A stretch of 64,000 nucleotides of DNA from Acidobacteriota bacterium (lineage in GTDB: Bacteria > Actinomycetota > Acidimicrobiia > Acidimicrobiales > Microtrichaceae), in the NCBI GenBank assembly GCA_003577145.1, contig QEUP01000001.1, positions 62,001-126,000 on the forward strand, given 5' to 3'. Below are positions 1-64,000 of this stretch, in pieces. A model generated the notes under the pieces. It was not told where the DNA came from. It did not search any database and was given only the letters and a program-made list of their open reading frames with translations. Each line of letters opens with the position of its first letter. The stretch's first letter is position 1. The position numbers and the translations under genes were made by a program.

Positions 1-1
1 T

Positions 2-154
2 GCGAGCCAGATCCCCGAGGAGTCCTTCTTCCTCACGATGGATGATGCGACCTTCGCCGTGGCCTTCGGAACCGAGTGGTTCATCGCCAGCGGCGCGACC
101 AGGCGGGATGGCGAGGCGCCGGGTGAGGACCTGCTCGTCGGCATCGAGGACTGA
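2..154 (+). CDS. PIG-L family deacetylase, C-terminal fragment
   Basis: An open frame enters from the left edge and ends at TGA 152-154, giving the last 50 residues of a protein. The tail resembles the C-terminus of actinobacterial PIG-L (LmbE-like) zinc deacetylases, the family of MshB and Mca: SQIPEESFFL near the start, then FGTEWFI. The catalytic N-terminal part lies outside the window, so zinc ligands cannot be checked and the substrate (mycothiol precursor, mycothiol conjugate or another GlcNAc amide) is unknown. The stop overlaps the next start codon (TGATG), so the two genes are probably translationally coupled. Confidence 0.55.
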   Translation, partial: ASQIPEESFFLTMDDATFAVAFGTEWFIASGATRRDGEAPGEDLLVGIED

Positions 155-720
155 TGAGCGCGCCGCATCGCTCGCATCTCGTGCACCTCGTGCGGCACGG
201 TCAGGCGGCCCACGGCTGGGTCGACCATCCTGACCCGGGACTGAGCGAGCACGGGTGCCTGGAGGCCGAGGCGATGGCAGCGTCGCTGGGCACACTCGGC
301 CGCCGCCGCCTGGTCACGAGCCCACTTCTCAGATGCAGGCAGACTGCACGCGCTCTCGAGGATCGCTGGGGAGTCGAGGCCGAGAAGGTGAGCTCGGTGG
401 CGGAGGTGCCGGCGCCGGACCTCGATGGCCGGATGGCATGGTTGCAGGAGGCGCTGCGATCCAAATGGTCCGAGCTGCCCGCGCAACAGCAGAGGTGGAG
501 GCAGGGCGTGCTCGGGTTCGTCCGCTCGATCACCGAGCCGGCGGTGGTGGTGACCCATTTCGTGGCGATCAACGTCGTCGTCGGAGCCGCACTGGGTCGG
601 GAGGAGGTCGTGTGCATCACGCCGGGCAACTGCTCGGTCACGACGGTCGAGATCAGCGACGGTCAGATCCGCGTTGTGGAACTGCCCGGTGGTCAGGACA
701 GCGAAGTCCTGGTCCGCTGA
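154..720 (+). CDS. histidine phosphatase family protein (phosphoglycerate mutase-like)
   Basis: A 188-residue protein with the histidine phosphatase fold. The catalytic RHG motif lies at residues 14-16 (LVRHGQAAHG), and the second conserved histidine is in VVVTHF near residue 134. Family members transfer phosphate through a phospho-histidine; substrates range from sugar phosphates to nucleotides and proteins, and nothing here fixes which. The ATG overlaps the preceding PIG-L stop codon. A second, unrelated histidine phosphatase lies at 5986-6573. Confidence 0.85.
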   Translation: MSAPHRSHLVHLVRHGQAAHGWVDHPDPGLSEHGCLEAEAMAASLGTLGRRRLVTSPLLRCRQTARALEDRWGVEAEKVSSVAEVPAPDLDGRMAWLQEALRSKWSELPAQQQRWRQGVLGFVRSITEPAVVVTHFVAINVVVGAALGREEVVCITPGNCSVTTVEISDGQIRVVELPGGQDSEVLVR

Positions 721-1120
721 GGAGGCCTCCGATGACGCGGTGAGCTGGCTGCATCAACAGTGGTGGTTCACGCGACGCCTTCACCCGAACAGCGAGCAGA
801 TGAACCACCAGGGCTGGTCGCGGATCCTCGGAAGGTGGCCGCCGCTCCTTGTGGCTCCCGCGCGGCGGCCACCGTCCGAGTTGGACACCGACCGGGGTAA
901 AGGGCGACTGGAATCCCCAGGCGATATCCGACGGCGAGGCAGTGGTGGATGGTTCCCGCCAAGCCGTGCCGAGGACGGACCCCGACGAGTAGAGACACTA
1001 CTCGAAATGTGTCTCAGGGCAAACCGAGGTTCACTTCTCGTGCCCCGCTGGGTGGTGACGGCCCCGGCCGTTGCAGCCGAGTCGGCGCCGACGCGGCGCC
1101 GCTCGGGCGGTGAATGATCG
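721..1120. other. 400-bp intergenic region without a convincing gene
   Basis: Open frames cross this stretch, but none has a recognisable domain or a good ribosome binding site. The only clear structure is a pair of overlapping inverted repeats at 986-1015, listed separately. It probably holds the regulatory region of the membrane protein that starts at 1121. Confidence 0.5.
986..1015. promoter_or_regulatory. two overlapping inverted repeats (possible operator or attenuator)
   Basis: CGAGTAG (986-992) is followed by a 5-nt loop and the exact complement CTACTCG (998-1004). Overlapping it, GAGACAC (992-998) pairs with GTGTCTC (1009-1015) across 10 nt. Both 7-bp stems are perfect and share bases, so they cannot form together. 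The outer 24-bp GAGACA/TGTCTC architecture recurs at 37661-37684. It lies 106 nt upstream of the 1121 start codon. It could be a dimeric repressor site or a switchable RNA structure; no regulator is identified. Confidence 0.45.
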
Positions 1121-1612
1121 GTGTCGGAAACCGGTCAAGAGGTAACCTCGACCGCTGCTACCGGTGAGCCGCCTGACCCGGCCCACCGGCGGAGGACCTT
1201 CCCTGACCTGACTTCCCCGATCCGACGGAGCCTCTTGATCACCGTGCTGGCGGTCTCGCTACTGGATCTCCACGCCAACTGGGCGTGGGTGGTGATCATC
1301 GGCAACGCGCTCGCCGGCGCGTGGGCGTTGGCCGCCCACTGGGTCCCGGCCCTTCGCCTGCGCGCCCTGTGGTGGTTCGTGGCCATCGCCGAGATCACGA
1401 TCTTCGTGCAGGTGGCGATGGGAGTAGGGCTGGTGGCGGGACAAGGGATCGAAGCGCCGCAGTTCCACATGTTCTACGGCTTCGTGGCGATAATCGCGGT
1501 CGGCATCATCTTCGCCTACCGCAACCAGCTCGAGGGCTGGCAGTACCTCTTGTACGGGTTGGGAGGCCTCTTCCTCATGGGCCTTGGCATCAGAGCCATG
1601 ATCGTGGGCTGA
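1121..1612 (+). CDS. small integral membrane protein of unknown function
   Basis: A 163-residue protein starting with GTG. The first 33 residues are polar; the rest is four or five hydrophobic segments (about residues 36-52, 55-77, 84-108, 117-133 and 142-161). The loop QFHMFYGFVA contains a histidine between two membrane segments. I recognise no named domain; it looks like a conserved hypothetical actinobacterial membrane protein. It is preceded by the inverted repeats at 986-1015 and converges on the Lrp-like gene. Confidence 0.75.
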   Translation: MSETGQEVTSTAATGEPPDPAHRRRTFPDLTSPIRRSLLITVLAVSLLDLHANWAWVVIIGNALAGAWALAAHWVPALRLRALWWFVAIAEITIFVQVAMGVGLVAGQGIEAPQFHMFYGFVAIIAVGIIFAYRNQLEGWQYLLYGLGGLFLMGLGIRAMIVG

Positions 1613-1730
1613 CAGCCCGCGGGCGCGGCGCCGGCGGAGGAGGAGGGCCGTCGATTGGCGCTGCTGCACGTTGCGCGGGCTGCGCCATCGGGTTCCGGAT
1701 CGCCGGCTGCTCCGCAGGCCGACTCCGCTG

Positions 1731-1967
1731 TCAGAGATTGACGACGGGGCAGGTGAGGGTGCGGGTGATCCCTTCGATCATCTGGACCTTGCTCACGACC
1801 ATCTTGCCCAAGGCGTCAACTGTCTCTGCCTCGGCTCGGGCGATCACATCGTATGGACCGGTCACATCATCGGCGGAGACGACACCGTCTATCCCTGCGA
1901 TTTCCTGGGCCACCTGTGCGGCTTTGCCGACCTCGGTCTGGATGAGGACGTACGCGTTGACTGACAT
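1731..1967 (-). CDS. stand-alone Lrp/AsnC ligand-binding (RAM) domain protein
   Basis: A 78-residue protein (MSVNAYVLIQTEVGKAAQVA...) that matches only the effector-binding alpha/beta RAM domain of Lrp/AsnC regulators. It lacks the helix-turn-helix half, so it cannot bind DNA as a classical Lrp does. Characteristic pieces are the starting AYVLIQTE strand, the VVSADDVTGPYDVIARAEA core and the ITRTLTCPVV strand at the end. Such single-domain proteins form oligomeric rings that sense amino acids or modulate other proteins. The target is unknown here. Confidence 0.85.
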   Translation of the reverse strand: MSVNAYVLIQTEVGKAAQVAQEIAGIDGVVSADDVTGPYDVIARAEAETVDALGKMVVSKVQMIEGITRTLTCPVVNL

Positions 1968-2062
1968 TGACGCTAAGACCTTTCGGTTCGGGAGTTGAGC
2001 CGCATGCTAGCGAGCATTGCGCGGGTCTGCCTCCGATCGCGGGGTGTCCGGGTGCCGAACGC

Positions 2063-2091
2063 AGACAGGCCCGGCACGGCCGGGCCTGTCT
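2063..2091. terminator. strong bidirectional hairpin terminator
   Basis: AGACAGGCCCGGC (2063-2075) and GCCGGGCCTGTCT (2079-2091) form a perfect 13-bp stem with a 3-nt loop. It lies 36 nt past the hsp20 stop codon on the minus strand. There is no U tract on either side, which is common for hairpin terminators in high-GC actinobacteria. Confidence 0.65.
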
Positions 2092-2127
2092 CGCCAATCA
2101 GGGGGATGGGATTGGAGGGGAGGGACT

Positions 2128-2559
2128 TCAGTTGGAGCTTGCTCCGGCGTCCTCGGCGGAGGGCTCGCCGACGACGATGGCGACACGGTGCGGTTTGGCC
2201 CGTTCGGCCAGAGGTACCCGGACCACGAGCACGCCGTCGGCGTACTCGGCGCGGGCCGCGTCGCCGTCGAGCTCGTCGCTCAGCACGATCTGGCGCTTGA
2301 CCTCGCCGCGGCGACGCTCCCGCGCCAGGACCTCGTCGTCATCGGCGAAGAAGCTCGGGCGGTTGGCGGTGAGGGTGAGCACGTTCTTCTCGACCGTCAC
2401 ATCGATCTGGTCGTGATCGTTGCCGGGGAGGTCGAAGGCCATGATCACCTCGTCGCCACGGCGTACCGCATCCAGCGGGACCGCTGGGCGGCCGTAAGGG
2501 GCCCAGGCTCGGCCGGCGCTTCGCTCGAGCTCTCGGAAGGGATCGAACCGGGAGAACAT
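2128..2559 (-). CDS. hsp20: Hsp20/alpha-crystallin family small heat shock protein
   Basis: A 143-residue protein with a short N-terminal arm (MFSRFDPFRELER) and an alpha-crystallin domain from about residue 28 to 130. Family hallmarks are FDLPGNDHDQIDVTVEKNVLTLTANR and YADGVLVVRVPL, the last containing the conserved G-L-V/L of the final strand. These proteins are ATP-independent holdases that keep unfolding proteins soluble. AGGAAG lies 9 nt before the ATG. The upstream region carries a HAIR-like palindrome (2643-2671), suggesting heat-shock control by an HspR-type repressor. Confidence 0.93.
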   Translation of the reverse strand: MFSRFDPFRELERSAGRAWAPYGRPAVPLDAVRRGDEVIMAFDLPGNDHDQIDVTVEKNVLTLTANRPSFFADDDEVLARERRRGEVKRQIVLSDELDGDAARAEYADGVLVVRVPLAERAKPHRVAIVVGEPSAEDAGASSN

Positions 2560-2642
2560 CGTGGTGTGCTTCCTTTCGCATCGCAGTCGAAGGCGTGATC
2601 GGAGGTCAACGCCGACGAACGGTTGTGAGTTCCAAGGATAAC

Positions 2643-2671
2643 AAAACCTAAGTCATTTCCACTCAGGTTTT
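2643..2671 (-). promoter_or_regulatory. HAIR-like inverted repeat (candidate HspR operator) upstream of hsp20
   Basis: Two 11-nt arms, AAAACCTAAGT (2643-2653) and ACTCAGGTTTT (2661-2671), are complementary at 10 of 11 positions across a 7-nt spacer. Read on the hsp20 strand the core is CCTGAGT-N7-ACTTAGG, which agrees with the known HspR HAIR element CTTGAGT-N7-ACTCAAG at 11 of 14 positions with the same spacer. It lies about 84 nt upstream of the hsp20 start in a locally AT-rich patch. HspR control is inference; hspR itself is not in the window. Confidence 0.6.
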
Positions 2672-2754
2672 ATGAATGATTCAGAAAAGATCATCGACTG
2701 ACGATGGCCTGACCCCTCCCGAAAGAACGCGCCGGCGGCAGCCGGAGAGAGGGG

Positions 2755-2779
2755 GCTCACTCCGCCAGGCGCTTCTCGA
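2755..2779. repeat. 25-bp direct repeat, copy 1 (3' end of pckG region)
   Basis: A 25-bp sequence is repeated exactly at 2829-2853, 74 bp away. The second copy encodes the last residues (EKRLAE and stop) of PEP carboxykinase; this copy lies just beyond it and in another frame re-encodes EKRLAE-stop. It looks like a local tandem duplication of the gene end. Confidence 0.75.
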
Positions 2780-2834
2780 GCCGGTCGAGCCAGGACTGCA
2801 CGGTTAGCGCTGCACGCTCGAGCGCGGCGCTCAC
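2757..2834 (-). CDS. possible 25-residue microprotein overlapping the pckG stop (speculative)
   Basis: A GTG at 2834 overlaps the pckG stop codon as GTGA and opens a 25-codon frame ending at 2757. The peptide would be alanine- and leucine-rich with alternating charges and ends in LEKRLAE, the same last residues as pckG because of the 25-bp duplication. Coupled start geometry is the only positive evidence; it may be just duplication debris. Confidence 0.2.
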
Positions 2835-2853
2835 TCCGCCAGGCGCTTCTCGA
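2829..2853. repeat. 25-bp direct repeat, copy 2 (codes for the pckG C-terminus)
   Basis: Partner of 2755-2779. This copy contains the pckG stop codon and its last codons. Confidence 0.75.
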
Positions 2854-4621
2854 CGAGCTCCTCGCTCAGGGCATCGGGCAGCCGATCGCCCAGGAAGGCG
2901 AAGTGCTCCTCGATCAGGGGTATCTCGTGTCGCCAGGCCTCCCGGTCGACCTCGAGGAGGCGCCGGACGGTCTGGTCCGGCAGGTCCAGCCCGGTCAGGT
3001 CCATGGCGTCGGGTGCGGGGACCATCCCTATGACGGTCTCGGTGGCTGCGCCGGTGCCGGCCAGGCGCGCGAGGATCCACGCGAGGACCCGGCTGTTCTC
3101 GCCGTACCCGGGCCACAGGAACGAGCCGTCCTCGTCCTTCCTGAACCAGTTGACCCAGTAGAGCCTGGGGAGCTTCGCCGGGTCGGCCTTGCTGCCGATT
3201 TCGAGCCAGTGAGCGATGTAGTCACCGGCGTTGTAGCCCATGAAGGGGCGCATGGCGAAGGGATCGAAGCGGACCTCGCCGATCGTGCCCGCGGCGGCGG
3301 CGGTCTTCTCGGAGCTCATGATCGAACCGAGGAAGACGCCGTGTTGCCAGTCGAATGACTCGGTCACGAGGGGCACGTTGGAGGCACGCCTCCCGCCGAA
3401 GAGTATGGCCGAGATGGGCACGCCCTGCGGGTCCTCCCATTCCGGGGAGATCGAGGGGCACTGGCTCGCGGGGACCGTGAAGCGGGCGTTTGGGTGAGAG
3501 GCCGTCGACAGCTCACCGTGAACCCAATCATCACCCCTCCAGTCGATGAGGTGGTCCGGCGGCTCGTGGGTGAGGCCCTCCCACCACACGTCGCCGTCCC
3601 GGGTGAGAGCGACGTTGGTGAACAGGCAGTTCTCTTCGAGGGTGGCGAGCGCGTTCGGATTGGTCTCCTCCGAGGTGCCGGGTGCCACCCCGAAGAAACC
3701 GGCCTCGGGGTTGATGGCATGGAGCCGGCCGTCATCGCCGAACTTCATCCAGGCGATGTCGTCGCCGATCGTCTCGACCTTCCAGCCCGGAAGGGTTGGG
3801 ATCATCATCGCCATGTTGGTCTTGCCGCAGGCCGAGGGGAAGGCGGCGGCGATGTACTTCTTCTCGCCGTCAGGTGGTGTGACGCCGAGTATGAGCATGT
3901 GCTCCGCCATCCAGCCTTCGTCCCGGGCCAGCGCCGAAGCTATGCGCAAGGCGAAGCACTTCTTGCCGAGCAGCGCGTTGCCGCCGTAGCCGGACCCGTA
4001 GGACCAGATCTCGCGGGTCTCAGGGAAGTGGCTGATGTACTTGTGATCGGGGTCGCACGGCCAGGCCACGTCGGCGCGACCTTCCGTGAGCGGGTAGCCC
4101 ACCGAGTGGACGCAGGGGACGAACTCGCCGTCGGCACCAAGGACGTCGAGGGCAGCCTGGCCCATCCGGGTCATGATCCGCATGCTGACCACCACGTAGG
4201 GCGAATCGGTGATCTCGACGCCGATGTGGGAGATGTAGGACCCCAGCGGACCCATCGAGAACGGCACGACGTAGAGTGTCCGGCCCTTCATGGCACCGCG
4301 GTAGAGGCCGAGCATCTCCTCCTTCAGTTCCTCGGGCGGGCGCCAGTTGTTGGTGGGCCCTGCGTCTTCTGCCAGTTCGGTGGCGATGAAGGTCCGATCC
4401 TCGACGCGGGCCACGTCGCGTGGGTCCGACCGGGCGAAGTAGCTGTTGGGTCGAAGCTGATCGTCGAGACGCTGGAAGGTCCCGCTCGTCACGAGATCCT
4501 GGCAGAGCCGCTCGTACTCGTCGTCGGACCCGTCACACCAGTGGACTTCGTCGGGACCGAGGATCTCTGCCCAGCGGGCTACCCAGTCCTGGAGCTTCCG
4601 GTTGTTCGTGGTCCCTGCCAT
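2831..4621 (-). CDS. pckG: phosphoenolpyruvate carboxykinase (GTP)
   Basis: A 596-residue enzyme, the usual size of the GTP-dependent family. It interconverts oxaloacetate plus GTP with PEP plus GDP and CO2 in gluconeogenesis or anaplerosis in the cytosol. The signature P-loop with the mobile catalytic cysteine, FPSACGKTN, is at about residue 265. Other motifs are [29 protein letters not shown] (metal and nucleotide loop), [12 protein letters not shown] and [10 protein letters not shown]. The frame is open to 4666, but the ATG at 4621 is chosen because GGAGG lies 6 nt upstream. A 25-bp duplication follows the 3' end. Confidence 0.97.
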
Positions 4622-4662
4622 GTGATCCTCCGACGTCCTTGTCGTTTGCGGCCGGGACCCCC

Positions 4663-4926
4663 TCACAGTGCTTCTGGTGCCGGTTCGACCAGTGCAGCTT
4701 CGGGTGGGAAGCCAGGTGTCGTCATGTCGACCTCCGATCCCAGCCGGAGATCGACGGCGAGGTTCCGGTCGTCGAGGTCGAACTGCACGCGCTGGCCCTG
4801 GCGAAGCATGCGGAACACGGAGCCCTCGAGAGCTTCGGGCCCGAGCTCGAACTCGGAGAGGTCAGTGTCGCGGACCACGACTCCGTCGCCATGCGAGGGG
4901 TCGTAGGACTTGATCACGCCCTGCAC
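4663..4926 (-). CDS. cold-shock-domain-like protein
   Basis: An 87-residue protein starting at GTG 4926. The N-terminus ([17 protein letters not shown]) matches the first strands of a cold-shock OB fold, where a glycine-rich turn follows a lysine-containing strand; [14 protein letters not shown] matches the later strands. The aromatic RNP1/RNP2 motifs of true CspA proteins are largely missing, so strong single-strand binding is doubtful. GGAG lies 7 nt before this GTG; the frame is also open to a TTG at 4959 that has no good binding site. It sits 41 nt upstream of pckG on the same strand and may be cotranscribed. Confidence 0.7.
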
Positions 4927-5123
4927 CGGTTCGCTCCGTTTCGTCCAGATTGCGGTCAATCCCGGTGGTCGGTTCCCTTGACCACCGATGGTCGCGTGCC
5001 GACGGCACGTCTAGCCGTGTAGGGGGTCGGCTGTGACAAGGCTAGCCAGGTCGCCGGTTACCGGGCCAAGTCGCGCTCCGGGGCATCCGGTCTCCGTGCG
5101 CCCCAACCCCCGCCGGCAGTGGC

Positions 5124-5318
5124 TCAGTGAATGGCCTTCTGCACCTTGCCCGCCTTCAGGCAGCGGGTGCACACGTGGAGCCGCTTCGGGGAGCCGTCGA
5201 CGATCGCCCGCACTCGTTGGATGTTCGGGTTCCAGCGGCGCTTCGTGCGGCGATGGGAGTGGCTGAGGCGCATGCCCGTCGCGGGCTTCTTCCCACATAT
5301 GTCACAGACAGCGGCCAT
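5124..5318 (-). CDS. rpmB: 50S ribosomal protein bL28
   Basis: A 64-residue L28. It starts [14 protein letters not shown] and has the basic core [18 protein letters not shown] and the closing [12 protein letters not shown]. Both CxxC pairs (CDIC and CTRC) are kept, so this is the zinc-binding (C+) form. GAGAGGAACC precedes the ATG. In related genomes rpmB stands next to the DAK-recG-rsmD-coaD run; here two accessory genes separate them. Confidence 0.96.
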
Positions 5319-5351
5319 CGCCTGGTTCCTCTCCGGCAGGGCGAGCCAACG

Positions 5352-5357
5352 ACTCTA
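5352..5357 (-). promoter_or_regulatory. -10 box of rpmB
   Basis: TAGAGT on the minus strand, about 34 nt upstream of the rpmB ATG, fits the actinobacterial TANNNT -10 consensus and would give a 5' leader of roughly 25-28 nt. No good -35 is visible. Confidence 0.45.
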
Positions 5358-5420
5358 GCAGCTCGGCATGAATCACATCATCCCATGCGAGTCGACCGTA
5401 CGGTCCTGGCTGCTCCGTGC

Positions 5421-5819
5421 TCAGTCGACTCGACGCCTGAGCGGGTGTGCGGGCGGAACCTCCACGAGCACGACCCGGTTCCCGTCGGGGTCCTCGATCC
5501 ACATCTCCTCCAGCCCCCATGGCATCGCTGCGGGGGGCTCGAGGATGGCGACCCCGGCGGCTTCCAGACGCCCGAACTCCGCCTGTAGGTCGGGTACCTG
5601 CAGCCAGAGCCGCATGCCCTCTCCTGCCTTGGTCGGCGCAGCGCCGTCGGAGCGACTCAGCTCGAGGAAGCCACCCCCCATGAAGAGCACAACACCGGTG
5701 ACGTCTCCGCCGTAGCCGTACTCCCTGTAGATGGAGAGGCCGAGCTGTCGGACATAGAAGTCGAGTGAGCGCTCGAAGTCGAGTGGTCTCAACAGGACCC
5801 TGCTGCTCAGCACCTCCAT
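5421..5819 (-). CDS. VOC superfamily (glyoxalase/bleomycin resistance-like) protein
   Basis: A 132-residue single-module VOC protein. It begins MEVLSSRVLLRPLDFERSLDFYVRQLGL, the classic first beta-alpha unit, and ends EEMWIEDPDGNRVVLVE, the typical last strands with the D-P-D/S-G-N motif. VOC proteins bind a divalent metal and act as lyases, dioxygenases or drug-binding resistance proteins; the substrate cannot be told. The ATG at 5819 matches the family start, although the frame stays open further upstream. It is divergent from the histidine phosphatase at 5986. Confidence 0.88.
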   Translation of the reverse strand: MEVLSSRVLLRPLDFERSLDFYVRQLGLSIYREYGYGGDVTGVVLFMGGGFLELSRSDGAAPTKAGEGMRLWLQVPDLQAEFGRLEAAGVAILEPPAAMPWGLEEMWIEDPDGNRVVLVEVPPAHPLRRRVD

Positions 5820-5985
5820 GGGGCCCAGACTAGGAGACCCGCTCGACGAGCATGGGCGACCGACACGGCCCGGCGGGCCAGGCGGTCGAGGCAGCCATCC
5901 CGCAGTCGTCCAGCGGCTCGGTTGCGAGGGTGGACCCTGTGCTTGGAGGTGGAGCGATGCGTTCCGCTCCTGACACGATTGCCGG

Positions 5986-6573
5986 ATGGAGCTGATGCTC
6001 ATCCGCCACGCGCGACCCCATCGGGTGGAGCTCGCGGCGGGGGAAGCCGCCGATCCCGGCCTCGACGAGGTCGGCGGCGCCCAAGCCGGCCGGCTCGCCG
6101 CGTGGCTGGCCGAAGAGAGCATCGACGCGCTCTACAGCAGCCCCCTCCGCCGTGCGTTGGAGACGGCCAAGCCGCTCGCAGACGCCCTAGGGCTCGAGAC
6201 GGTCGTCGAGGACGGCCTCGCGGAATACGACCGTGGACTGAGCTTCTACATCCCACTCGAGGAGCTCAGAAGCAGTGGCGATCCGCGGTGGGAGATGATG
6301 ATGGCCGACTACTGGGCCGCCGAGAAGGTCGATCCAGCGGCGTTCATCGAAACGGTGGTCATGACGTTCGAACGGCTCATCGAGTCTCACCCGGGGGAAC
6401 GGGTTGTCGCGGTCTGCCATGGCGGTGTCATCAACGTGTATCTCGCCCACGTCCTCGGAACCCGGGATTCCATGTTCTTCCTCCCCGAGTACACCGGAGT
6501 GGCCCGTGTGCTTGCATCCCGGGACGGGGTCAGATCGATCCGGAGCCTCAACGAGGCGGCACACTTGCGCTGA
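5986..6573 (+). CDS. histidine phosphatase family protein
   Basis: A 195-residue histidine phosphatase. The catalytic RHA motif is at residues 7-9 (MLIRHARPHR) and the partner histidine is in VAVCHGGVINVYLAH. YSSPLRRALETAKPLA carries the conserved arginine of the phosphate pocket. It resembles cobalamin-phosphate or phosphoglycerate mutase-like hydrolases, but no context assigns a substrate. The 3' flank immediately holds two hairpin repeats (6605-6636 and 6702-6733). Confidence 0.88.
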   Translation: MELMLIRHARPHRVELAAGEAADPGLDEVGGAQAGRLAAWLAEESIDALYSSPLRRALETAKPLADALGLETVVEDGLAEYDRGLSFYIPLEELRSSGDPRWEMMMADYWAAEKVDPAAFIETVVMTFERLIESHPGERVVAVCHGGVINVYLAHVLGTRDSMFFLPEYTGVARVLASRDGVRSIRSLNEAAHLR

Positions 6574-6604
6574 CGCTCACCGCCGGAGGCGTCGGTGCCG
6601 CCCG

Positions 6605-6636
6605 CGGGCGTTGTGAGGACAACGCCAGGGTGAGGG
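6605..6636 (+). repeat. hairpin repeat family 1, copy a
   Basis: The stem GGCGTTGT (6607-6614) pairs exactly with ACAACGCC (6619-6626) around GAGG and is followed by AGGGTGAGGG. It is identical to copy b (6702-6733) at 31 of 32 positions, the single change being in the loop. It lies 31 nt after the histidine phosphatase stop and may also act as a terminator. Confidence 0.8.
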
Positions 6637-6691
6637 GATTTGGCGGGCTGCGGAGGCGCATGCCGTAGCAGCGGGCAGGGGCCTGTTCGGG

Positions 6692-6733
6692 TCGGCGGAG
6701 CCGGGCGTTGTGAAGACAACGCCAGGGTGAGGG
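6692..6733 (+). repeat. hairpin repeat family 1, copy b
   Basis: The stem GGCGTTGT (6704-6711) / ACAACGCC (6716-6723) encloses the loop GAAG. It is preceded by TCGGCGGAGCCGGGCG (6692-6707), a 16-nt flank shared exactly with copies c and d near 35 and 36 kb. It lies just upstream of the promoter of the DAK2 gene. Confidence 0.8.
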
Positions 6734-6740
6734 CCACCGG

Positions 6741-6746
6741 TACTAT
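6741..6746 (+). promoter_or_regulatory. -10 box, leaderless-type promoter of the DAK2 gene
   Basis: TACTAT lies 8 nt before the GTG at 6755, with no Shine-Dalgarno sequence between. Transcription would begin at or next to the start codon, giving a leaderless mRNA. Confidence 0.55.
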
Positions 6747-6754
6747 CGGTCGGC

Positions 6755-7693
6755 GTGGCCGAGATCGATGCCCTTCTCCCCGAAGACGTCTACGAGGTCC
6801 TCGTGAGCTACAGAGACGTCCTGCGTTCATACGCCGACGGGATCAACGAGTTGAACGTCTTCCCGGTGCCGGACGCAGACACCGGGACCAACATGGCAGC
6901 CACCATGGACGTGGTGGTAGACGCCCTCGAGGGTGAGGCCGAGGACTTCTCGCGCCTGTCGGCGGCACTGAAGCGTGGCGCGCTGCAAGGTGCCCGGGGC
7001 AACTCGGGCGTGATACTCAGCCAGGCGTTCATCGGCTTGGCCGATGTGGTCGGCGAACTCGGCCAGATCGACAGTGGGCAGCTGGCGGCGGCGCTGCTGG
7101 CGGCGTCGAAAGAAGCTGACACTGCCATGGCGGAGCCGGTGGAAGGCACGATGATCACCGTCATCCGCGACGCCGCGCTCGGTGCGTCACGGGCCACCGA
7201 GAACGGGGCCGACCTCGGTCAGGTCCTCAGGGCCGCCAGCGACGCTGGTCTCGAATCGCTCGATCGAACTCCCGATCTTCTTCCTGTTCTGAGGGAGCAC
7301 GGAGTCGTCGACGCGGGCGGGGCCGGCTATGTGCTGCTACTGGACGTGATGACCAGCCATGTGACCGGCAGGCCACTGGACGAGATCGCCGCACCGGAAC
7401 GGGTCATCGCATCCGAACCCGAGCACGGGACTTTCGGTCACCGGGGTCCGCGCTACGAGGTCATGTTCCTCCTCCAAGCCGACCCCGACGGCGTCGAGAA
7501 GCTGCGAAAGCGGTGGCGGGACCTCGGTGATTCGATCGCCATAGCCGGTGGCTCCGACGGGCTCTGGAGCTGCCACATACACACGGGTGACGTCGGCGCC
7601 GCCATTGAAGCCTGCATCGATCTGGGGAGTCCGCGGCAGATCTCGGTCACCGACCTCGCCAGGCAGGTCCGGGAGGCCGTGCTTGACGAGTGA
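6755..7693 (+). CDS. DAK2-domain protein (FakA-like kinase, short form)
   Basis: A 312-residue protein. The N-terminal DAK2 domain shows INELNVFPVPDADTGTNM (nucleotide-Mg binding) and GALQGARGNSGVILSQ. It continues into a FakA-like middle domain (YEVMFLLQAD..., LGDSIAIAGG, HIHTGD). FakA proteins phosphorylate fatty acids held by FakB/DegV proteins for phospholipid synthesis. Typical actinobacterial homologues are clearly longer; this one ends after the middle domain, so the C-terminal DegV-like part is missing. The 3' end overlaps the recG start. Fatty-acid kinase activity is inferred from family only. Confidence 0.8.
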   Translation: MAEIDALLPEDVYEVLVSYRDVLRSYADGINELNVFPVPDADTGTNMAATMDVVVDALEGEAEDFSRLSAALKRGALQGARGNSGVILSQAFIGLADVVGELGQIDSGQLAAALLAASKEADTAMAEPVEGTMITVIRDAALGASRATENGADLGQVLRAASDAGLESLDRTPDLLPVLREHGVVDAGGAGYVLLLDVMTSHVTGRPLDEIAAPERVIASEPEHGTFGHRGPRYEVMFLLQADPDGVEKLRKRWRDLGDSIAIAGGSDGLWSCHIHTGDVGAAIEACIDLGSPRQISVTDLARQVREAVLDE

Positions 7694-9836
7694 GGCGCCC
7701 ATCGAGCTGGCCGAGCTCGCCCGTCGCCGGGTCGACGAGCTCAGCGGTGTCGGGCCGAAGAAGGCGATCGCCCTGGGCAGCGTCGGGGTCGAGACGGTCC
7801 TGGATCTGCTGACCTACTACCCACGCCGCTACCTCGACCGTACCCGGGAAGCACGGATAGCCGACGTCGTCGTCGGCCAGGAGGTGATGGTCCTCGCTCA
7901 GGTCGGTCGTGTCGATCACAGAAGGACCCGCAACCGCCGAGATCTGGTGACTGCCCAGCTCTCGGACGGGAGCGGCAAGCTACGAGCGACATTCTTCAAC
8001 CAGCCCTGGCGGGAGCGTCAGCTGAAGCCGGGTACGGAGGCGGTGTTCTACGGAAAGGTGGACCGCTACCGCGGCGCGCTGCAGATGACCAATCCGGTGG
8101 TCGACCTGATCGGCGACCGGACCGGCCGGATCGTGCCCGTTTACCCGCAGTCGGAAAAGGCGGGGTTGAGCACCTGGGAGGTCAGCGCCTGGGTCGCCGA
8201 AGCGCTCCGCCGCTGCGCAAAGCGCGGATTCGCCGAACCGCTGCCCAGGACCGTGCTGGACCGGTTCGACCTCGTCGGTCGCGGCCCTGCGTTCAGGCAC
8301 ATCCACGAGCCCGGGTCCATGGCCGATGCTCACCAGGCCCGTCGCCGGCTCGTGTTCGACGAGCTCCTGCGGGTCCAGCTCGCCCTGATCCTGCGCAAGC
8401 GGCTGTTGGAGAGCTCGACGCGGGGAATCCGTCACCGGGCCGGGTCCGGCGCGGCCGGGACCGCCGGTCTGATCGACGCGTTCCACGCGCGCCTCCCGTT
8501 CCCTCTGACCGCGGCACAGAACCGAGTCATAGCCGAGATCGAGGCCGACCTCGTCCAACCCGTTCCGATGCACAGGCTGCTGCAGGGCGACGTCGGTTCG
8601 GGAAAGACCGTCGTCGCCGTGTCGGCGATGCTCGTCGCGGTGCAGGGAGGGCACCAGGGAGCGTTGATGGCGCCGACGGAGGTCCTGGCAGAACAGCACT
8701 ACGAGGGCATCCGTCAACTCGTCGACGGCTTGACGGTGGAGTCGACGCAGAACCTGTTCGGTGAGCGAGATCTCCGGGTGGAGATCTTCACCAGCCGCGT
8801 GTCAGGCAAGGAGCGCGCGCGCCTCTACGAGGATCTTGCCGACGGTGAGATCGACTTGGCGGTGGGCACGCATGCGCTCATACAGGAGGAGGTGGCCTTC
8901 CGGTCGCTCGGGGTCGTCGTGGTCGACGAGCAGCATCGGTTCGGCGTCGAGCAGCGAGCGGCGCTCCGTGACAAGGGTGCCGGCGGGGTCGTGCCGGACG
9001 TCCTCGTGATGACCGCGACCCCCATCCCGCGCACCGCGGCAATGACGGTGTACGGCGACCTCGACGTGTCGGTGCTGGACGAGCTCCCGCCGGGACGGAC
9101 CCCGGTGGACACGGTATGGGCGAGATCGACCGACGACACCGTAGACGTGTGGCGCAAGGTGCGTTCCGAGGTGGGTGCCGGGCACCAGGCCTTCGTCGTT
9201 TGCCCCCTGATCGAAGAGAGTGAGAAGTTACAGGTGGCCTCAGCGGAGGACACATATGCGGAGTTGGTGGATGGTGAGCTCGCCGGCCTACGGGTCGGCC
9301 TGTTGCACGGCCGCGTGACACCCGCGGAGAAGGAGGTGGTCATGGGCCTGTTCCGGGAGGGAGGCCTCGATGTGCTGGTCGCCACGACCGTCATCGAGGT
9401 CGGTGTAGACGTGCCGAACGCCACGGTGATGGTCGTACTCGACGCAGATCGCTTCGGCATGGCTCAACTCCATCAGCTGAGGGGTCGAGTCGGTCGCAGC
9501 GGGCATCGCTCGGCGTGTTACCTGCTCGGGGATGGCACCAACCCCGATGCCGAGGCGCGCCTGTCGGCGCTGGTGAAGACCGCCGACGGGTTCGAGCTCG
9601 CCGAGATCGATCTGGACATCCGCGGGGAAGGGACCATCATGGGTGACCGCCAGAAGGGCAGGAACGACCTCAAGCTGGCGTCGCTCAGGCGCGATCGTGA
9701 GTGGGTCGGTCGAGCCCGTGAGGTGGCGATCGAGCTCGTGGGCCGCGGCAGGGGCCTGGATCGCCACGCGGAGCTCAAACGCGAGATCGGCTTGTTCCTG
9801 GGGGAGGAGGACGCGGACTACCTGCTCAAGTCCTGA
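7683..9836 (+). CDS. recG: ATP-dependent DNA helicase RecG
   Basis: A 717-residue superfamily 2 helicase that reverses stalled replication forks and branch-migrates Holliday junctions. The N-terminal wedge/OB domain is followed by Walker A LLQGDVGSGKT, the DEQH box VVVDEQHRFGV, motif III VLVMTATPIPRT, and the C-terminal helicase motifs TTVIEVGVDVPNA and LHQLRGRVGRSGH. I chose the TTG at 7683, which overlaps the previous gene by 11 nt, because GGGAGG sits 6 nt upstream and the protein then starts where RecG is expected to start. Coupling to the DAK2 gene is likely. Confidence 0.96.
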   Translation: MTSEAPIELAELARRRVDELSGVGPKKAIALGSVGVETVLDLLTYYPRRYLDRTREARIADVVVGQEVMVLAQVGRVDHRRTRNRRDLVTAQLSDGSGKLRATFFNQPWRERQLKPGTEAVFYGKVDRYRGALQMTNPVVDLIGDRTGRIVPVYPQSEKAGLSTWEVSAWVAEALRRCAKRGFAEPLPRTVLDRFDLVGRGPAFRHIHEPGSMADAHQARRRLVFDELLRVQLALILRKRLLESSTRGIRHRAGSGAAGTAGLIDAFHARLPFPLTAAQNRVIAEIEADLVQPVPMHRLLQGDVGSGKTVVAVSAMLVAVQGGHQGALMAPTEVLAEQHYEGIRQLVDGLTVESTQNLFGERDLRVEIFTSRVSGKERARLYEDLADGEIDLAVGTHALIQEEVAFRSLGVVVVDEQHRFGVEQRAALRDKGAGGVVPDVLVMTATPIPRTAAMTVYGDLDVSVLDELPPGRTPVDTVWARSTDDTVDVWRKVRSEVGAGHQAFVVCPLIEESEKLQVASAEDTYAELVDGELAGLRVGLLHGRVTPAEKEVVMGLFREGGLDVLVATTVIEVGVDVPNATVMVVLDADRFGMAQLHQLRGRVGRSGHRSACYLLGDGTNPDAEARLSALVKTADGFELAEIDLDIRGEGTIMGDRQKGRNDLKLASLRRDREWVGRAREVAIELVGRGRGLDRHAELKREIGLFLGEEDADYLLKS

Positions 9837-9876
9837 GGTTGTCAGCGGAGGGCACAGCGGCGATGGGATTCCAAGG

Positions 9877-11943
9877 GTGAACAGGCTGGGCACAGACCCA
9901 TTGCGGTCCGGGACAACGAGCCTGGGCCATTTCCCCGCGCTCGACGGCCTGCGCGGCGTGGCCATCGCCGCGGTGGTCGTCTACCACTTCCTGCCAGGAC
10001 AGTTCTCGGGTGGGTTCTTGGGGCTCGATCTCTTTTTCGTGCTGTCCGGTTTCCTCATAACCAGCCTGCTGCTCGAGTCCAGAAGATCGCGCGGCTCGGT
10101 CGACATACGGGGCTTCTACTCGCGCCGGTTCCGGCGGCTGATGCCCGCGGCGCTCCTCACGCTCGCCGCCATCGCGATCCTGGCCCCTCTGCTCTCGGCG
10201 GTGACGGTCGGGCTGCGCCTCGACCTCCTGTCTGCCCTGGGCTATGTGGCCAACTGGCGCTTCGCCTTCTCGGGGCAGTCCTACGTCGCTCAGTTCAGCG
10301 ACCCGAGCCCGGTGCGCCACTTCTGGTCGCTGGCAGTCGAGGAGCAGTTCTACCTGGTCTGGCCGCTGGTGATGGCCGCGGGTTCCGTGTTGGCAGCGCG
10401 GTTCCTCAGAGCGGGTCTGCGCCGGCCGGTGGCGGTTGTCGTCCTCGCTCTCGCAGCCCTCGGGTCGGCGGGCCTGATGTGGTACTGGTACGACCCGTTC
10501 TCCGACCCGAGTCGTTTGTACTACGGCACCGACACCCGCGCCTTCGAGCTGTTGATCGGGGCGCTGGCCGCGGTCGTCGTGGGCCACCCCCGACGCGTTC
10601 GAGGGGGGCGACCCCTGCTCGCGGTGGGGTTGCTGGCGGCCGCCGGGTGCCTGGTGCCGCTGCTGCTGTGGAGCGCCGATTCGTCTGCCTACTACCGCGG
10701 TGGCGCCTTCCTCTGGGCCTGCGGCGCTGCCCTGGTGATCGTGTCGTGCCTACCGGAGTCGAGCCCTCTCGGGAAGGCACTGTCGCTGCGGCCGCTGTGC
10801 TGGCTCGGCCTGATCTCGTATGGCGTCTACCTCTTCCACTGGCCCATGCAGCTCTGGCTCACGCCGGACCGCGTGGGCCTGCACGGTCCGGCGCTCTTCG
10901 TGCTCAAGGTGAGCGCCACGGTGGCTCTGGCAGCGCTCTCCTACTGGCTGCTCGAACGGCCGATCCGCCGAGGCCGGGGAGTGATCAGTCGGCTGCCTCC
11001 GCTGGTGGTTGCGCCCGTGGCCGTCAGCGGGGTCCTCGTGCTGGCTCTCGTCGCCGTGCCCCCCGTGACCCGGCTGGAGCAGGGCGTCGAGGTGGCCGAG
11101 TCCTCCTTGCCGTTCGTCGAGCACAGCACCCTGGGGGAGAGTGGTGCGAGCCCGTTCAGCGCGCTCGGGCAACTCCCCGGTGAGGCTCAGCAGCCGGCCG
11201 GACCGGCTGAGGCGCTCGACATCCCGTCCCTGCCGTCAGCCATGGCCGAACCGAGCTCCTCCGAGCTCGACGAGCTCGAAGCTCAATCGAACGAGGACTT
11301 CGTGCTCTCGTGCCTCACCCCGAAGCCCATCGCGGTCCATCGTGACAACGGAGCCGGCGAGCTCGTCGCCGTGGTCGGCGACTCGATCACCAACCAGATA
11401 CGTGACCTGCTCATCTCCGACACGAGATATGACTGGTTCGTGCTCTCGGGCTGCGCGGTCTCGGCTGCCGACCTTGCCCGGCCCGACGACAGCCGAGCCA
11501 AGGAGGTGATCGAGCCCGCCTTCGACGAGCTGATCGACGCCGCGCCCGATCGGCTCGTAGTCCTGCTCGGGTCCAGCGACGTGGTGAACAGCTCCCCGGG
11601 AGCATATGGCGAGATCATCGAAGCGGTTGGCGAACGCACCAGGACGATCGAGTGCCGCAGCTGGGTCAAGTTGTCCGCCTTCGCGGTCCCGGGGATCTCA
11701 CCGGAGCGGGGAACCAACACCGAGACCTTCAATGTGGCACTTGCAGAGGTAGCCGTGCGCGACGGCTGGCAGCTCTGGGATTGGGACGGGCTGGTCAAAG
11801 AGGTTCCGCACACCGAGACGTTCCATCCCTGGCTTTCGCCCATAGACGGGGTTCACGTCAGCGCCGGACTCGGCAAAGCCGCACTGCTCAACTTCATCAC
11901 GAGTGAGCTCGGGGCCGACGACTGTCCGGCCGGCAGCGCGTGA
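9877..11943 (+). CDS. acyltransferase 3 family protein with C-terminal SGNH-like domain (OafA type)
   Basis: A protein of about 688 residues. The N-terminal acyltransferase-3 membrane domain has some ten hydrophobic helices and the diagnostic motifs FPALDGLRGVAI (start), SGFLIT and SVRHFWSLAVEEQFYLVWP-like text. After residue ~400 an acidic linker leads to an extracytoplasmic SGNH-like domain with VVGDSIT (block I) and DGVHVS (block V histidine). Such proteins move acetyl groups from inside to acylate surface polysaccharide or peptidoglycan outside. The GTG start at 9877 is chosen for its position before the domain; its binding site is weak. It stands alone between recG and bioB. Confidence 0.88.
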   Translation: MNRLGTDPLRSGTTSLGHFPALDGLRGVAIAAVVVYHFLPGQFSGGFLGLDLFFVLSGFLITSLLLESRRSRGSVDIRGFYSRRFRRLMPAALLTLAAIAILAPLLSAVTVGLRLDLLSALGYVANWRFAFSGQSYVAQFSDPSPVRHFWSLAVEEQFYLVWPLVMAAGSVLAARFLRAGLRRPVAVVVLALAALGSAGLMWYWYDPFSDPSRLYYGTDTRAFELLIGALAAVVVGHPRRVRGGRPLLAVGLLAAAGCLVPLLLWSADSSAYYRGGAFLWACGAALVIVSCLPESSPLGKALSLRPLCWLGLISYGVYLFHWPMQLWLTPDRVGLHGPALFVLKVSATVALAALSYWLLERPIRRGRGVISRLPPLVVAPVAVSGVLVLALVAVPPVTRLEQGVEVAESSLPFVEHSTLGESGASPFSALGQLPGEAQQPAGPAEALDIPSLPSAMAEPSSSELDELEAQSNEDFVLSCLTPKPIAVHRDNGAGELVAVVGDSITNQIRDLLISDTRYDWFVLSGCAVSAADLARPDDSRAKEVIEPAFDELIDAAPDRLVVLLGSSDVVNSSPGAYGEIIEAVGERTRTIECRSWVKLSAFAVPGISPERGTNTETFNVALAEVAVRDGWQLWDWDGLVKEVPHTETFHPWLSPIDGVHVSAGLGKAALLNFITSELGADDCPAGSA

Positions 11944-12052
11944 TCGACTGCTCCCGGCGACCGGACCCAACTCGCCACGAACCAGATGGGTCGCTCGGTG
12001 GGCACTCGGGCACTGGCCTTGCCGGGGTTCGGGGTCCCCGACACCGCCGGGC

Positions 12053-12058
12053 TACTCT
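12053..12058 (+). promoter_or_regulatory. -10 box, leaderless-type promoter of bioB
   Basis: TACTCT ends 6 nt before the bioB ATG and no Shine-Dalgarno sequence is present, so the transcript should start at the A of the ATG. Confidence 0.6.
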
Positions 12059-12064
12059 GCGGTC

Positions 12065-13084
12065 ATGACCGACACTCGCTACCAGAGCTCTCGCGATCTG
12101 CTGGCACAAGCGGGCCATCTGCTGGTCGAGCAGCGTCGACAGCTACCCGAGGTGATGCTCGAAGAGCTGGCCGAGCTCCCCAACGAGAGCGTGCCGAGCC
12201 TGGCTGCGCTGGCCCACGAGGTTCGCCTGGCATGGAGCGGGCCTGCTGTCGACATAGAGGGGATCCTTTCGGTCAAGACCGGAGGATGTGCCGAGGACTG
12301 CCACTTCTGCTCCCAGTCGTCGCACTTCGACACCAACGTCAAGGCCACCCCGTTCCTCGACGCCGACGAGGTGCTGGCAGCGGCGGAGGAGACCGCTCGC
12401 CTGGGAGCGGCCGGGTTCTGCATAGTCCTCGCGCTGCGAGGCCCCGATGAGCGGACCATCGATCGCATCCTCGAGCTGGTGCCGGTGATCCAGGAGCGCT
12501 TCGGGCTGAACGTCAACGTGAGTGCGGGCATCCTCACCCCGGCCCAGGCAGCTCGCTTCGCCGCAGGGGGGGTGCACCGTTACAACCACAATCTCGAGAC
12601 CGCCCGCTCGTTCTTCCCTCACGTCGTCACCACCCACTCCTGGCAGGAGCGCTTCGACACCTGCCGGCTGGTCGTGGAGCACGGCATGCAGCTGTGCTGT
12701 GGAGTGCTGCTGGGGATCGGTGAGAGCATCGAACAGCGCATCGAGCTGCTGTCGCAACTCCGTGAGCTGGATCCCGACGAGGTGCCGGTGAACTTCTTGA
12801 ACCCCCGACCGGGAACACCCTTGGGCGAGCGGCCCGTGGTGTCGCCGCTGGAGGCGCTCAGGTGGATCGCCCTTTTCCGGCTGGCTCTGCCGAGGGTCAT
12901 CCTGCGTTACGCGGGTGGGCGCGAGATCGCTCTGGGCGAGTTGCAGGCACTCGGTCTCACTGCAGGCATCAACGCCTTGATCATCGGGAACTACCTGACC
13001 ACCCTGGGTCGCTCGCCCGACGAAGACCTGGGCATGCTGGCCGATCTCGAGATGCCGATCGGCGCTCTTGGAGAGGCCTTCTGA
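12065..13084 (+). CDS. bioB: biotin synthase
   Basis: A 339-residue radical SAM enzyme that inserts sulfur into dethiobiotin to form biotin. The CxxxCxxC cluster motif is CAEDCHFC inside VKTGGCAEDCHFCSQSSHF. Further motifs are YNHNLET, GVLLGIGES and VPVNFLNPRPGTP, plus the C-terminal LRYAGGRE, whose arginine ligates the auxiliary cluster. The start at 12065 fits the leaderless promoter. The next gene, bsaP, begins 11 nt after the stop, and together they form a working unit in mycobacteria. No other bio genes are in the window. Confidence 0.96.
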   Translation: MTDTRYQSSRDLLAQAGHLLVEQRRQLPEVMLEELAELPNESVPSLAALAHEVRLAWSGPAVDIEGILSVKTGGCAEDCHFCSQSSHFDTNVKATPFLDADEVLAAAEETARLGAAGFCIVLALRGPDERTIDRILELVPVIQERFGLNVNVSAGILTPAQAARFAAGGVHRYNHNLETARSFFPHVVTTHSWQERFDTCRLVVEHGMQLCCGVLLGIGESIEQRIELLSQLRELDPDEVPVNFLNPRPGTPLGERPVVSPLEALRWIALFRLALPRVILRYAGGREIALGELQALGLTAGINALIIGNYLTTLGRSPDEDLGMLADLEMPIGALGEAF

Positions 13085-13095
13085 GGCCGGGTGCA

Positions 13096-13272
13096 GTGAC
13101 GTTCTGCGTCGTGTGCGGTACCGACCTGGCGGGCAGGGAGGTCTGCTGCGAGCAGCCGGCCTATGACCCTGCGAGATACTGCCCGAAGTGCGGGCGCTGG
13201 CTGGTCGTCAGGATCGCACCGACCGGTCACGTCGAGCACTGCCCCGAGCACGGCCGGCTGGAACCATCGTGA
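13096..13272 (+). CDS. bsaP: biotin synthase auxiliary protein BsaP (small Fe-S/zinc-type protein)
   Basis: A 58-residue protein from GTG 13096. It has seven cysteines: FCVVC near the N-terminus, VCCEQP, YCPKC in the middle and EHCPEH near the end. The pattern FCxxCG...YCPxCGR(W)...V...PTGH...C..HG resembles the small proteins encoded right after bioB in mycobacteria, which are known to be needed for BioB turnover and to carry an iron-sulfur cluster. The tight spacing to bioB supports the call. The protein is below the size at which automatic annotation usually finds genes. Confidence 0.75.
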   Translation: MTFCVVCGTDLAGREVCCEQPAYDPARYCPKCGRWLVVRIAPTGHVEHCPEHGRLEPS

Positions 13273-13300
13273 CGTGGCATTCGCCGACGAGCGGTGGGAT

Positions 13301-13486
13301 TCAGCGGTCCGAGCGTTGATCCTCGAGATCGTCTGCCGAGACCTCCACGTCCCACCGATCGTGGCAGTCCCTGCAGCGGTAGCTCGCTATGTCCCCGGGC
13401 TCCCAGGTGGCGTCGGGTCGAACGTGGGTGATCAGGTAGGCGCGCCCTCCGCAATCCACGCACACGATCCAGTCGCTGACTGCCAC
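13301..13486 (-). CDS. small zinc-ribbon protein, unknown function
   Basis: A 61-residue protein with two CxxC knuckles (IVCVDCGG and YRCRDCHD) separated by about 30 residues, with strand-like text between (RAYLITHVRP). This is a classic zinc-ribbon layout. The acidic tail SADDLEDQRSDR is not conserved-looking. It is encoded antisense between bsaP and rsmD, and its start lies 24 nt from the divergent rsmD start. I do not know a function. Confidence 0.6.
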   Translation of the reverse strand: MAVSDWIVCVDCGGRAYLITHVRPDATWEPGDIASYRCRDCHDRWDVEVSADDLEDQRSDR

Positions 13487-13497
13487 GACCGAGACGT

Positions 13498-13503
13498 TAG
13501 CGT
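13498..13503 (+). promoter_or_regulatory. -10 box, leaderless-type promoter of rsmD
   Basis: TAGCGT lies 7 nt before the rsmD ATG with no Shine-Dalgarno in between. Confidence 0.5.
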
Positions 13504-13510
13504 CGTCTCG

Positions 13511-14038
13511 ATGAGAGTCGTCGCTGGAAGCGCTCGCGGGCGGCGGTTGGTGGCACCCAGGGGCCCGGCGGTGCGCCCGACCTCGGATCGTGTGCGTGAG
13601 GCGACCTTCAACGCGCTGACCTCACTGGGAGCTGTCGAGGGTGCGGTGGTACTCGACGCATTTGCCGGAACCGGCGCACTGGGGATCGAGGCGCTGTCGA
13701 GAGGGGCGTCGTCGGCCACCTTCGTCGACTCGAGCCGGCACGCAGTAGCCGCCATCGCGGACAACCTGCGCATCACCGGCTTGAGTGACAGGGCGGATGT
13801 CATCTGTCGCGACGTGCTCGAGTACCTGGTCGAGCCGAGCCGCTTCGACCTGGCACTGCTCGATCCGCCGTACGAGTTCGACGGTTGGGCCGATGTGCTG
13901 GAGTTGGTCGACTCTGCGGTAGTCGTGGTTGAATCCGACCGGCACGTGACCACCGGCGAAAGATGGCGAGTGGTGAGGGAGAAACGTTACGCGGGTACCG
14001 TGGTAGCCATTGCCGTCAGGTCGAGTGACATGGAGTGA
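13511..14038 (+). CDS. rsmD: 16S rRNA (guanine(966)-N(2))-methyltransferase
   Basis: A 175-residue Rossmann-fold methyltransferase. It opens MRVVAGSARGRRLVAP, the usual RsmD start, followed by RPTSDRVREATFNAL. The SAM-binding motif is VLDAFAGTGALGIEALSRGA and the catalytic (N/D)PPY motif is LLDPPYEF. It methylates G966 of 16S rRNA in the small subunit. The gene is 6 nt upstream of coaD, the standard bacterial pairing. The frame is open further upstream, but this ATG fits the family start and the leaderless promoter. Confidence 0.94.
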   Translation: MRVVAGSARGRRLVAPRGPAVRPTSDRVREATFNALTSLGAVEGAVVLDAFAGTGALGIEALSRGASSATFVDSSRHAVAAIADNLRITGLSDRADVICRDVLEYLVEPSRFDLALLDPPYEFDGWADVLELVDSAVVVVESDRHVTTGERWRVVREKRYAGTVVAIAVRSSDME

Positions 14039-14044
14039 TCGAAC

Positions 14045-14524
14045 GTGGCAACCGTGCTATATCCAGGGTCGTTCGACCCGATCCACAACGGGCACGTCGA
14101 GATCGTCGAGACGGCGTCCCGCCTGTTCGACCGGGTCATCGTCGCGGCCATGCGGAATCCGCAGAAGGGCGAGCCGCTGTTCTCCCTGGAGGAACGTCAG
14201 GCGTTGGTCAGCGAGGCGCTGAGCCATCTCGACAACGTCGAGATCACACTCTTCTCGAGCCTCGTCGTCGACCTCGCCAAGAAGGTCGGCGCCGACTTCA
14301 TCGTCAAGGGCCTGCGGGCGGTGTCGGATTTCGAGAACGAGCTCCAGATGGCGCAGATGAACCAGGAGATAAGCGGGGTCAGCACGCTCTTCATTCCCTC
14401 GGCCTCCTCCTACTCGTTCCTCGCTTCGAAGCTGATCCGGGAGATCGCGCGTTTCGGGGGCGATGTGTCTTCGATGGTTCCTGACTGTGTGGCCAAGCAG
14501 CTAGCGGAGAAGTACGGGCCGTGA
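14045..14524 (+). CDS. coaD: phosphopantetheine adenylyltransferase
   Basis: A 159-residue enzyme of coenzyme A synthesis; it joins 4'-phosphopantetheine and ATP to form dephospho-CoA. The nucleotidyltransferase motif is YPGSFDPIHNGHVEIVETA, with the H-x-G-H replaced by the family form N-G-H. KGLRAVSDFENELQMAQMN is the CoaD signature. The C-terminal IREIARFGGDVSSMVP is typical. It starts with GTG, and its stop overlaps the next start (GTGA). Confidence 0.96.
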   Translation: MATVLYPGSFDPIHNGHVEIVETASRLFDRVIVAAMRNPQKGEPLFSLEERQALVSEALSHLDNVEITLFSSLVVDLAKKVGADFIVKGLRAVSDFENELQMAQMNQEISGVSTLFIPSASSYSFLASKLIREIARFGGDVSSMVPDCVAKQLAEKYGP

Positions 14525-15105
14525 GCGACGAAGAGGAAAACGAGCCCGGGGCTGCGGCAACCGAGCAGGCCTCGCAGGAGGTTCCGGAGGCTGAGGCGCT
14601 GATCCGCCGGGTGGCATCCCTCGTCGACTCCGCGCGCCCGATGCCGCTGTCAGCCTCGGTGATGGTCAACCGTGAGGAGATCCTGGAGTTGCTCGACGAG
14701 GCGCTCGCCGGTCTGCCTGACGAGATGCGGGCCGCTCGCTGGTTGCTCAAGGAGCGGGAGGAGTTCCTCGCCAAGACGCGCCGTGACGCCGACGAGATAA
14801 TCACCGACGCGAAGAACCGGGTTGCCCAGATGGTTCAGCGCCAGGAGGTGGTGAAGGCTGCCGAGGCCCGGGCCCGTGAGATAGTGGAGCAGGCTCAGGC
14901 ATCGGCCCGCCGCATGAGGCACGAGGTCGAGGACTACTGCGACCAGCGGCTCGCCAGCTTCGAGATCGTCCTCGAGAGGACGCTGAAGACGGTCCAGGGC
15001 GGGAGGGAGAGGTTGTCGGCGACAGGGACCGCCGACGAACCGAATGAGGAGGGTCTCGACGACGAGCCGGCCGAGGGGGCGGTGTTCGACCAGGACACGG
15101 ACTGA
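14521..15105 (+). CDS. SepIVA/DivIVA-like coiled-coil protein
   Basis: A 194-residue acidic protein. Residues ~45-75 hold EILELLDEALAGLPDEM, and residues ~75-165 form a long coiled coil rich in A, E and R, with heptad-like ARAREIVEQAQASARRM. Both ends are disordered and acidic. In Mycobacterium the gene at this place (after coaD, before rpmF/rnc) encodes the septal DivIVA-like protein SepIVA, so a cell-division or cell-envelope growth role is likely by synteny. It has no membrane segment. Its start overlaps coaD by 4 nt. Confidence 0.7.
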   Translation: MSDEEENEPGAAATEQASQEVPEAEALIRRVASLVDSARPMPLSASVMVNREEILELLDEALAGLPDEMRAARWLLKEREEFLAKTRRDADEIITDAKNRVAQMVQRQEVVKAAEARAREIVEQAQASARRMRHEVEDYCDQRLASFEIVLERTLKTVQGGRERLSATGTADEPNEEGLDDEPAEGAVFDQDTD

Positions 15106-15111
15106 CGGCGC

Positions 15112-15645
15112 ATGAGCGGCGAAGCGCTACTGCTCGATGTAAGGGAACTGCTAAGGCGACCGGGGGAGAGGCGCCGTCAAACCGGCGAGCATCACCTCTC
15201 CGACCTCGGGCTCTCCACCGCTCGGGTACCGGCGACGGCCGCGGTCTCGTTCGACTTGATCCTCGAGTCACTGACCGACGGGATGGTGGTGACCGGGAGC
15301 GTCTCGGCGCCCTGGGTCGGGGAGTGCCGCCGCTGCCTGGAGGAGATCGGCGGCACCATTGTCGAGAACGTCCGCGAGGTGTTCAGCGAGCGCCCGATCG
15401 AAGGCGAGACCTATCCGCTCGAGGGCCATGCAATCGATCTGGCTCCGATGTTCAGGGAGGTCGTGCTGCTCGGGCTTCCCATGGTCCCCGTCTGCGACCT
15501 CGGACCCTCGTGCCCCAACCTCAGGAGATTTGCAGATGTGACCTTCGAGGTGGGTGGCGGACAAGCCTCGGGCGAGACTCCAAGGGATCCGCGATGGGCC
15601 GCTCTCGACGAGTTGCACTTCAGGCCGGACGCGCCCGAGCACTGA
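15112..15645 (+). CDS. yceD: DUF177 (YceD) family protein
   Basis: A 177-residue protein of the YceD/DUF177 family, which regularly precedes rpmF in bacteria and affects 23S rRNA metabolism in E. coli and plants. Visible hallmarks are the central CRRCLEEI pair of cysteines followed by a long acidic stretch, and the C-terminal CDLGPSCPN...DPRWAALDEL, the most conserved part of the family. The four cysteines could bind a metal. It is separated from rpmF by 166 bp that carry the rpmF promoter. Confidence 0.9.
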   Translation: MSGEALLLDVRELLRRPGERRRQTGEHHLSDLGLSTARVPATAAVSFDLILESLTDGMVVTGSVSAPWVGECRRCLEEIGGTIVENVREVFSERPIEGETYPLEGHAIDLAPMFREVVLLGLPMVPVCDLGPSCPNLRRFADVTFEVGGGQASGETPRDPRWAALDELHFRPDAPEH

Positions 15646-15796
15646 CCGGCCTCCGCTCAGGCGATCGAGTCCGACGTCACATCAGCCACCGGAGGCGCAC
15701 AGAGGTAACCCTGCCATGACCGGTCGGGTCAGATCCTGGGAGCTGAGGTCCCCCGTCCCCCGAGCGGCCGCTTCGACCCCGGTACTCGACCACCAC

Positions 15797-15802
15797 TAGG
15801 AT
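15797..15802 (+). promoter_or_regulatory. -10 box of rpmF
   Basis: TAGGAT lies 9 nt before the rpmF ATG with no clear Shine-Dalgarno, so the leader would be at most 2-3 nt. The same hexamer and spacing occur before proS. Confidence 0.5.
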
Positions 15803-15811
15803 TGGTATCCC

Positions 15812-15991
15812 ATGGCTGTGCCCAAGAAGAAGACCTCGAAGTCCAAGAGCCGCAGCCGCCGCTCGTCAGCGTGGACCCTGAAGGACCCCTCGCGCTCGGT
15901 CTGCCCCCGGTGCGGAGCCTCCAAGCTGCCTCACGTCGTGTGCGGGACCTGTGGGTGGTACAAGGACCGTCACGCCTTCGAAGTCGACTGA
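15812..15991 (+). CDS. rpmF: 50S ribosomal protein bL32
   Basis: A 59-residue L32. It begins AVPKKKTSKSKSRSRRS, the standard basic N-terminus, and carries a zinc ribbon with CPRC at residues 31-34 and CGTC at 44-47, followed by WYKDR. All four cysteines are intact. The gene lies between DUF177 and plsX as in most bacteria, with plsX 13 nt downstream. Confidence 0.95.
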   Translation: MAVPKKKTSKSKSRSRRSSAWTLKDPSRSVCPRCGASKLPHVVCGTCGWYKDRHAFEVD

Positions 15992-16004
15992 ACCGGTCGG
16001 GACC

Positions 16005-16994
16005 GTGCTACCCGTCGCGGTGGACGCCATGGGAGGAGATCATGCTCCGGGTGAGATAGTCCGGGGCGCGATCCTGGCTGAGGAGTCCTACGGCATCGCC
16101 GTCACGTTGGTCGGCGACCCCGAGCGACTCGCCGGGATGAGCAACCTCGAGATCGTTCCTTCCTCACAGGTGATCGCCATGGACGACGATCCGGGAGTCA
16201 GCGTCCGGCGCATGAAGGACGCGTCCATGGTGAGAGCAGCCGAGCTCGTGCGCGACGGCAAGGCCCGGGCGATGGTCGGCGCCGGGAACACCGGCGCCAC
16301 CATGGCCTCTGCGCTTCTTCGGATGGGGCGCATCAAGGGCCTGAAACGCCCGGCCATCGCAGCCGCGATACCCGATCTGGTGACCGACCACTTCACGGTC
16401 ATGCTGGACGTGGGAGCCAATGCCGAGTGCCCTCCGAGCCTTCTCCTCCAGTTCGCTCGGATGGGTGCGGCCTTTGCCCGGGAGCGCTTCGGATGCACCC
16501 GGCCCCGCGTGGGTCTGCTCTCGATAGGTGAGGAGGCCTCCAAGGGGGATTCGGTCGTCAAGGAGGCTCACGAGCTGCTCGACCAGCGGGGGTGGCAGGA
16601 TGCCGTCGGGGCCGAGTTCCTCGGCAACGCCGAGGGCCGGGACCTCATGGGCGCGCAGTTCGACGTGATCGTGACCGACGGCTTCACGGGTAACGTCGCC
16701 CTGAAGGGGCTCGAGGGGGGCATGAGCGCAGTCACGGCGCGCCTGGGGAAGGTCTTCTCCGACACTGCCGCGGGGCGCAAGGCCGGGGCGGCCCTGGGTG
16801 ATCAGCTCCAGGCTCTCTACGACCAGATCAACCCGGACCTGACCGGCGGCGCGATGCTGCTCGGCGTGCGGGGAGTGTGCATGATCGCCCACGGCTCCTC
16901 GAACGCGGTGGCGATAGCCAGCACCATCCGCCTCGCTGCCGAGATGGCCGACCACGACATCGTTGCCCGTCTGCGGGCCGCCATCGCCGATTGA
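16005..16994 (+). CDS. plsX: phosphate acyltransferase PlsX
   Basis: A 329-residue enzyme that converts acyl-ACP to acyl-phosphate for phosphatidic acid synthesis. The family start is VAVDAMGGDHAPGEIVRGA; other signatures are GNTGATMASALLRMGRIKG, VMLDVGANAECPP, LSIGEEASKG and DVIVTDGFTGNVALK. GTG 16005 gives the expected N-terminus 13 nt after rpmF. The acyl carrier protein gene follows downstream, so the acyl donor and its user are neighbours. Confidence 0.95.
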   Translation: MLPVAVDAMGGDHAPGEIVRGAILAEESYGIAVTLVGDPERLAGMSNLEIVPSSQVIAMDDDPGVSVRRMKDASMVRAAELVRDGKARAMVGAGNTGATMASALLRMGRIKGLKRPAIAAAIPDLVTDHFTVMLDVGANAECPPSLLLQFARMGAAFARERFGCTRPRVGLLSIGEEASKGDSVVKEAHELLDQRGWQDAVGAEFLGNAEGRDLMGAQFDVIVTDGFTGNVALKGLEGGMSAVTARLGKVFSDTAAGRKAGAALGDQLQALYDQINPDLTGGAMLLGVRGVCMIAHGSSNAVAIASTIRLAAEMADHDIVARLRAAIAD

Positions 16995-17114
16995 CCGCGA
17001 TAGCTCAATGATCGAGGACCTCCCTGCCGGCTCACGAAGGACGGTTGCGGCTCAGGACAGGGTCCGACCTGAACACAGTGGGAATGACCAGAGATTTATC
17101 CAAATATATAGAAA

Positions 17115-17144
17115 GTGAACGGATCGTATATCCAGCCGTTTCAC
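17115..17144. promoter_or_regulatory. imperfect palindrome in the AT-rich acpP upstream region
   Basis: GTGAACGGAT (17115-17124) and ATCCAGCCGTTTCAC (17130-17144) are complementary apart from three extra bases in the right arm. It sits in the most AT-rich stretch of the window (about 17085-17170), before a TAATGT hexamer at 17157-17162 that could be the -10 of acpP. It may be an operator for a fatty-acid synthesis regulator; none is identified. Confidence 0.35.
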
Positions 17145-17238
17145 AAGCGCACAAGCTAATGTTGAACCAACGTGATCGCCCGGGTCGGGCACCGGCTCTG
17201 GCCCGACGGTGATCCGTCGAGCAACCAGGAGGGCTGAG

Positions 17239-17532
17239 GTGCCCGCGGAGACGCATACCGAGCAAGGACCACTGGGTCGCGACGAGGTCCTGGATCTGAT
17301 CCGGGATCGCCTCGCTGACATCCTCGAGATCGAACCCGAGGGAATCGGCGAAGGCGACTCGTTTCAGGACGATCTCAAGGCCGACTCCCTTGCACTGATC
17401 GAGCTGGTCGAGGCGCTCGAAGAAGAGCTCGGCGAGCGGTCGGTCGGTTTCCGGATAGAAGACGAGGATCTGGAGGATCTCAAGACCGTCCGTGATGCCG
17501 TCGACTACGTCGTCGGCAGGCTGGGGCCATGA
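17239..17532 (+). CDS. acpP: acyl carrier protein
   Basis: A 97-residue acyl carrier protein. The phosphopantetheine attachment serine is S50 in LKADSLALIELVEALEEE, the standard D-S-L motif. The first 12 residues are an extra polar stretch before the usual helix I. The GTG at 17239 has AGGAGG six nt upstream, the best ribosome binding site nearby. It carries growing acyl chains for fatty acid synthesis and for PlsX encoded just upstream; rnc follows, as in many bacteria. Confidence 0.93.
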   Translation: MPAETHTEQGPLGRDEVLDLIRDRLADILEIEPEGIGEGDSFQDDLKADSLALIELVEALEEELGERSVGFRIEDEDLEDLKTVRDAVDYVVGRLGP

Positions 17533-17582
17533 CCGCCGAACTGTGGTTTGTGGTCGAGGCATTAGTGAACAATCAGGGCTAG

Positions 17583-18359
17583 GTGGATAGGCGAGGCGAT
17601 AAGCAGGGCCTCGAGGCCCTCGTGGGCCGGCTCGGTCACGACTTCTCCGACCCGGCGCTGCTGGTCGCCGCGCTGTCCCACCGTTCATGGTGTGCCGAGA
17701 ACGGTCAGGTCGAGTCGAACGAGCGGCTCGAGTTCCTCGGTGACTCCGTCCTGGGCATGGTGGTCACCGACCACCTGTTCCGCGAGTACCCGGAGCTGAA
17801 CGAAGGTCAGCTCGCCAAGCTACGGGCTTCGGTTGTGTCGACCCCGGCGCTGGCCGAGATGGCGCGGAAGGTGGGGCTCGGCCAGGCTCTCCTGCTGGGC
17901 AAGGGCGAGGACGCGACCGGGGGCCGCGAGAAGCCGTCGATACTCGGCGATGCCATGGAAGCCGTCATAGGAGCGCTCTTCCTCGACGGTGGCCGCGACA
18001 CCGCTGCCAGGGTGGTCCTGGAGCTGTTGGACGAACGGATCCGGGAAGCCGCCGCAGGGCCGGGTGGTCGCGACTTCAAGACCCGGCTCCAGGAGCTGGT
18101 CGCCCAGCGCTTCGAGGAGCTGCCCCGCTACAGCATGACCGACGAGGGCCCAGACCATGACAAGCGCTTTCATGCCACGGTCCGCGTGCGCGGAGCCGTG
18201 TGGGGTGACGGCGTGGGTCGTTCCAAGAAGGAGGCCGAGCAAGCAGCCGCCGAGGTGGCCTGCGGGCTGCTCACGGAGGGCCAACCGCTCGGCACCCGGC
18301 CCGCGAGGGTGTCGGAGTCCCGAGCTGTCGACCACGAGAAGGACCGGACTGATGCCTGA
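17583..18359 (+). CDS. rnc: ribonuclease III
   Basis: A 258-residue double-strand-specific endoribonuclease that processes rRNA precursors and degrades structured mRNA. The RNase III signature NERLEFLGDSVL is at residues 46-57, with the metal ligands E and D in place; the second acidic cluster is GDAMEAVIGALFLDGG. A double-stranded RNA binding domain covers about residues 158-227 (FKTRLQELVAQR... to KKEAEQAAAEVA). It ends in a ~30-residue polar tail and overlaps mutM by 8 nt. Confidence 0.96.
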   Translation: MDRRGDKQGLEALVGRLGHDFSDPALLVAALSHRSWCAENGQVESNERLEFLGDSVLGMVVTDHLFREYPELNEGQLAKLRASVVSTPALAEMARKVGLGQALLLGKGEDATGGREKPSILGDAMEAVIGALFLDGGRDTAARVVLELLDERIREAAAGPGGRDFKTRLQELVAQRFEELPRYSMTDEGPDHDKRFHATVRVRGAVWGDGVGRSKKEAEQAAAEVACGLLTEGQPLGTRPARVSESRAVDHEKDRTDA

Positions 18360-19188
18360 GCTGCCCGAGATCGAGGTTCTTCGTCGCGAGATCGAGCGTG
18401 AGGTGGTGGGCAAGAAGATCAAGAAGAGCGAGCTCTCGAGCCTCGGGTCGACGTCGCATCACCCCAACAAGAAGCACTTCAGCAGCCGGATCGACGGGGC
18501 GAAGGTGACCAGGGTCGAGCGACGGGGGACCTGGCTGCTGCTCAGCCTCGACAACGAACACATCCTGGTCATCAAGCTGGGGAAGGGAGCCAAGCTGGTA
18601 CGGGCAGCCTCCCGCGCGAAGGTCGAGGACGGCACCGAGATCACCCTCACCTTCACCCAGCACGGCCAACTCCGCCTGGTGGACCCCAAGAAGAAGAGCG
18701 AGGTCTTCATCGTTCCCGACGAGGAGCTGGCCGAGACGCTGCCCGAGCTCGCCGACTATGGCGCCGATCCGGTCGACAACCCGATGTCTTGGACGACCTT
18801 CGGAGAGGCGCTGCTACGGCGTGACGGCAAGCTGAAGAGCCTGTTGATGGACTCGACGTTCATCACCGGGGTCGGGCCGGTCTACTCCGACGAGATCCTC
18901 TTCAATGCGGGCCTCCGGTACGACCGCACCGCCGCCTCGCTCTCCTCGCAGGAGATCCGTCGGCTCTACCGGGCCCTCGTCGAGACGCTTCACGATGCCA
19001 TCAAGTACCGGGGTGCCTCGATCGGCGAGCAGCCCTTCGTCGATCTCCACGGCGAGCCGGGCGAATATCAGGAACACCTCAACGTGTACGGGCGAGAGGG
19101 CGAGATGAGCCCCCGGGCCCGAGGGCCCATCGTCAAGACCCGCTTCGGCAACACCTACACCTATTACTGCGAGCAGACCCAGGTGTGA
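18352..19188 (+). CDS. mutM: divergent MutM/Nei (Fpg) family DNA glycosylase lacking the zinc finger
   Basis: A 278-residue Fpg/Nei-family protein at the usual mutM position between rnc and smc. The catalytic N-terminus PELPEIE is intact (Pro nucleophile and Glu), and the helix-two-turn-helix region GVGPVYSDEILFNAGLR and the late VYGREGE are present. Several normally conserved features are not. The lysine of the RRxKYLL motif is Thr (RRGTWLLL). The H-L-G-M-S-G loop reads KLGKGA. The C-terminal finger retains one of four cysteines and lacks the DNA-contacting arginine (FGNTYTYYCEQTQV). It may use a zincless finger, as NEIL1-like enzymes do, or have a changed substrate. Confidence 0.85.
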   Translation: MPELPEIEVLRREIEREVVGKKIKKSELSSLGSTSHHPNKKHFSSRIDGAKVTRVERRGTWLLLSLDNEHILVIKLGKGAKLVRAASRAKVEDGTEITLTFTQHGQLRLVDPKKKSEVFIVPDEELAETLPELADYGADPVDNPMSWTTFGEALLRRDGKLKSLLMDSTFITGVGPVYSDEILFNAGLRYDRTAASLSSQEIRRLYRALVETLHDAIKYRGASIGEQPFVDLHGEPGEYQEHLNVYGREGEMSPRARGPIVKTRFGNTYTYYCEQTQV

Positions 19189-19294
19189 CCGCGGCCCACC
19201 CACCCCTGAGTGAGCTGGTCTGCAGGGCCGTCCGTGCTCCCGGCTTGGCCCGGTTGCTCCGGCCGGGGTGCACCTGAGCCGCCTGCCGCCGCGG

Positions 19295-19300
19295 TACATT
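19295..19300 (+). promoter_or_regulatory. -10 box of smc
   Basis: TACATT lies about 28 nt before the chosen smc start, giving a leader of some 22 nt that contains the GGGAG binding site. Confidence 0.45.
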
Positions 19301-19328
19301 CGGCAGTCAGCGCGAGCTGGGAGTGGCC

Positions 19329-22300
19329 TTGTTCCTGAAGTCGTTGTCCATGAAGGGTTTCAAGTCCTTCGCCGAGTCGACCGCTCTCGATCTTCAGCCG
19401 GGCGTCACGGTCGTGGTCGGTCCCAACGGGTCGGGCAAGTCCAACGTGGTCGACGCCATCGGCTGGGTTCTGGGCGCTCAGGCGCCCTCCACGGTGAGGT
19501 CCCAGAAGATGGACGACGTGATCTTCGCCGGTAGCGCCAGTCGCCCCGCCCTGGGCCGGGCCGAGGTGACGCTCACCATCGACAACGCCGCGGGACTGCT
19601 GCCCATCGAGTTCACCGAGGTGACCATCAGCAGAACGCTGTTCAGGTCAGGCGAAAGCGAGTACGCCCTCAACGGGGTGCCGTGCCGGTTGCTCGACGTC
19701 CAGGACCTGCTGTCCGACACCGGGGTCGGTCGCCAGCAGCACACCATCATCTCCCAGGGCCAGATCGACAGTGTGCTCAACTCCAGACCCGAGGACCGGC
19801 GTCTCATCATCGAAGAGGCCGCTGGTGTCCTCAAATACCGGAAGCGCAAGGAGAAGTCCGAACGCCGGCTGGCGTCAACGGAGGCCAACCTGACGCGGAT
19901 ACAGGATCTTCTCCGCGAGGTCCGGCGCCAGCTGCGCCCGCTCGAGAAGCAGGCGGAGGCCGCGCGACGCCACGGCGACCTGCTCAACGAGCTGACCACG
20001 TTGAAGATCCACTCGTCGGGCCGCGACCTGCGGCGCCTCCGCACGCATCTGGAGCAGCTGAACAAGCGCCAGGGCGAGCTGTCCGGCGAGGATCGCGATC
20101 TTCGTGAGCGGCTCTCGGCACTCGACAGCGGCATCATGCAAACCGAGTCACGACTGACGGCCATGGGAGGGGACGATCTCGGAGACTCCCTAGCCGGTTA
20201 CGAGAGCGCTCGCCAACGGGCCCGGGGCCAGCTGGCGGTCCTGGTGGAGCGCCGCCGCGGGCTGGAACGGGACCGTGCCTCGTTCGTGCAGCAGGAAGTC
20301 GTGGTATCCCTCGAATCCGACAAGGAGGTGCTCGTCGAAGAACTGCGCGGCGTGGGAGCCCAGGGTGACGAGCTGGCCCGTGACCTCACGGAGCTCGACT
20401 CGGCCCGCGCAGCCCTGCAGAACGACCTGGCCCTGCTCGAGGGCCAGAGCAGCGAGCACGACCGGGGCCCCGGGGCCGAGGCGGCCGAGCTACGTGGCGA
20501 GCAGTCGGCTCTGCGGGGTTCCATCCAGCGTGGCGAGAGCGACTGTGAGCGCGTGCACAAGAGGCTCGGTTTCCTCCGCCACCGTGCCGACCGGCTGGAG
20601 GCCGAGGCGCAAGGACTCCGGCAGGAGCTGGCCGATGCCGAACAGGCCGAGATGCCCCTTGTTGCCCGCCTGGAAGCCGTCGAGGGCTCGCGTCACGAAC
20701 GCCAGGAGCTGCTCAACGATGCCGAAGCGGCGGCCCGCCGGGCGGAAGGCGAGCACAACGCGTGGACCGCCCGGGTCGAGGCGCTGACCGTTGCCCGCGA
20801 CGAGGCGCGGTGCCGCTCCCGGGTCGATGAGCTCGCAGGAGTCGAGGGGGTTGCCGGTGCGCTGATCGACCTGGTTGACATCGACGACGGCTGGGCGGCC
20901 GCGGTCGAGGCGGCGGCCGGTGAGGCCCTGCAAGCGATCGTGGTGGAGGATGCTCCCGCCGCCAGGCGTGCCTTCGGCTCCCTGCTGACCAAGGAAGCGG
21001 CTGGGGCGGTCCTTCAGGTGCCCCAGCCCCGTGCCGGCACCGCGCCGGCTGATTTCGGTGAACCGGTTCGTCGCCATGTCCGAGGGCGGAGCCCGGGAGT
21101 CGACGCCCTGCTGGACTTCCTCTTGGCGAAGGCGGTGCTGGTGCAGGGCCCGTGGACCGCCGCCGCCGACCTCGCCCTGTCCAATCCCGGCTGGATGGTG
21201 GTGACGCGAGAGGGGCACCTCTTCGGTCCTGGCGGATGGCGAGTGGGTGGCGAGCCCAGTTCGAGCACAGAAGCTGCGTTGGCCGAGGCGCGCGAGCGGA
21301 GCAAGGGCACCGCTTCGCTGAGCGAAGCTGCACGTGAGCGGGTTGCGCAGGCGAAGGTTGCCCTGGAGAGCGTTCGTCGCGAGGAGGCGGCTGTCTCTCG
21401 GCACCTCGATGCCAACGACAGCCGGCTGGCAGCCGCGGCCGACGGGCTCCAGCGAATCGAGACCGACCGTCTCGAGGCGCAGACCGAGATCGAGGCCCAA
21501 CGTGCACACCTCGACGACCTCTGTGATCGGGTTCAGCGCGAGAAGCAGCGGATGGCGGAGGTGCAGGCCCGGCTGCCGTTGCTCGAGGCCGCCGAGTCCG
21601 AATCCGAGGATCGCTCACGCAAGCTGGCCGAGGCTCGCGCCAAGCTCGACGAGCGATCGAACCAGATCACCGACCGGCATACCGAGCTCGGGATCCGAGC
21701 CGCGGGCCTCGATGAGCGAAAGCAGCTGCTGGAGCGTCGCATTGCCGAGATCGACGAGCGACTGGCAGGACTCCATGACCAGCGGGAGGCTGCGGCGCGA
21801 CGCACCGCCGAGCTAGGGCTGAGGGAGGCCGCGATCGAGCGTCTGAGCGCCTTCGTCGCGGGACGCCTCGAGGCAGTTGAGCACGAGCTCGAGGGCCTGC
21901 GTCAGAGGCGCCGTCGGCAGTCCGAGGAGGTCCTCGAGGTCACAGCCCGCCTCGAGGACTTGAGGGCTGAGCGCGAGACGACGGAGAAGCGCTTGGAGGA
22001 GGTTCGCGAGCTGCTCCAGCGCGCCGGGGTCGACGATGCCGAGACCCGGTTGCGGATCGAGACCGCCACCGAGCAGCTCCGGCACGAGCTCGATTGCGAA
22101 CCCGAGGCGGCCATGGTGGCAGCTTGCCCGCCACTGGAGGAGGGTGTCACCGTGGCGTCGCGCATCCGCGAGCTGGAGCGTGAACTGCGCCTGATGGGTC
22201 CCATCAACCCCCTTGCGCTGCACGAGCACGAGGTGCTCGGGGAGCGACACGAATTCCTCAAGGGCCAGCTCGACGACGTCAGGCAGACGCGTCGTGATCT

Positions 22301-22802
22301 GAACAAGGTCATCCGGGCCATCGACGCCGAGATCGTCAACGTGTTCGCTGCGGCCTATGCCGATGTCGCCGCCAACTTCGAGGAGCTCTTCGAGACGCTC
22401 TTCCCGGGAGGACGCGGAAGGCTTCGCCTCACCGAGCCGGACGACCTGCTCCATACCGGGATAGAGATCGAAGCCAAACCGTCAGGCAAGAACGTGCGTA
22501 GGCTCTCGTTGCTCTCCGGGGGCGAGCGGTCGCTCACAGCTCTGGCGTTTCTCTTCGCGGTGTTCCGGAGCCGCCCGTCACCGTTCTATGTGATGGACGA
22601 GGTCGAGGCCGCCCTGGACGATGTCAACCTCCACCGCTTCCTCGAGTTGGTCAACGAGTTCCGCGAGAGCGCACAGCTCCTGATAGTGAGTCACCAGAAG
22701 CGCACCATGGAGGCAGCCGACGTGCTGTACGGGGTCACCATGGAGCCCGGTGGCTCCTCCAAGGTCGTCTCGGAGCGGGTTTCGGCCGTCGTCGCCTCTT
22801 GA
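19329..22802 (+). CDS. smc: chromosome segregation protein SMC
   Basis: A condensin ATPase of 1157 residues, the normal length. Walker A GPNGSGKSN is near residue 33, QGQID and the adjacent arginine-rich region follow, and two long coiled coils (about 165-480 and 640-960) flank a hinge near 490-600. The C-terminal head has the ABC signature LSLLSGGERSLTALA and Walker B FYVMDEVEAALDD. TTG 19329 is preferred over GTG 19323 because GGGAG then has a 5-nt spacing and the protein starts FLKSL, as in other SMCs. ScpA/ScpB are not in the window. Confidence 0.96.
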   Translation: MFLKSLSMKGFKSFAESTALDLQPGVTVVVGPNGSGKSNVVDAIGWVLGAQAPSTVRSQKMDDVIFAGSASRPALGRAEVTLTIDNAAGLLPIEFTEVTISRTLFRSGESEYALNGVPCRLLDVQDLLSDTGVGRQQHTIISQGQIDSVLNSRPEDRRLIIEEAAGVLKYRKRKEKSERRLASTEANLTRIQDLLREVRRQLRPLEKQAEAARRHGDLLNELTTLKIHSSGRDLRRLRTHLEQLNKRQGELSGEDRDLRERLSALDSGIMQTESRLTAMGGDDLGDSLAGYESARQRARGQLAVLVERRRGLERDRASFVQQEVVVSLESDKEVLVEELRGVGAQGDELARDLTELDSARAALQNDLALLEGQSSEHDRGPGAEAAELRGEQSALRGSIQRGESDCERVHKRLGFLRHRADRLEAEAQGLRQELADAEQAEMPLVARLEAVEGSRHERQELLNDAEAAARRAEGEHNAWTARVEALTVARDEARCRSRVDELAGVEGVAGALIDLVDIDDGWAAAVEAAAGEALQAIVVEDAPAARRAFGSLLTKEAAGAVLQVPQPRAGTAPADFGEPVRRHVRGRSPGVDALLDFLLAKAVLVQGPWTAAADLALSNPGWMVVTREGHLFGPGGWRVGGEPSSSTEAALAEARERSKGTASLSEAARERVAQAKVALESVRREEAAVSRHLDANDSRLAAAADGLQRIETDRLEAQTEIEAQRAHLDDLCDRVQREKQRMAEVQARLPLLEAAESESEDRSRKLAEARAKLDERSNQITDRHTELGIRAAGLDERKQLLERRIAEIDERLAGLHDQREAAARRTAELGLREAAIERLSAFVAGRLEAVEHELEGLRQRRRRQSEEVLEVTARLEDLRAERETTEKRLEEVRELLQRAGVDDAETRLRIETATEQLRHELDCEPEAAMVAACPPLEEGVTVASRIRELERELRLMGPINPLALHEHEVLGERHEFLKGQLDDVRQTRRDLNKVIRAIDAEIVNVFAAAYADVAANFEELFETLFPGGRGRLRLTEPDDLLHTGIEIEAKPSGKNVRRLSLLSGGERSLTALAFLFAVFRSRPSPFYVMDEVEAALDDVNLHRFLELVNEFRESAQLLIVSHQKRTMEAADVLYGVTMEPGGSSKVVSERVSAVVAS

Positions 22803-22810
22803 GTGGTCCG

Positions 22811-22831
22811 TGCGCGATACTGATTCGCGCA
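22811..22831. terminator. perfect inverted repeat after smc
   Basis: TGCGCGA (22811-22817) and TCGCGCA (22825-22831) are exactly complementary around a 7-nt loop, 9 nt after the smc stop codon. No T tract follows. It may be a terminator or an operator for the GNAT gene. Confidence 0.4.
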
Positions 22832-22958
22832 TGAATTCGGGGCCCCGGTACTTGAGGGTGGCCCCTGTGCTGCCGACTCTCTTCACGAGGAAGCATCGAG
22901 TAGCTCCAGAGGTGAAGCGATCGACCCCTCACCCATACCCGCCGAGTACATACCCTAC

Positions 22959-23747
22959 GTGGAGAACCTGGAGGAGCTCGCGGCCAACGCGTGGCCGGCA
23001 CCCGTCGTCCAAACCGTCGACGGGTGGCGGCTGAGGTTCGGTTGGGGTGTGACGAGACGCGCCAACTCGGTACTCACGACAGCACGCGGGGCAAGGCTGC
23101 CCCTGCCCGACAAGGTGGCCCTCGCCGAGGAGTTCTACGCGCGCCGTCTCCGCCCGGCGATGTTCGCAGTGAGTGAGGTCTCCAGCCCCGCGGGCGTCGA
23201 TGCGTTCCTGGCCGACCGTGGCTACAACCGCGACACGGTGGTGGCGGTTCAGATAGCAGACGCACGGGATGTGGCAGAAACGGACGCGCCTCCCGTGGCC
23301 GAGGTCACCATCGGCGAGTCCCTGACCGACGAATGGGTCCACGACTGGTGGGTCTTCGCCGAGCGCCGGGACAAGTCCTCGACCGACGATCCAGAGGTGG
23401 TTGCCCGCGTCATCCTGGAGAGCACCGGCCCTCGGACTGCTTACGTCGAGTCCCGGCTCGCCGGGCGGGTCGCGGCCGTGGGCCGGGTGACGGTCGAGCG
23501 AGGCTGGGCCGGGATCTTCGCTGTCGCCACCGACCCCGATCTTCGGCGCAAGGGGTTCGCGAGGCAGGGACTGGTCGAGATGGCCCGCTGGGCTCTCTCG
23601 GCCGGCGCGAACGCCATGTACGTGCAGGTCGAGGAGGAGAACCGGGCGGCGCTCGACTTGTACGAGAACTGCGGCTTCGGTACCGCCTATCGTTACTGGT
23701 ACCGCCGGCGGGGAGACGCCGGCGAGTCCGACGAAGCGAGCCGCTGA
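22959..23747 (+). CDS. GNAT family N-acetyltransferase
   Basis: A 262-residue protein. The N-terminal ~110 residues (LAANAWPAPVVQTVDGWRLRFGWGVTRRANSV) are of the kind found at the front of actinobacterial GNAT proteins. The C-terminal GNAT domain has the acetyl-CoA loop VATDPDLRRKGFARQGLVEM and the closing NRAALDLYENCGFG. The substrate is unknown. GTG 22959 is preceded six nt upstream by TACATA, a weak -10 match, so a leaderless start is possible. Confidence 0.85.
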   Translation: MENLEELAANAWPAPVVQTVDGWRLRFGWGVTRRANSVLTTARGARLPLPDKVALAEEFYARRLRPAMFAVSEVSSPAGVDAFLADRGYNRDTVVAVQIADARDVAETDAPPVAEVTIGESLTDEWVHDWWVFAERRDKSSTDDPEVVARVILESTGPRTAYVESRLAGRVAAVGRVTVERGWAGIFAVATDPDLRRKGFARQGLVEMARWALSAGANAMYVQVEEENRAALDLYENCGFGTAYRYWYRRRGDAGESDEASR

Positions 23748-23789
23748 GCTGGATCGAGCCGGCCCGGGACTCCCCGGACAAGCCACCGA

Positions 23790-24803
23790 TCACGGCACGC
23801 GATTGAACCAGACCAGGCTGAGCGTCGCAGTGAGCGCCAAGGCGACGAGGGCTGCGCCGACATACCGCGCGGTGACCTCGACCTCTTCGGTCTCGGAGCC
23901 GATCTCCTTGCCGAGATCAGCGTAGACCTCGCTCAACTCGCCCGCGGTTTCAGCGGTGAAGAACTTGCCGCCCGTCTCCTCGGCCAGTTCCCTCAGCGCG
24001 CCTTCATCGACTGGAACCGGTACCGGCGACGGAATACCGGTGCCGTCGATGTCGACCTCGATCACTCCCTCAGGGGTGCCGAAGGAGATGGTCGAGACCG
24101 GAATGCCGGCGGCTTGGGCCTCGGGGATGGCCGCAGTCGTAGGCCTGCCGACCGTCGTCTCCCCGTCTGACATCACCACGATCGTCGCCGGGGGCTCGCT
24201 GGTCTGCCCGTCCTCGTCTGCGCCCTGCCCATCCTCCGAGCCGTCTTCCTCGACCAACGAGGTTGTCTCGATGGCATCCAAGGAAGCGAAGACTGCTTCG
24301 CCGATCGCAGTGCTCTCGTCCAGTTCGATCTCGTCGATCGCGTCGCGCACGGCCTGATGATCGGTTGTCGGCGAGACCTGCACGACGGCCTCCCCGTTGA
24401 AGGTCACCAGTCCGACGTGCAAACCGTCGGGGATCGTGTCGAGGAACTGGATCGCCGCGGTCTGGGCCGCCTCGATCCGGGAGGGATCTATGTCGTCGGC
24501 CTCCATCGACAACGAGGTGTCGATGGCGAGCATCACCGTCGCTCGTTCGACAGGCACCTCGACCTCGTCTGCGGGTTGGGCGTAGGCCATCACCATGACG
24601 CTGAGGGACAGCAGGAACACGGCAGCCACCACGTGGCGCCTCCAGCGGGGTCGCTTGGGGGCGACGGAGTCCAGCAGCGAGATGTTGGTGAACCGGACTG
24701 CGTACTTGGTGCCCCTCAGCTGGAGGAGCGCATAGACGATCGCCAGGACGCCCACGCCGATGAGTAGCCAGAGTCGGGCAGGCGCGAGAAACGTCCAGGT
24801 CAT
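23790..24803 (-). CDS. VWA domain membrane protein (BatA-like)
   Basis: A 337-residue protein. Membrane segments lie at about residues 10-27, 58-74 and 312-330, with a von Willebrand A domain between. The MIDAS metal site D-x-S-x-S is DTSLSM near residue 95, with the later T and D ligands in ESTAIGEAV and VVMSDGETT. This is the arrangement of BatA/BatB proteins, which work with MoxR ATPases and DUF58 proteins in protein maturation or envelope stress. An acidic insert (EEDGSEDGQGADEDGQ) interrupts the VWA domain. Its start overlaps the DUF58 stop by 4 nt. Confidence 0.88.
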   Translation of the reverse strand: MTWTFLAPARLWLLIGVGVLAIVYALLQLRGTKYAVRFTNISLLDSVAPKRPRWRRHVVAAVFLLSLSVMVMAYAQPADEVEVPVERATVMLAIDTSLSMEADDIDPSRIEAAQTAAIQFLDTIPDGLHVGLVTFNGEAVVQVSPTTDHQAVRDAIDEIELDESTAIGEAVFASLDAIETTSLVEEDGSEDGQGADEDGQTSEPPATIVVMSDGETTVGRPTTAAIPEAQAAGIPVSTISFGTPEGVIEVDIDGTGIPSPVPVPVDEGALRELAEETGGKFFTAETAGELSEVYADLGKEIGSETEEVEVTARYVGAALVALALTATLSLVWFNRVP

Positions 24804-25741
24804 CGCACTGGCCTCGACAGCTCCTGTTTGCGGTCCTTGCGACGGGAGACGAACCTTGCCATGTCGAGCAGCCAGTCACGATCTGTGCGAAGCACCAGGT
24901 GGTCAGCGCCCGCGGACCGAATGGATCGGCCGATCTGCTCGCGCTGTTCAGCAGCAGCTTCGCGATAGCGACGCCGCAGCTTCTCGCTACCGGTGTGGAT
25001 CTCCCGGCGCTCGCCCGTCTCCGGGTCGACTACCGCCAGCACGCCCACGTCGGGGAGATCCATCTCGCGAGGGTCGATGATCTCGATGCACAGGACGTCG
25101 TGACGGACAGCCAAGGTGGCGAGGGGCTTCTCCCATCCACCGCTTCCGATGAAGTCGGAGATGACGACCGACAGGCCCCGCCGGCGTTCGAGCTGGTTGA
25201 GCCGGTGGATCGCAGGTCCGAGCTCGGTGTCGCCCTCCCCGTCGACTGCCTCGGTCGTCGCCAGGCGGTGCAGGATGGCGAGCAGGTGCTTACGCCCGTT
25301 GCGGGCCGGGAACGTCGAGTTCTCGCCCTGCCGGTGGATGATCGCGCCGAGCCGGTTGCCGGTACGGGCAGTCAGGAAGCCGATGCCCGCAACGGCTGCG
25401 AGCGCCAGATCCCGCTTCTCGCAATTGGCCGTACCGAACGCCAGGCTCGAGGAGGCATCCACGAGCAACCACGATTCGAGCTCGCGATCGGCAATGGGCT
25501 CCCGCACATGGGGAGTGGCTGTTCGAGCCGTGACGTTCCAGTCGATGCGGCGGACGTCGTCACCGGGCTGGTATTCGCGGGTTTCGCCCGGCTCGGTCCC
25601 GTGTCCGGGGACGAGCCCGGTGTACTCCCCATGGAGAAGGCCGTCGAGCTTGCGCAGGATGTCGAGCTCCAACCTGCGCAGCAGCTCCTCGGCGGTCCCG
25701 CCGGTGTGGGCCAGCGCGCCCGGGGCCCTTGGTACCGTCAT
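24800..25741 (-). CDS. DUF58 domain protein
   Basis: A 313-residue protein. The N-terminal helix LRRLELDILRKLDGLLHGEY leads into the DUF58 core GETREYQPGDDVRRIDWNVTART, followed by a VWA-like half with LLVDASSSLAFG, a degenerate MIDAS. ATG 25741 overlaps the moxR stop as ATGA and is preferred over an upstream in-frame start. DUF58 proteins are the standard middle partner in MoxR-DUF58-VWA operons; the complex is thought to act as a chaperone for metal insertion or assembly at the membrane. Confidence 0.9.
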   Translation of the reverse strand: MTVPRAPGALAHTGGTAEELLRRLELDILRKLDGLLHGEYTGLVPGHGTEPGETREYQPGDDVRRIDWNVTARTATPHVREPIADRELESWLLVDASSSLAFGTANCEKRDLALAAVAGIGFLTARTGNRLGAIIHRQGENSTFPARNGRKHLLAILHRLATTEAVDGEGDTELGPAIHRLNQLERRRGLSVVISDFIGSGGWEKPLATLAVRHDVLCIEIIDPREMDLPDVGVLAVVDPETGERREIHTGSEKLRRRYREAAAEQREQIGRSIRSAGADHLVLRTDRDWLLDMARFVSRRKDRKQELSRPVR

Positions 25742-26814
25742 GCCGACCACGGCTCGGCGTCGGTGGCGCGGCCGTACCATGCGTCGGCGGCCCGCTGCTG
25801 GGAGGGCGCGATCCGGGGCGCGGGAACGGTCGAGAGAATCCGGGCGAGGATCTGCTCGGCATCGAAGTCCTGAGCCAGTGCCTCATAGGAGAGGACGAGC
25901 CGGTGCCTGAGGATCTCCGGCGCGACGTCGAAGACGTCCTGTGGGAGCACGTAGGTCCGGCCCCTCATCAGCGCAAGGGCACGCCCTGCCCTCATGAGAC
26001 CGATGCTCGCCCTGGGGCTGGCGCCGTAGTCGATCATCGCCTTCAGCTGAGGAAGACCGAAGTTCTCGGGGTTCCTGGTGCAGAGGACGAGGTTGATGGC
26101 GTAGTCGAGGACGCTGCGGTCGATGTAGACGCTGTCGGCGGCGTGCTGGAGACGCAGCAAGTCCTCGACGCTGAGGACGGTGTCGGCCTTGGGCGGGTTG
26201 GTACCCATCCGCTGGACGATCTCGACCTCCTCGGTGGGGGAGGGATAGTCGATGAGGATCTTCATCAGGAATCGGTCCCTTTGCGCCTCCGGCAGCGGGT
26301 AGACCCCCTCCGACTCGATCGGGTTCTGAGTGGCGAGCACCAGGAAGGGTTGCGGCACGTGGTGCGTCTCGCCTCCGATCGACACATGGTTCTCCGCCAT
26401 CACCTCCAGGAGGGCGGACTGGACCTTGGCGGGAGCGCGGTTGATCTCGTCGGCGAGGATGAAGTTGGCGAACACCGGCCCCAACTCGACGTCGAAGCGC
26501 TCGCTGGAGGCGCGGTAGATGCGTGTGCCCATGATGTCGGCCGGGAGCAGATCTGGGGTGAACTGGATGCGCGCGAAGGTTCCTCCGGTGACCGACGCCA
26601 GCGTTTCGACGCTCAGGGTCTTGGCCAGGCCAGGCACGCTCTCGAGGAGTGCGTGCCCTCCGGAGAGCAAGCAGACGACGAGTCGCTCGACAGGACGGTC
26701 CTGAGCGACGATCACCTTCTTGATCTCGAAGAGAGCCGTCTCCAGGAGGGCCGCTTCAGGAGTCCTCGGGCCCTCAGGCTGTTGCTCGGCTGGTTGGCTG
26801 CTCACGGTGTCCAC
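25738..26814 (-). CDS. moxR: MoxR family AAA+ ATPase
   Basis: A 358-residue AAA+ ATPase. The Walker A position reads LESVPGLAKTLSVETLA, with the G-x-x-x-x-GK(T/S) of most AAA proteins replaced by ESVPGLAKT as usual in MoxR. Walker B is FILADEINRAPAKVQSALLEVM, sensor 1 is LATQNPIESEGVYPLPEAQRDRF, and ASPRASIGLMRAGRALA carries sensor 2. GGGAG is 6 nt before the GTG. It heads a three-gene operon with DUF58 and VWA proteins, with 4-nt overlaps throughout. Confidence 0.95.
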   Translation of the reverse strand: MDTVSSQPAEQQPEGPRTPEAALLETALFEIKKVIVAQDRPVERLVVCLLSGGHALLESVPGLAKTLSVETLASVTGGTFARIQFTPDLLPADIMGTRIYRASSERFDVELGPVFANFILADEINRAPAKVQSALLEVMAENHVSIGGETHHVPQPFLVLATQNPIESEGVYPLPEAQRDRFLMKILIDYPSPTEEVEIVQRMGTNPPKADTVLSVEDLLRLQHAADSVYIDRSVLDYAINLVLCTRNPENFGLPQLKAMIDYGASPRASIGLMRAGRALALMRGRTYVLPQDVFDVAPEILRHRLVLSYEALAQDFDAEQILARILSTVPAPRIAPSQQRAADAWYGRATDAEPWSA

Positions 26815-26890
26815 TGTCTACTCCCTGCCAGTCCACCAGTATGTGGGTTGTCGGCCGGCGCCTGCGCCATCATCGCGCCGGAGGGGCCGA

Positions 26891-26993
26891 GCCGATAGCG
26901 AGGGCCCCGTTGTGTCAGTGCCCTGTCGGGCCAAGCGCAGCATGGTGAGACGGATCTCTCGGCGCGACCAACTCGACCTATCGACGCTGCCCC
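26891..26993 (+). repeat. dispersed repeat family 2, copy A
   Basis: This ~103-bp stretch aligns with 51981-52084. I count 54 of 70 identities without gaps over the first part, then similar identity after a 1-nt gap. The most conserved block is CCAAGCGCAG (26931-26940), and a GAGACGGATCTC block follows. It lies in the gap between divergent moxR and the response regulator. The two copies share no reading frame that looks selected. Confidence 0.7.
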
Positions 26994-27136
26994 GCGGGGG
27001 CGCGACTTGCCTCCACGGTAGGACCCGATCGGCTGGTTGGGGCATCGCCTGAGGGTCTTCTCAGACTCGGCCTGTAACCGTCGCACCCGGCGAGCGGCGG
27101 TGATCGAGTCCGTGGCCAGGTGGCCGACCTCGCATG

Positions 27137-27142
27137 TACCGT
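27137..27142 (+). promoter_or_regulatory. -10 box, leaderless-type promoter of the response regulator
   Basis: TACCGT lies 6 nt before GTG 27149, the start chosen for the response regulator, and there is no Shine-Dalgarno. Confidence 0.5.
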
Positions 27143-27148
27143 CGCGAT

Positions 27149-27826
27149 GTGAGGATTCTCGTCGTCGACGATGAGGCCGACCTCGCCGACGCGATCGGGC
27201 GCGGTCTGCGCCGCGAGGGCTACGCGGTCGATGTGGCTTACGACGGAGAGGACGCTCTGGAGAAGCTGCGATTGAGCGAGTACGACCTGGTCTGTCTCGA
27301 TCTGACCATCCCCGACGTCGACGGCGTCGAGATATGTCGCCAGATCCGGGAGGAGGAGCTTGCCGGCAAGCCCCGCATCATCATGATCACCGCCCGGGAT
27401 TCGATCGAAGACAGGGTCGAGGGGTTGGACAAGGGAGCTGATGACTATCTGGTCAAGCCCTTTGCGTTTCGCGAGCTGAATGCGCGGGTGCGCTCGCTGC
27501 TGCGTCGTGATGCACCCTCCGACGCCCTCCTTCGCGCAGGTGACATCGAGATGGACACAGCCGCTCACATAGCGCACCGTCGCGACCGTGAGCTCGATCT
27601 CACTGCCAAGGAGTTCGCGCTGCTGCGTTACTTCCTCGCCCACGCCGGTGAGGTGCTGTCCCAAGAGCAGCTCCTCGAGCACGTATGGGACGAGCACGCT
27701 GATCCCTTCACCAACACCGTCCGGGTGACCATCGGGACCTTGCGCCGGAAGCTCACAGCCGGTGGCGAGGCGCAAGCCATCGAGACTGTTGTGGGCCGCG
27801 GCTACGCGCTCCGGGTCGCACGGTGA
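27149..27826 (+). CDS. OmpR/PhoB-family response regulator
   Basis: A 225-residue regulator. The receiver domain starts VRILVVDDEADLADAIGRGL; the phosphorylated aspartate is D51 (LVCLDLTIPDVDG) and the conserved lysine is in DDYLVKPF. The C-terminal winged helix (LDLTAKEFALLRYFLAHAGEVLSQEQLLEHVWD, TVRVTIGTLRRKL, GRGYALRV) binds DNA. GTG 27149 is chosen because it fits both the receiver start and the leaderless promoter; an upstream ATG at 27134 is also in frame. It overlaps the kinase gene by 4 nt. The stimulus is unknown. Confidence 0.94.
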   Translation: MRILVVDDEADLADAIGRGLRREGYAVDVAYDGEDALEKLRLSEYDLVCLDLTIPDVDGVEICRQIREEELAGKPRIIMITARDSIEDRVEGLDKGADDYLVKPFAFRELNARVRSLLRRDAPSDALLRAGDIEMDTAAHIAHRRDRELDLTAKEFALLRYFLAHAGEVLSQEQLLEHVWDEHADPFTNTVRVTIGTLRRKLTAGGEAQAIETVVGRGYALRVAR

Positions 27827-29076
27827 GCTCGCGGCCGGACACGTCAGGCCACCGCATCCGGGGTGCGCTCACCCGGCCGGTGGGGTCCGCCTCCATTCGG
27901 TTCCGGCTCACCGCCCTCTACTCCATCGTCCTGTTCGGTCTGGCCGCCATCGTGATGATGACCGTCTACGTGGGTGTCACCGACGGGCTGAGCCAGGAGT
28001 CGGTGGCCGACATACAGCAGATCCCGGCCTCGCTCGACGCGCCAGAGGTCGAAGCCCTCGTGCGGGCCGAGTTGAGGGAGATCGAGAGCAATGTCGAGGA
28101 ATCGACACTGACCGACATGCGCAGGTTCTTCTTCGGCGCCCTGGGAGGGATGTTCGTCGCCTCACTCGGAGTCGGCTGGCTGGTCGCGGGGATGGTTCTG
28201 CGGCCGGTCAAGGAGATCACGACAGCGGCCCGGCAGATCCAGGTCACCGATCTCTCGCACCGGATCGGCCTCGGCGGGCCACAGGACGAGCTCCGCGAGC
28301 TCGCTGACACCTTCGACGAGCTGCTGGGCCGTCTCGAGGAGGCGTTCGGGGAGCAACGCCGCTTCATCCAGGAGGCCTCTCACGAACTTCGGAATCCGTT
28401 GGCGGTGATGCGTACGAACCTGGAGGTCGCGCTGGCCGATCCTGAACAGAGTGCCGAAGACCTCCGGCACGCGGCCGAGGTGGTGAGCAGGGCGACTGAG
28501 CGGATGTCGCGACTGGTCGACGACTTGCTTCTCTACGCCCGGGAGGAAACGCCCGAGATGGAGCGGGCACCGGTGGAGCTGAGCACCGTGATCCGTGAGG
28601 AGGTCGACGAGTTCTTCGTCTCGGCAGCAGCTCGCAGGCTCGAGCTGGTGTGCGACGCTCCGCGTGGGGTCTGGGTCATGGGTGATGAGAACGCGTTGCG
28701 CCAGATGCTCGCCAACCTCCTGGCCAACGCGGTGCGGTTGGCGCCAGAGGGCTCCACTGTCAGCGTTGAAGGTGGCCAGGAGGACGAGACTGTGTTCGTC
28801 GCCGTTGCGGACGAGGGCCCGGGTATCGATCCCGCCGACCAGCAGAAGGTCTTTCAACGCTTCTGGCGCGGCGAGGAGCGCGAGAAGCGAGGTGCGAACG
28901 ACGCTGACCGGAGCCGAAGCGGCCTGGGGTTGACCATTGTTCGTCAGATAGCGGAGGCACACGGCGGCCGTGTGGAGCTGCGGTCCGAGCCTGGCTCCGG
29001 ATCGGTGTTCACCTTGGTCCTCCCGCGTGGAGATGCCTCGTCACCGGGGGAGGCCGGTTCACCCTCCTCCGCGTGA
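27823..29076 (+). CDS. sensor histidine kinase
   Basis: A 417-residue membrane kinase. Transmembrane helices lie at about residues 30-50 and 103-125 with a ~50-residue extracytoplasmic loop between. A HAMP domain follows (RPVKEITTAARQIQ...). The phosphorylated histidine is H187 in ASHELRNPLAVMRT. ATP-binding boxes are NLLANAVRLAPEG (N), VADEGPGIDPADQQKVFQRF (G1/F) and SGLGLTIVRQIAEAHGG (G2). It is cognate to the response regulator upstream (GTGA overlap). The small sensor loop gives no clue to the ligand. Confidence 0.94.
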   Translation: MSSRPDTSGHRIRGALTRPVGSASIRFRLTALYSIVLFGLAAIVMMTVYVGVTDGLSQESVADIQQIPASLDAPEVEALVRAELREIESNVEESTLTDMRRFFFGALGGMFVASLGVGWLVAGMVLRPVKEITTAARQIQVTDLSHRIGLGGPQDELRELADTFDELLGRLEEAFGEQRRFIQEASHELRNPLAVMRTNLEVALADPEQSAEDLRHAAEVVSRATERMSRLVDDLLLYAREETPEMERAPVELSTVIREEVDEFFVSAAARRLELVCDAPRGVWVMGDENALRQMLANLLANAVRLAPEGSTVSVEGGQEDETVFVAVADEGPGIDPADQQKVFQRFWRGEEREKRGANDADRSRSGLGLTIVRQIAEAHGGRVELRSEPGSGSVFTLVLPRGDASSPGEAGSPSSA

Positions 29077-29141
29077 CAACGGTGAGCGGGTGGGGGCGAG
29101 GGTGGCCGACCCGGATCATTCACGGTGAGGGCTAGGCTCCG

Positions 29142-30272
29142 ATGACCATGCTGACCGTCGTCGTAGTTGCAGTCGCCCTGGCAATCGTCATAGGGGCTCT
29201 GGCCGGTCTGGTCATCAGTCGCAGCCGCCGGCAGCGGGCGCTGCTGGAACCGCCACCCCGGGCCCCCATGCCGGCCCCCCCGGAGGTGGTCGAGGAGGTC
29301 GAGGCCCCCCCGGAGGTGGTGGAGGAGGTCGAGGCCCCCCCGGAGGCGGTGGAGGAGGTCGAGGCCCCCCCGGTCAAGCCCACCTTTCGAGAGCGCCTCA
29401 GCAAAGCACGCGGACTGCTGTCCGGGTACGTGAGCTCGGTGCTCTCACGCTCGTCGATCGACGAGGCGACCTGGGAGGAGCTCGAGGAGGCACTCATCAG
29501 AGCTGACGTCGGAATAGGGACGACGCAGGACCTGCTCGAGGCGGTGCGGAGGGAGGTCGAGACCGAAGGCCTCAGCGAACCATCCCAGGTGCTCGATTGC
29601 CTCAAGTCCCACCTGAAGCAGGAACTCGCCGATCCGATCGAGCTCCACTACGCCGATGCCGAGAGCCCTTCGGTCTGGCTCTTCGTCGGGGTCAACGGCG
29701 TCGGCAAGACGACGACGATCGGCAAGCTGGGTCGGCGTGCTCAACTGGACGGCAAGTCGGTGGTCATGGCTGCTGGTGACACGTTCCGTGCCGCAGCCGC
29801 CGAGCAGCTGCAGATGTGGGCCAAGAGGGTCGGCGCGGAGCTCGTCCGGGGCAACGAGGGAGGTGACCCGAGCGCGGTGATCTTCGATGCTGTAGCGCGA
29901 GCCGATGCGCGTGGATTCGACCTCGTCCTGGCGGACACCGCAGGTCGACTGCACACCAAGACGAACCTCATGGAGGAGTTGAGGAAGGTTCGGCGGGTGG
30001 CCGACAAGGGCGCAGGTGAGGTCGCCGAGGTCTTGTTGGTCATCGATGCCACCACAGGCCAGAACGGCCTGGTCCAGGCCCAGCAGTTCGCCGATGCGGT
30101 GGAGGTCACCGGCGTGGTCCTGACCAAGCTAGACGGATCTGCCAAAGGCGGCATCGTCCTCGCCATCAGAAAGGAACTGGGCATCCCGGTGAAGCTCGTC
30201 GGCCTGGGGGAGGGTCCCGACGACCTGGTGGACTTCGACGCCGGGCAGTTCGTCGACGCCCTGTTCGAATGA
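29142..30272 (+). CDS. ftsY: signal recognition particle receptor FtsY
   Basis: A GTPase of 376 residues (374 if the second ATG, 29148, is used; a TAGGCT -10 box ends 9 nt before it). An N-terminal membrane helix (residues ~3-26) anchors it. A linker with three exact copies of the decapeptide PPEVVEEVEA follows (residues ~46-76). The NG domain has the P-loop GVNGVGKT at 183-190, DTAGRLHTKTNLMEEL and TKLDGSAKGG. It receives Ffh-ribosome complexes at the membrane; ffh is the next gene. Confidence 0.95.
   Translation: MTMLTVVVVAVALAIVIGALAGLVISRSRRQRALLEPPPRAPMPAPPEVVEEVEAPPEVVEEVEAPPEAVEEVEAPPVKPTFRERLSKARGLLSGYVSSVLSRSSIDEATWEELEEALIRADVGIGTTQDLLEAVRREVETEGLSEPSQVLDCLKSHLKQELADPIELHYADAESPSVWLFVGVNGVGKTTTIGKLGRRAQLDGKSVVMAAGDTFRAAAAEQLQMWAKRVGAELVRGNEGGDPSAVIFDAVARADARGFDLVLADTAGRLHTKTNLMEELRKVRRVADKGAGEVAEVLLVIDATTGQNGLVQAQQFADAVEVTGVVLTKLDGSAKGGIVLAIRKELGIPVKLVGLGEGPDDLVDFDAGQFVDALFE
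29274..29373 (+). repeat. tandem 30-bp repeat inside ftsY
   Basis: Three consecutive 30-bp units (29274-29303, 29304-29333, 29334-29363) differ at only a few bases, and a partial fourth unit follows (29364-29373). They encode the acidic PPE(V/A)VEEVEA decapeptide of the linker between membrane anchor and NG domain. Confidence 0.9.
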
Positions 30273-30537
30273 CTGCGCCGGCGCGGGGTCGCCTGGTCGG
30301 TGTGGTCGGAGTGCACCGGGCAACCGGCCCGATGGACCTCCGCGGCACGGCCAGGACTGATCTCGATGAGTGACCGGGCCGGCGGTCCGATACGCTCTGA
30401 TGGCCCGTCGCTCGACGGTGAGTCCATCATGCTCTGTGCTCATCGTTGATGATCGGGGTCACTGATCGGTTGACTATCGGGTTTGCAGCGGGACCAGAGC
30501 CATGACCACACACGACTGCTCGGATCACTAGATCTCC

Positions 30538-31995
30538 ATGTTCGAGGCACTGTCCGACCGTTTCGACGGGATATTCAAGCGACTGCGGGGGCGGGGCCGC
30601 CTCAGCGACAAGGACGTCGACGAGGTGCTTCGCGAGATCCGGCTGGCGCTGCTCGAGGCCGATGTCAACTTCAAGGTCGTCAAGAGCCTGATAGAGCGGA
30701 TCAGGCAGCGTTGCCTCAGCGAGGACCTCAGCAAGAGCCTCACCCCCTCACAGCAGGTCATCAAGATAGTCAACGAGGAGCTGACGCAGACCCTCGGGGG
30801 CGAGACCATGCGGGTCAGCTACGCTCCCAAACCCCCCACCGTGGTGCTGATGGCCGGGCTGCAGGGTTCCGGGAAGACGACCAACGCCGCCAAGCTCGCC
30901 CGCTGGTTCAAACAGCAGGGGCGCAACCCCCTGATGGTGGGCGCCGACCTCCAACGACCGGCGGCCGTGGAGCAGCTCCGAACCCTCGGGAGCCAGATCG
31001 ACGTACCCGTCTACAGCCGGCCGGCCGATCCCGTCACCGTCGCCCGCGACGGGGTCGAGCAGGCGAGAGACCTGGGGCGTGACGTGGTCGTGGTCGACAC
31101 GGCCGGTCGACTTGCCATCGACGAGGAGATGATGGAGCAGGTCCGCCAGATCTCCGGCGCGGTCGATCCCGACTACACGTTCCTGGTCGTGGACGCCATG
31201 ACAGGGCAGGACGCCGTCACCGTGGCCGAGAGCTTCCACGAGACCCTCGACCTCGATGGCGTGATCCTCACCAAGCTCGACGGCGACGCTCGAGGCGGTG
31301 CGGCGCTGTCAGTGAAGGAGGTGGTGGGCAAGCCCATCGCCTTCGCGTCGGTCGGCGAGAAGATCGAGGACTTCGAGCAGTTCCACCCGGATCGGCTGGC
31401 AGGTCGGATCCTCGGCATGGGCGACATGCTCACTCTCATCGAGAAGGCCGAGGAGGCTTACGAGCAGGAGGAAGCGGAGAAGGCTGCCGAGCGCCTGCTC
31501 GAAGGCACCTTCACCCTCGAGGACTTCCTCGATCAGATGCAGGCCATCAAGAAGATGGGTCCTCTCAACAACGTGATCGGGATGCTGCCCGGTGTTCCCA
31601 AGGAGATCAAAGACGTCGAGATAGACGATCGCGAGATCGCCCGCCTCGAGGCGATCATTCGGTCGATGACACCTGAGGAGCGGATCGACCCCGATGTCAT
31701 CGACGGCTCCCGTCGTTCCCGGATCGCCAGGGGGAGCGGGGCGCAGCCCGGCGATGTCTCCCAGTTCGTCAAGCAGTTCAAGGAGATGCGCAAGATGATG
31801 CAGGGGATGGGTGGTCCCCTCAGGCGCAAGAAGAAGAAGGGCAAGAAGAACAGGAAGGGAAGCCGCGTGACCCCCAAGGGGTCCGCGTCGAAGACACCGC
31901 AGAGGAAGCTCACGCTTCCCGGGCTCGACGAGCTCGAAGCCGGCCTCGATCGCCTCGAAGGCCAAGGCCTGCCTGATCTACGTCGCCCGGTTTGA
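30538..31995 (+). CDS. ffh: signal recognition particle protein Ffh
   Basis: A 485-residue SRP54-type GTPase. The N domain covers about residues 1-90; the G domain has the P-loop GLQGSGKT (107-114), DTAGRLAIDEEMMEQVR and TKLDGDARGG. The methionine-rich M domain begins near 320 (GPLNNVIGMLPG) and contains the RNA-binding signature GSRRSRIARGSG and KQFKEMRKMMQGMGG. A basic tail of about 60 residues (KKKKGKKNRKG) extends it. It binds signal sequences with SRP RNA, whose gene is not seen in the window. No Shine-Dalgarno sequence is evident. Confidence 0.96.
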   Translation: MFEALSDRFDGIFKRLRGRGRLSDKDVDEVLREIRLALLEADVNFKVVKSLIERIRQRCLSEDLSKSLTPSQQVIKIVNEELTQTLGGETMRVSYAPKPPTVVLMAGLQGSGKTTNAAKLARWFKQQGRNPLMVGADLQRPAAVEQLRTLGSQIDVPVYSRPADPVTVARDGVEQARDLGRDVVVVDTAGRLAIDEEMMEQVRQISGAVDPDYTFLVVDAMTGQDAVTVAESFHETLDLDGVILTKLDGDARGGAALSVKEVVGKPIAFASVGEKIEDFEQFHPDRLAGRILGMGDMLTLIEKAEEAYEQEEAEKAAERLLEGTFTLEDFLDQMQAIKKMGPLNNVIGMLPGVPKEIKDVEIDDREIARLEAIIRSMTPEERIDPDVIDGSRRSRIARGSGAQPGDVSQFVKQFKEMRKMMQGMGGPLRRKKKKGKKNRKGSRVTPKGSASKTPQRKLTLPGLDELEAGLDRLEGQGLPDLRRPV

Positions 31996-32076
31996 TGCGG
32001 GCTGCTCGTGCGGCCCACCATGTCAGGTCGTTGATCGCAGCCTGATCGGCAGCCAAATCGGCAGAAAGAGACGCCA

Positions 32077-32580
32077 GTGACCGTAAGACTCCGCCTCCGG
32101 AGAATGGGCAGGAAGAAGCAGCCGACCTACCGAGTAGTGGCAGCGGACAAGCGCGCGCCTCGTGACGGGCGATTCATCGAGATAATCGGCACCTACGAGC
32201 CGCGGCGGGACCCCTCGGTGGTCGAGATCGACAACGAGAGGGCCGTCGAATGGCTCCGCAAGGGCGCCCAGCCCAGCGAGCGGGTCCGCAAGCTGCTCGA
32301 GATAAGCGGCGCCTGGGACGAGTTCAAGGGGAACCCTCCAGGTACGTCAACCCCCCGACCCCCGGCCGCCGAGCCGAGCGCCACACCTAAGGCCGGAGCC
32401 CCGCCCGCGGTCGAGAAGGAGGCACCGCCGCTCGATGCCGCAGAATCGTCGCCAGGGGAGGCTCTGGAGGCCGACGCTGCTGCGGCTGTCACCGGAGTCG
32501 CGACTGAGGCTGGGGGGGACGAGGGCCCGGCCGAAGGAGCCGGCGAGGTGACCTCCGGACAAGAGGGCGGTGAGTCATGA
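32077..32580 (+). CDS. rpsP: 30S ribosomal protein bS16 with long C-terminal extension
   Basis: The first ~85 residues are a standard S16 (TVRLRLRRMGRKKQPTYRVVAADKRAPRDGRFIEIIGTYEPR). A further ~80-residue tail is rich in Pro, Ala, Glu and Gly and looks disordered. S16 proteins of many actinobacteria carry such tails, so the total of 167 residues against about 90 in E. coli is unusual but not unique. It starts with GTG. It heads the rpsP-khpA-rimM-trmD operon, with a 4-nt overlap to khpA. Confidence 0.95.
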   Translation: MTVRLRLRRMGRKKQPTYRVVAADKRAPRDGRFIEIIGTYEPRRDPSVVEIDNERAVEWLRKGAQPSERVRKLLEISGAWDEFKGNPPGTSTPRPPAAEPSATPKAGAPPAVEKEAPPLDAAESSPGEALEADAAAAVTGVATEAGGDEGPAEGAGEVTSGQEGGES

Positions 32581-32840
32581 GCGAGGGGCCCAAGGTGGAG
32601 CCGGTGACCGCCGAGTCCGTGCTCGAGTACATCACGAAATCCGTTGTCGACGATCCCGATGCGGTGCGGATCGAGGTCGACGACTCGAGACGGCGCCCCG
32701 TCCTCAACGTTCATGTCGCACCCGGTGACATGGGCCGGGTGATCGGCAAGCGGGGGCGCGTGGCGGGGGCCATCCGCACGGTCGTGCGGGCAGCCGCCGC
32801 CAACGACGGGGTCGATGTCGACATCGAATTCATCGAGTGA
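32577..32840 (+). CDS. khpA: KH-domain RNA-binding protein KhpA
   Basis: An 87-residue protein consisting of a single type II KH domain. The RNA-binding GxxG loop is VIGKRGRVAGAIR in the middle, preceded by LNVHVAPGDMG. KhpA (YlqC) forms heterodimers with KhpB/Jag and affects cell size and RNA fate in other bacteria. Its place between rpsP and rimM is conserved. It overlaps both neighbours (ATGA with rpsP, 26 nt with rimM). Confidence 0.94.
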   Translation: MSEGPKVEPVTAESVLEYITKSVVDDPDAVRIEVDDSRRRPVLNVHVAPGDMGRVIGKRGRVAGAIRTVVRAAAANDGVDVDIEFIE

Positions 32841-33312
32841 GACGCCCACGCACCTGCTCGACGTAGGCCGCATCCTGAAGCCCCATGGGCTCGACGGTGA
32901 GGTCGTCGTCGAGCTCTCCACCAACCGCCTCGAGCGAGCCGAGCCCGGGTCGGTCTTCGACACCCCCGCGGGATCCCTGACCGTGCGGACCTCTCGGCCT
33001 CACCGCAACCGGTTCATCGTCGAGTTCGAGGAGTGCCGCAGCCGGGGAGAAGCCGAGCGGCTTCGCGGCGTTCTCCTACGGGCGGAGGCACTGGAGGACC
33101 CGGACGCACTCTGGGTCCACGAGCTGATCGGCTCGCAGGTGCTGACACCTGACGGGATCGTACGTGGAGTCGTCGAGAGCGTGCAGGCCAACCCTGCCAG
33201 CGACCTCCTGGTCTTGGACTCGGGCGCCCTCGTGCCGCTGCGCTTCGTTCTCGGGCATCCCGGAGGAAGGTCGATCACGGTGGATCCCCCCGAAGGGCTG
33301 TGGGAGCTGTGA
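32815..33312 (+). CDS. rimM: ribosome maturation factor RimM
   Basis: A 165-residue 30S assembly factor that binds S19. The N-terminal barrel starts LLDVGRILKPHGLDGEVVVE, the family hallmark; the C-terminal PRC-barrel has DALWVHELIGSQVLTPDG. The only ATG that supplies a full N-terminus overlaps khpA by 26 nt; no alternative ATG, GTG or TTG lies between it and the conserved start of the barrel. It is followed 19 nt later by trmD. Confidence 0.92.
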   Translation: MSTSNSSSETPTHLLDVGRILKPHGLDGEVVVELSTNRLERAEPGSVFDTPAGSLTVRTSRPHRNRFIVEFEECRSRGEAERLRGVLLRAEALEDPDALWVHELIGSQVLTPDGIVRGVVESVQANPASDLLVLDSGALVPLRFVLGHPGGRSITVDPPEGLWEL

Positions 33313-33331
33313 CGAGGGGCTGGGCCGGTCC

Positions 33332-34054
33332 GTGAGGATCGACATCTTCACGATCTTTCCCGAGATGCTGCGCGACTTCGCGCAGCGCAGCCTGCTCGGA
33401 AAAGCGTGCGCCGCGGGCCTCCTGGAGACCAACGTGCACGACCTGCGGTCCACCGCCGGGGACCCACACCGCTCGGTGGACGACAGCCCGTACGGTGGTG
33501 GTGCCGGAATGGTCCTGATGCCCGAGCCGATCTTCGCGGCGGTCGAGGAGATCGAACCCCCGAGGCCGCTGATCCTGCTGGGTCCCGCCGGGCGCAGATT
33601 CGATCAGGAACTCGCTCAGGGGTTGTCGGGGCTGGACGGCTTCTCCCTGCTGTGCGGGCGCTACGAGGGCGTCGACCATCGTGTCCGCGAGCACCTGGTC
33701 GACGAGGAGCTGTCGATCGGCGACTTCGTGCTGGCCGGCGGGGAGGTGGCCGCCATGGTGGTGCTGGAAGCCGTGGCCCGGCTCGTGCCCGGTGTGATGG
33801 GCAACGAGGAGTCGGCACTCGACGAGTCCTTCAGCGAAGGCCTGCTCGAGTATCCCCAGTACACGAGGCCGGCCGTCTTCAGGTCGTGGGAGGTGCCGGA
33901 GGTGCTGGTGTCCGGTGATCACGGCCGGATAGAGCGATGGCGAAGGGCGCAGTCGTTGGCTCGAACCGCACGGCTTCGTCCCGATCTGATGGAGGGCCGC
34001 GGCGGATTGACACGCGACGAGCGCGCGCTGATCGAGGAGTTCCACCTCGAGTAG
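33332..34054 (+). CDS. trmD: tRNA (guanine(37)-N(1))-methyltransferase
   Basis: A 240-residue SPOUT methyltransferase that makes m1G37 in tRNAs and prevents +1 frameshifting. Family motifs are IDIFTIFPEML at the start, DDSPYGGGAGMVLMPEP, LLCGRYEGVDHRVREH and IGDFVLAGGEVAAMV, which form the trefoil knot SAM site. The C-terminal helical domain ends LIEEFHLE. GTG 33332 is the start that fits the family N-terminus, with GAGGGG upstream. It is the last gene of the rpsP operon. Confidence 0.96.
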   Translation: MRIDIFTIFPEMLRDFAQRSLLGKACAAGLLETNVHDLRSTAGDPHRSVDDSPYGGGAGMVLMPEPIFAAVEEIEPPRPLILLGPAGRRFDQELAQGLSGLDGFSLLCGRYEGVDHRVREHLVDEELSIGDFVLAGGEVAAMVVLEAVARLVPGVMGNEESALDESFSEGLLEYPQYTRPAVFRSWEVPEVLVSGDHGRIERWRRAQSLARTARLRPDLMEGRGGLTRDERALIEEFHLE

Positions 34055-34191
34055 CGCTTCGGCCATCCTGGCCGGGCCTCGCCACACGCGGCTCGGACCA
34101 GCCGGAGGGGTAAGCCGGTGAGCACCCCCACACGGCTAGCAGGGCAATCGTCTGTGATCATCAGGGCTAGCGACCGGACCCGGTAGCTGGC

Positions 34192-34197
34192 TATCCT
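34192..34197 (+). promoter_or_regulatory. -10 box of rplS
   Basis: TATCCT lies about 90 nt before the rplS ATG in a 233-bp gap after trmD. This would give rplS its own promoter and a leader of about 85 nt. Confidence 0.45.
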
Positions 34198-34287
34198 GAA
34201 GGCTCCCTCCCCGGGGCCGTCCGAGCCGTCGAACCACAGCGCTTCGAGATCGGCCCGCCCACTGCTGCGACAACCGGAGCATGTCCG

Positions 34288-34632
34288 ATGAAGCCGACCG
34301 ATGTCGTTGAGAAGGCCAACTTGCGCGATGACACCCCGGAATTCGCCGCGGGTGACACCGTCAAGGTGCATGTGCGGGTGGTAGAGGGAAGCCGTGAGCG
34401 AGTTCAGGTCTTCCAGGGCGTTGTCATCGCCAGGCGCGGTAGTGGCGTGAGCGAGTCCTTCACGGTACGCAAGGTCAGCTTCGGTGTCGGGGTCGAGCGC
34501 ACCTTCCCGCTGCATTCCCCTGTCATAGCCAAGATCGAGGTTGCCACCAGGGGCGATGTGCGGCGAGCAAAGCTCTACTACCTGCGTGACCGCATCGGGA
34601 AGGCGGCCAAGGTCAAGGAGAAGCGCGACTGA
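34288..34632 (+). CDS. rplS: 50S ribosomal protein bL19
   Basis: A 114-residue L19. Hallmarks are [55 protein letters not shown] and [22 protein letters not shown]. It sits at the 30S-50S interface. GGAG lies about 10 nt upstream of the ATG. It has its own promoter candidate at 34192, separate from trmD. Confidence 0.96.
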
Positions 34633-34672
34633 CGAGCCGTTCGCGCATGGGGCCCGAGGCCGAGCGCTGGGT

Positions 34673-35035
34673 GTGAACAAGGCTACGTCCGGCGATCCGC
34701 GGCGTGCTCTCGGGGCCGCCGGTGAGGAAGTCGCCGCGCGGTGGTATGGCCGGCGTGGCTACGCAGTGCTGGACAGGAACTGGCGCTGTCGCGAAGGCGA
34801 GATCGACCTGGTGCTCCGCAAGGGCCATGAGATCGTCTTCTGCGAGGTCAAGACGAGGACGAGCGGGGCCTTCGGGCATCCCGTCGAAGCGGTGACGACG
34901 GCCAAGCAACGTCGCTTGAGGCGCCTCGCGTCTGCCTGGCTGAGCGAACGGGCACCGTTCCGGCCGGCGTCGATCCGCTTCGACGTGGCGACCATCCTGG
35001 CGGGTCACCTGCAGGTCTTCGAGGCAGCGTTCTGA
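34673..35035 (+). CDS. yraN: YraN family protein (UPF0102, predicted endonuclease fold)
   Basis: A 120-residue protein of the YraN/UPF0102 family, whose fold matches Holliday-junction-resolvase-like nucleases. The putative active site is present: GEEVAARWYGRRGY, then REGEIDLVLRKGHEIVFCEVKTR, with the D and E-x-K typical of PD-(D/E)XK enzymes. GTG 34673 gives the family start. In many genomes it precedes comM and dprA, as it would here without the 35-37.7 kb patch. A hairpin repeat starts 5 nt after its stop. Confidence 0.88.
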   Translation: MNKATSGDPRRALGAAGEEVAARWYGRRGYAVLDRNWRCREGEIDLVLRKGHEIVFCEVKTRTSGAFGHPVEAVTTAKQRRLRRLASAWLSERAPFRPASIRFDVATILAGHLQVFEAAF

Positions 35036-35039
35036 CGGG

Positions 35040-35086
35040 TGACCCGCATCGGCGGAGCCGGGCGCTGCAGTGGCAGCGCCAAGTCA
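35040..35086 (+). repeat. hairpin repeat family 1, copy c
   Basis: A 47-bp element, identical at 45 of 47 positions to copy d (36146-36192), in direct orientation 1106 bp away. The stem GGCGCTGC / GCAGCGCC encloses AGTG. The left flank TCGGCGGAGCCGGGCG (35049-35064) is shared with copy b. It begins 5 nt after yraN. Confidence 0.9.
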
Positions 35087-35104
35087 TGCTACCTGTGCGA
35101 TCTC

Positions 35105-35317
35105 TCAGCCGCGGGGTCGTCGGGTGTGGCGACGGTCCCAACAGCCGCGGTGCCAGTGACGACGCAAGTCGGGCGCTTCCCTCGGCACGGCGACCAGGTG
35201 GCCCATCCCGGGCGGGATGTCGCGATTGCATCCCGGGCACACATAGGTCTTGCGCGCCTCGTAGGGTTGAACGAAGCGGGTCTCGACGGCGTCGTGCTCG
35301 TCGAACAGATGGCTCAT
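35105..35317 (-). CDS. small zinc-binding protein, conserved in actinobacteria
   Basis: A 70-residue protein (from ATG 35317) with the pattern YVCPGCNRDIPPGMGHLVAV...DLRRHWHRGCWDRR. The CxxC plus H...C/H residues form a likely zinc site. I have seen the arrangement C-P-G-C-x-x-x-I-x-P-G...R-R-H-W-H-x-x-C-W in uncharacterised actinobacterial proteins. Upstream in-frame starts exist up to 35416 but lack similarity. It is antisense between yraN and the enoyl-CoA hydratase gene and lies inside the region bounded by repeat copies c and d. Confidence 0.65.
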   Translation of the reverse strand: MSHLFDEHDAVETRFVQPYEARKTYVCPGCNRDIPPGMGHLVAVPREAPDLRRHWHRGCWDRRHTRRPRG

Positions 35318-35419
35318 GTCGCACCGCACCCTGGTCGTAGTGCAGCATCGAGCCAGGTGCGGCTCGGCGAGAAGCAGGCCCCGTAGCGACAGTGTCGACT
35401 CATCAGCACGGGTCACAAG

Positions 35420-35425
35420 TATCGT
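35420..35425 (+). promoter_or_regulatory. -10 box, leaderless-type promoter of the enoyl-CoA hydratase gene
   Basis: TATCGT ends 6 nt before the ATG at 35432, with no Shine-Dalgarno. Confidence 0.55.
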
Positions 35426-35431
35426 CCCGGC

Positions 35432-36148
35432 ATGGAGACATTGCAGGTAGAGCGCGCCAACGGCGTCGTGACGGTGACGATGAACCGCCCCGAGGTCAAG
35501 AACGCCATCAACGTCGTCATGTGGTCGGAGCTACTGGAGACGTTCCGCGCGGTGGCGTGTTCGGCCGACGATCGTGCCTTGGTGTTGACCGGCGCCGGCG
35601 GCGAGTTCAGCTCCGGAGGCGATGTCTCGGACAGATCCCAGGAGGGAACTGCGACGACGCCCCTTGCTGCCATGCGGCTGGTGGGCGAGGTGGCTGTCGC
35701 ACTTCATCGGCTACCGGTTCCATCGATCGCCAAGGTGACCGGTGTCGCCGTCGGTGCGGGAATGAACCTGGCCCTCGGGTGCGACTTGGTGGTCGCGACC
35801 CCGACAGCCCGTTTCAGCGAGATCTTCCACCGGCGGGGGTTCTCGATCGACTGCGGCGGGTCCTGGCTGTTGCCGCGGCTGATCGGGATGCAGCGGGCCA
35901 AAGAGCTCGCCTTCTTTGCCGAGATGGTCTCGGCGGAGGAGGCGGCGGGTCTCGGCCTGGTCAACCGGGTCGTCCCTGCGAGCGAGATCGACGAGGTGGT
36001 CGGCAACTGGGCCGCCAGGCTGGCCTCCGGTCCCTCGATCGCGCTGGGACTCACCAAGAAGCTGCTGAACGAGGCGTTCACGGGTTCGTTGGAGGCAGCG
36101 GTCGAGAGCGAGGCCCGTGCCCAGATCATCAACGCCGGCAGCCTCTGA
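35432..36148 (+). CDS. enoyl-CoA hydratase/isomerase family protein, shortened C-terminus
   Basis: A 238-residue crotonase-fold protein. The oxyanion-hole regions are DRALVLTGAGGEFSSGGDVSD and KVTGVAVGAGMNLALGCDLVVA, followed by FSEIFHRRGFSIDCGGSWLLPRLIG. The glutamate usually found in one active-site position is not obvious, so hydratase activity is uncertain. The chain stops at AQIINAGSL, where crotonases normally continue some 20-25 residues (EGVxAFxEKR-like). The TGA stop is the first triplet of hairpin repeat copy d, suggesting truncation by repeat insertion. Confidence 0.85.
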   Translation: METLQVERANGVVTVTMNRPEVKNAINVVMWSELLETFRAVACSADDRALVLTGAGGEFSSGGDVSDRSQEGTATTPLAAMRLVGEVAVALHRLPVPSIAKVTGVAVGAGMNLALGCDLVVATPTARFSEIFHRRGFSIDCGGSWLLPRLIGMQRAKELAFFAEMVSAEEAAGLGLVNRVVPASEIDEVVGNWAARLASGPSIALGLTKKLLNEAFTGSLEAAVESEARAQIINAGSL

Positions 36149-36192
36149 CCCGCATCGGCGGAGCCGGGCGTTGCAGCGGCAGCGCCAAGTCA
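36146..36192 (+). repeat. hairpin repeat family 1, copy d
   Basis: The stem GGCGTTGC / GCAGCGCC closes with one G-U pair around AGCG; the flank matches copy c. Its first three bases are the TGA stop of the enoyl-CoA hydratase gene, and it ends 9 nt before the 3' end of the convergent HpaB-family gene. It could also terminate both. Confidence 0.9.
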
Positions 36193-36200
36193 CCTCCGGT

Positions 36201-37619
36201 TCAGGTCTCGAGGCCGGCGAGGTGACGCGCGTACGCCAGGGGCCCGCGGGCGTCATAGCTCCGCAGGATCTGCATCTTCTCCGCTTCGATCGAGCCCTCG
36301 GCGTGGACCGCGAGGACCGCGTGGTAGCCACCGAAGTCGCGGACGGTGAGGTCCGCGATGAGGTTCATGACCCGTAACCTCTCCTCGCCGGTCCCCGCAG
36401 CGCGGTAGTACTTCTCGAGCACGGTGCGGATCTCGGGGTTGTGCCAGTCGGGGCCGCCCGGACCGGTGACGAGCAGGCCACCGGCGCAATCCTGGACCAG
36501 CTCGAGCATCTCGTGATAGCCGGTGGCGAAGGTGTACTTGGCCAGATTGGTCGTCAGCGGATCGGGGTAGGCGAGTCCGTAGCCGCCGACCCGGGCTCGG
36601 ATGGCAGCCATGTGGGTGAGCGCACGCACCTTCTCGGCGAAGATCACCAGCTGGGTCAACTTCTCCCGGATGTGCTTGGCCTTGCCGACTCCGTTGAGGT
36701 CGGCGATGAGGGCCGACGCCCCGACCAACAAGTCGACCAGGGGCAGCTTGTAGGACACTGCGGTGAACCGGTGGTATTCGACGAAGGTCAGCGCCAGTCG
36801 CCCGGCCAGCTCGGGCTCCTTGTAGACGAAGACGCGGTCCCAGGGGACGAACACGTCATCGAACACCGTGAGCGTCTCGAGCATCTTGTGGCGCGAAGAC
36901 AGCGGGAACTCGAACTCGTCGTGTTCGCCCGCGGAGTAGCCGGAGATGTACATGTTGACGCCGGGGGCATTGGCCGGCACCGCGAACGCCAGCGAGTAGT
37001 CGATGTCGTCTGCGCCCATCGCCCGGGTGGGGAACACGATGATCTCGTCGGCGTTGGCGCCGATGGACGTGTGGCACTTGGCGCCGCGGACGACTATCCC
37101 GTCGGAGGACTCGTCGACGACGTGCACGTACATGTCCGGGTCGGGCTGAGCGTGCGGGGGGAGTGAGCGGTCGCCCTTGACGTCGGTCTGGGCGACCGCA
37201 ACAGCAAGGTCGCCGTTGCGGCAATGCCGGTAGAAGGCCTCTGCTCGTTCGAGCTTGTCGCCTTCGAGCAGCCGCAGGATCGAGAAGAGCCCGTCTGAGC
37301 CGATCTCCTTTATCAGCGTGACCATCGTGCCCCCGGCGGCAGTCACGGTCTCGATGAGCTTCGATCGGTGCAACAGGTCGTCGCCGTTGCGGGGGAGCCG
37401 GTAGTAGGAGCTGTACTCCTCCCCGGTCTGCTCGTCGATGTCGACCGTCAGCTCGCGATGGGCGGGGTCGTGAGCCAGCTCGTAGTCGATGGCGGCGTGA
37501 TCCACCGCGACCCGCAGGTCGGGTTCGGCGCAGATGTCGGGGATCGATCGACCCCGGTAGTAAAGCGAACGCCCGTCCTTGAGGGCTGCCCTGTACTCGT
37601 CAGCGCTGCGAAGAGCCAT
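36201..37619 (-). CDS. 4-hydroxyphenylacetate 3-hydroxylase / 4-hydroxybutyryl-CoA dehydratase family flavoprotein
   Basis: A 472-residue HpaB/AbfD superfamily protein. Typical text is SYYRLPRNGDDLLHRS, QTDVKGDRSLPPHAQPDPDMYVHVV, DGIVVRGAKCHTSIGANADEIIV, FAVPANAPGVNMY and the helical LLVGASALIADLNGVGKAKHIREKLTQL. The AbfD dehydratase holds a 4Fe-4S cluster with Cys99, Cys103, Cys299 and His292. Here the matching histidine (YHRFTAVSYK) is present, but the cysteine seven residues later is Tyr and no C-x-x-x-C pair is seen. A flavin-dependent oxygenase or isomerase is therefore more likely than a radical dehydratase. Confidence 0.82.
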   Translation of the reverse strand: MALRSADEYRAALKDGRSLYYRGRSIPDICAEPDLRVAVDHAAIDYELAHDPAHRELTVDIDEQTGEEYSSYYRLPRNGDDLLHRSKLIETVTAAGGTMVTLIKEIGSDGLFSILRLLEGDKLERAEAFYRHCRNGDLAVAVAQTDVKGDRSLPPHAQPDPDMYVHVVDESSDGIVVRGAKCHTSIGANADEIIVFPTRAMGADDIDYSLAFAVPANAPGVNMYISGYSAGEHDEFEFPLSSRHKMLETLTVFDDVFVPWDRVFVYKEPELAGRLALTFVEYHRFTAVSYKLPLVDLLVGASALIADLNGVGKAKHIREKLTQLVIFAEKVRALTHMAAIRARVGGYGLAYPDPLTTNLAKYTFATGYHEMLELVQDCAGGLLVTGPGGPDWHNPEIRTVLEKYYRAAGTGEERLRVMNLIADLTVRDFGGYHAVLAVHAEGSIEAEKMQILRSYDARGPLAYARHLAGLET

Positions 37620-37625
37620 GCCAGA

Positions 37626-37631
37626 ACGCTA
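37626..37631 (-). promoter_or_regulatory. -10 box, leaderless-type promoter of the HpaB-family gene
   Basis: On the minus strand TAGCGT lies 6 nt before the ATG at 37619, without a Shine-Dalgarno. The inverted repeat at 37661-37684 would overlap the region around -35 to -65. Confidence 0.55.
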
Positions 37632-37660
37632 GACGAGTCGAGCTTCCGGGCGGAGGTATT

Positions 37661-37684
37661 GAGACACACCCGCTGATCTGTCTC
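37661..37684. promoter_or_regulatory. 24-bp inverted repeat upstream of the HpaB-family gene
   Basis: GAGACA (37661-37666) and TGTCTC (37679-37684) are exact complements across 12 nt. The same outer hexamers at the same 24-bp span occur at 992-1015. It lies just upstream of the promoter at 37626-37631, a likely position for a repressor or activator site. Confidence 0.45.
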
Positions 37685-37991
37685 GCCCCCGAGGAGAGCC
37701 CCGCGCGGTTGCCGAAGGCTGCCTGTGCCGACCACCGGGGAACAGCCCTGGTCCTCACCGTGAGCGATCGGGGCCGGTCGTGAGCTGTCACCGGCGGGGG
37801 TTAGAGTCGTGTCACCGCCCCGCGTGGCCGGCGCGGACTGTCGAGCTCACCTGGCTTGCGATTCGTCTGCCGATCTGCGCTCTGCTCGACAGGCGCTGTC
37901 ACATGGGCCGTCGCCTGTCGGTGGACGTTCCAGGGGCGAGGATCGTGGCCACCTGCCGCCCGCTTCGCAACCGGATCCCGGGGTTGTTTCG

Positions 37992-39506
37992 ATGTTGGCA
38001 TCCGTCCTTTCGGCCTCACTGCTCGGTGTCGTTGGGCGCCCGGTCACTGTCGAGGTCCACCAGAGCAGTGGTCTGCCGAGCTTCACGGTCGTCGGGCTGC
38101 CCGACACCGCCTGCCGCGAGGCCCGTGATCGAGTTCGGGCAGCGGTGATGAGCACCGGCTGTGAGTGGCCGCCGAGACGCATCACCGTCAACCTCGCACC
38201 TTCGGGAGTCAGGAAGATCGGGAGCAGTCTCGACCTGGCCATGGCCGTCGGAGTGCTGATCGCCGACGAGAAGGTTCCCGCTGAAGCAGTGCAGGGGCTG
38301 GCGTTCGTGGGGGAGCTGGGCTTGGACGGATCGGTCCGGCCGGTCCACGGAGCGCTACCGCTCGTCGACGCACTGGGCGGCCGGGTCGCCGTAGTGGCCC
38401 CCGGGAACGTCGCCGAAGCGCGGCTCGTCGGCCGCCACGAGGTGCGAGCCGTCAACACGCTCGAGGAGCTATGCGAGGCACTCCGCTGCGAGGCACCTTG
38501 GCCCGATGTCGTCACGCCGGTGGAGCCCGACGTGCAAGTGCCATCGTCGGACCTCGCCGATGTCCGCGGCCACCGTCATGCCCGTTTCGCGCTGGAAGTG
38601 GCCGCGGCGGGCGATCACCACCTCCTGCTCATCGGCCCGCCGGGTGCCGGCAAGACCATGTTGGCCGCCCGGCTGCCGGGGCTCCTCGGAGAGCTCGCAC
38701 ACGACGAGGCTCTGGAGGCCACCAAGATCCACTCCGCAGCCGGGGAATGCCTACCCAAAGGCACGTTGGTGCGCCAACCGCCGTTTCGTGCACCACACCA
38801 CTCGGCATCGCTCGTGTCCGTCATCGGCGGTGGGCACGCGACCATGCGGCCCGGCGAGATCAGCCTCGCTCATCGGGGCGTTCTCTTCCTCGACGAGATG
38901 GGCGAGTTCCCAGCCGCCGTGCTCGATTCCCTCCGCCAGCCGCTGGAGGAGGGAGTGGTGCGCGTCAGCCGGGCGCAGTTCTCCGTCGAGTACCCTGCCC
39001 GGTTCCTGCTCGTCGGAGCGATGAACCCCTGTCCGTGCGGCTTCTTCGGCGGTATCCGCTGCACCTGTACCGCAGCCGGCATCCTGCGTTACGGCCGCCG
39101 TCTCTCCGGTCCTCTCCTCGACCGCTTCGACCTCCGCGTGGCCGTAGCGCCACCCGAGACCTCCACGCTGTTCGCGGCCGGCGGTGGTGAGGGCTCGGCG
39201 TCGGTAGCGTCGAGGGTGGCTGCTGCTCGCGCCCGTGCTCGCCGCAGGGGCGTGACGGCGAACTCGCGGCTGAGCTACGCCGACCTCGAACGGCTCACGA
39301 AGCTCGAACCTCGGGCGCAGTCACTCCTCGAACGGGCCGTGAGCGAGCAGCGGCTGAGCCCGCGGGGTCTGCGGCGGGTCCGCGCGGTGGCGCTCACCAT
39401 CGACGACCTCCAAGGGGGGAGCGGAACGCTCTCACCGGCAACCGTTGCCCAGGCTCTCGCCCTGCGGGCCGATCTCTGGCCCCGAGCCGTTCCGGTGATG
39501 CGATGA
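37992..39506 (+). CDS. comM: YifB/ComM family Mg chelatase-like AAA+ ATPase
   Basis: A 504-residue protein. The N-terminal Lon-protease-like (S5) domain begins MLASVLSASLLGVVGRPVTVEVHQSSGLPSFTVVGLPD. The AAA+ core has Walker A LLIGPPGAGKTM and Walker B LFLDEMGEFP, then NPCPCGFFGG...CTC (cysteines seen in the family) and the C-terminal helical lid. ComM is a hexameric helicase that promotes branch migration of incoming DNA in natural transformation. The next gene, dprA, acts in the same pathway; they overlap as ATGA. Confidence 0.95.
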   Translation: MLASVLSASLLGVVGRPVTVEVHQSSGLPSFTVVGLPDTACREARDRVRAAVMSTGCEWPPRRITVNLAPSGVRKIGSSLDLAMAVGVLIADEKVPAEAVQGLAFVGELGLDGSVRPVHGALPLVDALGGRVAVVAPGNVAEARLVGRHEVRAVNTLEELCEALRCEAPWPDVVTPVEPDVQVPSSDLADVRGHRHARFALEVAAAGDHHLLLIGPPGAGKTMLAARLPGLLGELAHDEALEATKIHSAAGECLPKGTLVRQPPFRAPHHSASLVSVIGGGHATMRPGEISLAHRGVLFLDEMGEFPAAVLDSLRQPLEEGVVRVSRAQFSVEYPARFLLVGAMNPCPCGFFGGIRCTCTAAGILRYGRRLSGPLLDRFDLRVAVAPPETSTLFAAGGGEGSASVASRVAAARARARRRGVTANSRLSYADLERLTKLEPRAQSLLERAVSEQRLSPRGLRRVRAVALTIDDLQGGSGTLSPATVAQALALRADLWPRAVPVMR

Positions 39507-40693
39507 AGGCGGATGATCCCTCCCTTCCCTTGCCGGCTGAGGCCTATCTCAACGCCCTGGCGAGCCTTCCCGACATGGGCCCGGCCCGCCTGCGCGCCCT
39601 GCTGACACAGCTCGGGGCCCGGCCTGCCTGGAGCCTGCTCACAGCTCCGGCGCCCGGGGCGGTCCGGGGCGTGCTCGGAAAGACCGGATCTGAGGTTCTC
39701 CACCGGACGCCGGAGCGAGTGCTCGAGACCTGGGTCTCGGATGCCCGCCGGATCGACGTGGCCGAGCGGTGGGACCGCCTGCTTCGTGCCGGAGTCGGTG
39801 TCGTCGCCCTCGGTTCGGCCGCGTATCCGGCTGCGCTCGCCGATGACCACCAGGCCCCGGCGGTCCTGTTCCACAGCGGCGATCCCGATGCAGTCGCCGG
39901 TGGGCCGCGTGCGGCTGTGATCGGTACTCGGAGGTGTACCCGTTACGGTGCAGAGGTTGCGTTCGAGCTCGGGCGCGATCTCGCCGAGGAGGGTGTGGGC
40001 GTGGTCTCGGGCCTCGCGCTGGGTATCGACGGAGCCGCTCACTCCGGAGCGTTGGCCGTCTCCGGTGCGCCGCCCGTTGCGGTGGTCGGGAGCGGACTCG
40101 ATGTCGTGTACCCGCGGCGCAACCGGGAGCTCTGGCGGGCGGTGGCGAGGCGCGGCGCGGTCTTCTCCGAGGCACCCCTCGGTTCGCCACCTCAAGCCTG
40201 GAGATTTCCCCAGCGAAACCGGCTGATAGCTGCCCTTGCCGACGTCGTGGTGGTCGTGGAGTGCCATTCACGGGGCGGCTCGATGCACACCGTTCGCCAA
40301 GCCGCCGATCGATCCGTTCCGGTCATGGCTGTCCCCGGCCCGGTTCGCAGCTCGGCGTCGATGGGCACCAACTCGCTGATCGCCGACGGCTGCGCTCCGT
40401 GCACCGGCGCAGGAGATGTCATGACAGCGCTCGGGCTTGTGGTTGCGGCGCCGCCGTCACGGCAGGATCGCAGAGTCACACCGAGCGAACCGGCAAGCCG
40501 GGTCCTCGAACAGGTGGGTTGGCAACCGGTCACCATCGACGGTCTGGCCGACCGCTGCGAGCTGCCCCTCCCCGAGCTCATGGCTGCGCTGGACGAGCTG
40601 TGTCGGCTCGGCTGGCTCACCGAGGTCGGCGGCTGGCTCGAGCGGGTGGCCCTGGGTGATCACCGGGGCCAACCCGGCTCCGGAGCCCCCTGA
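39503..40693 (+). CDS. dprA: DNA-processing protein DprA
   Basis: A 396-residue protein. After an N-terminal helical region (YLNALASLPDMGPARLRALL) the Rossmann-like DNA-processing domain shows VAVIGTRRCTRYG, GVVSGLALGIDGAAHSGAL, VVGSGLDVVYPRRNREL, FSEAPLGSPPQAWRFPQRNRLIA and VPGPVRSSASMGTNSLIADG. A C-terminal winged-helix region follows (VLEQVGWQPVTIDGLADR). It loads RecA on imported single strands and protects them. The other uptake genes are not in the window. Confidence 0.95.
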   Translation: MKADDPSLPLPAEAYLNALASLPDMGPARLRALLTQLGARPAWSLLTAPAPGAVRGVLGKTGSEVLHRTPERVLETWVSDARRIDVAERWDRLLRAGVGVVALGSAAYPAALADDHQAPAVLFHSGDPDAVAGGPRAAVIGTRRCTRYGAEVAFELGRDLAEEGVGVVSGLALGIDGAAHSGALAVSGAPPVAVVGSGLDVVYPRRNRELWRAVARRGAVFSEAPLGSPPQAWRFPQRNRLIAALADVVVVVECHSRGGSMHTVRQAADRSVPVMAVPGPVRSSASMGTNSLIADGCAPCTGAGDVMTALGLVVAAPPSRQDRRVTPSEPASRVLEQVGWQPVTIDGLADRCELPLPELMAALDELCRLGWLTEVGGWLERVALGDHRGQPGSGAP

Positions 40694-40749
40694 CAGCCGG
40701 CCGCATCACTCTTGGTGGCAGATATCGCGCAGTTCGGGGTAACTGCGGC

Positions 40750-40755
40750 TACGGT
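40750..40755 (+). promoter_or_regulatory. -10 box, leaderless-type promoter of xerC
   Basis: TACGGT lies 8 nt before the ATG at 40764 with no Shine-Dalgarno, supporting the longer xerC start. Confidence 0.45.
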
Positions 40756-40763
40756 GGACACCG

Positions 40764-41645
40764 ATGGGGTGGCATCGGGATGAGTTCTGTAGGGCAATGA
40801 CGGCGGTCGCCGATTCGACGCGCGACGTGTACCGGAGAGATCTCGATGCCTTCGTCGGGTGGGCGGAACGGCTGGGGCCGGCCGGGCCTTCCGAGGTCGA
40901 CCGCTTGACGCTGCGTCGCTACCTCGGATACCTGACCACCCGGCGCTACGCGCCCCGCACCATCGCCCGCAAGGCGTCGGCTCTGCGGCGCTACTTCGAT
41001 TGGCTGCGCCGGACGGGTAGGTGCCCCACCGACCCGGCCAGGGGGCTGTCCGCCCCCAAGGGGGAATCACGGCTTCCCCGTGTTCTCCGGGCCGACGAGA
41101 TCACGATCATGCTCGACGAAGGTCACGGGTCGGCGGAGGGCAGCGAGGAAGCCGAGCGCCGCCGCGACGACGCGGTGCTGGAGTTGTTGTACGGCTCCGG
41201 GCTCAGGGTATCGGAGCTGTGCGGGCTGTCGCCCGACGACGTCGACGTATCCCGTCGGCTCGTACGGGTGACCGGCAAGGGTGCACGGCAGCGGATAGTG
41301 CCTCTGAGCGAGGCGGCCGCGGAGGCGGTCGAGCGCTGGTCGAGGGAGCACCGAGGAGTTGTGGCAGGCGAGGAGACGCCGGCCGGAGCCCTCTTCCTCA
41401 ACCGTCGGGGCAAGCGGCTCACGCCGCGAGATGTCAGGCGCATAGTGGACCGCCGAGCCCCCAACCCCACCCATCCGCACGCCTTGCGCCACACCTATGC
41501 AACTCATCTTCTCGATGGTGGTGCCGATCTACGGGTAGTGCAGGAGCTGTTGGGTCACGCCGACCTGGGTACCACCCAGGTCTACACCCACGTCAGCAAC
41601 CGCAGAATGCAAGAGGTCTACCGAGCTAGTCATCCGAGGGCGTAG
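40764..41645 (+). CDS. xerC: tyrosine recombinase XerC
   Basis: A 293-residue tyrosine recombinase. The N-terminal SAM-like core-binding domain contains [21 protein letters not shown]. The catalytic domain has the R-K-H-R-H-Y set: [16 protein letters not shown] (first Arg), [20 protein letters not shown] (His-x-x-Arg), [15 protein letters not shown] (His and Tyr nucleophile). Length and position after dprA fit XerC, which resolves chromosome dimers at dif rather than a phage integrase. An in-frame ATG at 40797 is an alternative start. Confidence 0.92.
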
Positions 41646-41656
41646 TAGGGGCCGAG

Positions 41657-42436
41657 GTGGAGAGAGAACAAGCGGAACTGGAGAGACTCTGGACGCGTTA
41701 CAAGGAGCGGCGGGAGGAATCCGTCCGCGAGCAGCTGATCCTGCACTACTCGCCCCTCGTGAAATACGTCGCCGGTCGGGTCGCCGTCGGGCTACCCCAG
41801 AACGTCGAGCAGGCCGACCTCGTGAGCTATGGCATCTTCGGCCTGATAGACGCCATCGACAAGTTCGAGCCCTCGCGGGGCTACAAGTTCGAGACCTACG
41901 CGATCGCCCGCATCAAAGGGGCCATCCTCGACGAGCTCAGGTCCATCGACTGGGTGCCCCGCTCGGTCAGGGCCAAGGCGCGCTCGCTCGAGAAGGCCTA
42001 CGCCAAGCTCGAAGGCAGGCACCACCGGGCCCCGTCTGACGAGGAGCTGGCCCGGGAGCTGGGCATGAGCGAGGACCAGCTCCAACATACGCTCAGCCAG
42101 ATCTCGTTCGTGGGCCTCGTGGCGCTCGACGAGATGCTCTCGGTCGGCGGAGACCGCGGTGAGACGCTGACGCTCGGCGACACGATCGCCGATGGGGGCG
42201 AGGGGCCGGTGGGGCGATACGAGATGGAGGAGATGCGCCAGACGCTGGCCGAGGCGATAAACCGGATGCCTGAGCGCGAGAAGGTGGTGCTGACCCTCTA
42301 CTACTACGAGAGCCTCACCCTGGCGGAGATCGGAGAGGTTCTGGGGGTGACCGAATCGCGGGTGTGTCAGATCCACACCAAGGCGGTACTGCAGCTGCGT
42401 TCGAGGCTGGCGGCGCTCGAGCGCGAGCCGGTGTGA
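41657..42436 (+). CDS. whiG: FliA/WhiG-family RNA polymerase sigma factor
   Basis: A 259-residue group 3 sigma factor. Region 2 is [77 protein letters not shown]-type text. Region 3 follows ([18 protein letters not shown]), and region 4 holds the helix-turn-helix [24 protein letters not shown]. In Streptomyces the homologue WhiG, at the same place beside the M23/rpsB locus, drives sporulation genes. No flagellar genes are present here. The role in this organism is unknown. Confidence 0.92.
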
Positions 42437-42470
42437 AGCAGGGCGTTCCCGTGCCGGCCCAGGCCCGGTG

Positions 42471-42476
42471 TATGGT
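42471..42476 (+). promoter_or_regulatory. -10 box upstream of the LytM-lipase fusion gene
   Basis: TATGGT about 97 nt before the GTG start; the leader ends in a GGGGG stretch that can serve as ribosome binding site. Confidence 0.35.
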
Positions 42477-42572
42477 TGAACCCGGAGCCTGACAGGCCGT
42501 GCCGGTCCGGCTCCACCGGCTGGCCCGGTGACCCTTCCCCCTCGAATGTGACTCTTTCTGGGGGCGTTTGCC

Positions 42573-44132
42573 GTGCGCCGAACCTCGTTCCTCATCGCTG
42601 CTGCTCTCGTTGTGTCGTCACTGAGTCCGGCCGCCGCTGTCGCGGCCGCCGAGGACGACTACCGGCCACCGACCGATCGACCGGTCCTCGACGGGTTCAG
42701 ACCTCCGCCGCACCCGTACGGGCCGGGGAACCGCGGCATCGAGTACGCGACCTCGCCGGGGGATCCGATCACCGCTATCGGCGCCGGAAAGGTCATCTTC
42801 GCCGGTGAGGTCGCCGGCGCCCTGCACGTGACGGTCCTTCATCCCGACGGGCTGAGGAGCAGCTACTCCTTCCTGCTCCGGATCGCGGTCACGACCGGCC
42901 AGCCGGTCAGAGCCGGAGACCTCCTCGGGGCGGCGGACAGGGGCTTCCACCTCGGTGTCCGTGCCGGCGACGAGTACATCGATCCCGAATCCATCTTCGG
43001 CGGAGCCGGGCACGCCCGGCTGGTTCCTCTGCCCGAGCCGGTGACGCCGGCGAGGGGCGAGGTCGCATCGCTGCTGGCCTTCGCCCGCGGCGAGATGCGG
43101 GGTCTGGGGGTCGGAGTGGCCGACTGGTGGAGAGGGCTCTTCGCGGTCGGAGCGCCGCTGGTCCACCAGCTGGGCGAGCTGGTGCCGGCGGTCCACCTGA
43201 ACCGGCTCGGGAACGAGCTGTGGGACTGGCTCGGCGACCGCGAGACCTGCACGAGCGAGGACCAGCCGGCAACACCCCCGGAGCAGCGGAGGATAGCCGT
43301 GCTGGTCGCCGGCATCGGATCGTCGAGCGAGTCGGCGGCCGTCGACGACATCGACACCGCACAGCTCGGCTACGAGCCAGGTGATGTCGTTCGGTTCAGC
43401 TACCGCGGCGGGGTCGTTCCCGACGGATCCGATGGGATTGCCCTCTCGTCGGTCAACAGCTACGGGCCGGCCGATACCCACGGCGATCTGCGGGAGTCGG
43501 CGCGGCGCCTGGCAGAGCTCGTGAGGGAGATCGCCAGTACGGTTCCGGGCGTTCCGATCGACCTGCTGGCGCACAGCCAGGGAGGGGTCGTGTCTCGGCT
43601 GGCGATCGAAGAGCGAGGTGTCGTACAGGCGATGGGCGGAGGGGTCCTGGTCACCATCGGCGCCCCGCTGCAAGGCGCCGATCTGGCAACCATCGCCGTG
43701 GCATTGCGATCGAGCCGGCGCGGTCGGTCCTTGCTCGCGCTGGTCGAGCGGGCCGGGCTCAGCATCGACCCGGCCTCGCCAGCCGTGAGCCAACTGGCGG
43801 AGACGTCCGACGTGGTGTCTCGGCTCGGTGATCCCCCACCTGAGGGTGTGCGGATGCTCACGATCGGTGCGAGCGGTGACCTCGTCGTCGCCGGACCTCG
43901 CACCCAGGTGGACGGCAGCGACGGCGTCATCGTCGCCTCGAGGGGGCCGGCGGCTCACGGTGAGCTCCCGGCGCACCCCGAGGTGGTCCGTGAGGTGTCG
44001 CTCCTGCTCGCCGGGCGGGCCCCTTCGTGTGAACCGCTGGTGGAGAGGATCACCGAGTGGGCGACAGGGGAGTCGGTGGGCTTGTTCGAAGACACCTTGG
44101 GGCTCGGTCTGGCTGTGGCCATGGGCGTATGA
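42573..44132 (+). CDS. secreted fusion: degenerate LytM (M23) domain plus lipase-like alpha/beta hydrolase
   Basis: A 519-residue protein with a Sec signal peptide (RRTSFLIAAALVVSSLSPAAAVAAAE). Residues ~35-145 read like an M23/LytM fold (YGPGNRGIEYATSPGDPITAIGAGKVIFAGEVAGALHVTVLHPDG), but the zinc motif HxxxD is NRGIE and the H-x-H motif is absent, so peptidase activity is unlikely. From ~235 (IAVLVAGIGSSSES) a second domain shows the alpha/beta-hydrolase nucleophile elbow IDLLAHSQGGVVSRLAIEE, with candidate catalytic serine. In many actinobacteria a plain M23 gene stands before rpsB; here it is fused to an esterase/lipase-like domain. Confidence 0.8.
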   Translation: MRRTSFLIAAALVVSSLSPAAAVAAAEDDYRPPTDRPVLDGFRPPPHPYGPGNRGIEYATSPGDPITAIGAGKVIFAGEVAGALHVTVLHPDGLRSSYSFLLRIAVTTGQPVRAGDLLGAADRGFHLGVRAGDEYIDPESIFGGAGHARLVPLPEPVTPARGEVASLLAFARGEMRGLGVGVADWWRGLFAVGAPLVHQLGELVPAVHLNRLGNELWDWLGDRETCTSEDQPATPPEQRRIAVLVAGIGSSSESAAVDDIDTAQLGYEPGDVVRFSYRGGVVPDGSDGIALSSVNSYGPADTHGDLRESARRLAELVREIASTVPGVPIDLLAHSQGGVVSRLAIEERGVVQAMGGGVLVTIGAPLQGADLATIAVALRSSRRGRSLLALVERAGLSIDPASPAVSQLAETSDVVSRLGDPPPEGVRMLTIGASGDLVVAGPRTQVDGSDGVIVASRGPAAHGELPAHPEVVREVSLLLAGRAPSCEPLVERITEWATGESVGLFEDTLGLGLAVAMGV

Positions 44133-44142
44133 CTTGGCTGAG
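44121..44142 (+). repeat. 22-bp direct repeat, copy 1 (end of the LytM-lipase gene)
   Basis: It contains the last codons and TGA of the fusion gene. A copy with 20 of 22 matches lies 71 bp downstream at 44192-44213. Confidence 0.7.
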
Positions 44143-44191
44143 GTGTTCTGTTGCGGGGTGGCTCGGCGCCCGGCACCGGGTTGGCCCCCGT

Positions 44192-44213
44192 ATGGGCGTA
44201 TGAGTCGGCTGAG
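44192..44213 (+). repeat. 22-bp direct repeat, copy 2 (rpsB upstream region)
   Basis: Partner of 44121-44142. Like the 25-bp repeat at the end of pckG, it duplicates a gene-end segment about 70 bp away. Confidence 0.7.
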
Positions 44214-44255
44214 TGCGTCCTCCGTTGGGCTGGATGGCCGCGGCTGCGGGTCGAC

Positions 44256-44261
44256 TACAAT
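44256..44261 (+). promoter_or_regulatory. -10 box of rpsB
   Basis: TACAAT is the best -10 match in the gap before rpsB and would give a leader of about 116 nt ending in the strong GGGGAGGAG binding site. A leader of this length allows for S2 autoregulation, but no structure was identified. Confidence 0.5.
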
Positions 44262-44384
44262 GCAACCCGGCTCATCCGACAGGTGAGCAAGTTCCAAGGT
44301 CCGCCCGGTTTCGTCCCACGGTCGCCGCGCGCTCGCGGCGCTGAAGCCGGGTTTCGTCTAACCGATGGGGAGGAGCATGAGGCC

Positions 44385-45371
44385 ATGACCGCAGTCGTGA
44401 CCATGAAGCAGTTGCTCGAGGCCGGCGTACATTTCGGGCACCAGACCCGCCGGTGGAATCCGAAGATGAAGAGGTTCATCTACGGCGAGCGAAACGGCAT
44501 CTACATCGTCGACCTCCAGCAGACGCTGCGGAGCATCGAAGAGGCCTACATCTTCGTGAGAGACACCGTGGCCGAGGGTGGCACGGTCCTCTTCGTCGGC
44601 ACCAAGAGGCAGGCACAGGACAGCGTCCAGGGATATGCCGAGAAATGTGGCATGCCGTTCGTCAACCAGCGATGGCTCGGTGGGATGCTCACCAACTTCG
44701 AAACCATCTCCAAGCGCGTCGGGAAGATGAGGGAGTACCAGCGCATGCGCGACTCGGGTGAGTTCGAAGCAATGCCGAAGAAGGAAGCCCTCCACCTCAG
44801 CCGCGAACTCGCCAAGCTCGAGCGCAATCTCGGCGGCATCCAGAACATGGACAAGCTGCCCAGCGCCGTCTTCGTTCTCGACACCAAGAAGGAAGTCATT
44901 GCCGTAACCGAGGCCAACAAGCTCGGCGTTCCCATCATCGCCGTGGTCGACACCAACTGCGATCCCGACCTGGTCCAGTTCGTGATCCCCGGTAACGACG
45001 ACGCGATACGTGCCGGCGACCTCATGGCCAGGATCATCTGCGACGCAGTCGAAGAAGGCAGCTTCATCCGGTCACGGACGACGGGGGACGGTGGTCCCCC
45101 GGTACGTTCTGCGGACGAGGAGGCTGCCAAGGCCGAGCAGCAGGCGCGCGCCCGCCAGGAGGCCGCGGCTCAAGCGGCCGAGCGCGAGCGGCGCGTGGCG
45201 GCCCGGAAGGAAGCTGCAGGACAGGTCACCGCCGCCGACCCCGCGGAGGCCTCCGCGGCGGGTTCTGAGGCCGGCGCCGAGCCTGAGGCAGCAGTGGGTT
45301 CTGAGGCCGGCGCCGAGCCTGAGGCAGCAGCGGGTGCCGGTGCCGTTGGGGAGGAGCCGAGGGATGGCTGA
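44385..45371 (+). CDS. rpsB: 30S ribosomal protein uS2 with repeat-containing C-terminal extension
   Basis: A 328-residue S2. The conserved body covers about 1-235 ([87 protein letters not shown]). A further ~90 residues are rich in A, E and R and include two copies of [20 protein letters not shown] precedes ATG 44385. The stop overlaps tsf by 8 nt. The tail is probably disordered and solvent-exposed on the 30S surface. Confidence 0.96.
45261..45332 (+). repeat. tandem 36-bp repeat in the rpsB tail
   Basis: Two consecutive 36-bp units (45261-45296 and 45297-45332), identical except for at most one base, encode the twelve-residue [11 protein letters not shown](V/A) repeat in the disordered S2 extension. 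Confidence 0.9.
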
Positions 45372-46155
45372 GATCAGCGCCCGAGACGTCAAAGCCCTGC
45401 GCGACCGTACGGGTGCCGGGATGATGGACTGCAAGAGGGCCCTCGTCGAAGCCGACGGCGATCCCGAGAGAGCCGCACAGCTTCTCCGTGAGTGGGGTCT
45501 CATCAAGGCAGACGACCGGGGGGATCGCGCCAATCCCGAAGGCGCAGTCGCCCTTGCTGTCGGCGATCGTACGGCGGCCATCGCCGAACTGAAGGCGGAG
45601 ACGGACTTCTCGGCGAAGTCCGAGGATTTCGTCAGTTGTGTACGGGCCATCGCCGAGGCTGTGCTCGACGACGGCGAGCAGGCTGCCGAGCAGTTCTCCG
45701 ACCGGATCGATCAGCTCAAGGTCACCAAGAAGGAGAACATCGAGCTGGGCAGGATCGTTCGCTTCGAATCGGACAAGGGCGATGTGCTCGACACGTATCT
45801 CCACGTCCAGGATGGCCGCGGCACCAACGCGGTGATGGTCGAGCTGGCCGGTGGGAGCCAGGAGCTGGCGCACGAGGTGGCGCTCCACATCGCCTTCGCC
45901 AAGCCGGTGGCGTTGACTCGTGAGGAGATCCCCTCCGGCGAGGTCGAGAAGGCCCGTGCCAGCTTCGAGGGGCTCACTCGTGCCGAGGGCAAGCCCGAGC
46001 AGGCGATCCCCAAGATCGTCGAAGGTCGCATGAACGCCTGGTACAAGGAACGAGTGCTTCCGGAGCAGGGCCTGTTCGGTGAGAAGGAAACCGTCCAACA
46101 GAGGCTGGGAGAGGCCAAGATCGTGCGCTTCGCCCAGGTCTACATCGGTGAGTGA
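45364..46155 (+). CDS. tsf: translation elongation factor Ts
   Basis: A 263-residue nucleotide exchange factor for EF-Tu. The N-terminal UBA-like domain reads [31 protein letters not shown], followed by the core with [14 protein letters not shown] (the T-D-F motif that inserts into EF-Tu) and [10 protein letters not shown]. The GGGGAGGAG within the rpsB end serves as binding site, with an 8-nt overlap. It ends overlapping pyrH by 8 nt. Confidence 0.96.
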
Positions 46156-46948
46156 CCCCGATCAGGAGAACGACGGCGAGGTGAGCATCGACGAGCGCAC
46201 CAGCGGAGGCCAGGACCGCACTGCCGACGCGGCGCCGCGTTGGTCTCGGGTTCTCCTCAAGCTGTCGGGCGAGGCCTTCGCGCCGTCTCACGGTGCGGGC
46301 CTGGACATGGACATCATCCGCTCGATCGCACAGCAGATCGTGGACGTGCGCCGGGACATGGGCGTCGACATCGCGGTCGTGGTGGGTGGCGGCAACATCT
46401 GGCGAGGAAACACCGGGATCGAGGCGGGCATGGATCCCGCTCAGGCCGACTACATGGGCATGCTGGCGACGGTCATCAACGCGCTGGCTCTTCAGGACCT
46501 GCTCGAACGCCTCGGGCAGCCAACCCGCGTGCAGACCGCGATCCACATGGCTCAGGTTGCCGAGCCCTACATCAGACGCAAAGCCATCCGTCATCTCGAG
46601 AAGGGACGTGTGGTGATCTTCGCCGGCGGGACCGGCAACCCGTTCTTCACGACCGATACGACCGCGGCGTTGAGAGCAGCCGAGATAGAGGCGGGTGCGG
46701 TGCTCAAGGGCACCCATTCGGGTACCGCGGGCATCTACACCGACGATCCCCGGCAGAATCCCGAGGCAGAGCTGCTGGCGAGCGTCACCTACATCGAGGT
46801 GTTGAATCGAGGACTCGGTGCCATGGACTCCACCGCCATCTCCTTCTGCATGGACAACAACCTGCCGATCGTCGTGTTCGACCTGATGCGCACCGGCAAC
46901 ATCCGATCCATACTCGAGGGACAGCCGATCGGTACGCTGGTCTCCTGA
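46148..46948 (+). CDS. pyrH: uridylate kinase
   Basis: A 266-residue UMP kinase of the amino acid kinase fold. It has an extra ~30-residue acidic N-terminus before [11 protein letters not shown]. Motifs are [48 protein letters not shown] and [15 protein letters not shown]. It makes UDP for nucleotide and cell-wall precursor synthesis and is usually hexameric. GTG 46148 overlaps tsf; another in-frame GTG 36 nt later is possible. Confidence 0.95.
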
Positions 46949-46989
46949 CCGCAGAAGTCAACAGAAGTCAAGAGAGGTAGCAGCCGCGC

Positions 46990-47562
46990 ATGAGCCGCGA
47001 GGAGCTGATCGGAATCCTCACCGAAGAGGCGAAGGAGCAGATGGAGAAGGCTGTTGCCCATACCAAGGCCGAGTTCGCCTCTGTGCGCACGGGCCGAGCC
47101 TCACCGGCACTGGTGGAGAAGCTACCGGTCGACTACTACGGCTCGACCGTCCCGCTGCAGCAATTGGCCGGATTCAGCGTCCCCGAAGCACGGCAGCTGC
47201 TCATATCGCCGTACGACAAGAACGCCATGACCGCCATCGAGAAGGCGATACAGGACGCGAATCTGGGCCTGAACCCCTCCAACGACGGCAATGCCATCCG
47301 GCTCGCCTTTCCCGTTCTCACGCAAGAGCGGCGAAAGGAGTACGTTCGTATGGTCAAGCAGATGGCCGAGGATGGCCGGAACTCGGTGAGGGGAGCGCGG
47401 CGAGACGCCCGTAAGGAGTTGGAAAGGCTCGAAAAGGGCCACGAGATCAGTGCCGACGACCTCCACTGGGCTGAGTCCGAGCTGGACAAGCTGACCAAGG
47501 ACGAAGAAGCCAGGATCGAAGAGGCCCTCGAGCACAAGACACAGGAACTGCTCGAGGATTGA
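46990..47562 (+). CDS. frr: ribosome recycling factor
   Basis: A 190-residue RRF (about 185 is usual). It contains AHTKAEFASVRTGRASPALVEKLPVDYYGSTVPLQQLA, PYDKNAMTAIEKAIQDANLGLNPSNDGNAIRLAFPVLTQERRKEY and a long three-helix bundle arm. It splits post-termination ribosomes with EF-G. AGAGAGG lies 12-13 nt upstream of the ATG. The order rpsB-tsf-pyrH-frr-cdsA is the standard bacterial cluster. Confidence 0.96.
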   Translation: MSREELIGILTEEAKEQMEKAVAHTKAEFASVRTGRASPALVEKLPVDYYGSTVPLQQLAGFSVPEARQLLISPYDKNAMTAIEKAIQDANLGLNPSNDGNAIRLAFPVLTQERRKEYVRMVKQMAEDGRNSVRGARRDARKELERLEKGHEISADDLHWAESELDKLTKDEEARIEEALEHKTQELLED

Positions 47563-47610
47563 CCGTCGCCATGAGTTCAAAGGCGTGTTCGAGGTCGCAG
47601 GAGGCGCTCC

Positions 47611-49119
47611 GTGGACACCAACAAGCCTGACGACGAAAAGACGAACGAGGGAGTCCGGATAATCGGCGCAGAAGAAGCCGAGAAGGCCGCCTCGAGAGAC
47701 GATGTCGTCGGCCGCCGCAAGGAAGGCGAGAAGAAGTACGGAGACCGTCCCGACCACCCCGTGGGTGAGGACGACGACAGGCCGACGTTGCGCTTTCCGC
47801 GGCCGGCCTCGCGCGACCCCTCCGAATTCGGCCCCGTGCCGGTCATCAAAGCCGACCAACCCCCGCCCGCCGAGGGCGGCGGACCGGCGGATGGCGACGA
47901 CACCGCCGGCGACGACACCGAGTTGCCGCACTGGACCGAGCCGGCAACGGGCCAGGTTCCCAAGGTGATCGCCGGCGACAGCGACGAGGACATGGCCGCC
48001 TGGTCCTCGCTGTCGTCCACGCCTCGCTGGCGCGACGAAGTCATTCCACACGAAGATCACGGGTTCGACGACCTGGGTGGCGACGACGTCAAGCTGGGCG
48101 CCCTCGACACCGACAGGCGTGCCGCCGACGACTTCTTCTCCTTCGAGGACGAGACCTCTGCAAGGGACACGACCCGCACCGGCGGTGGAACCGGCGGCGA
48201 GAGAGGTGACCCGGAGGGGTTCCCAGGTGTGTCCACCGGTGGCGAAGGCGGAGCCGGCGCGCTGTCGAGGCCGTTCGCCTCGGGGGCAGGACGCAACGTG
48301 CCGGTGGCCATCGGCGTCGGTGTCGCCCTTGGCGTGCTGGCCCTGATCGTGTTCGCCATCGGGTCCGTGGCCACGATGATCCTCGTCACGCTCGTCTTGG
48401 GGGTTGCCGCAGCGGAGTTCTTCAACGCGCTCCATCAGAACGGCTATCAACCTGCAACCCTGCTCGGTCTCGCGGCAACGGTCTCGATCGCGGTTGCCGC
48501 CTACTACGAGGGGACAGCCGCGTTTCCTGTCGTTCTGGGACTCACGGTGATCTTCGGACTCCTCTGGTTCTTGTGGGTGACCCCCGGTGTCCCGGTCATC
48601 CCGAACCTCGGCGCCACGATGCTCGGCTTCTTCTACATCGGGGTCCTGGGATCGTTCGCGAATCTCATGCTCAACGCGGGTCGTCCGTTCGAGTCCGGCG
48701 GCTCCAACACCGGGATAGGGATGATCCTCGCGGCGGTCATCGCAGCTGTGTCCTATGACGTGGGCGCCTTCGCCATCGGTCGAACAATGGGACACACGCC
48801 TCTGTCGGAGGCCAGCCCCAACAAGACTCAGGAGGGCCTCGCCGGAGGCATCGTGACCTCTCTGGTCGTGACCTTCTTCGTGGTCGGCCTAGCGGGGATC
48901 GATCCCTTTGGTGAGAGCATCGGCGACGCGTTGCTCCTCGCGATGGTCGCCGCCATCGTGGCCCCGTTGGGCGACCTGAGCGAGTCGCTGCTCAAGCGTG
49001 ACCTGGGCGTGAAGGACATGGGAGGCCTGCTCCCCGAGCACGGCGGGCTCCTCGACCGCTTCGACGCCTTGCTGTTCGTGCTGCCCACGACCTACTTCAT
49101 GGGGCTGCTGCTCCTGTAG
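47611..49119 (+). CDS. cdsA: phosphatidate cytidylyltransferase with long acidic N-terminal region
   Basis: A 502-residue CDP-diacylglycerol synthase. Residues 1-~225 are a hydrophilic, acidic, probably disordered cytosolic stretch rich in D, E, G and P; most CdsA proteins lack it. About eight membrane helices follow. The catalytic signature S-x-x-K-R-D-x-x-x-K-D-x-x-x-x-x-P-x-H-G-G-x-x-D-R-x-D appears as SLLKRDLGVKDMGGLL...HGGLLDRFDALLF. GAGG lies 7 nt before GTG 47611. It makes CDP-DAG, the precursor of all phospholipids. Confidence 0.93.
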   Translation: MDTNKPDDEKTNEGVRIIGAEEAEKAASRDDVVGRRKEGEKKYGDRPDHPVGEDDDRPTLRFPRPASRDPSEFGPVPVIKADQPPPAEGGGPADGDDTAGDDTELPHWTEPATGQVPKVIAGDSDEDMAAWSSLSSTPRWRDEVIPHEDHGFDDLGGDDVKLGALDTDRRAADDFFSFEDETSARDTTRTGGGTGGERGDPEGFPGVSTGGEGGAGALSRPFASGAGRNVPVAIGVGVALGVLALIVFAIGSVATMILVTLVLGVAAAEFFNALHQNGYQPATLLGLAATVSIAVAAYYEGTAAFPVVLGLTVIFGLLWFLWVTPGVPVIPNLGATMLGFFYIGVLGSFANLMLNAGRPFESGGSNTGIGMILAAVIAAVSYDVGAFAIGRTMGHTPLSEASPNKTQEGLAGGIVTSLVVTFFVVGLAGIDPFGESIGDALLLAMVAAIVAPLGDLSESLLKRDLGVKDMGGLLPEHGGLLDRFDALLFVLPTTYFMGLLLL

Positions 49120-49154
49120 CCCCAGTCACGCGCTAGCAGGGGGGCTTTCGGAAT

Positions 49155-49160
49155 TAGCAT
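49155..49160 (+). promoter_or_regulatory. -10 box, leaderless-type promoter of dxr
   Basis: TAGCAT lies 7 nt before GTG 49168, and no Shine-Dalgarno of the right spacing is present. Confidence 0.5.
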
Positions 49161-49167
49161 CTCAGGG

Positions 49168-50322
49168 GTGACGACGACTGTCGCCATCTGCGGGTCGACC
49201 GGCTCGATCGGTACGCAGACCCTCGATGTGATCCGGGCGGAGCCGCAACGGTTTCGTGTCATCGCGCTGGGTGCGGCGTCCGCTGTCGAACGTCTGGCCG
49301 CGCAGGCCCATGAATTCCGGCCGGAGGTGGTCGCCGTCGGCGATCGAAGCAGGGCTGCCGAACTGCAGGCCCAGGTCCCCCCGGGGACACAGGTGATCGC
49401 CGGCCCGACAGCTCTGGCCGAGATGAGCGCGGCCGCCGACACGGTCGTCAACGGCGTCGTCGGCTTTGCCGGCCTGCCGGTCACGCTGGCGGCGCTCGAG
49501 GCGGGTAAGCGCTTGGCTCTCGCGAACAAGGAGTCCCTCGTCGCGGCCGGACCGGTGGTCCAGAGGGCTCGGGCCACACCGTGTGCCGAGTTGATTCCCG
49601 TCGACAGCGAGCATTGCGCACTGCACCAGTGCCTCCGGGCGAACGACAACCACGAGCGGCTGAGGCGGCTGGTGCTCACCGCCAGCGGCGGACCCTTCAG
49701 GGGGCTGAGCAGGGAGGAGCTCGCCGGCGTCAGCGTCGACGATGCGCTGGCGCATCCGACGTGGGCGATGGGGCCGAAGATCAGCGTCGACTCCTCGACC
49801 CTCATGAACAAGGGGCTGGAGGTCATCGAGGCCCACGAGCTGTTCGGTGTCGCCTATGACCGGATCGACGTGGTCGTGCATCCGCAGTCGGTGATCCATT
49901 CGATGGTCGAGTTCAGTGATGGCGCCACCATCGCTCAACTGTCGAAGCCCGACATGAGACTGCCGATCGGTTATGCGCTTGCCTTCCCGGATCGCCTGTC
50001 AGTGCCGTATGGCACGATCGACTGGGCCGATGTGGGCCACTTGGACTTCGAAACCCCCGACACCGGGGCGTTCCCCTGTCTCGGGCTCGGCTACGAGGCA
50101 GGGCGACTGGGAGAGACGGCTCCGGCGTGGTTGAGTGGAGCCAACGAGGTGGCAGTGGAGGCCTTTCTGGCCGGCCTCATCTCGTGGGTGACCATTGCCG
50201 ATGTGCTCACGGAGGTTCTCGATCACTGGGACGGAACAAAAGCCGAGAGCGTGGACGTTGTCCTCGACGTCGACGAGCGGGCCCGACGCACGGCCCGCGC
50301 GGTGATCGACCGGATCAGGTGA
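49168..50322 (+). CDS. dxr: 1-deoxy-D-xylulose 5-phosphate reductoisomerase
   Basis: A 384-residue NADPH-dependent enzyme of the MEP isoprenoid pathway. The dinucleotide motif is VAICGSTGSIGTQTLDVI. The catalytic core has LALANKESLVAAG, PVDSEHCALHQCL, LTASGGPFRG and HPTWAMGPKISVDSSTLMNKGLEVIEAHELF (metal and substrate binding). Its MEP-pathway partner ispG lies two genes downstream with a site-2 protease between them, an order seen in many actinobacteria. Confidence 0.96.
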   Translation: MTTTVAICGSTGSIGTQTLDVIRAEPQRFRVIALGAASAVERLAAQAHEFRPEVVAVGDRSRAAELQAQVPPGTQVIAGPTALAEMSAAADTVVNGVVGFAGLPVTLAALEAGKRLALANKESLVAAGPVVQRARATPCAELIPVDSEHCALHQCLRANDNHERLRRLVLTASGGPFRGLSREELAGVSVDDALAHPTWAMGPKISVDSSTLMNKGLEVIEAHELFGVAYDRIDVVVHPQSVIHSMVEFSDGATIAQLSKPDMRLPIGYALAFPDRLSVPYGTIDWADVGHLDFETPDTGAFPCLGLGYEAGRLGETAPAWLSGANEVAVEAFLAGLISWVTIADVLTEVLDHWDGTKAESVDVVLDVDERARRTARAVIDRIR

Positions 50323-50334
50323 GAAGAGGCAGAG

Positions 50335-51963
50335 TTGGCAGCAGTCGACGAGAAACAGCCCGACGGTAGCGGGGAGGCCCCTCAGGCCGCGGCCGGTGAT
50401 CGGCCGAACGGTCAGGTGGGGCGGTCCGCGCCTGGCGGCGGTTCCGGGAGTGCCGAGGATTCGAAGCTGTGGCGGCTCGGCGTGTTGCTGGCGGGAGTCG
50501 TGGCGCTCGGAATCTGGAACCCGCCGCTCCTGATCGTGATCCTGTCGCTGATCGTGGTGATCTTCCTGCACGAGCTCGGTCACTATCTGGCAGCGAGACG
50601 GGCCGACATGAAGGTGACCGAGTTCTTCATCGGCTTCGGGCCCCGCATCTGGTCGTTCCGGCGTGGTGAGACCGAGTACGGCCTGAAGGTGATCCCTGCC
50701 GGTGCCTACGTACGGATCATCGGCATGGTGAACATCGACGAGGTCCCGCCCGAGGACGAGGATCGGACCTACCGGCAGAAGAGCTACGGGCAGCGCATGC
50801 TCGTCGCCGTCGCCGGGTCGGGCATGCACTTCCTGATCGCGCTCCTCTTGCTCTTCGTGATCGGGGTGGTGTGGGGTCGCCCGGCTCCGCCGGACCAGTG
50901 GGTCATCGACGACATCTCGCCCGGCAGTGCCGCAGCCTCCTCGCAGCTCCAGGAAGGCGATCAGATCATCTCGGTGAACGGAACCGAGATCGAGACCTTC
51001 ACCGATCTCGGCGACGAGATCGTCACGCGTCCGAACCAGAGCGTAGAGCTGCTCGTCGAGCGCGACGGAAGCGAAGTGGTCGTCCCGGTGACTCTCGGTG
51101 GGAGGATGGCGGTCTTCGGGACGGTGGGTGAAGACCTCAGCATCATCGCCAGTGACGGCCGGCTCGTCATCGGTGGCGTGGCCGAGGACGGCGTAGTGGC
51201 CGAAGCCGGTCTCGAACCAGGGGAATCGCTGGTCGAGATCAACGGCGAGGACATCGTCGACTTCGACGATGTCGGTCCGGCGGTCGAAAAGACCGGGAAC
51301 GGACAGATCGAGGTGACCGTTGCCGACTCGGCGGGTGAACCGAGGACGGCCACGCTCGATCTCGGGGAGAGCCTCGACTACGACGAGGCCCAGGGCTTCC
51401 TCGGCGTCGGACCGGGTGACGTCCTGGTTCGCGAGAACCCCGCCGAGAGCGCTGTCTCGTCATTCCGGGAGTTCGGTTCTCTGACCAAGGACAGCGTGGT
51501 GGCGATTGGGAGGTTCTTCTCACCCTCGGGTCTGTCGTCGTTCGCCGAGAGGGTGTTCAGCACCGCACCGACGACTGACGGGCAAGACGTCGTGCCTCAG
51601 TCGGCGCAAGAGGCTGCACAGCAGGAGATGGACGCGAACCAGAACCGCATCGTGTCGATCGTCGGAGCGGCCAGCCTCGGTTCTCAGCTGACCGAGGAGT
51701 CCTTGCTCGGCCTGTTCACGTTCCTCGTGTTCATCAACATCTTCATCGGGCTCATCAACATGGTGCCGCTCCTGCCTCTCGATGGAGGTCACGTGGCGAT
51801 CGCCACCTACGAGAGGATTCGTGAGCTGAGACGTCACGACGGAAGGCGCTACATGGTCGACGCCGCCCGCCTCATGCCGGTGGCCTACGCAGTCGTAGCG
51901 GTGCTGGTGAGCGTCGGGCTGATGGCCCTGTACCTCGACCTCGTCGATCCGATCAACCTCTGA
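50335..51963 (+). CDS. rseP: site-2 zinc metalloprotease (RseP/Rip1 family) with two PDZ domains
   Basis: A 542-residue intramembrane protease. After a ~45-residue polar N-terminus the zinc motif HELGH lies in the first membrane helix (VVIFLHELGHYLAARRADMKVTEFFIGFGP). Two PDZ domains follow (about 190-255, ISPGSAAASSQLQEGDQIISVNG; and 270-345, VVAEAGLEPGESLVEING). The third zinc ligand is in LPLLPLDGGHV near the end. Such proteases cut anti-sigma factors or other membrane proteins; the target is unknown. The start is TTG 50335, 12 nt after dxr. Confidence 0.93.
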   Translation: MAAVDEKQPDGSGEAPQAAAGDRPNGQVGRSAPGGGSGSAEDSKLWRLGVLLAGVVALGIWNPPLLIVILSLIVVIFLHELGHYLAARRADMKVTEFFIGFGPRIWSFRRGETEYGLKVIPAGAYVRIIGMVNIDEVPPEDEDRTYRQKSYGQRMLVAVAGSGMHFLIALLLLFVIGVVWGRPAPPDQWVIDDISPGSAAASSQLQEGDQIISVNGTEIETFTDLGDEIVTRPNQSVELLVERDGSEVVVPVTLGGRMAVFGTVGEDLSIIASDGRLVIGGVAEDGVVAEAGLEPGESLVEINGEDIVDFDDVGPAVEKTGNGQIEVTVADSAGEPRTATLDLGESLDYDEAQGFLGVGPGDVLVRENPAESAVSSFREFGSLTKDSVVAIGRFFSPSGLSSFAERVFSTAPTTDGQDVVPQSAQEAAQQEMDANQNRIVSIVGAASLGSQLTEESLLGLFTFLVFINIFIGLINMVPLLPLDGGHVAIATYERIRELRRHDGRRYMVDAARLMPVAYAVVAVLVSVGLMALYLDLVDPINL

Positions 51964-51980
51964 GCCGCCTGAGAGCGTCC

Positions 51981-52084
51981 GCCGATAGGTGGCGTTCCGA
52001 TGTGACTGGGCCGTGTCGAGCCAAGCGCAGCTCGGCGAGACGGATCTCTTCGGCGCGACAAGCCCGACCTGGCCGCGCTGCCCG
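51981..52084 (+). repeat. dispersed repeat family 2, copy B
   Basis: Counterpart of 26891-26993 at roughly 77 percent identity. The exact block CCAAGCGCAG is at 52021-52030. It lies between the rseP stop and the ispG promoter in a 216-bp gap. Confidence 0.7.
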
Positions 52085-52165
52085 AGCACCGCTCGACACA
52101 TGCGCGAGCGCTTCGCTCTGCCGGGAACTGCAAGCGCCCGGGACCCCACCGCCACCCATCGGGGT

Positions 52166-52171
52166 TAGCCT
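52166..52171 (+). promoter_or_regulatory. -10 box, leaderless-type promoter of ispG
   Basis: TAGCCT lies 8 nt before ATG 52180, without a Shine-Dalgarno. Confidence 0.5.
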
Positions 52172-52179
52172 CGATACCC

Positions 52180-53409
52180 ATGGAAGGGGCTGTGAGCTTC
52201 GAGCGGCGCGCCAGCCGGCAGATCCTCGTCGGTGACGTAGCGGTGGGCGGCGGCGCCCCGGTATCGGTGCAGTCGATGACGACGACCAAGACCGCGGATG
52301 TCGACGGGACGTTGCAGCAGATATATGCGCTGGCGGCGGCCGGGGCCGACATAGTGCGCTGCACCTGCAACGAGATCGCAGCGGCCGAGGGTTTGGCCCA
52401 CATCGTCCCGCGCTCACCCGTTCCGATCGTCGCCGACATACACCATCAGTACAAGATGGCCCTCGCAGCCCTCGAAGCCGGCGTTCAATGCCTCCGGTTG
52501 AATCCGGGCAACATCAGGAATCCGCATCACGTGAAAGCAGTTGCCGAGGAGTGCCGGGACAGGGGTGTGCCGATACGCATCGGTGTGAACGGCGGTTCCC
52601 TCGACCGAGAGCTCTACGAGCGCCACGGGGGTCGGGTCACACCGGAGGCGATGGTCGAGTCCGCGCTGGTGGAGCTCGCCTACTTCTCGGAGGTGGGCTT
52701 CGAGAGCGTCAAGATCTCGGTCAAGGCCTCCAACGTCCCCCTGATGATCGAGGCCTACCGCCAGCTCGCGGTGGCGACCGATCACCCACTTCACCTGGGT
52801 GTCACCGAGGCGGGGCCGCCGCCGGACGGGCTCATCAAGTCGACCGCGGGGATAGCGACGCTGCTCGCCGAGGGGATCGGGGACACCATCCGGTACTCCC
52901 TGACCGCCGATCCGGTGGAGGAGGCCCGGGCGGGCCGCCACCTGCTCGAAGCGTTGGGGCTGCGGGAGCGCCAGAACGTGGACCTGATCGCCTGTCCGAG
53001 CTGTGGCAGGGCAGAGGTCGACGTGATCGACGTGGCGGAAAAGGTCAGGGAGGCGCTGGCCGAACGACGGCTTCCGCTGCAGGTCGCGGTCATGGGATGT
53101 GTGGTCAACGGGCCCGGCGAAGCGCGCGATGCCGACCTCGGCATTGCTGCGGGCAGGGGACGCGGTCACCTCTTCGTCAAGGGCGTCAACGTAGCGGTGG
53201 TTCCGGAGGACGAGATGGTGGGCACCATCACCGAGTGGGCGGACTACATAGCAGAGCACGGCACCGAGGCTGCCCTGGAGCGGGCAGACGTCGAGCGGGC
53301 GGAGCGAGAGGCGAGGAGCGATCGCGACGCGCTGCTGGAGGCGCAGGGCACCGATGCCAACGCCAGCGCCGAACGGGTCGAACAGATCCACCGGATCTCG
53401 TCGCAGTAG
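52180..53409 (+). CDS. ispG: (E)-4-hydroxy-3-methylbut-2-enyl-diphosphate synthase
   Basis: A 409-residue iron-sulfur enzyme of the MEP pathway. The TIM-barrel domain contains VSVQSMTTTKTADVDGTLQQI, VADIHHQYKMAL and RLNPGNIRNP. The C-terminal cluster domain provides the ligands IACPSCGR (two Cys), CVVNGPGEA (third Cys) and a glutamate. A ~45-residue charged tail (ERADVERAEREARSD...) extends it. It converts methylerythritol cyclodiphosphate to HMBPP. Confidence 0.96.
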   Translation: MEGAVSFERRASRQILVGDVAVGGGAPVSVQSMTTTKTADVDGTLQQIYALAAAGADIVRCTCNEIAAAEGLAHIVPRSPVPIVADIHHQYKMALAALEAGVQCLRLNPGNIRNPHHVKAVAEECRDRGVPIRIGVNGGSLDRELYERHGGRVTPEAMVESALVELAYFSEVGFESVKISVKASNVPLMIEAYRQLAVATDHPLHLGVTEAGPPPDGLIKSTAGIATLLAEGIGDTIRYSLTADPVEEARAGRHLLEALGLRERQNVDLIACPSCGRAEVDVIDVAEKVREALAERRLPLQVAVMGCVVNGPGEARDADLGIAAGRGRGHLFVKGVNVAVVPEDEMVGTITEWADYIAEHGTEAALERADVERAEREARSDRDALLEAQGTDANASAERVEQIHRISSQ

Positions 53410-53482
53410 CTGTTGCGGTGTGGGGTCGAGCGCCGCAGGTCACACCCGGGGAGGTCCGCTGAGCCGTGTCATCCGTCAGGGT

Positions 53483-53488
53483 TAGGAT
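53483..53488 (+). promoter_or_regulatory. -10 box of proS
   Basis: TAGGAT lies 9 nt before GTG 53498, the same hexamer and spacing as before rpmF; the leader would be at most 2-3 nt. Confidence 0.5.
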
Positions 53489-53497
53489 GTCCCGCCT

Positions 53498-54910
53498 GTG
53501 ACCAGGCAACCGGTTCTCACCCCGCAGTCAGAGGACTTCCCCCGTTGGTACCAAGACGTCTTGAGCAAGGCCGAGCTGGCCGAGAACGGCCCCGTTCGCG
53601 GGACCATGGTCATCCGTCCCTACGGGTACTCGATCTGGGAGCGAATGCAGGCCGAGCTCGACACCCGAATCAAGGCCGCGGGTGCCGAGAACGCCTACTT
53701 CCCGCTGTTCATACCGGAGAGCTACCTACGCAAAGAGGCCGAGCACGTCGAGGGCTTCGCCCCTGAGCTGGCCGTGGTCACTCGTGGTGGGGGCAAGGAG
53801 CTCGAAGAGCCTGTGGTCATCCGCCCCACCAGCGAGACGATCATCAACACCTACTTCTCCAAATGGGTGCAGAGCTACCGCGACCTCCCGTTGCTCGTGA
53901 ACCAGTGGGCCAACGTGGTCAGGTGGGAGCTCCGTCCCCGGGTGTTCCTCCGTACCACCGAGTTCCTCTGGCAGGAGGGCCACACGTGTCACGCGACCGC
54001 CGGCGAGGCGCATGACTACGCCACCCGCATCCTCCACGACGTGTACCTCGACTTCATGGTGAACGTGATGGCGCTGCCTGTCCTCGTCGGGGCCAAGACT
54101 CCGTCGGAGCGGTTCGCCGGTGCCATCAACACGTTTGCGCTGGAGGCCATGATGCGTGACGGCAAGGCCTTGCAGATGGGTACGAGCCACGAGTTGGGCC
54201 AGAACTTCGCCAAGGTGTTCGACACGTTGTTCCTCGACAGCGAGGGCCGACAGGAACACGTCTGGCAGACCTCCTGGGGGGTCTCGACCCGCCTGGTCGG
54301 CGGCTTGATAATGGCCCACGGTGACGACCGTGGTCTGTGCATACCGCCACGCCTGGCTCCGGTGCAGATCGTGGTGATACTCGTGCGTGGCGGGGGCGGG
54401 TCCGAAGAGGCCGTCGCCGAGGTAGCCGGGTCGCTGCGCGCTGCCGGCGTGCGTCACAGGGTCGACAGCGACGTCGAGACCAGCTTCGGACGAAGGGCGA
54501 CCGGCTGGGAGCTGAAGGGAGTGCCGCTCCGGATCGAGGTCGGGCCGCGCGACGTCGAAGCAGGGCTGGCCACCATCGTGCGCAGAGACGACGGCACCAA
54601 GACCCAGGTGCGCATGGGTGAGGCCGGTTCGCTCGCGGTGCAGCTCCTCGAACAGATCCAGTCCGAGATGCTCGACCAGGCCCGGCTGCGGCGAGACGAG
54701 CGTGTCGCCGATGTCGACACGCTCGATCAGGTGAGGGAGTCGACCGAGAACGGGTTCGCCCGTATCCCCTGGAGCCAGGTCGGGGAGTCGGGCGAGGCGG
54801 AGCTGGCCGAGGACGGGATCTCGATTCGCCTCCTCCACAGGCCGGACGGCTCGCTGCCGCGGGCCGGGGCGGACACCGAACTGGTCGCCATCGCGGCCCG
54901 AGCCTACTGA
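53498..54910 (+). CDS. proS: prolyl-tRNA synthetase, archaeal/eukaryotic type
   Basis: A 470-residue class II synthetase. It lacks the editing insertion of bacterial-type ProRS and has the archaeal-type organisation: motif 1 (GTMVIRPYGYSIWERMQAELD), motif 2 (WELRPRVFLRTTEFLWQEGHTCHAT), motif 3 (GLIMAHGDDRGLCIPPRLAP), then an anticodon domain. The C-terminal extra domain normally binds zinc through cysteines; these are gone here, but the chain still ends in ARAY, with the terminal Tyr known to reach the active site in this group. Confidence 0.94.
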   Translation: MTRQPVLTPQSEDFPRWYQDVLSKAELAENGPVRGTMVIRPYGYSIWERMQAELDTRIKAAGAENAYFPLFIPESYLRKEAEHVEGFAPELAVVTRGGGKELEEPVVIRPTSETIINTYFSKWVQSYRDLPLLVNQWANVVRWELRPRVFLRTTEFLWQEGHTCHATAGEAHDYATRILHDVYLDFMVNVMALPVLVGAKTPSERFAGAINTFALEAMMRDGKALQMGTSHELGQNFAKVFDTLFLDSEGRQEHVWQTSWGVSTRLVGGLIMAHGDDRGLCIPPRLAPVQIVVILVRGGGGSEEAVAEVAGSLRAAGVRHRVDSDVETSFGRRATGWELKGVPLRIEVGPRDVEAGLATIVRRDDGTKTQVRMGEAGSLAVQLLEQIQSEMLDQARLRRDERVADVDTLDQVRESTENGFARIPWSQVGESGEAELAEDGISIRLLHRPDGSLPRAGADTELVAIAARAY

Positions 54911-54940
54911 ACCCACTGAGCGAACGAGTCCTGCCTCCGG

Positions 54941-54946
54941 TATAGT
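54941..54946 (+). promoter_or_regulatory. -10 box of the rimP-nusA-infB operon
   Basis: TATAGT is the best -10 hexamer between proS and rimP and lies upstream of the hairpin at 54978-54998. No convincing -35 at 16-18 nt. Confidence 0.5.
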
Positions 54947-54977
54947 TGTCCGATCCACTAGGGGTTTTCCGGGAGAA

Positions 54978-54998
54978 GGCGTGGGTCCGGCCCACGCC
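54978..54998 (+). terminator. intrinsic terminator or attenuator ahead of rimP
   Basis: GGCGTGGG (54978-54985) pairs perfectly with CCCACGCC (54991-54998) around a 5-nt loop and is followed by TTTCTT. It lies 67 nt after the proS stop and about 25 nt after the predicted start of the rimP-nusA transcript. It can terminate proS, attenuate the nusA operon, or both. Confidence 0.75.
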
Positions 54999-55055
54999 TT
55001 TCTTACTGGATCACCGAGAAACGAGATAGGTGACGACGAGCGAGAGGCGGTGAGG

Positions 55056-55598
55056 ATGAGCGCCACAGAGCAGATACGGGAGATCGTCATGCCGGTGCTC
55101 GACAGCTGTGCTCTCGAGCTCTACGACATCGAGCACGATCGAGGTGTCGTGAAGATCCTCGTCGACCGTCCCGGCGGTGTCGACCTCGATGTGCTGGCCG
55201 GCGCCACGCGCCTGATCAGCAGCGCCCTCGACGAACTGGATCCGTTCCCCGGGAGCTACAGCCTCGAGGTGTCGAGCCCGGGCCTCGAGCGGCCGCTCCG
55301 GCGCCCCGAGCACTTCGAGGGTGCTGTGGGCGAGTTGGTGAGGATCAAGTGCCGGGCAGGTTTCGAGGGTGAGAGACGGGTCCGTGGAACGCTTGCGAGC
55401 GCCGATTCCGCCGGCATCGAGATCCAACCCGACGATGGTCACCTCAGCAGGATCGCCTACGCCGACATCGAGCGTGCCGAGACCGTCTTCGAGTGGGGAC
55501 CGTCCCCCAAGCCGGGCGGGAAGGACAGTAGGAAGAGGAGAGGAAAGACGGCCGAGCGTTCAGGCCAGTCCCGCGAGCAGAAGGCTGCGAAGTCATGA
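55056..55598 (+). CDS. rimP: ribosome maturation factor RimP
   Basis: A 180-residue 30S assembly factor. The N-terminal alpha/beta domain contains VMPVLDSCALELYDIEHDRG...KILVDRPGGVDLD, and SYSLEVSSPGLERPLRRPEHFE is the family signature; an SH3-like C-terminal domain and a basic tail (KDSRKRRGKTAERS) follow. ATG 55056 has GAGAGG 8 nt upstream; GTG 55050 is an alternative. It leads the operon and overlaps nusA as ATGA. Confidence 0.94.
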   Translation: MSATEQIREIVMPVLDSCALELYDIEHDRGVVKILVDRPGGVDLDVLAGATRLISSALDELDPFPGSYSLEVSSPGLERPLRRPEHFEGAVGELVRIKCRAGFEGERRVRGTLASADSAGIEIQPDDGHLSRIAYADIERAETVFEWGPSPKPGGKDSRKRRGKTAERSGQSREQKAAKS

Positions 55599-56914
55599 AT
55601 CCAGAGATGATGGAGGCGCTCCAGGCGCTGGCGGTGGACAAGGGGATCTCGGTCGACACCCTGTTCTCGGTGCTCGCCGACGCCCTCGAGTCGGCCTACA
55701 AGCGCATGCCCGGGGCACACGAGTACGCCTGGGTGACCATCGACCCCGAGACCATGGAGATAAGAGTTCTCGCCCAGGAGATCGACGAGGATGGCGAGCC
55801 CTACGGTGAAGAGCTCGACGCGACCCCTGATGACTTCGGTCGGATCGCAGCGCAAACGGCGAAGCAGGTCATGACCCAGAGGATCCGTGAGGCGGAGCGC
55901 GAGCTGAAGTACGAGGAGTATGCCGGCCGAGAAGGCGACATCGTCACCGGAATCATCCAGCAGTCCGACTCCCGCTACACGCTGCTCGACCTCGGTCGCG
56001 TAGAGGCTCTCCTCCCGCAGGCCGAGCAGGTCCCTCACGAGCGACCTGAGCCGAACACCCGTCTCAAGGCCTACATCGTCGAGGTGCGCAAGACGGCCAA
56101 AGGTCCCCAGATCGTCGTGAGCCGAACCCATCCCGGGCTCATCAAGCGACTGTTCGAGCTGGAGGTTCCCGAGATCGCAGATGGCGTCGTGGAGATCAAG
56201 GCCTGTGCGCGCGAGCCGGGGCACCGTACGAAGATCGCGGTCTGGTCGAACGACCCGAACGTCGACCCGGTGGGTGCTTGCGTCGGGGCACGCGGAGCCC
56301 GGGTGAGGATGGTCGTGAACGAGCTTCGCGGAGAGAAGATCGACATAGTGCCGTTCTCGGACGACCCGGCTGATTTCGTCATGAAGGCGCTGTCGCCGGC
56401 CAAGGTCAAAGAGGTACGGATGGACGAGATGACCGGCACCGCAGAGGTCATCGTCCCGGACTACCAACTCTCCCTCGCTATCGGCAAGGAGGGCCAGAAC
56501 GCCAGGCTGGCCGCCCGGTTGACGGGTTGGCGGGTCGACATCAAGAGCGAGACCCAGCTTGCCGAGGAGGAGGCGTACGCCGGGGAGGAGTGGGCCGACG
56601 GTGAGTGGATCGTCGACCCCGAGACAGGTGAGCAGCTGTGGCAACCCGCCGACGGCGGGCCCGCCCTCTCGGCTGAGGAGTGGGCCGAGGCGCAAGCGCA
56701 GATGCAGGCCGAGACGATCGAAGGCGAAGCCGGACCGGCGGTGGACGCCGACGCTGCTAGCGTCGAGGAGGCCGACCCGGAGCGCGAGTCCTCACCCGAA
56801 GCACCGTCTGACGGTGGCGACGACACGGAAGCCAGGGTCGCCGAAGGTGCTGAGAAGGAGCTCCTCGGCAAGCCTCGAGCTGTGGCAGATGCCGAAAACG
56901 ACGTGACAACGTAG
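55595..56914 (+). CDS. nusA: transcription termination/antitermination protein NusA
   Basis: A 439-residue protein. The N-terminal RNA polymerase-binding domain covers ~1-125 (EALQALAVDKGISVDTLFSVLADALESAYKR). An S1 domain follows (GREGDIVTGIIQQSDSR), then two KH domains with RVRMVVNELRGEKIDIV and LAIGKEGQNARLAARLTGWRVDIKSE. The last ~100 residues are acidic and disordered instead of the AR repeats of E. coli. Unlike the common order, no ylxR (DUF448) gene separates it from infB; the 144-bp gap holds no frame of that family. Confidence 0.95.
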   Translation: MNPEMMEALQALAVDKGISVDTLFSVLADALESAYKRMPGAHEYAWVTIDPETMEIRVLAQEIDEDGEPYGEELDATPDDFGRIAAQTAKQVMTQRIREAERELKYEEYAGREGDIVTGIIQQSDSRYTLLDLGRVEALLPQAEQVPHERPEPNTRLKAYIVEVRKTAKGPQIVVSRTHPGLIKRLFELEVPEIADGVVEIKACAREPGHRTKIAVWSNDPNVDPVGACVGARGARVRMVVNELRGEKIDIVPFSDDPADFVMKALSPAKVKEVRMDEMTGTAEVIVPDYQLSLAIGKEGQNARLAARLTGWRVDIKSETQLAEEEAYAGEEWADGEWIVDPETGEQLWQPADGGPALSAEEWAEAQAQMQAETIEGEAGPAVDADAASVEEADPERESSPEAPSDGGDDTEARVAEGAEKELLGKPRAVADAENDVTT

Positions 56915-57058
56915 CTCCGGCGACAAACGCCACGTCCGCCCGGCTTCGTCATCGGCTCCGGATCGTGCGAGGATAGGAGGCTGCGGCTCCGACAGGGGCC
57001 TCGGTTCGCGTAGGCGGTGGGCTCTTCGAGGGCGCCGCAACACGACGAAAGGTGATTC

Positions 57059-59896
57059 TTGCCAGGAAAGGTCCGCGTTTACGAGTTGGCACGAGAGCTC
57101 GGGATGACCAACAAGGAAACCCTCGAGCTCTGCGAGTCCTTGGGCATCGGCGTCAAGAGCCATTCCTCGAGCGTGGTCGAAGCCCAAGCAGATCGCGTCC
57201 GCCGCAAGGCGGAGCGCGAGGGGCTGATTCGCGACCAACAGCCCGAGGAGCCCAAGAAGAAGGCCCCGGCCAAGAAGAAGGCCCCGGCCAAGAAGAAGGC
57301 CGCCCCGACCAAGGCCCAGGCGGAGACGGCCGAGGAGCCTGCGCCGGCGCAAGGCGTCGTGGAGGCGCAAACCACCGCCGAGGAGATCGCCGAGACGGAC
57401 GCACCAACCGGCGGGTCTGCCGCTCGGGAAGAGCCGGCCCAAGCGGCCCCTGCGGTGGACGCCGAGAGCGAGGCACCCCAGGTCAGCCCCGCAGGTGAGG
57501 CTCCTGCGGTCGCCAAGCAGCCGAGGCTGATTCGGTCCAAGGGCAGCGAGCATCCGCCCCCGCCGACGCGTGTGGAGGACCTTGCCGTCCCCGCAGCTCA
57601 CGCCACCCCGGCACCACCTCCGTCTGCACGCCCGGACAAGCCCCTCCCACCGAGGGCCAGACCGGCGGTGCCGGAGGAGGCCGCCCCGGCGGCTGCCGCG
57701 AAAGGAGCACCGCCGGCCGAGCCCGGCGCCGAGCCCGAACAGCAGCCGCTGTCACCCACGGGCAAGGCGATCCCGCCCCCGCCCGGTCCGCCGAGATCGA
57801 TGAGCGGCAAGCCGATCCCGCCTCCACCGGGACAGCGCAGGGCCGGGCCTCCCGGTCAGCCACCCGGAGCTCGAGGCACCGGCAGCACGAGCGCCGCGCC
57901 GGCTTCACCGGCGGGGCGACGATCCGGCCCGGGTCGCGGCGGCGGGCCCAGGCAAGCCGTCCCCGGTGCAGGCGCACCGGGTCGCGGCGCTCCCGGCAGA
58001 GGCGCTCCGGCCGGGCGCAGACCGCCGCGACGCAAGGGGCGTCGTCGTCGTAGTCGTGAAGAGCTCCAGCCGATGGACATGCCGGCCTATACGCCCACCG
58101 ATGCCGCCGTTCCCGAGGGCACTGTGATCGTCGAGCGGGGTTCCACACCACAAGATGTCGGGCCGAAGCTGAACCGGACCGCCGCCGACGTGGTCCGCTT
58201 CCTCATGCAGCAGGGTGAGATGGTCACCGCAACCCAGACCCTCTCCGACGACATGATCGAGTTGTTCGCCGCCGAGATCGGGGCGGAGCTCCAACTCGTC
58301 GATGCCGGCGAGGAGCAGGAAGTCGAGCTTCGCAAGGCCCTCGACGTTCCAGAAGATGGCGGTCAGGGCGACTTGGAGGCCCGCCCACCGATCATCACGG
58401 TCATGGGACACGTCGACCACGGCAAGACGCTCCTGTTGGACCGGATCCGGAATGCCAACGTCGTCGAAGGCGAGGCGGGCGGGATAACCCAACACATCGG
58501 CGCCTATCAGGTCGAGCGTGACGGTCGCACCCTGACCTTCATCGACACTCCCGGCCACGAGGCCTTCACCGCGATGCGCGCCCGTGGGGCCGAGGCGACC
58601 GACATAGTCGTACTGGTCGTCGCGGCAGATGACGGTGTGATGCCCCAGACCGACGAGGCGATCCAGCACGCCAAGGCCGCGGGGGTGCCGATCGTGGTCG
58701 CCATCAACAAGATCGACCGCGCCAACTCCGACCCGAACCGGGTGATGCAGCAACTCGCCGAAAGGGATCTGGTACCGGAGGCATGGGGTGGCGACACTGT
58801 CACCGTCGAGATATCGGCGTTGGAGAACGTCGGGATCGACGAGCTCTTGGACAATCTCCTCGTGGTCGCAGAGGTCGAAGACCTCAGAGCCGATCCGGAC
58901 GGCCGGGCCATGGGCACAGTACTGGAGGCCAATCTCGACGTGGGCAAGGGTCCGGTGGCCACCCTGCTGGTCATGCGGGGCACGCTCAAGCGGGGAGACC
59001 CGGTCGTGGCCGGCCCGGCCTGGGGCAAGGTACGGGCGCTGATCGACGACCACGGCGCGCAGGTCCCCGAGGCCGGACCGTCGACCCCGGTGCAGATGCT
59101 CGGATTGGCCGATGTTCCCGAGGCCGGTGACGAGTTCATCGTGGCGCAGGAGGAGAAGACCGCGCGAAACGTCGCCGAAACCCGCCTGGATCTCCATCGC
59201 GACGCCCACCGCGCGCGCGACTCGCATGTGCTCTCGGGCGGCGCTCGTCTCGAGGACATCTTCGAGCAGATCCAGAAGGGCGAGTCCGCAACGCTCAACC
59301 TGGTCGTGAAGGCTGATGTGCAGGGTTCTCTGGAAGCACTCACCGAGGCGCTCAAGAAGCTCGAACGCGAGGAGGTGCGGCTGGCTTTCGTCCTACGCGG
59401 CATCGGGGGCATCACCGAGAACGACATCCAGCTCGCGGCGGCGTCGAATGCCACGCTCATCGGCTTCAACGTCCGCCCCGACCGCAACGCTCGGGAGCTC
59501 GCCGACAAGGAAGGTGTCGAGATCCGCACCTATGAGATCATCTACCAGGTTCTCGAAGACATCGAGTCGGCCATGCTGGGAATGCTCGAACCCGAGTTCG
59601 AGGAGGTCGTGACGGGTGAGGCCGAGGTCCGCGAGGTGTTCCGCGTGCCGAGGGTGGGTGCCGTAGCCGGGTGCTACGTGCAGAACGGCGTCATCACCCG
59701 CGGGTCGAGGGTTCGTTTCCTGCGTGAGGGCACGGTCATCTGGAAAGGTGAGATCAGTTCGCTCAAGCGCTTCAAAGAGGACGTTCGCGAGGTCCAATCG
59801 GGGTACGAGTGCGGTATCGGCCTCAGCGATTTCCAGGATCTCAAGCAGGGTGACGTCATCGAGACCTACGAAGAGCGCGAAATCCCGCGGGCCTGA
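57059..59896 (+). CDS. infB: translation initiation factor IF-2
   Basis: A 945-residue bIF2, starting with TTG (AAAGGTGA just upstream). Residues 1-55 are the IF2N domain ([33 protein letters not shown]). Residues ~60-330 are a low-complexity linker with three KKKAPA-type repeats followed by Pro/Gly/Arg-rich sequence. A second IF2N leads to the G domain with [23 protein letters not shown] and NKIDR, then beta-barrel domains and the C-terminal fMet-tRNA-binding domain. It places initiator tRNA on the ribosome. The DUF503 gene follows 15 nt later in the same frame. Confidence 0.97.
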
Positions 59897-59911
59897 GAAG
59901 GGGTCTCAGCC

Positions 59912-60202
59912 ACGCACGTCCTAGCCGTCTCGATCGAGCTTCACATCCCCGACTGCCGCTCGCTGAAGGCCAAGCGGGCAGTCGTCAAGCCGATCGTGAT
60001 GGGCCTTCGCCGGCGACTCGCTGTCGCAGCCTCAGAGGTCGGCTACAACGACAAATGGCAGCGGGCGCGGATCGGGGTGGCCATAGTCGCACCGACACAA
60101 CGCTACGCGCACGAGGTCGCCGAGGAGGTCGAGCGGTTCATCTGGTCACGTCCGGAGATAAGCGTGCTGGAAGTCACGCAGACGTGGCTGGAGCTGGAGT
60201 AG
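59912..60202 (+). CDS. ylxP: DUF503 (YlxP-like) protein with apparent ACG start codon
   Basis: A 96-residue protein of the DUF503/YlxP family, normally found between infB and rbfA. The text HVLAVSIELHIPDCRSLKAKRAVVKPIVMGLRRR matches the family N-terminus directly after its usual Met. In this frame the codon at the Met position is ACG (59912-59914); no ATG, GTG or TTG lies between the infB stop and residue 29 (GTG 59996). AAGGGG lies about 8 nt before the ACG. Either ACG starts translation or the base was misread. Starting at 59996 would cut off the first beta strand and helix. Confidence 0.82.
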   Translation, partial: THVLAVSIELHIPDCRSLKAKRAVVKPIVMGLRRRLAVAASEVGYNDKWQRARIGVAIVAPTQRYAHEVAEEVERFIWSRPEISVLEVTQTWLELE

Positions 60203-60271
60203 CCAGGGCCATGACCACAGACGTTCGGTGCCTGCGGCATGTGTCAGCGACAGGCACCGCGGCCCACGGCG

Positions 60272-60311
60272 GCCCGTCCGGGAACTCGGACCACCACCTA
60301 TGGTTGGTGGG
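60272..60311 (+). repeat. 40-bp direct repeat with hairpin, copy 1 (rbfA upstream)
   Basis: An exact 40-bp copy occurs 69 bp downstream (60341-60380). Within it CCACCA (60291-60296) pairs with TGGTGG (60305-60310); inner CC/GG pairs extend the stem past a bulge. Confidence 0.9.
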
Positions 60312-60340
60312 TTGACGGCCAGGAGGTCCTCGACCCTGTA

Positions 60341-60380
60341 GCCCGTCCGGGAACTCGGACCACCACCTATGGTTGGTGGG
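60341..60380 (+). repeat. 40-bp direct repeat with hairpin, copy 2 (rbfA upstream)
   Basis: Exact copy of 60272-60311. It ends 20 nt before the GGGGGAAAG ribosome binding site of rbfA, so both hairpins lie in the rbfA leader or the DUF503-rbfA intergenic transcript. Confidence 0.9.
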
Positions 60381-60405
60381 CCCCAAACACCAGTCAGGGG
60401 GAAAG

Positions 60406-60810
60406 ATGGCCAGACGGAGCCACAGCGGGCACCGGCATTACCCCCGTACTGCTCGACTCAACGAGCTGTTGCGAGAGATCCTCGCCGACGAGTTGGAGCG
60501 GATCGACGACGATCGGCTGGACATGGTGACGGTGACCGGCGTGGAGGTTGCACCCGACCTGGCGCATGCGACTGTCTTCTACTCGGCTCTGTCGCAGAAG
60601 TCCGAGGACCGAACGGAGGTGGTAGGCGTTGCTCTCGACGAGGCCAGGGGGCGACTCCAGGCCGCGGTGGCTCGGCAGGCCCGGACGCGGCGCGTGCCCA
60701 CCCTGGAGTTCAGGGTCGATCCCGGGGTCGAGGCAGGGCAGAGGATCGAATCCATCCTCGGCGAGATCCGCGAGGCCAAGAGGCGAGGTGATGAACCGGA
60801 CGGGAGCTGA
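60406..60810 (+). CDS. rbfA: ribosome-binding factor A
   Basis: A 134-residue 30S maturation factor with a KH-like fold. It contains RTARLNELLREILADELERIDDDRLDMVTVTGVEVAPDLAHATVFYS, the typical first two-thirds, and TRRVPTLEFRVDPGVEAGQRIESIL. ATG 60406 has GGGGGAAAG directly upstream; an earlier in-frame start at 60373 lies inside the repeat. It is needed for cold adaptation and 16S 5'-end processing. It overlaps truB by 20 nt. Confidence 0.95.
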   Translation: MARRSHSGHRHYPRTARLNELLREILADELERIDDDRLDMVTVTGVEVAPDLAHATVFYSALSQKSEDRTEVVGVALDEARGRLQAAVARQARTRRVPTLEFRVDPGVEAGQRIESILGEIREAKRRGDEPDGS

Positions 60811-61687
60811 GCTCGACCCCGGGGACGGGATCGCCGTCGTCGACAAGGAGGCGGGCTGGACATCGCACGATGTGGTGGCCCGCGCCCGCAAGATCCTCGG
60901 GACACGCAAGGTCGGGCACGCCGGAACCCTCGACCCGGACGCCACGGGCGTTCTCGTGCTGGGCGTCGGCCGGGGAACCCGGTTGCTGCGATTCATCGGA
61001 GAGCTGAGCAAGAACTACCAAGGGGTCGTCGTGCTGGGGGTCGAGACGTCCACCCTGGATGCAACGGGTGAGATCGTTGCGACCCAGGACATGAGCCAGG
61101 TCACCCTCGGCGACGTCCGCCGCGTGGCAGCCAGGTTGGTCGGCAACATCGAGCAGACTCCCCCCATGGTCTCGGCGGTCAAGGTGGGCGGACGGAGGCT
61201 TTACGAACTTGCCCGGCGCGGGGAGGAGGTCGAGCGGAAGCCGCGTCAGGTCACCGTTCACAGACTCGACGTGGAGGCCACCGCCGACCCTATGCGGTAC
61301 CGGATAGCGGTTGAGTGCTCGAGCGGAACCTACGTGAGATCCATCGCCGCCGACATCGGTCACGGTCTCGGAGGGTTGGCGCATCTGACCGATCTGCGCC
61401 GAACGGCCATCGGACCCTTCGAGGCGAAAGGCGCCTCCAACGTGGAGGATCTCCGGCTGCTCCCGCCATCGGCCGCCGTCGGGCACCTGGCGTCTGTCAC
61501 CGTCCCCGACGAGGTCGCCCAACGTGTCGTCCATGGTGCGGTGCTCGGGAGGACCGGTTCGCGGTTCGCCGGAGATGGCCCCTGGGCGGTGCTGGCCGAG
61601 GACGGCTGCCTTCTGGCCGTCTACGAGGCGGTCGACTCCACGACCGCCAAACCGGCTGTGGTCGTATCGGGAGCGACATCCGGATAG
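60791..61687 (+). CDS. truB: tRNA pseudouridine(55) synthase
   Basis: A 298-residue pseudouridine synthase. The catalytic aspartate is in GHAGTLDPDATGVLVLGVGRGTRLL. Other motifs are VDKEAGWTSHDVVARARK (start), PPMVSAVKVGGRRLYELAR and VECSSGTYVRSIAADIG. A C-terminal RNA-binding extension follows. ATG 60791, preceded by GAGG, overlaps rbfA. It modifies U55 in the T loop of tRNAs and acts as a tRNA chaperone. Confidence 0.96.
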   Translation: MNRTGAELDPGDGIAVVDKEAGWTSHDVVARARKILGTRKVGHAGTLDPDATGVLVLGVGRGTRLLRFIGELSKNYQGVVVLGVETSTLDATGEIVATQDMSQVTLGDVRRVAARLVGNIEQTPPMVSAVKVGGRRLYELARRGEEVERKPRQVTVHRLDVEATADPMRYRIAVECSSGTYVRSIAADIGHGLGGLAHLTDLRRTAIGPFEAKGASNVEDLRLLPPSAAVGHLASVTVPDEVAQRVVHGAVLGRTGSRFAGDGPWAVLAEDGCLLAVYEAVDSTTAKPAVVVSGATSG

Positions 61688-61690
61688 AAG

Positions 61691-61696
61691 TACCCT
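61691..61696 (+). promoter_or_regulatory. -10 box upstream of ribF
   Basis: TACCCT lies 9 nt before ATG 61706 in the 18-nt gap after truB; a leader of at most a few nt would result. Confidence 0.35.
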
Positions 61697-61705
61697 CGTT
61701 GCCAG

Positions 61706-62659
61706 ATGGAAGTGATCAGGGACCTGCAGGCCTGTCCGAGGCCGGTCGACGGCACCGCGCTGACCATTGGCGCCTACGACGGCGTTCATCTCGGCCATCG
61801 TGCGGTCATCTCAGCAGTGCGCTCCCACGCCTCCCGACAAGGCACCAAGTCCGCGGTCGTCACCTTCGACCGCCATCCGGCTCAGGTCGTCCGCCCGGAT
61901 TCGGCACCCTTCCTGCTCACCAGCCTCGACCAGAAGTTGGAGCTGCTCGCCTCCACCGGCGTCGACTACACGCTCGTCATCACCTTCAACGAGTCCCGAG
62001 CCAAGGAGCCGCCGGAGGACTTCGTGATGGAGGTCCTCGTCGATTGCATGAACACCCGGCTGGTCGTGGTGGGCCAGGACTTCCATTTCGGTCATCAACG
62101 CCGGGGCAACGTGGCCCTCCTGCGGGAGCTCGGGCAGGCCAACGGCTTCTCCGTCATCGGACACCACCTGGTCGACCGGTTCGGTCATGACGCCCGCGAC
62201 GACACCCTCGTGTCGTCCACGGCGATTCGTCGCGCCCTTCACGATGGTCGGCTGAACGATGCGAACGCCTTGTTGGGTCGGCCGCACGAGATGCGCGGGC
62301 CTGTCGTCCGTGGTGACGGCCGGGGTCGTGAGCTGGGATTCCCCACTGCCAACATCGCCATCGCGCCCGAGATGCTCATGCCGGCCGACGGCATCTATGC
62401 GGGTTGGTACGATCGGCCGGGCGGCGACACCCACCCCGCGGCGATCTACATCGGGACCCGGCCGACCTTCTACGCCAACGAGGAGATGTCGCTTCTCGAG
62501 GCGCACCTGCTGGACTTCGACGGCGACCTGTATGGCGAGATGGCAAGGGTTCACCTGATCGAGCAGTTGCGCGGCGACAAAGCCTTCGACACCGCCGAGG
62601 CGCTTGCTCGCCAGCTCCGGGTGGATTGCGAGGACGCGCGTGTCGTCCTCGGTGCTTGA
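61706..62659 (+). CDS. ribF: bifunctional riboflavin kinase/FAD synthetase
   Basis: A 317-residue enzyme that makes FMN and FAD from riboflavin. The N-terminal FAD synthetase (adenylyltransferase) half has LTIGAYDGVHLGHRAVISAV, TFDRHPAQVVRP, VVGQDFHFGHQRRGN and VSSTAIRRAL. The C-terminal kinase half has VVRGDGRGRELGFPTANIA, IYAGWY, IGTRPTFYANE and EAHLLDFDGDLYGE. The order rbfA-truB-ribF is standard, and rpsO normally follows; here one more gene intervenes. Confidence 0.96.
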   Translation: MEVIRDLQACPRPVDGTALTIGAYDGVHLGHRAVISAVRSHASRQGTKSAVVTFDRHPAQVVRPDSAPFLLTSLDQKLELLASTGVDYTLVITFNESRAKEPPEDFVMEVLVDCMNTRLVVVGQDFHFGHQRRGNVALLRELGQANGFSVIGHHLVDRFGHDARDDTLVSSTAIRRALHDGRLNDANALLGRPHEMRGPVVRGDGRGRELGFPTANIAIAPEMLMPADGIYAGWYDRPGGDTHPAAIYIGTRPTFYANEEMSLLEAHLLDFDGDLYGEMARVHLIEQLRGDKAFDTAEALARQLRVDCEDARVVLGA

Positions 62660-62741
62660 GGCGCACGTGGGGGGCGCGGCCTCGAGACATGCGTTCAGGC
62701 CGAGATCGGGTGGTATGGCGGCGGGCAGGCCAAAAGCGGCC

Positions 62742-62747
62742 TATTTT
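62742..62747 (+). promoter_or_regulatory. -10 box, leaderless-type promoter of the alpha/beta hydrolase gene
   Basis: TATTTT ends 7 nt before ATG 62755 with no Shine-Dalgarno between. Confidence 0.5.
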
Positions 62748-62754
62748 CGTGCGG

Positions 62755-63882
62755 ATGGGGGAAGCCAAGGAGGTGACTCCGCCAGTGAGTCAGATAGTCG
62801 AGCCTGTAACCGGTCCCGCCGTGCAGCCGGCCGTAGAGGGTGCTCCGGTCACCACGCCGCGCCTCGCTCGTCACCTGATCCATCTTTCCGATGGGCACGC
62901 GGTCGGTGTCGCCGTCAGCGGCCGCGGCATCCCGATCGTGGTCGTGCACGGCTTCTCGGCTGAGGGGTTTCTCTACGCCCAGACCCTCTCCCGCCTGGTG
63001 GCCATGGGTTTCAAGGTCGTAGCCGTCGATACCGCGGGACACGGAGGGACCCAGGGCCTGCCGGCCGGGGGAGGCGACCTGGAGGCCTACAGCGGGCTGC
63101 TGGGCAGGATCCTCGACGAGTTGGGCATCGAGCACGCGATCCTCGCCGGTCACTCCATGGGAGGTCGCCTCATCACCGATCTGGCGGCAGCGCGACCGGA
63201 ACGGACCATCGCCATACTCCTCCTGGACGCAATCGTCGGGGACACCTGGGACCGCATGGTGTACCTGTTCCGGTTGGCACCACCGCTGCTGGTGGGCATG
63301 GCCGTGGCGTTGGTGGCGGACACGTTGAACCCGCTGCCCCTGCTCAAGAACCCACAACAGGTGGCCAAGCTGTTCAAGTTGGTGGTGCCCAGCTACGCAG
63401 CCCACGTCGTCCAGCCCTGGCGTCTGCTCGGGCCGGCGTTCTCGATCCTGCGTTCGGGCCCGAGCACCCCGTCACTGACGGAGTTGGGCGAGTGGGAGGT
63501 GCCGGTGTTCGCCTTCCACGGTGAGTGGGACCTCGTGGTGCCGATCCGGACTGCCCACGATGCCGTCAGGCGGTCGAACGGGCACATGGTCATCATCGAG
63601 CGTGCGGGCCACTCGTGGCTCGTGAAGGATCCCGAGACCCTGCCTGCGGTCGTGTCGGATCTGATGGTCCGCGAGCTGGGCGAGGCCTGCCGCAGCGCCC
63701 TCGAGAGGGTCGGCCTGGACCCCCACACCGCTGACGTCGACCAGATCGAGGCGGCCCTCTACCGGCCTGACGCGTGGATCCTCGGGCTGTCGCCACCGAA
63801 CGTCACCCATGCGATTGCCGAGCGGCACCGGCGGCCCGCCTTCAACTGGGTGATCGAGGGAGACACCGCGGAGGCGGTGTGA
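62755..63882 (+). CDS. alpha/beta hydrolase fold protein
   Basis: A 375-residue protein. After a ~40-residue polar start the alpha/beta hydrolase core begins HLIHLSDGHAVGVAVSGRGIPIVVVHGFSAEGFLY (oxyanion-hole HGF). The nucleophile elbow is LAGHSMGGRLITDLA, the acid is in FHGEWDLVVP, and the catalytic histidine is in IERAGHSWLVKDPE, so the Ser-Asp-His triad looks complete. An extra C-terminal region of about 80 residues (RSALERVGLDPHTADVDQIEAALYRPDAWILGLSP...) follows and is not part of the core fold. The substrate is unknown. Confidence 0.88.
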   Translation: MGEAKEVTPPVSQIVEPVTGPAVQPAVEGAPVTTPRLARHLIHLSDGHAVGVAVSGRGIPIVVVHGFSAEGFLYAQTLSRLVAMGFKVVAVDTAGHGGTQGLPAGGGDLEAYSGLLGRILDELGIEHAILAGHSMGGRLITDLAAARPERTIAILLLDAIVGDTWDRMVYLFRLAPPLLVGMAVALVADTLNPLPLLKNPQQVAKLFKLVVPSYAAHVVQPWRLLGPAFSILRSGPSTPSLTELGEWEVPVFAFHGEWDLVVPIRTAHDAVRRSNGHMVIIERAGHSWLVKDPETLPAVVSDLMVRELGEACRSALERVGLDPHTADVDQIEAALYRPDAWILGLSPPNVTHAIAERHRRPAFNWVIEGDTAEAV

Positions 63883-63903
63883 CAGCGGCGGTGGCTTCGG
63901 GGC

Positions 63904-63909
63904 TACACT
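63904..63909 (+). promoter_or_regulatory. -10 box of the gene beyond the right edge (probably rpsO)
   Basis: TACACT follows 21 nt after the hydrolase stop. A perfect 7-bp hairpin (63948-63954 with 63960-63966, loop 5) lies about 40 nt downstream. By conserved order the next gene is likely rpsO, whose mRNA leader is often structured, but no coding start is visible before 64000. Confidence 0.4.
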
Positions 63910-64000
63910 GGTGCCTGTTCGTGCGCAGGTACAGGTGCGTGGGTCGTCTGGGCGGATCACGCCCAGGCCCGACGCTCTGCCAGGCCCCGGCTTCGGCTGG

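Follow-up and report, generated by a model that had tools for sequence, protein, structure and literature searches.

A probable wall-directed serine esterase joined to a degenerate LytM domain, encoded between a whiG-like gene and rpsB in an acidimicrobial genome

Catalytic M23 (LytM) peptidases, LytM, lysostaphin, zoocin A and MepM being examples, have the histidine and the aspartate of an HxxxD motif and the second histidine of an HxH motif as their zinc ligands, and two further histidines, namely the first one of HxH and another some 30 residues ahead of it (H260 of LytM), that activate water. Excerpts of a review (PMC9662197) describe the first histidine of HxH as a proposed water activator rather than a zinc ligand, and state that the histidine preceding HxH may participate in catalysis. 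The open reading frame (ORF) described here, which is located within a 64,000-nucleotide stretch (“the window”; positions 62,001 to 126,000 of contig QEUP01000001.1, assembly GCA_003577145.1), encodes a recognizable M23 domain that shares one zinc-ligand histidine with these peptidases but, unlike them, has the other two zinc ligands and both water-activating histidines changed and an esterase-like domain attached. An incomplete LytM active site is something it has in common with EnvC, NlpD and ActS, from which it differs in having a catalytic domain of its own, no Pfam LysM match and a host genome without an Amidase_3 or Amidase_2 match. The second domain, in turn, resembles secreted bacterial lipases (1cvl/1tah, as well as 5h6g, a “Putative secreted lipase”) in its nucleophile elbow, in the Ser-Asp-His order of its triad and in profile matches with E values of 9e-11 to 1e-9, although in the fusion it stands behind an N-terminal LytM domain instead of standing alone.

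By location, the closest counterparts are the stand-alone LytM proteins encoded next to rpsB in related actinobacteria; they occupy the same locus, belong to the same LytM lineage and have lost the same histidine before HxH, but have no esterase domain and, outside of the order Acidimicrobiales to which the host belongs, mostly keep the zinc trio. These stand-alone proteins presumably include Rv2891 of M. tuberculosis, with the same residues lost. Excerpts of one study (PMC8594824) count it among the three putative M23 genes of that species and suggest, on the basis of a tree, that these may encode active peptidases, and excerpts of another (PMC3916317) list it among genes raised in late stationary phase. 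No LytM-lipase fusion is described by title or abstract among the open-access matches listed, and the available text of the aforementioned review contains no word beginning with “lipase” or “esterase”, which is in line with the preliminary description of this DNA, whose author knew of no described enzyme with such an architecture.

The features of the locus are compiled in Table 1. The host assembly amounts to 4.05 Mb in 68 contigs and is 96.6% complete. The fusion ORF does lie between rpsB and a whiG-like sigma factor gene, as had been claimed, and the secretion that had likewise been claimed is supported by a by-eye reading of the N-terminus as a likely signal peptide. The xerC-like gene, the whiG-like gene and rpsB, as neighbours, say nothing about an envelope function, and a promoter and terminator scan over 42380–44420 found none of either.

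Table 1. Features of the fusion ORF and its surroundings (positions within the window)
Feature	Positions	Strand	Basis or remark
xerC-like tyrosine recombinase	40764–41645	+	Conserved neighbour, before the whiG-like gene
whiG-like sigma factor gene	41657–42436	+	Conserved neighbour, 5' of the fusion ORF
LytM-esterase fusion ORF	42573–44132	+	519 aa, GTG start; single-frame homologous ORFs in relatives
Likely Sec-type signal peptide, residues 1–26	42573–42650	+	By eye: RR, hydrophobic core, AxA-like cleavage region
Degenerate LytM (M23) domain, residues ~35–145	42675–43007	+	Pfam PF01551 at residues 53–122, E 4.2e-12
NRGIE (N53 to E57) instead of HxxxD	42729–42743	+	Two zinc ligands changed
F100 instead of the His ~30 residues before HxH (H260 of LytM)	42870–42872	+	Alignment with own-genome M23 paralogues
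GFH (124–126) at HxH	42942–42950	+	First His lost (G124), second kept (H126)
Variable linker, residues 146–225	43008–43247	+	Alignment
Alpha/beta-hydrolase (lipase-like) domain, residues ~226–500	43248–44072	+	Profile to solved lipases; DUF676
C226, possible disulphide partner	43248–43250	+	C in 32/32 rows with a residue, 14 gaps
S335, putative nucleophile in AHSQGG	43575–43577	+	46/46
D436, putative acid	43878–43880	+	46/46; aligns with D of KYDQVV in 5h6g
H462, putative base	43956–43958	+	45/45 rows with a residue, one row cut short; aligns with H of SEHVAI in 5h6g
C486, possible disulphide partner	44028–44030	+	C in 40/41 rows with a residue, 5 gaps
rpsB (ribosomal protein S2)	44385–45371	+	Conserved neighbour, 3' of the fusion ORF

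The N-terminal half scores 46.5 bits against the Peptidase_M23 model of Pfam, well clear of the curated cut-off of 28.7, and phmmer finds solved M23 enzymes with the whole protein (best E 2.8e-6), while its NCBIfam matches are to LytM-type models, all of them far below cut-off. Six M23 matches are present in the host genome, and an alignment of 101 different sequences of the family with the five own-genome M23 paralogues allowed five active-site residues (the histidine and aspartate of HxxxD, the histidine about 30 residues before HxH and both histidines of HxH) to be compared. All five are intact in each of the five paralogous domains; in the fusion protein four are changed (N53, E57, F100 and G124) and only H126 is retained, so that N53, E57 and H126 stand where catalytic M23 domains have the zinc ligands H, D and H, and both water-activating positions are replaced. 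This supports the inactive look that the preliminary description had attributed to the domain, as well as its reading of NRGIE in place of HxxxD; its statement that HxH is missing holds for the first histidine, whereas the second is kept within “GFHLGVR”.

The degeneracy extends well beyond the host. A histidine at position 100 is seen in 0 of the 101 rows, and the first histidine of HxH in six (L003, L035, L039, L092, L094 and L114), two of which (L092 and L114) are without the second, leaving four rows with both. Asparagine occupies position 53 in 65 of the 66 rows of the order that have a residue there (L090 being the exception; two further rows have none), and the changed motif is thus itself conserved; outside of the order, the zinc trio H-D-H is kept in 29 of 33 rows. 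Taken with the roles given to these histidines in the review, the counts make it seem that this LytM lineage lost its catalytic histidines phylum-wide and that the order to which the host belongs went on to lose a zinc ligand. To regard a plain M23 peptidase as the norm for this locus, as the preliminary description did, is therefore misleading, since in relatives, too, the LytM proteins encoded at xerC-whiG-rpsB are degenerate (the histidine before HxH is absent from 101/101 rows and the first one of HxH from 95/101). LytM-only matches of relatives (those at E 6e-18 or better) are 36–59% identical, which argues that the half is under constraint, and the persistence of stand-alone versions without an esterase in relatives points to some use of its own. 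A group of sequences from other classes (L105–L116) mostly keeps the zinc trio and mostly has no first HxH histidine, the histidine before HxH being absent throughout (example motifs: HRGVD ... YEPV ... CLHWG); the Pfam family would label these as peptidases.

For the C-terminal half, the preliminary description had proposed a lipase-like domain with a serine nucleophile in LLAHSQGGVVS (residues 331–341), and both proposals gain support. A profile of the hydrolase half (A2) matches solved lipases at E 9.3e-11 (1qge_D) and 5h6g at E 1.2e-9 along positions 79–260 of 272, a stretch that spans the serine, the aspartate and the histidine, while the lipase matches of the whole protein in a phmmer search against solved structures are weak. 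An alignment of 46 sequences, made up of the window protein and 45 of 53 other candidates (the remaining eight, all closely related to sequences in the set, were omitted), has S335, D436 and H462 conserved in every row that reaches them, a histidine before the serine in 44/46 rows and two glycines after it in 46/46. Conservation of C226 and C486 further suggests a disulphide. Pfam places DUF676 (putative serine esterase) just above its threshold in the fusion protein (21.8 bits against 20.3), and DUF7379, Tle3, Abhydrolase_8 and PGAP1 below their own cut-offs, the alpha/beta-hydrolase models matching weakly at about residues 300–384, around the nucleophile elbow. A likeness to the DUF676/PGAP1/DUF7379 hydrolases is nonetheless shared by most of the 46 members at E ≤ 0.01 (45, 40 and 43 of them, respectively). 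When six other fused proteins were run against Pfam, all six gave M23, and five gave a model for the hydrolase region with E ≤ 0.001; that of L122 is DUF7379 alone, below its cut-off, and L071 has none.

Structure prediction added little to this, as the single-sequence model of the protein minus its signal peptide (pLDDT 33.5) and a model of the LytM half with L031 (pLDDT 43.7) were both too poor to use. A fold search with the latter returned no match at E ≤ 0.001, and the best 50 of its 261 weak rows include several structures of LytM type (DipM, ShyA, StM23, SpoIIQ and EnvC).

The same architecture was found in Acidimicrobiia and in relatives farther away. Within a locus sample of 101 genomes, selected (mostly best matches plus chosen stretches) rather than random, the fusion is carried by 44 genomes within the order (the host among them), by 3 from other orders of the class and by 12 from other classes. 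Stand-alone LytM proteins account for 24 genomes of the order, 15 of which belong to the host's own family and one of which is the L031 record, and for 18 genomes from other classes. Outside this sample, G084 and G152 of the order also carry the fusion. The fused form is common, rather than unique to the host. Searches with the whole protein gave a match in 51 of 61 genomes, host included, and in 226/296 genomes at the class level and 197/296 at the phylum level, many of them through the LytM half alone. With the C-terminal half as the query, hits at E ≤ 0.001 were obtained in 95 of the 397 genomes belonging to the order, and in 77 of these the E value was no higher than 3.1e-14. In the host's family, 29 of the 32 other genomes match, the matches being confined to the LytM region save for weak C-terminal ones in a single genome (G003), and 3 have no match, which makes the host the sole family member seen with the fusion. 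A genome-contig scan gave one relative only, an uncultured Acidimicrobiales bacterium with an approximately half-identical LytM protein.

Two halves that recur in the same order and in one reading frame across many genomes are not joined by chance, and the recurrence of the joined gene in so many relatives makes the fusion look like a real cell-envelope enzyme design. As for its history, a LytM-half tree made by a quick method from 99 rows (leaving out the five paralogues, duplicates of the window, L010, which is cut short, and L038, which has masked bases) requires at least 10 changes between the fused and stand-alone states, 2 of which are forced by well-supported branches, and fits one fusion with many losses and several fusions alike. 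The fact that the halves are homologous and arranged in the same order favours, however, an ancient fusion from which the esterase was lost repeatedly.

Both domains, the intact triad, the altered LytM active site and the conservation of the fusion can be read directly from the sequences. An intact triad, a likely signal peptide and a LytM half that is conserved but altered make a secreted serine esterase or lipase of the cell envelope, held in place in the wall by a LytM domain that is itself non-catalytic, the best reading, and one that is held to be moderately probable. The fusion protein would be exported by Sec, upon which its C-terminal alpha/beta-hydrolase, possibly closed by a C226–C486 disulphide, would cleave an ester via Ser335-Asp436-His462; the N-terminal LytM domain, presumably no longer hydrolysing peptide bonds, would serve to dock or position the esterase, with either peptidoglycan or a partner protein associated with the wall as the docking site. 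Docking at peptidoglycan itself is the part of this scheme against which the inactive LytM precedents count, since EnvC, NlpD and SpoIIQ bind proteins. The triad might, alternatively, perform acyl transfer instead of hydrolysis, with a wall polymer gaining or losing an acyl group and the acceptor being held by the LytM half: transferases are known among envelope alpha/beta-hydrolases (e.g., mycolyltransferases), and LCAT is matched by 4 of the 46 members at E ≤ 0.01, but the top-scoring relatives of the hydrolase half are lipases and esterases, and transfer is deemed unlikely.

The other rivals concern the LytM half. If it were a vestige, with the esterase alone mattering, the staged loss of active-site residues across the phylum would be accommodated, but a domain this well conserved, which many relatives have without the esterase, renders a vestige decidedly improbable. 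A two-enzyme protein, in which the LytM half, with zinc still bound at its altered N/E/H site, has a changed peptidase activity, would agree with the retention of H126 in most rows, with the zinc trio prevailing outside of the order and with the few rows that have both HxH histidines; it is very unlikely given that both water-acting histidines are absent here, one of them from every row of the family, and that a zinc ligand is asparagine almost throughout the order. The amidase-activator option raised in the preliminary description, here in the form of an EnvC/NlpD-like protein with the hydrolase as a second function, draws on a pattern of residue loss resembling that of degenerate LytM activators, on ActS and NlpD being among the weak NCBIfam matches and on Amidase_3 being common in the order (80 of 148 genomes, 22 fusion genomes among them). 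Searches of the host genome with PF01520 (Amidase_3) and PF01510 (Amidase_2), however, gave no match at E ≤ 0.001 (a miss being possible at its completeness), which weakens this option in the host, and two other fusion genomes (G043 and G054) are without Amidase_3 as well. Amidase_3 matches in the order also include genomes with a stand-alone LytM protein (e.g., G065 and G142), and their spread speaks neither for nor against a link outside of the host genome; all in all, an activator role seems scarcely probable.

A wall-positioned esterase, if true, would mean that most members of a gene family labelled “M23 peptidase” by Pfam and found at a conserved locus of actinobacteria are something other than ordinary peptidases, and that many members carry an unstudied envelope esterase; actinobacteria would then offer an example of a LytM domain that, though inactive, places another enzyme in the wall, and an envelope ester would be indicated, the turnover of which has been retained in more than one class. 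A wider proposal, offered tentatively and with more doubt than belief, is that the rpsB-adjacent actinobacterial LytM proteins constitute one old pseudo-peptidase family whose job is binding and not cutting, and which has in many lineages been fused to a wall-docked, ester-editing serine esterase. The early loss of the water-activating histidines along with the frequent retention of the zinc site would, under this proposal, indicate that binding is the conserved job, and the ester-editing envelope function would be new to the literature as far as the searches show.

The surroundings of the fused gene differ between lineages. Among the other 43 genomes of the order that carry the fusion, 41 have rpsB, whiG or both within the stretch covered, and the gene lies at a contig end in the two that do not (G056 and G370); both are present in all 3 fused genomes of the class outside of the order. 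Among the 12 fused genomes of other classes, both genes are found in 2 and neither within the stretch in 10, nine of which belong to one family (f89) and one (G601) to another (f97), the fused gene of the latter being situated at a contig end. In f89 (L118–L120), the fusion lies away from rpsB and beside a YgjP-like gene in 3 of the 3 genomes scanned, with an amino acid kinase in two of them, a permease in one and an M28 peptidase plus a cyclase-like gene in one; these neighbours are no functional hint.

Individual records deviate in other ways. One genome (G227) has two fused copies (L044 and L130) on different contigs, the fused gene of L010 is cut by a contig end, and a frame change inside the hydrolase half interrupts that of L009 (G043), be it a sequencing error or a real break. 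Distant relatives of the hydrolase domain from the same order (L125–L129; 531–606 aa), three of which (L125, L126 and L129) gave no Pfam match, have it behind a hydrophobic, by eye multi-pass-looking N-terminal half, which again suggests an envelope setting.
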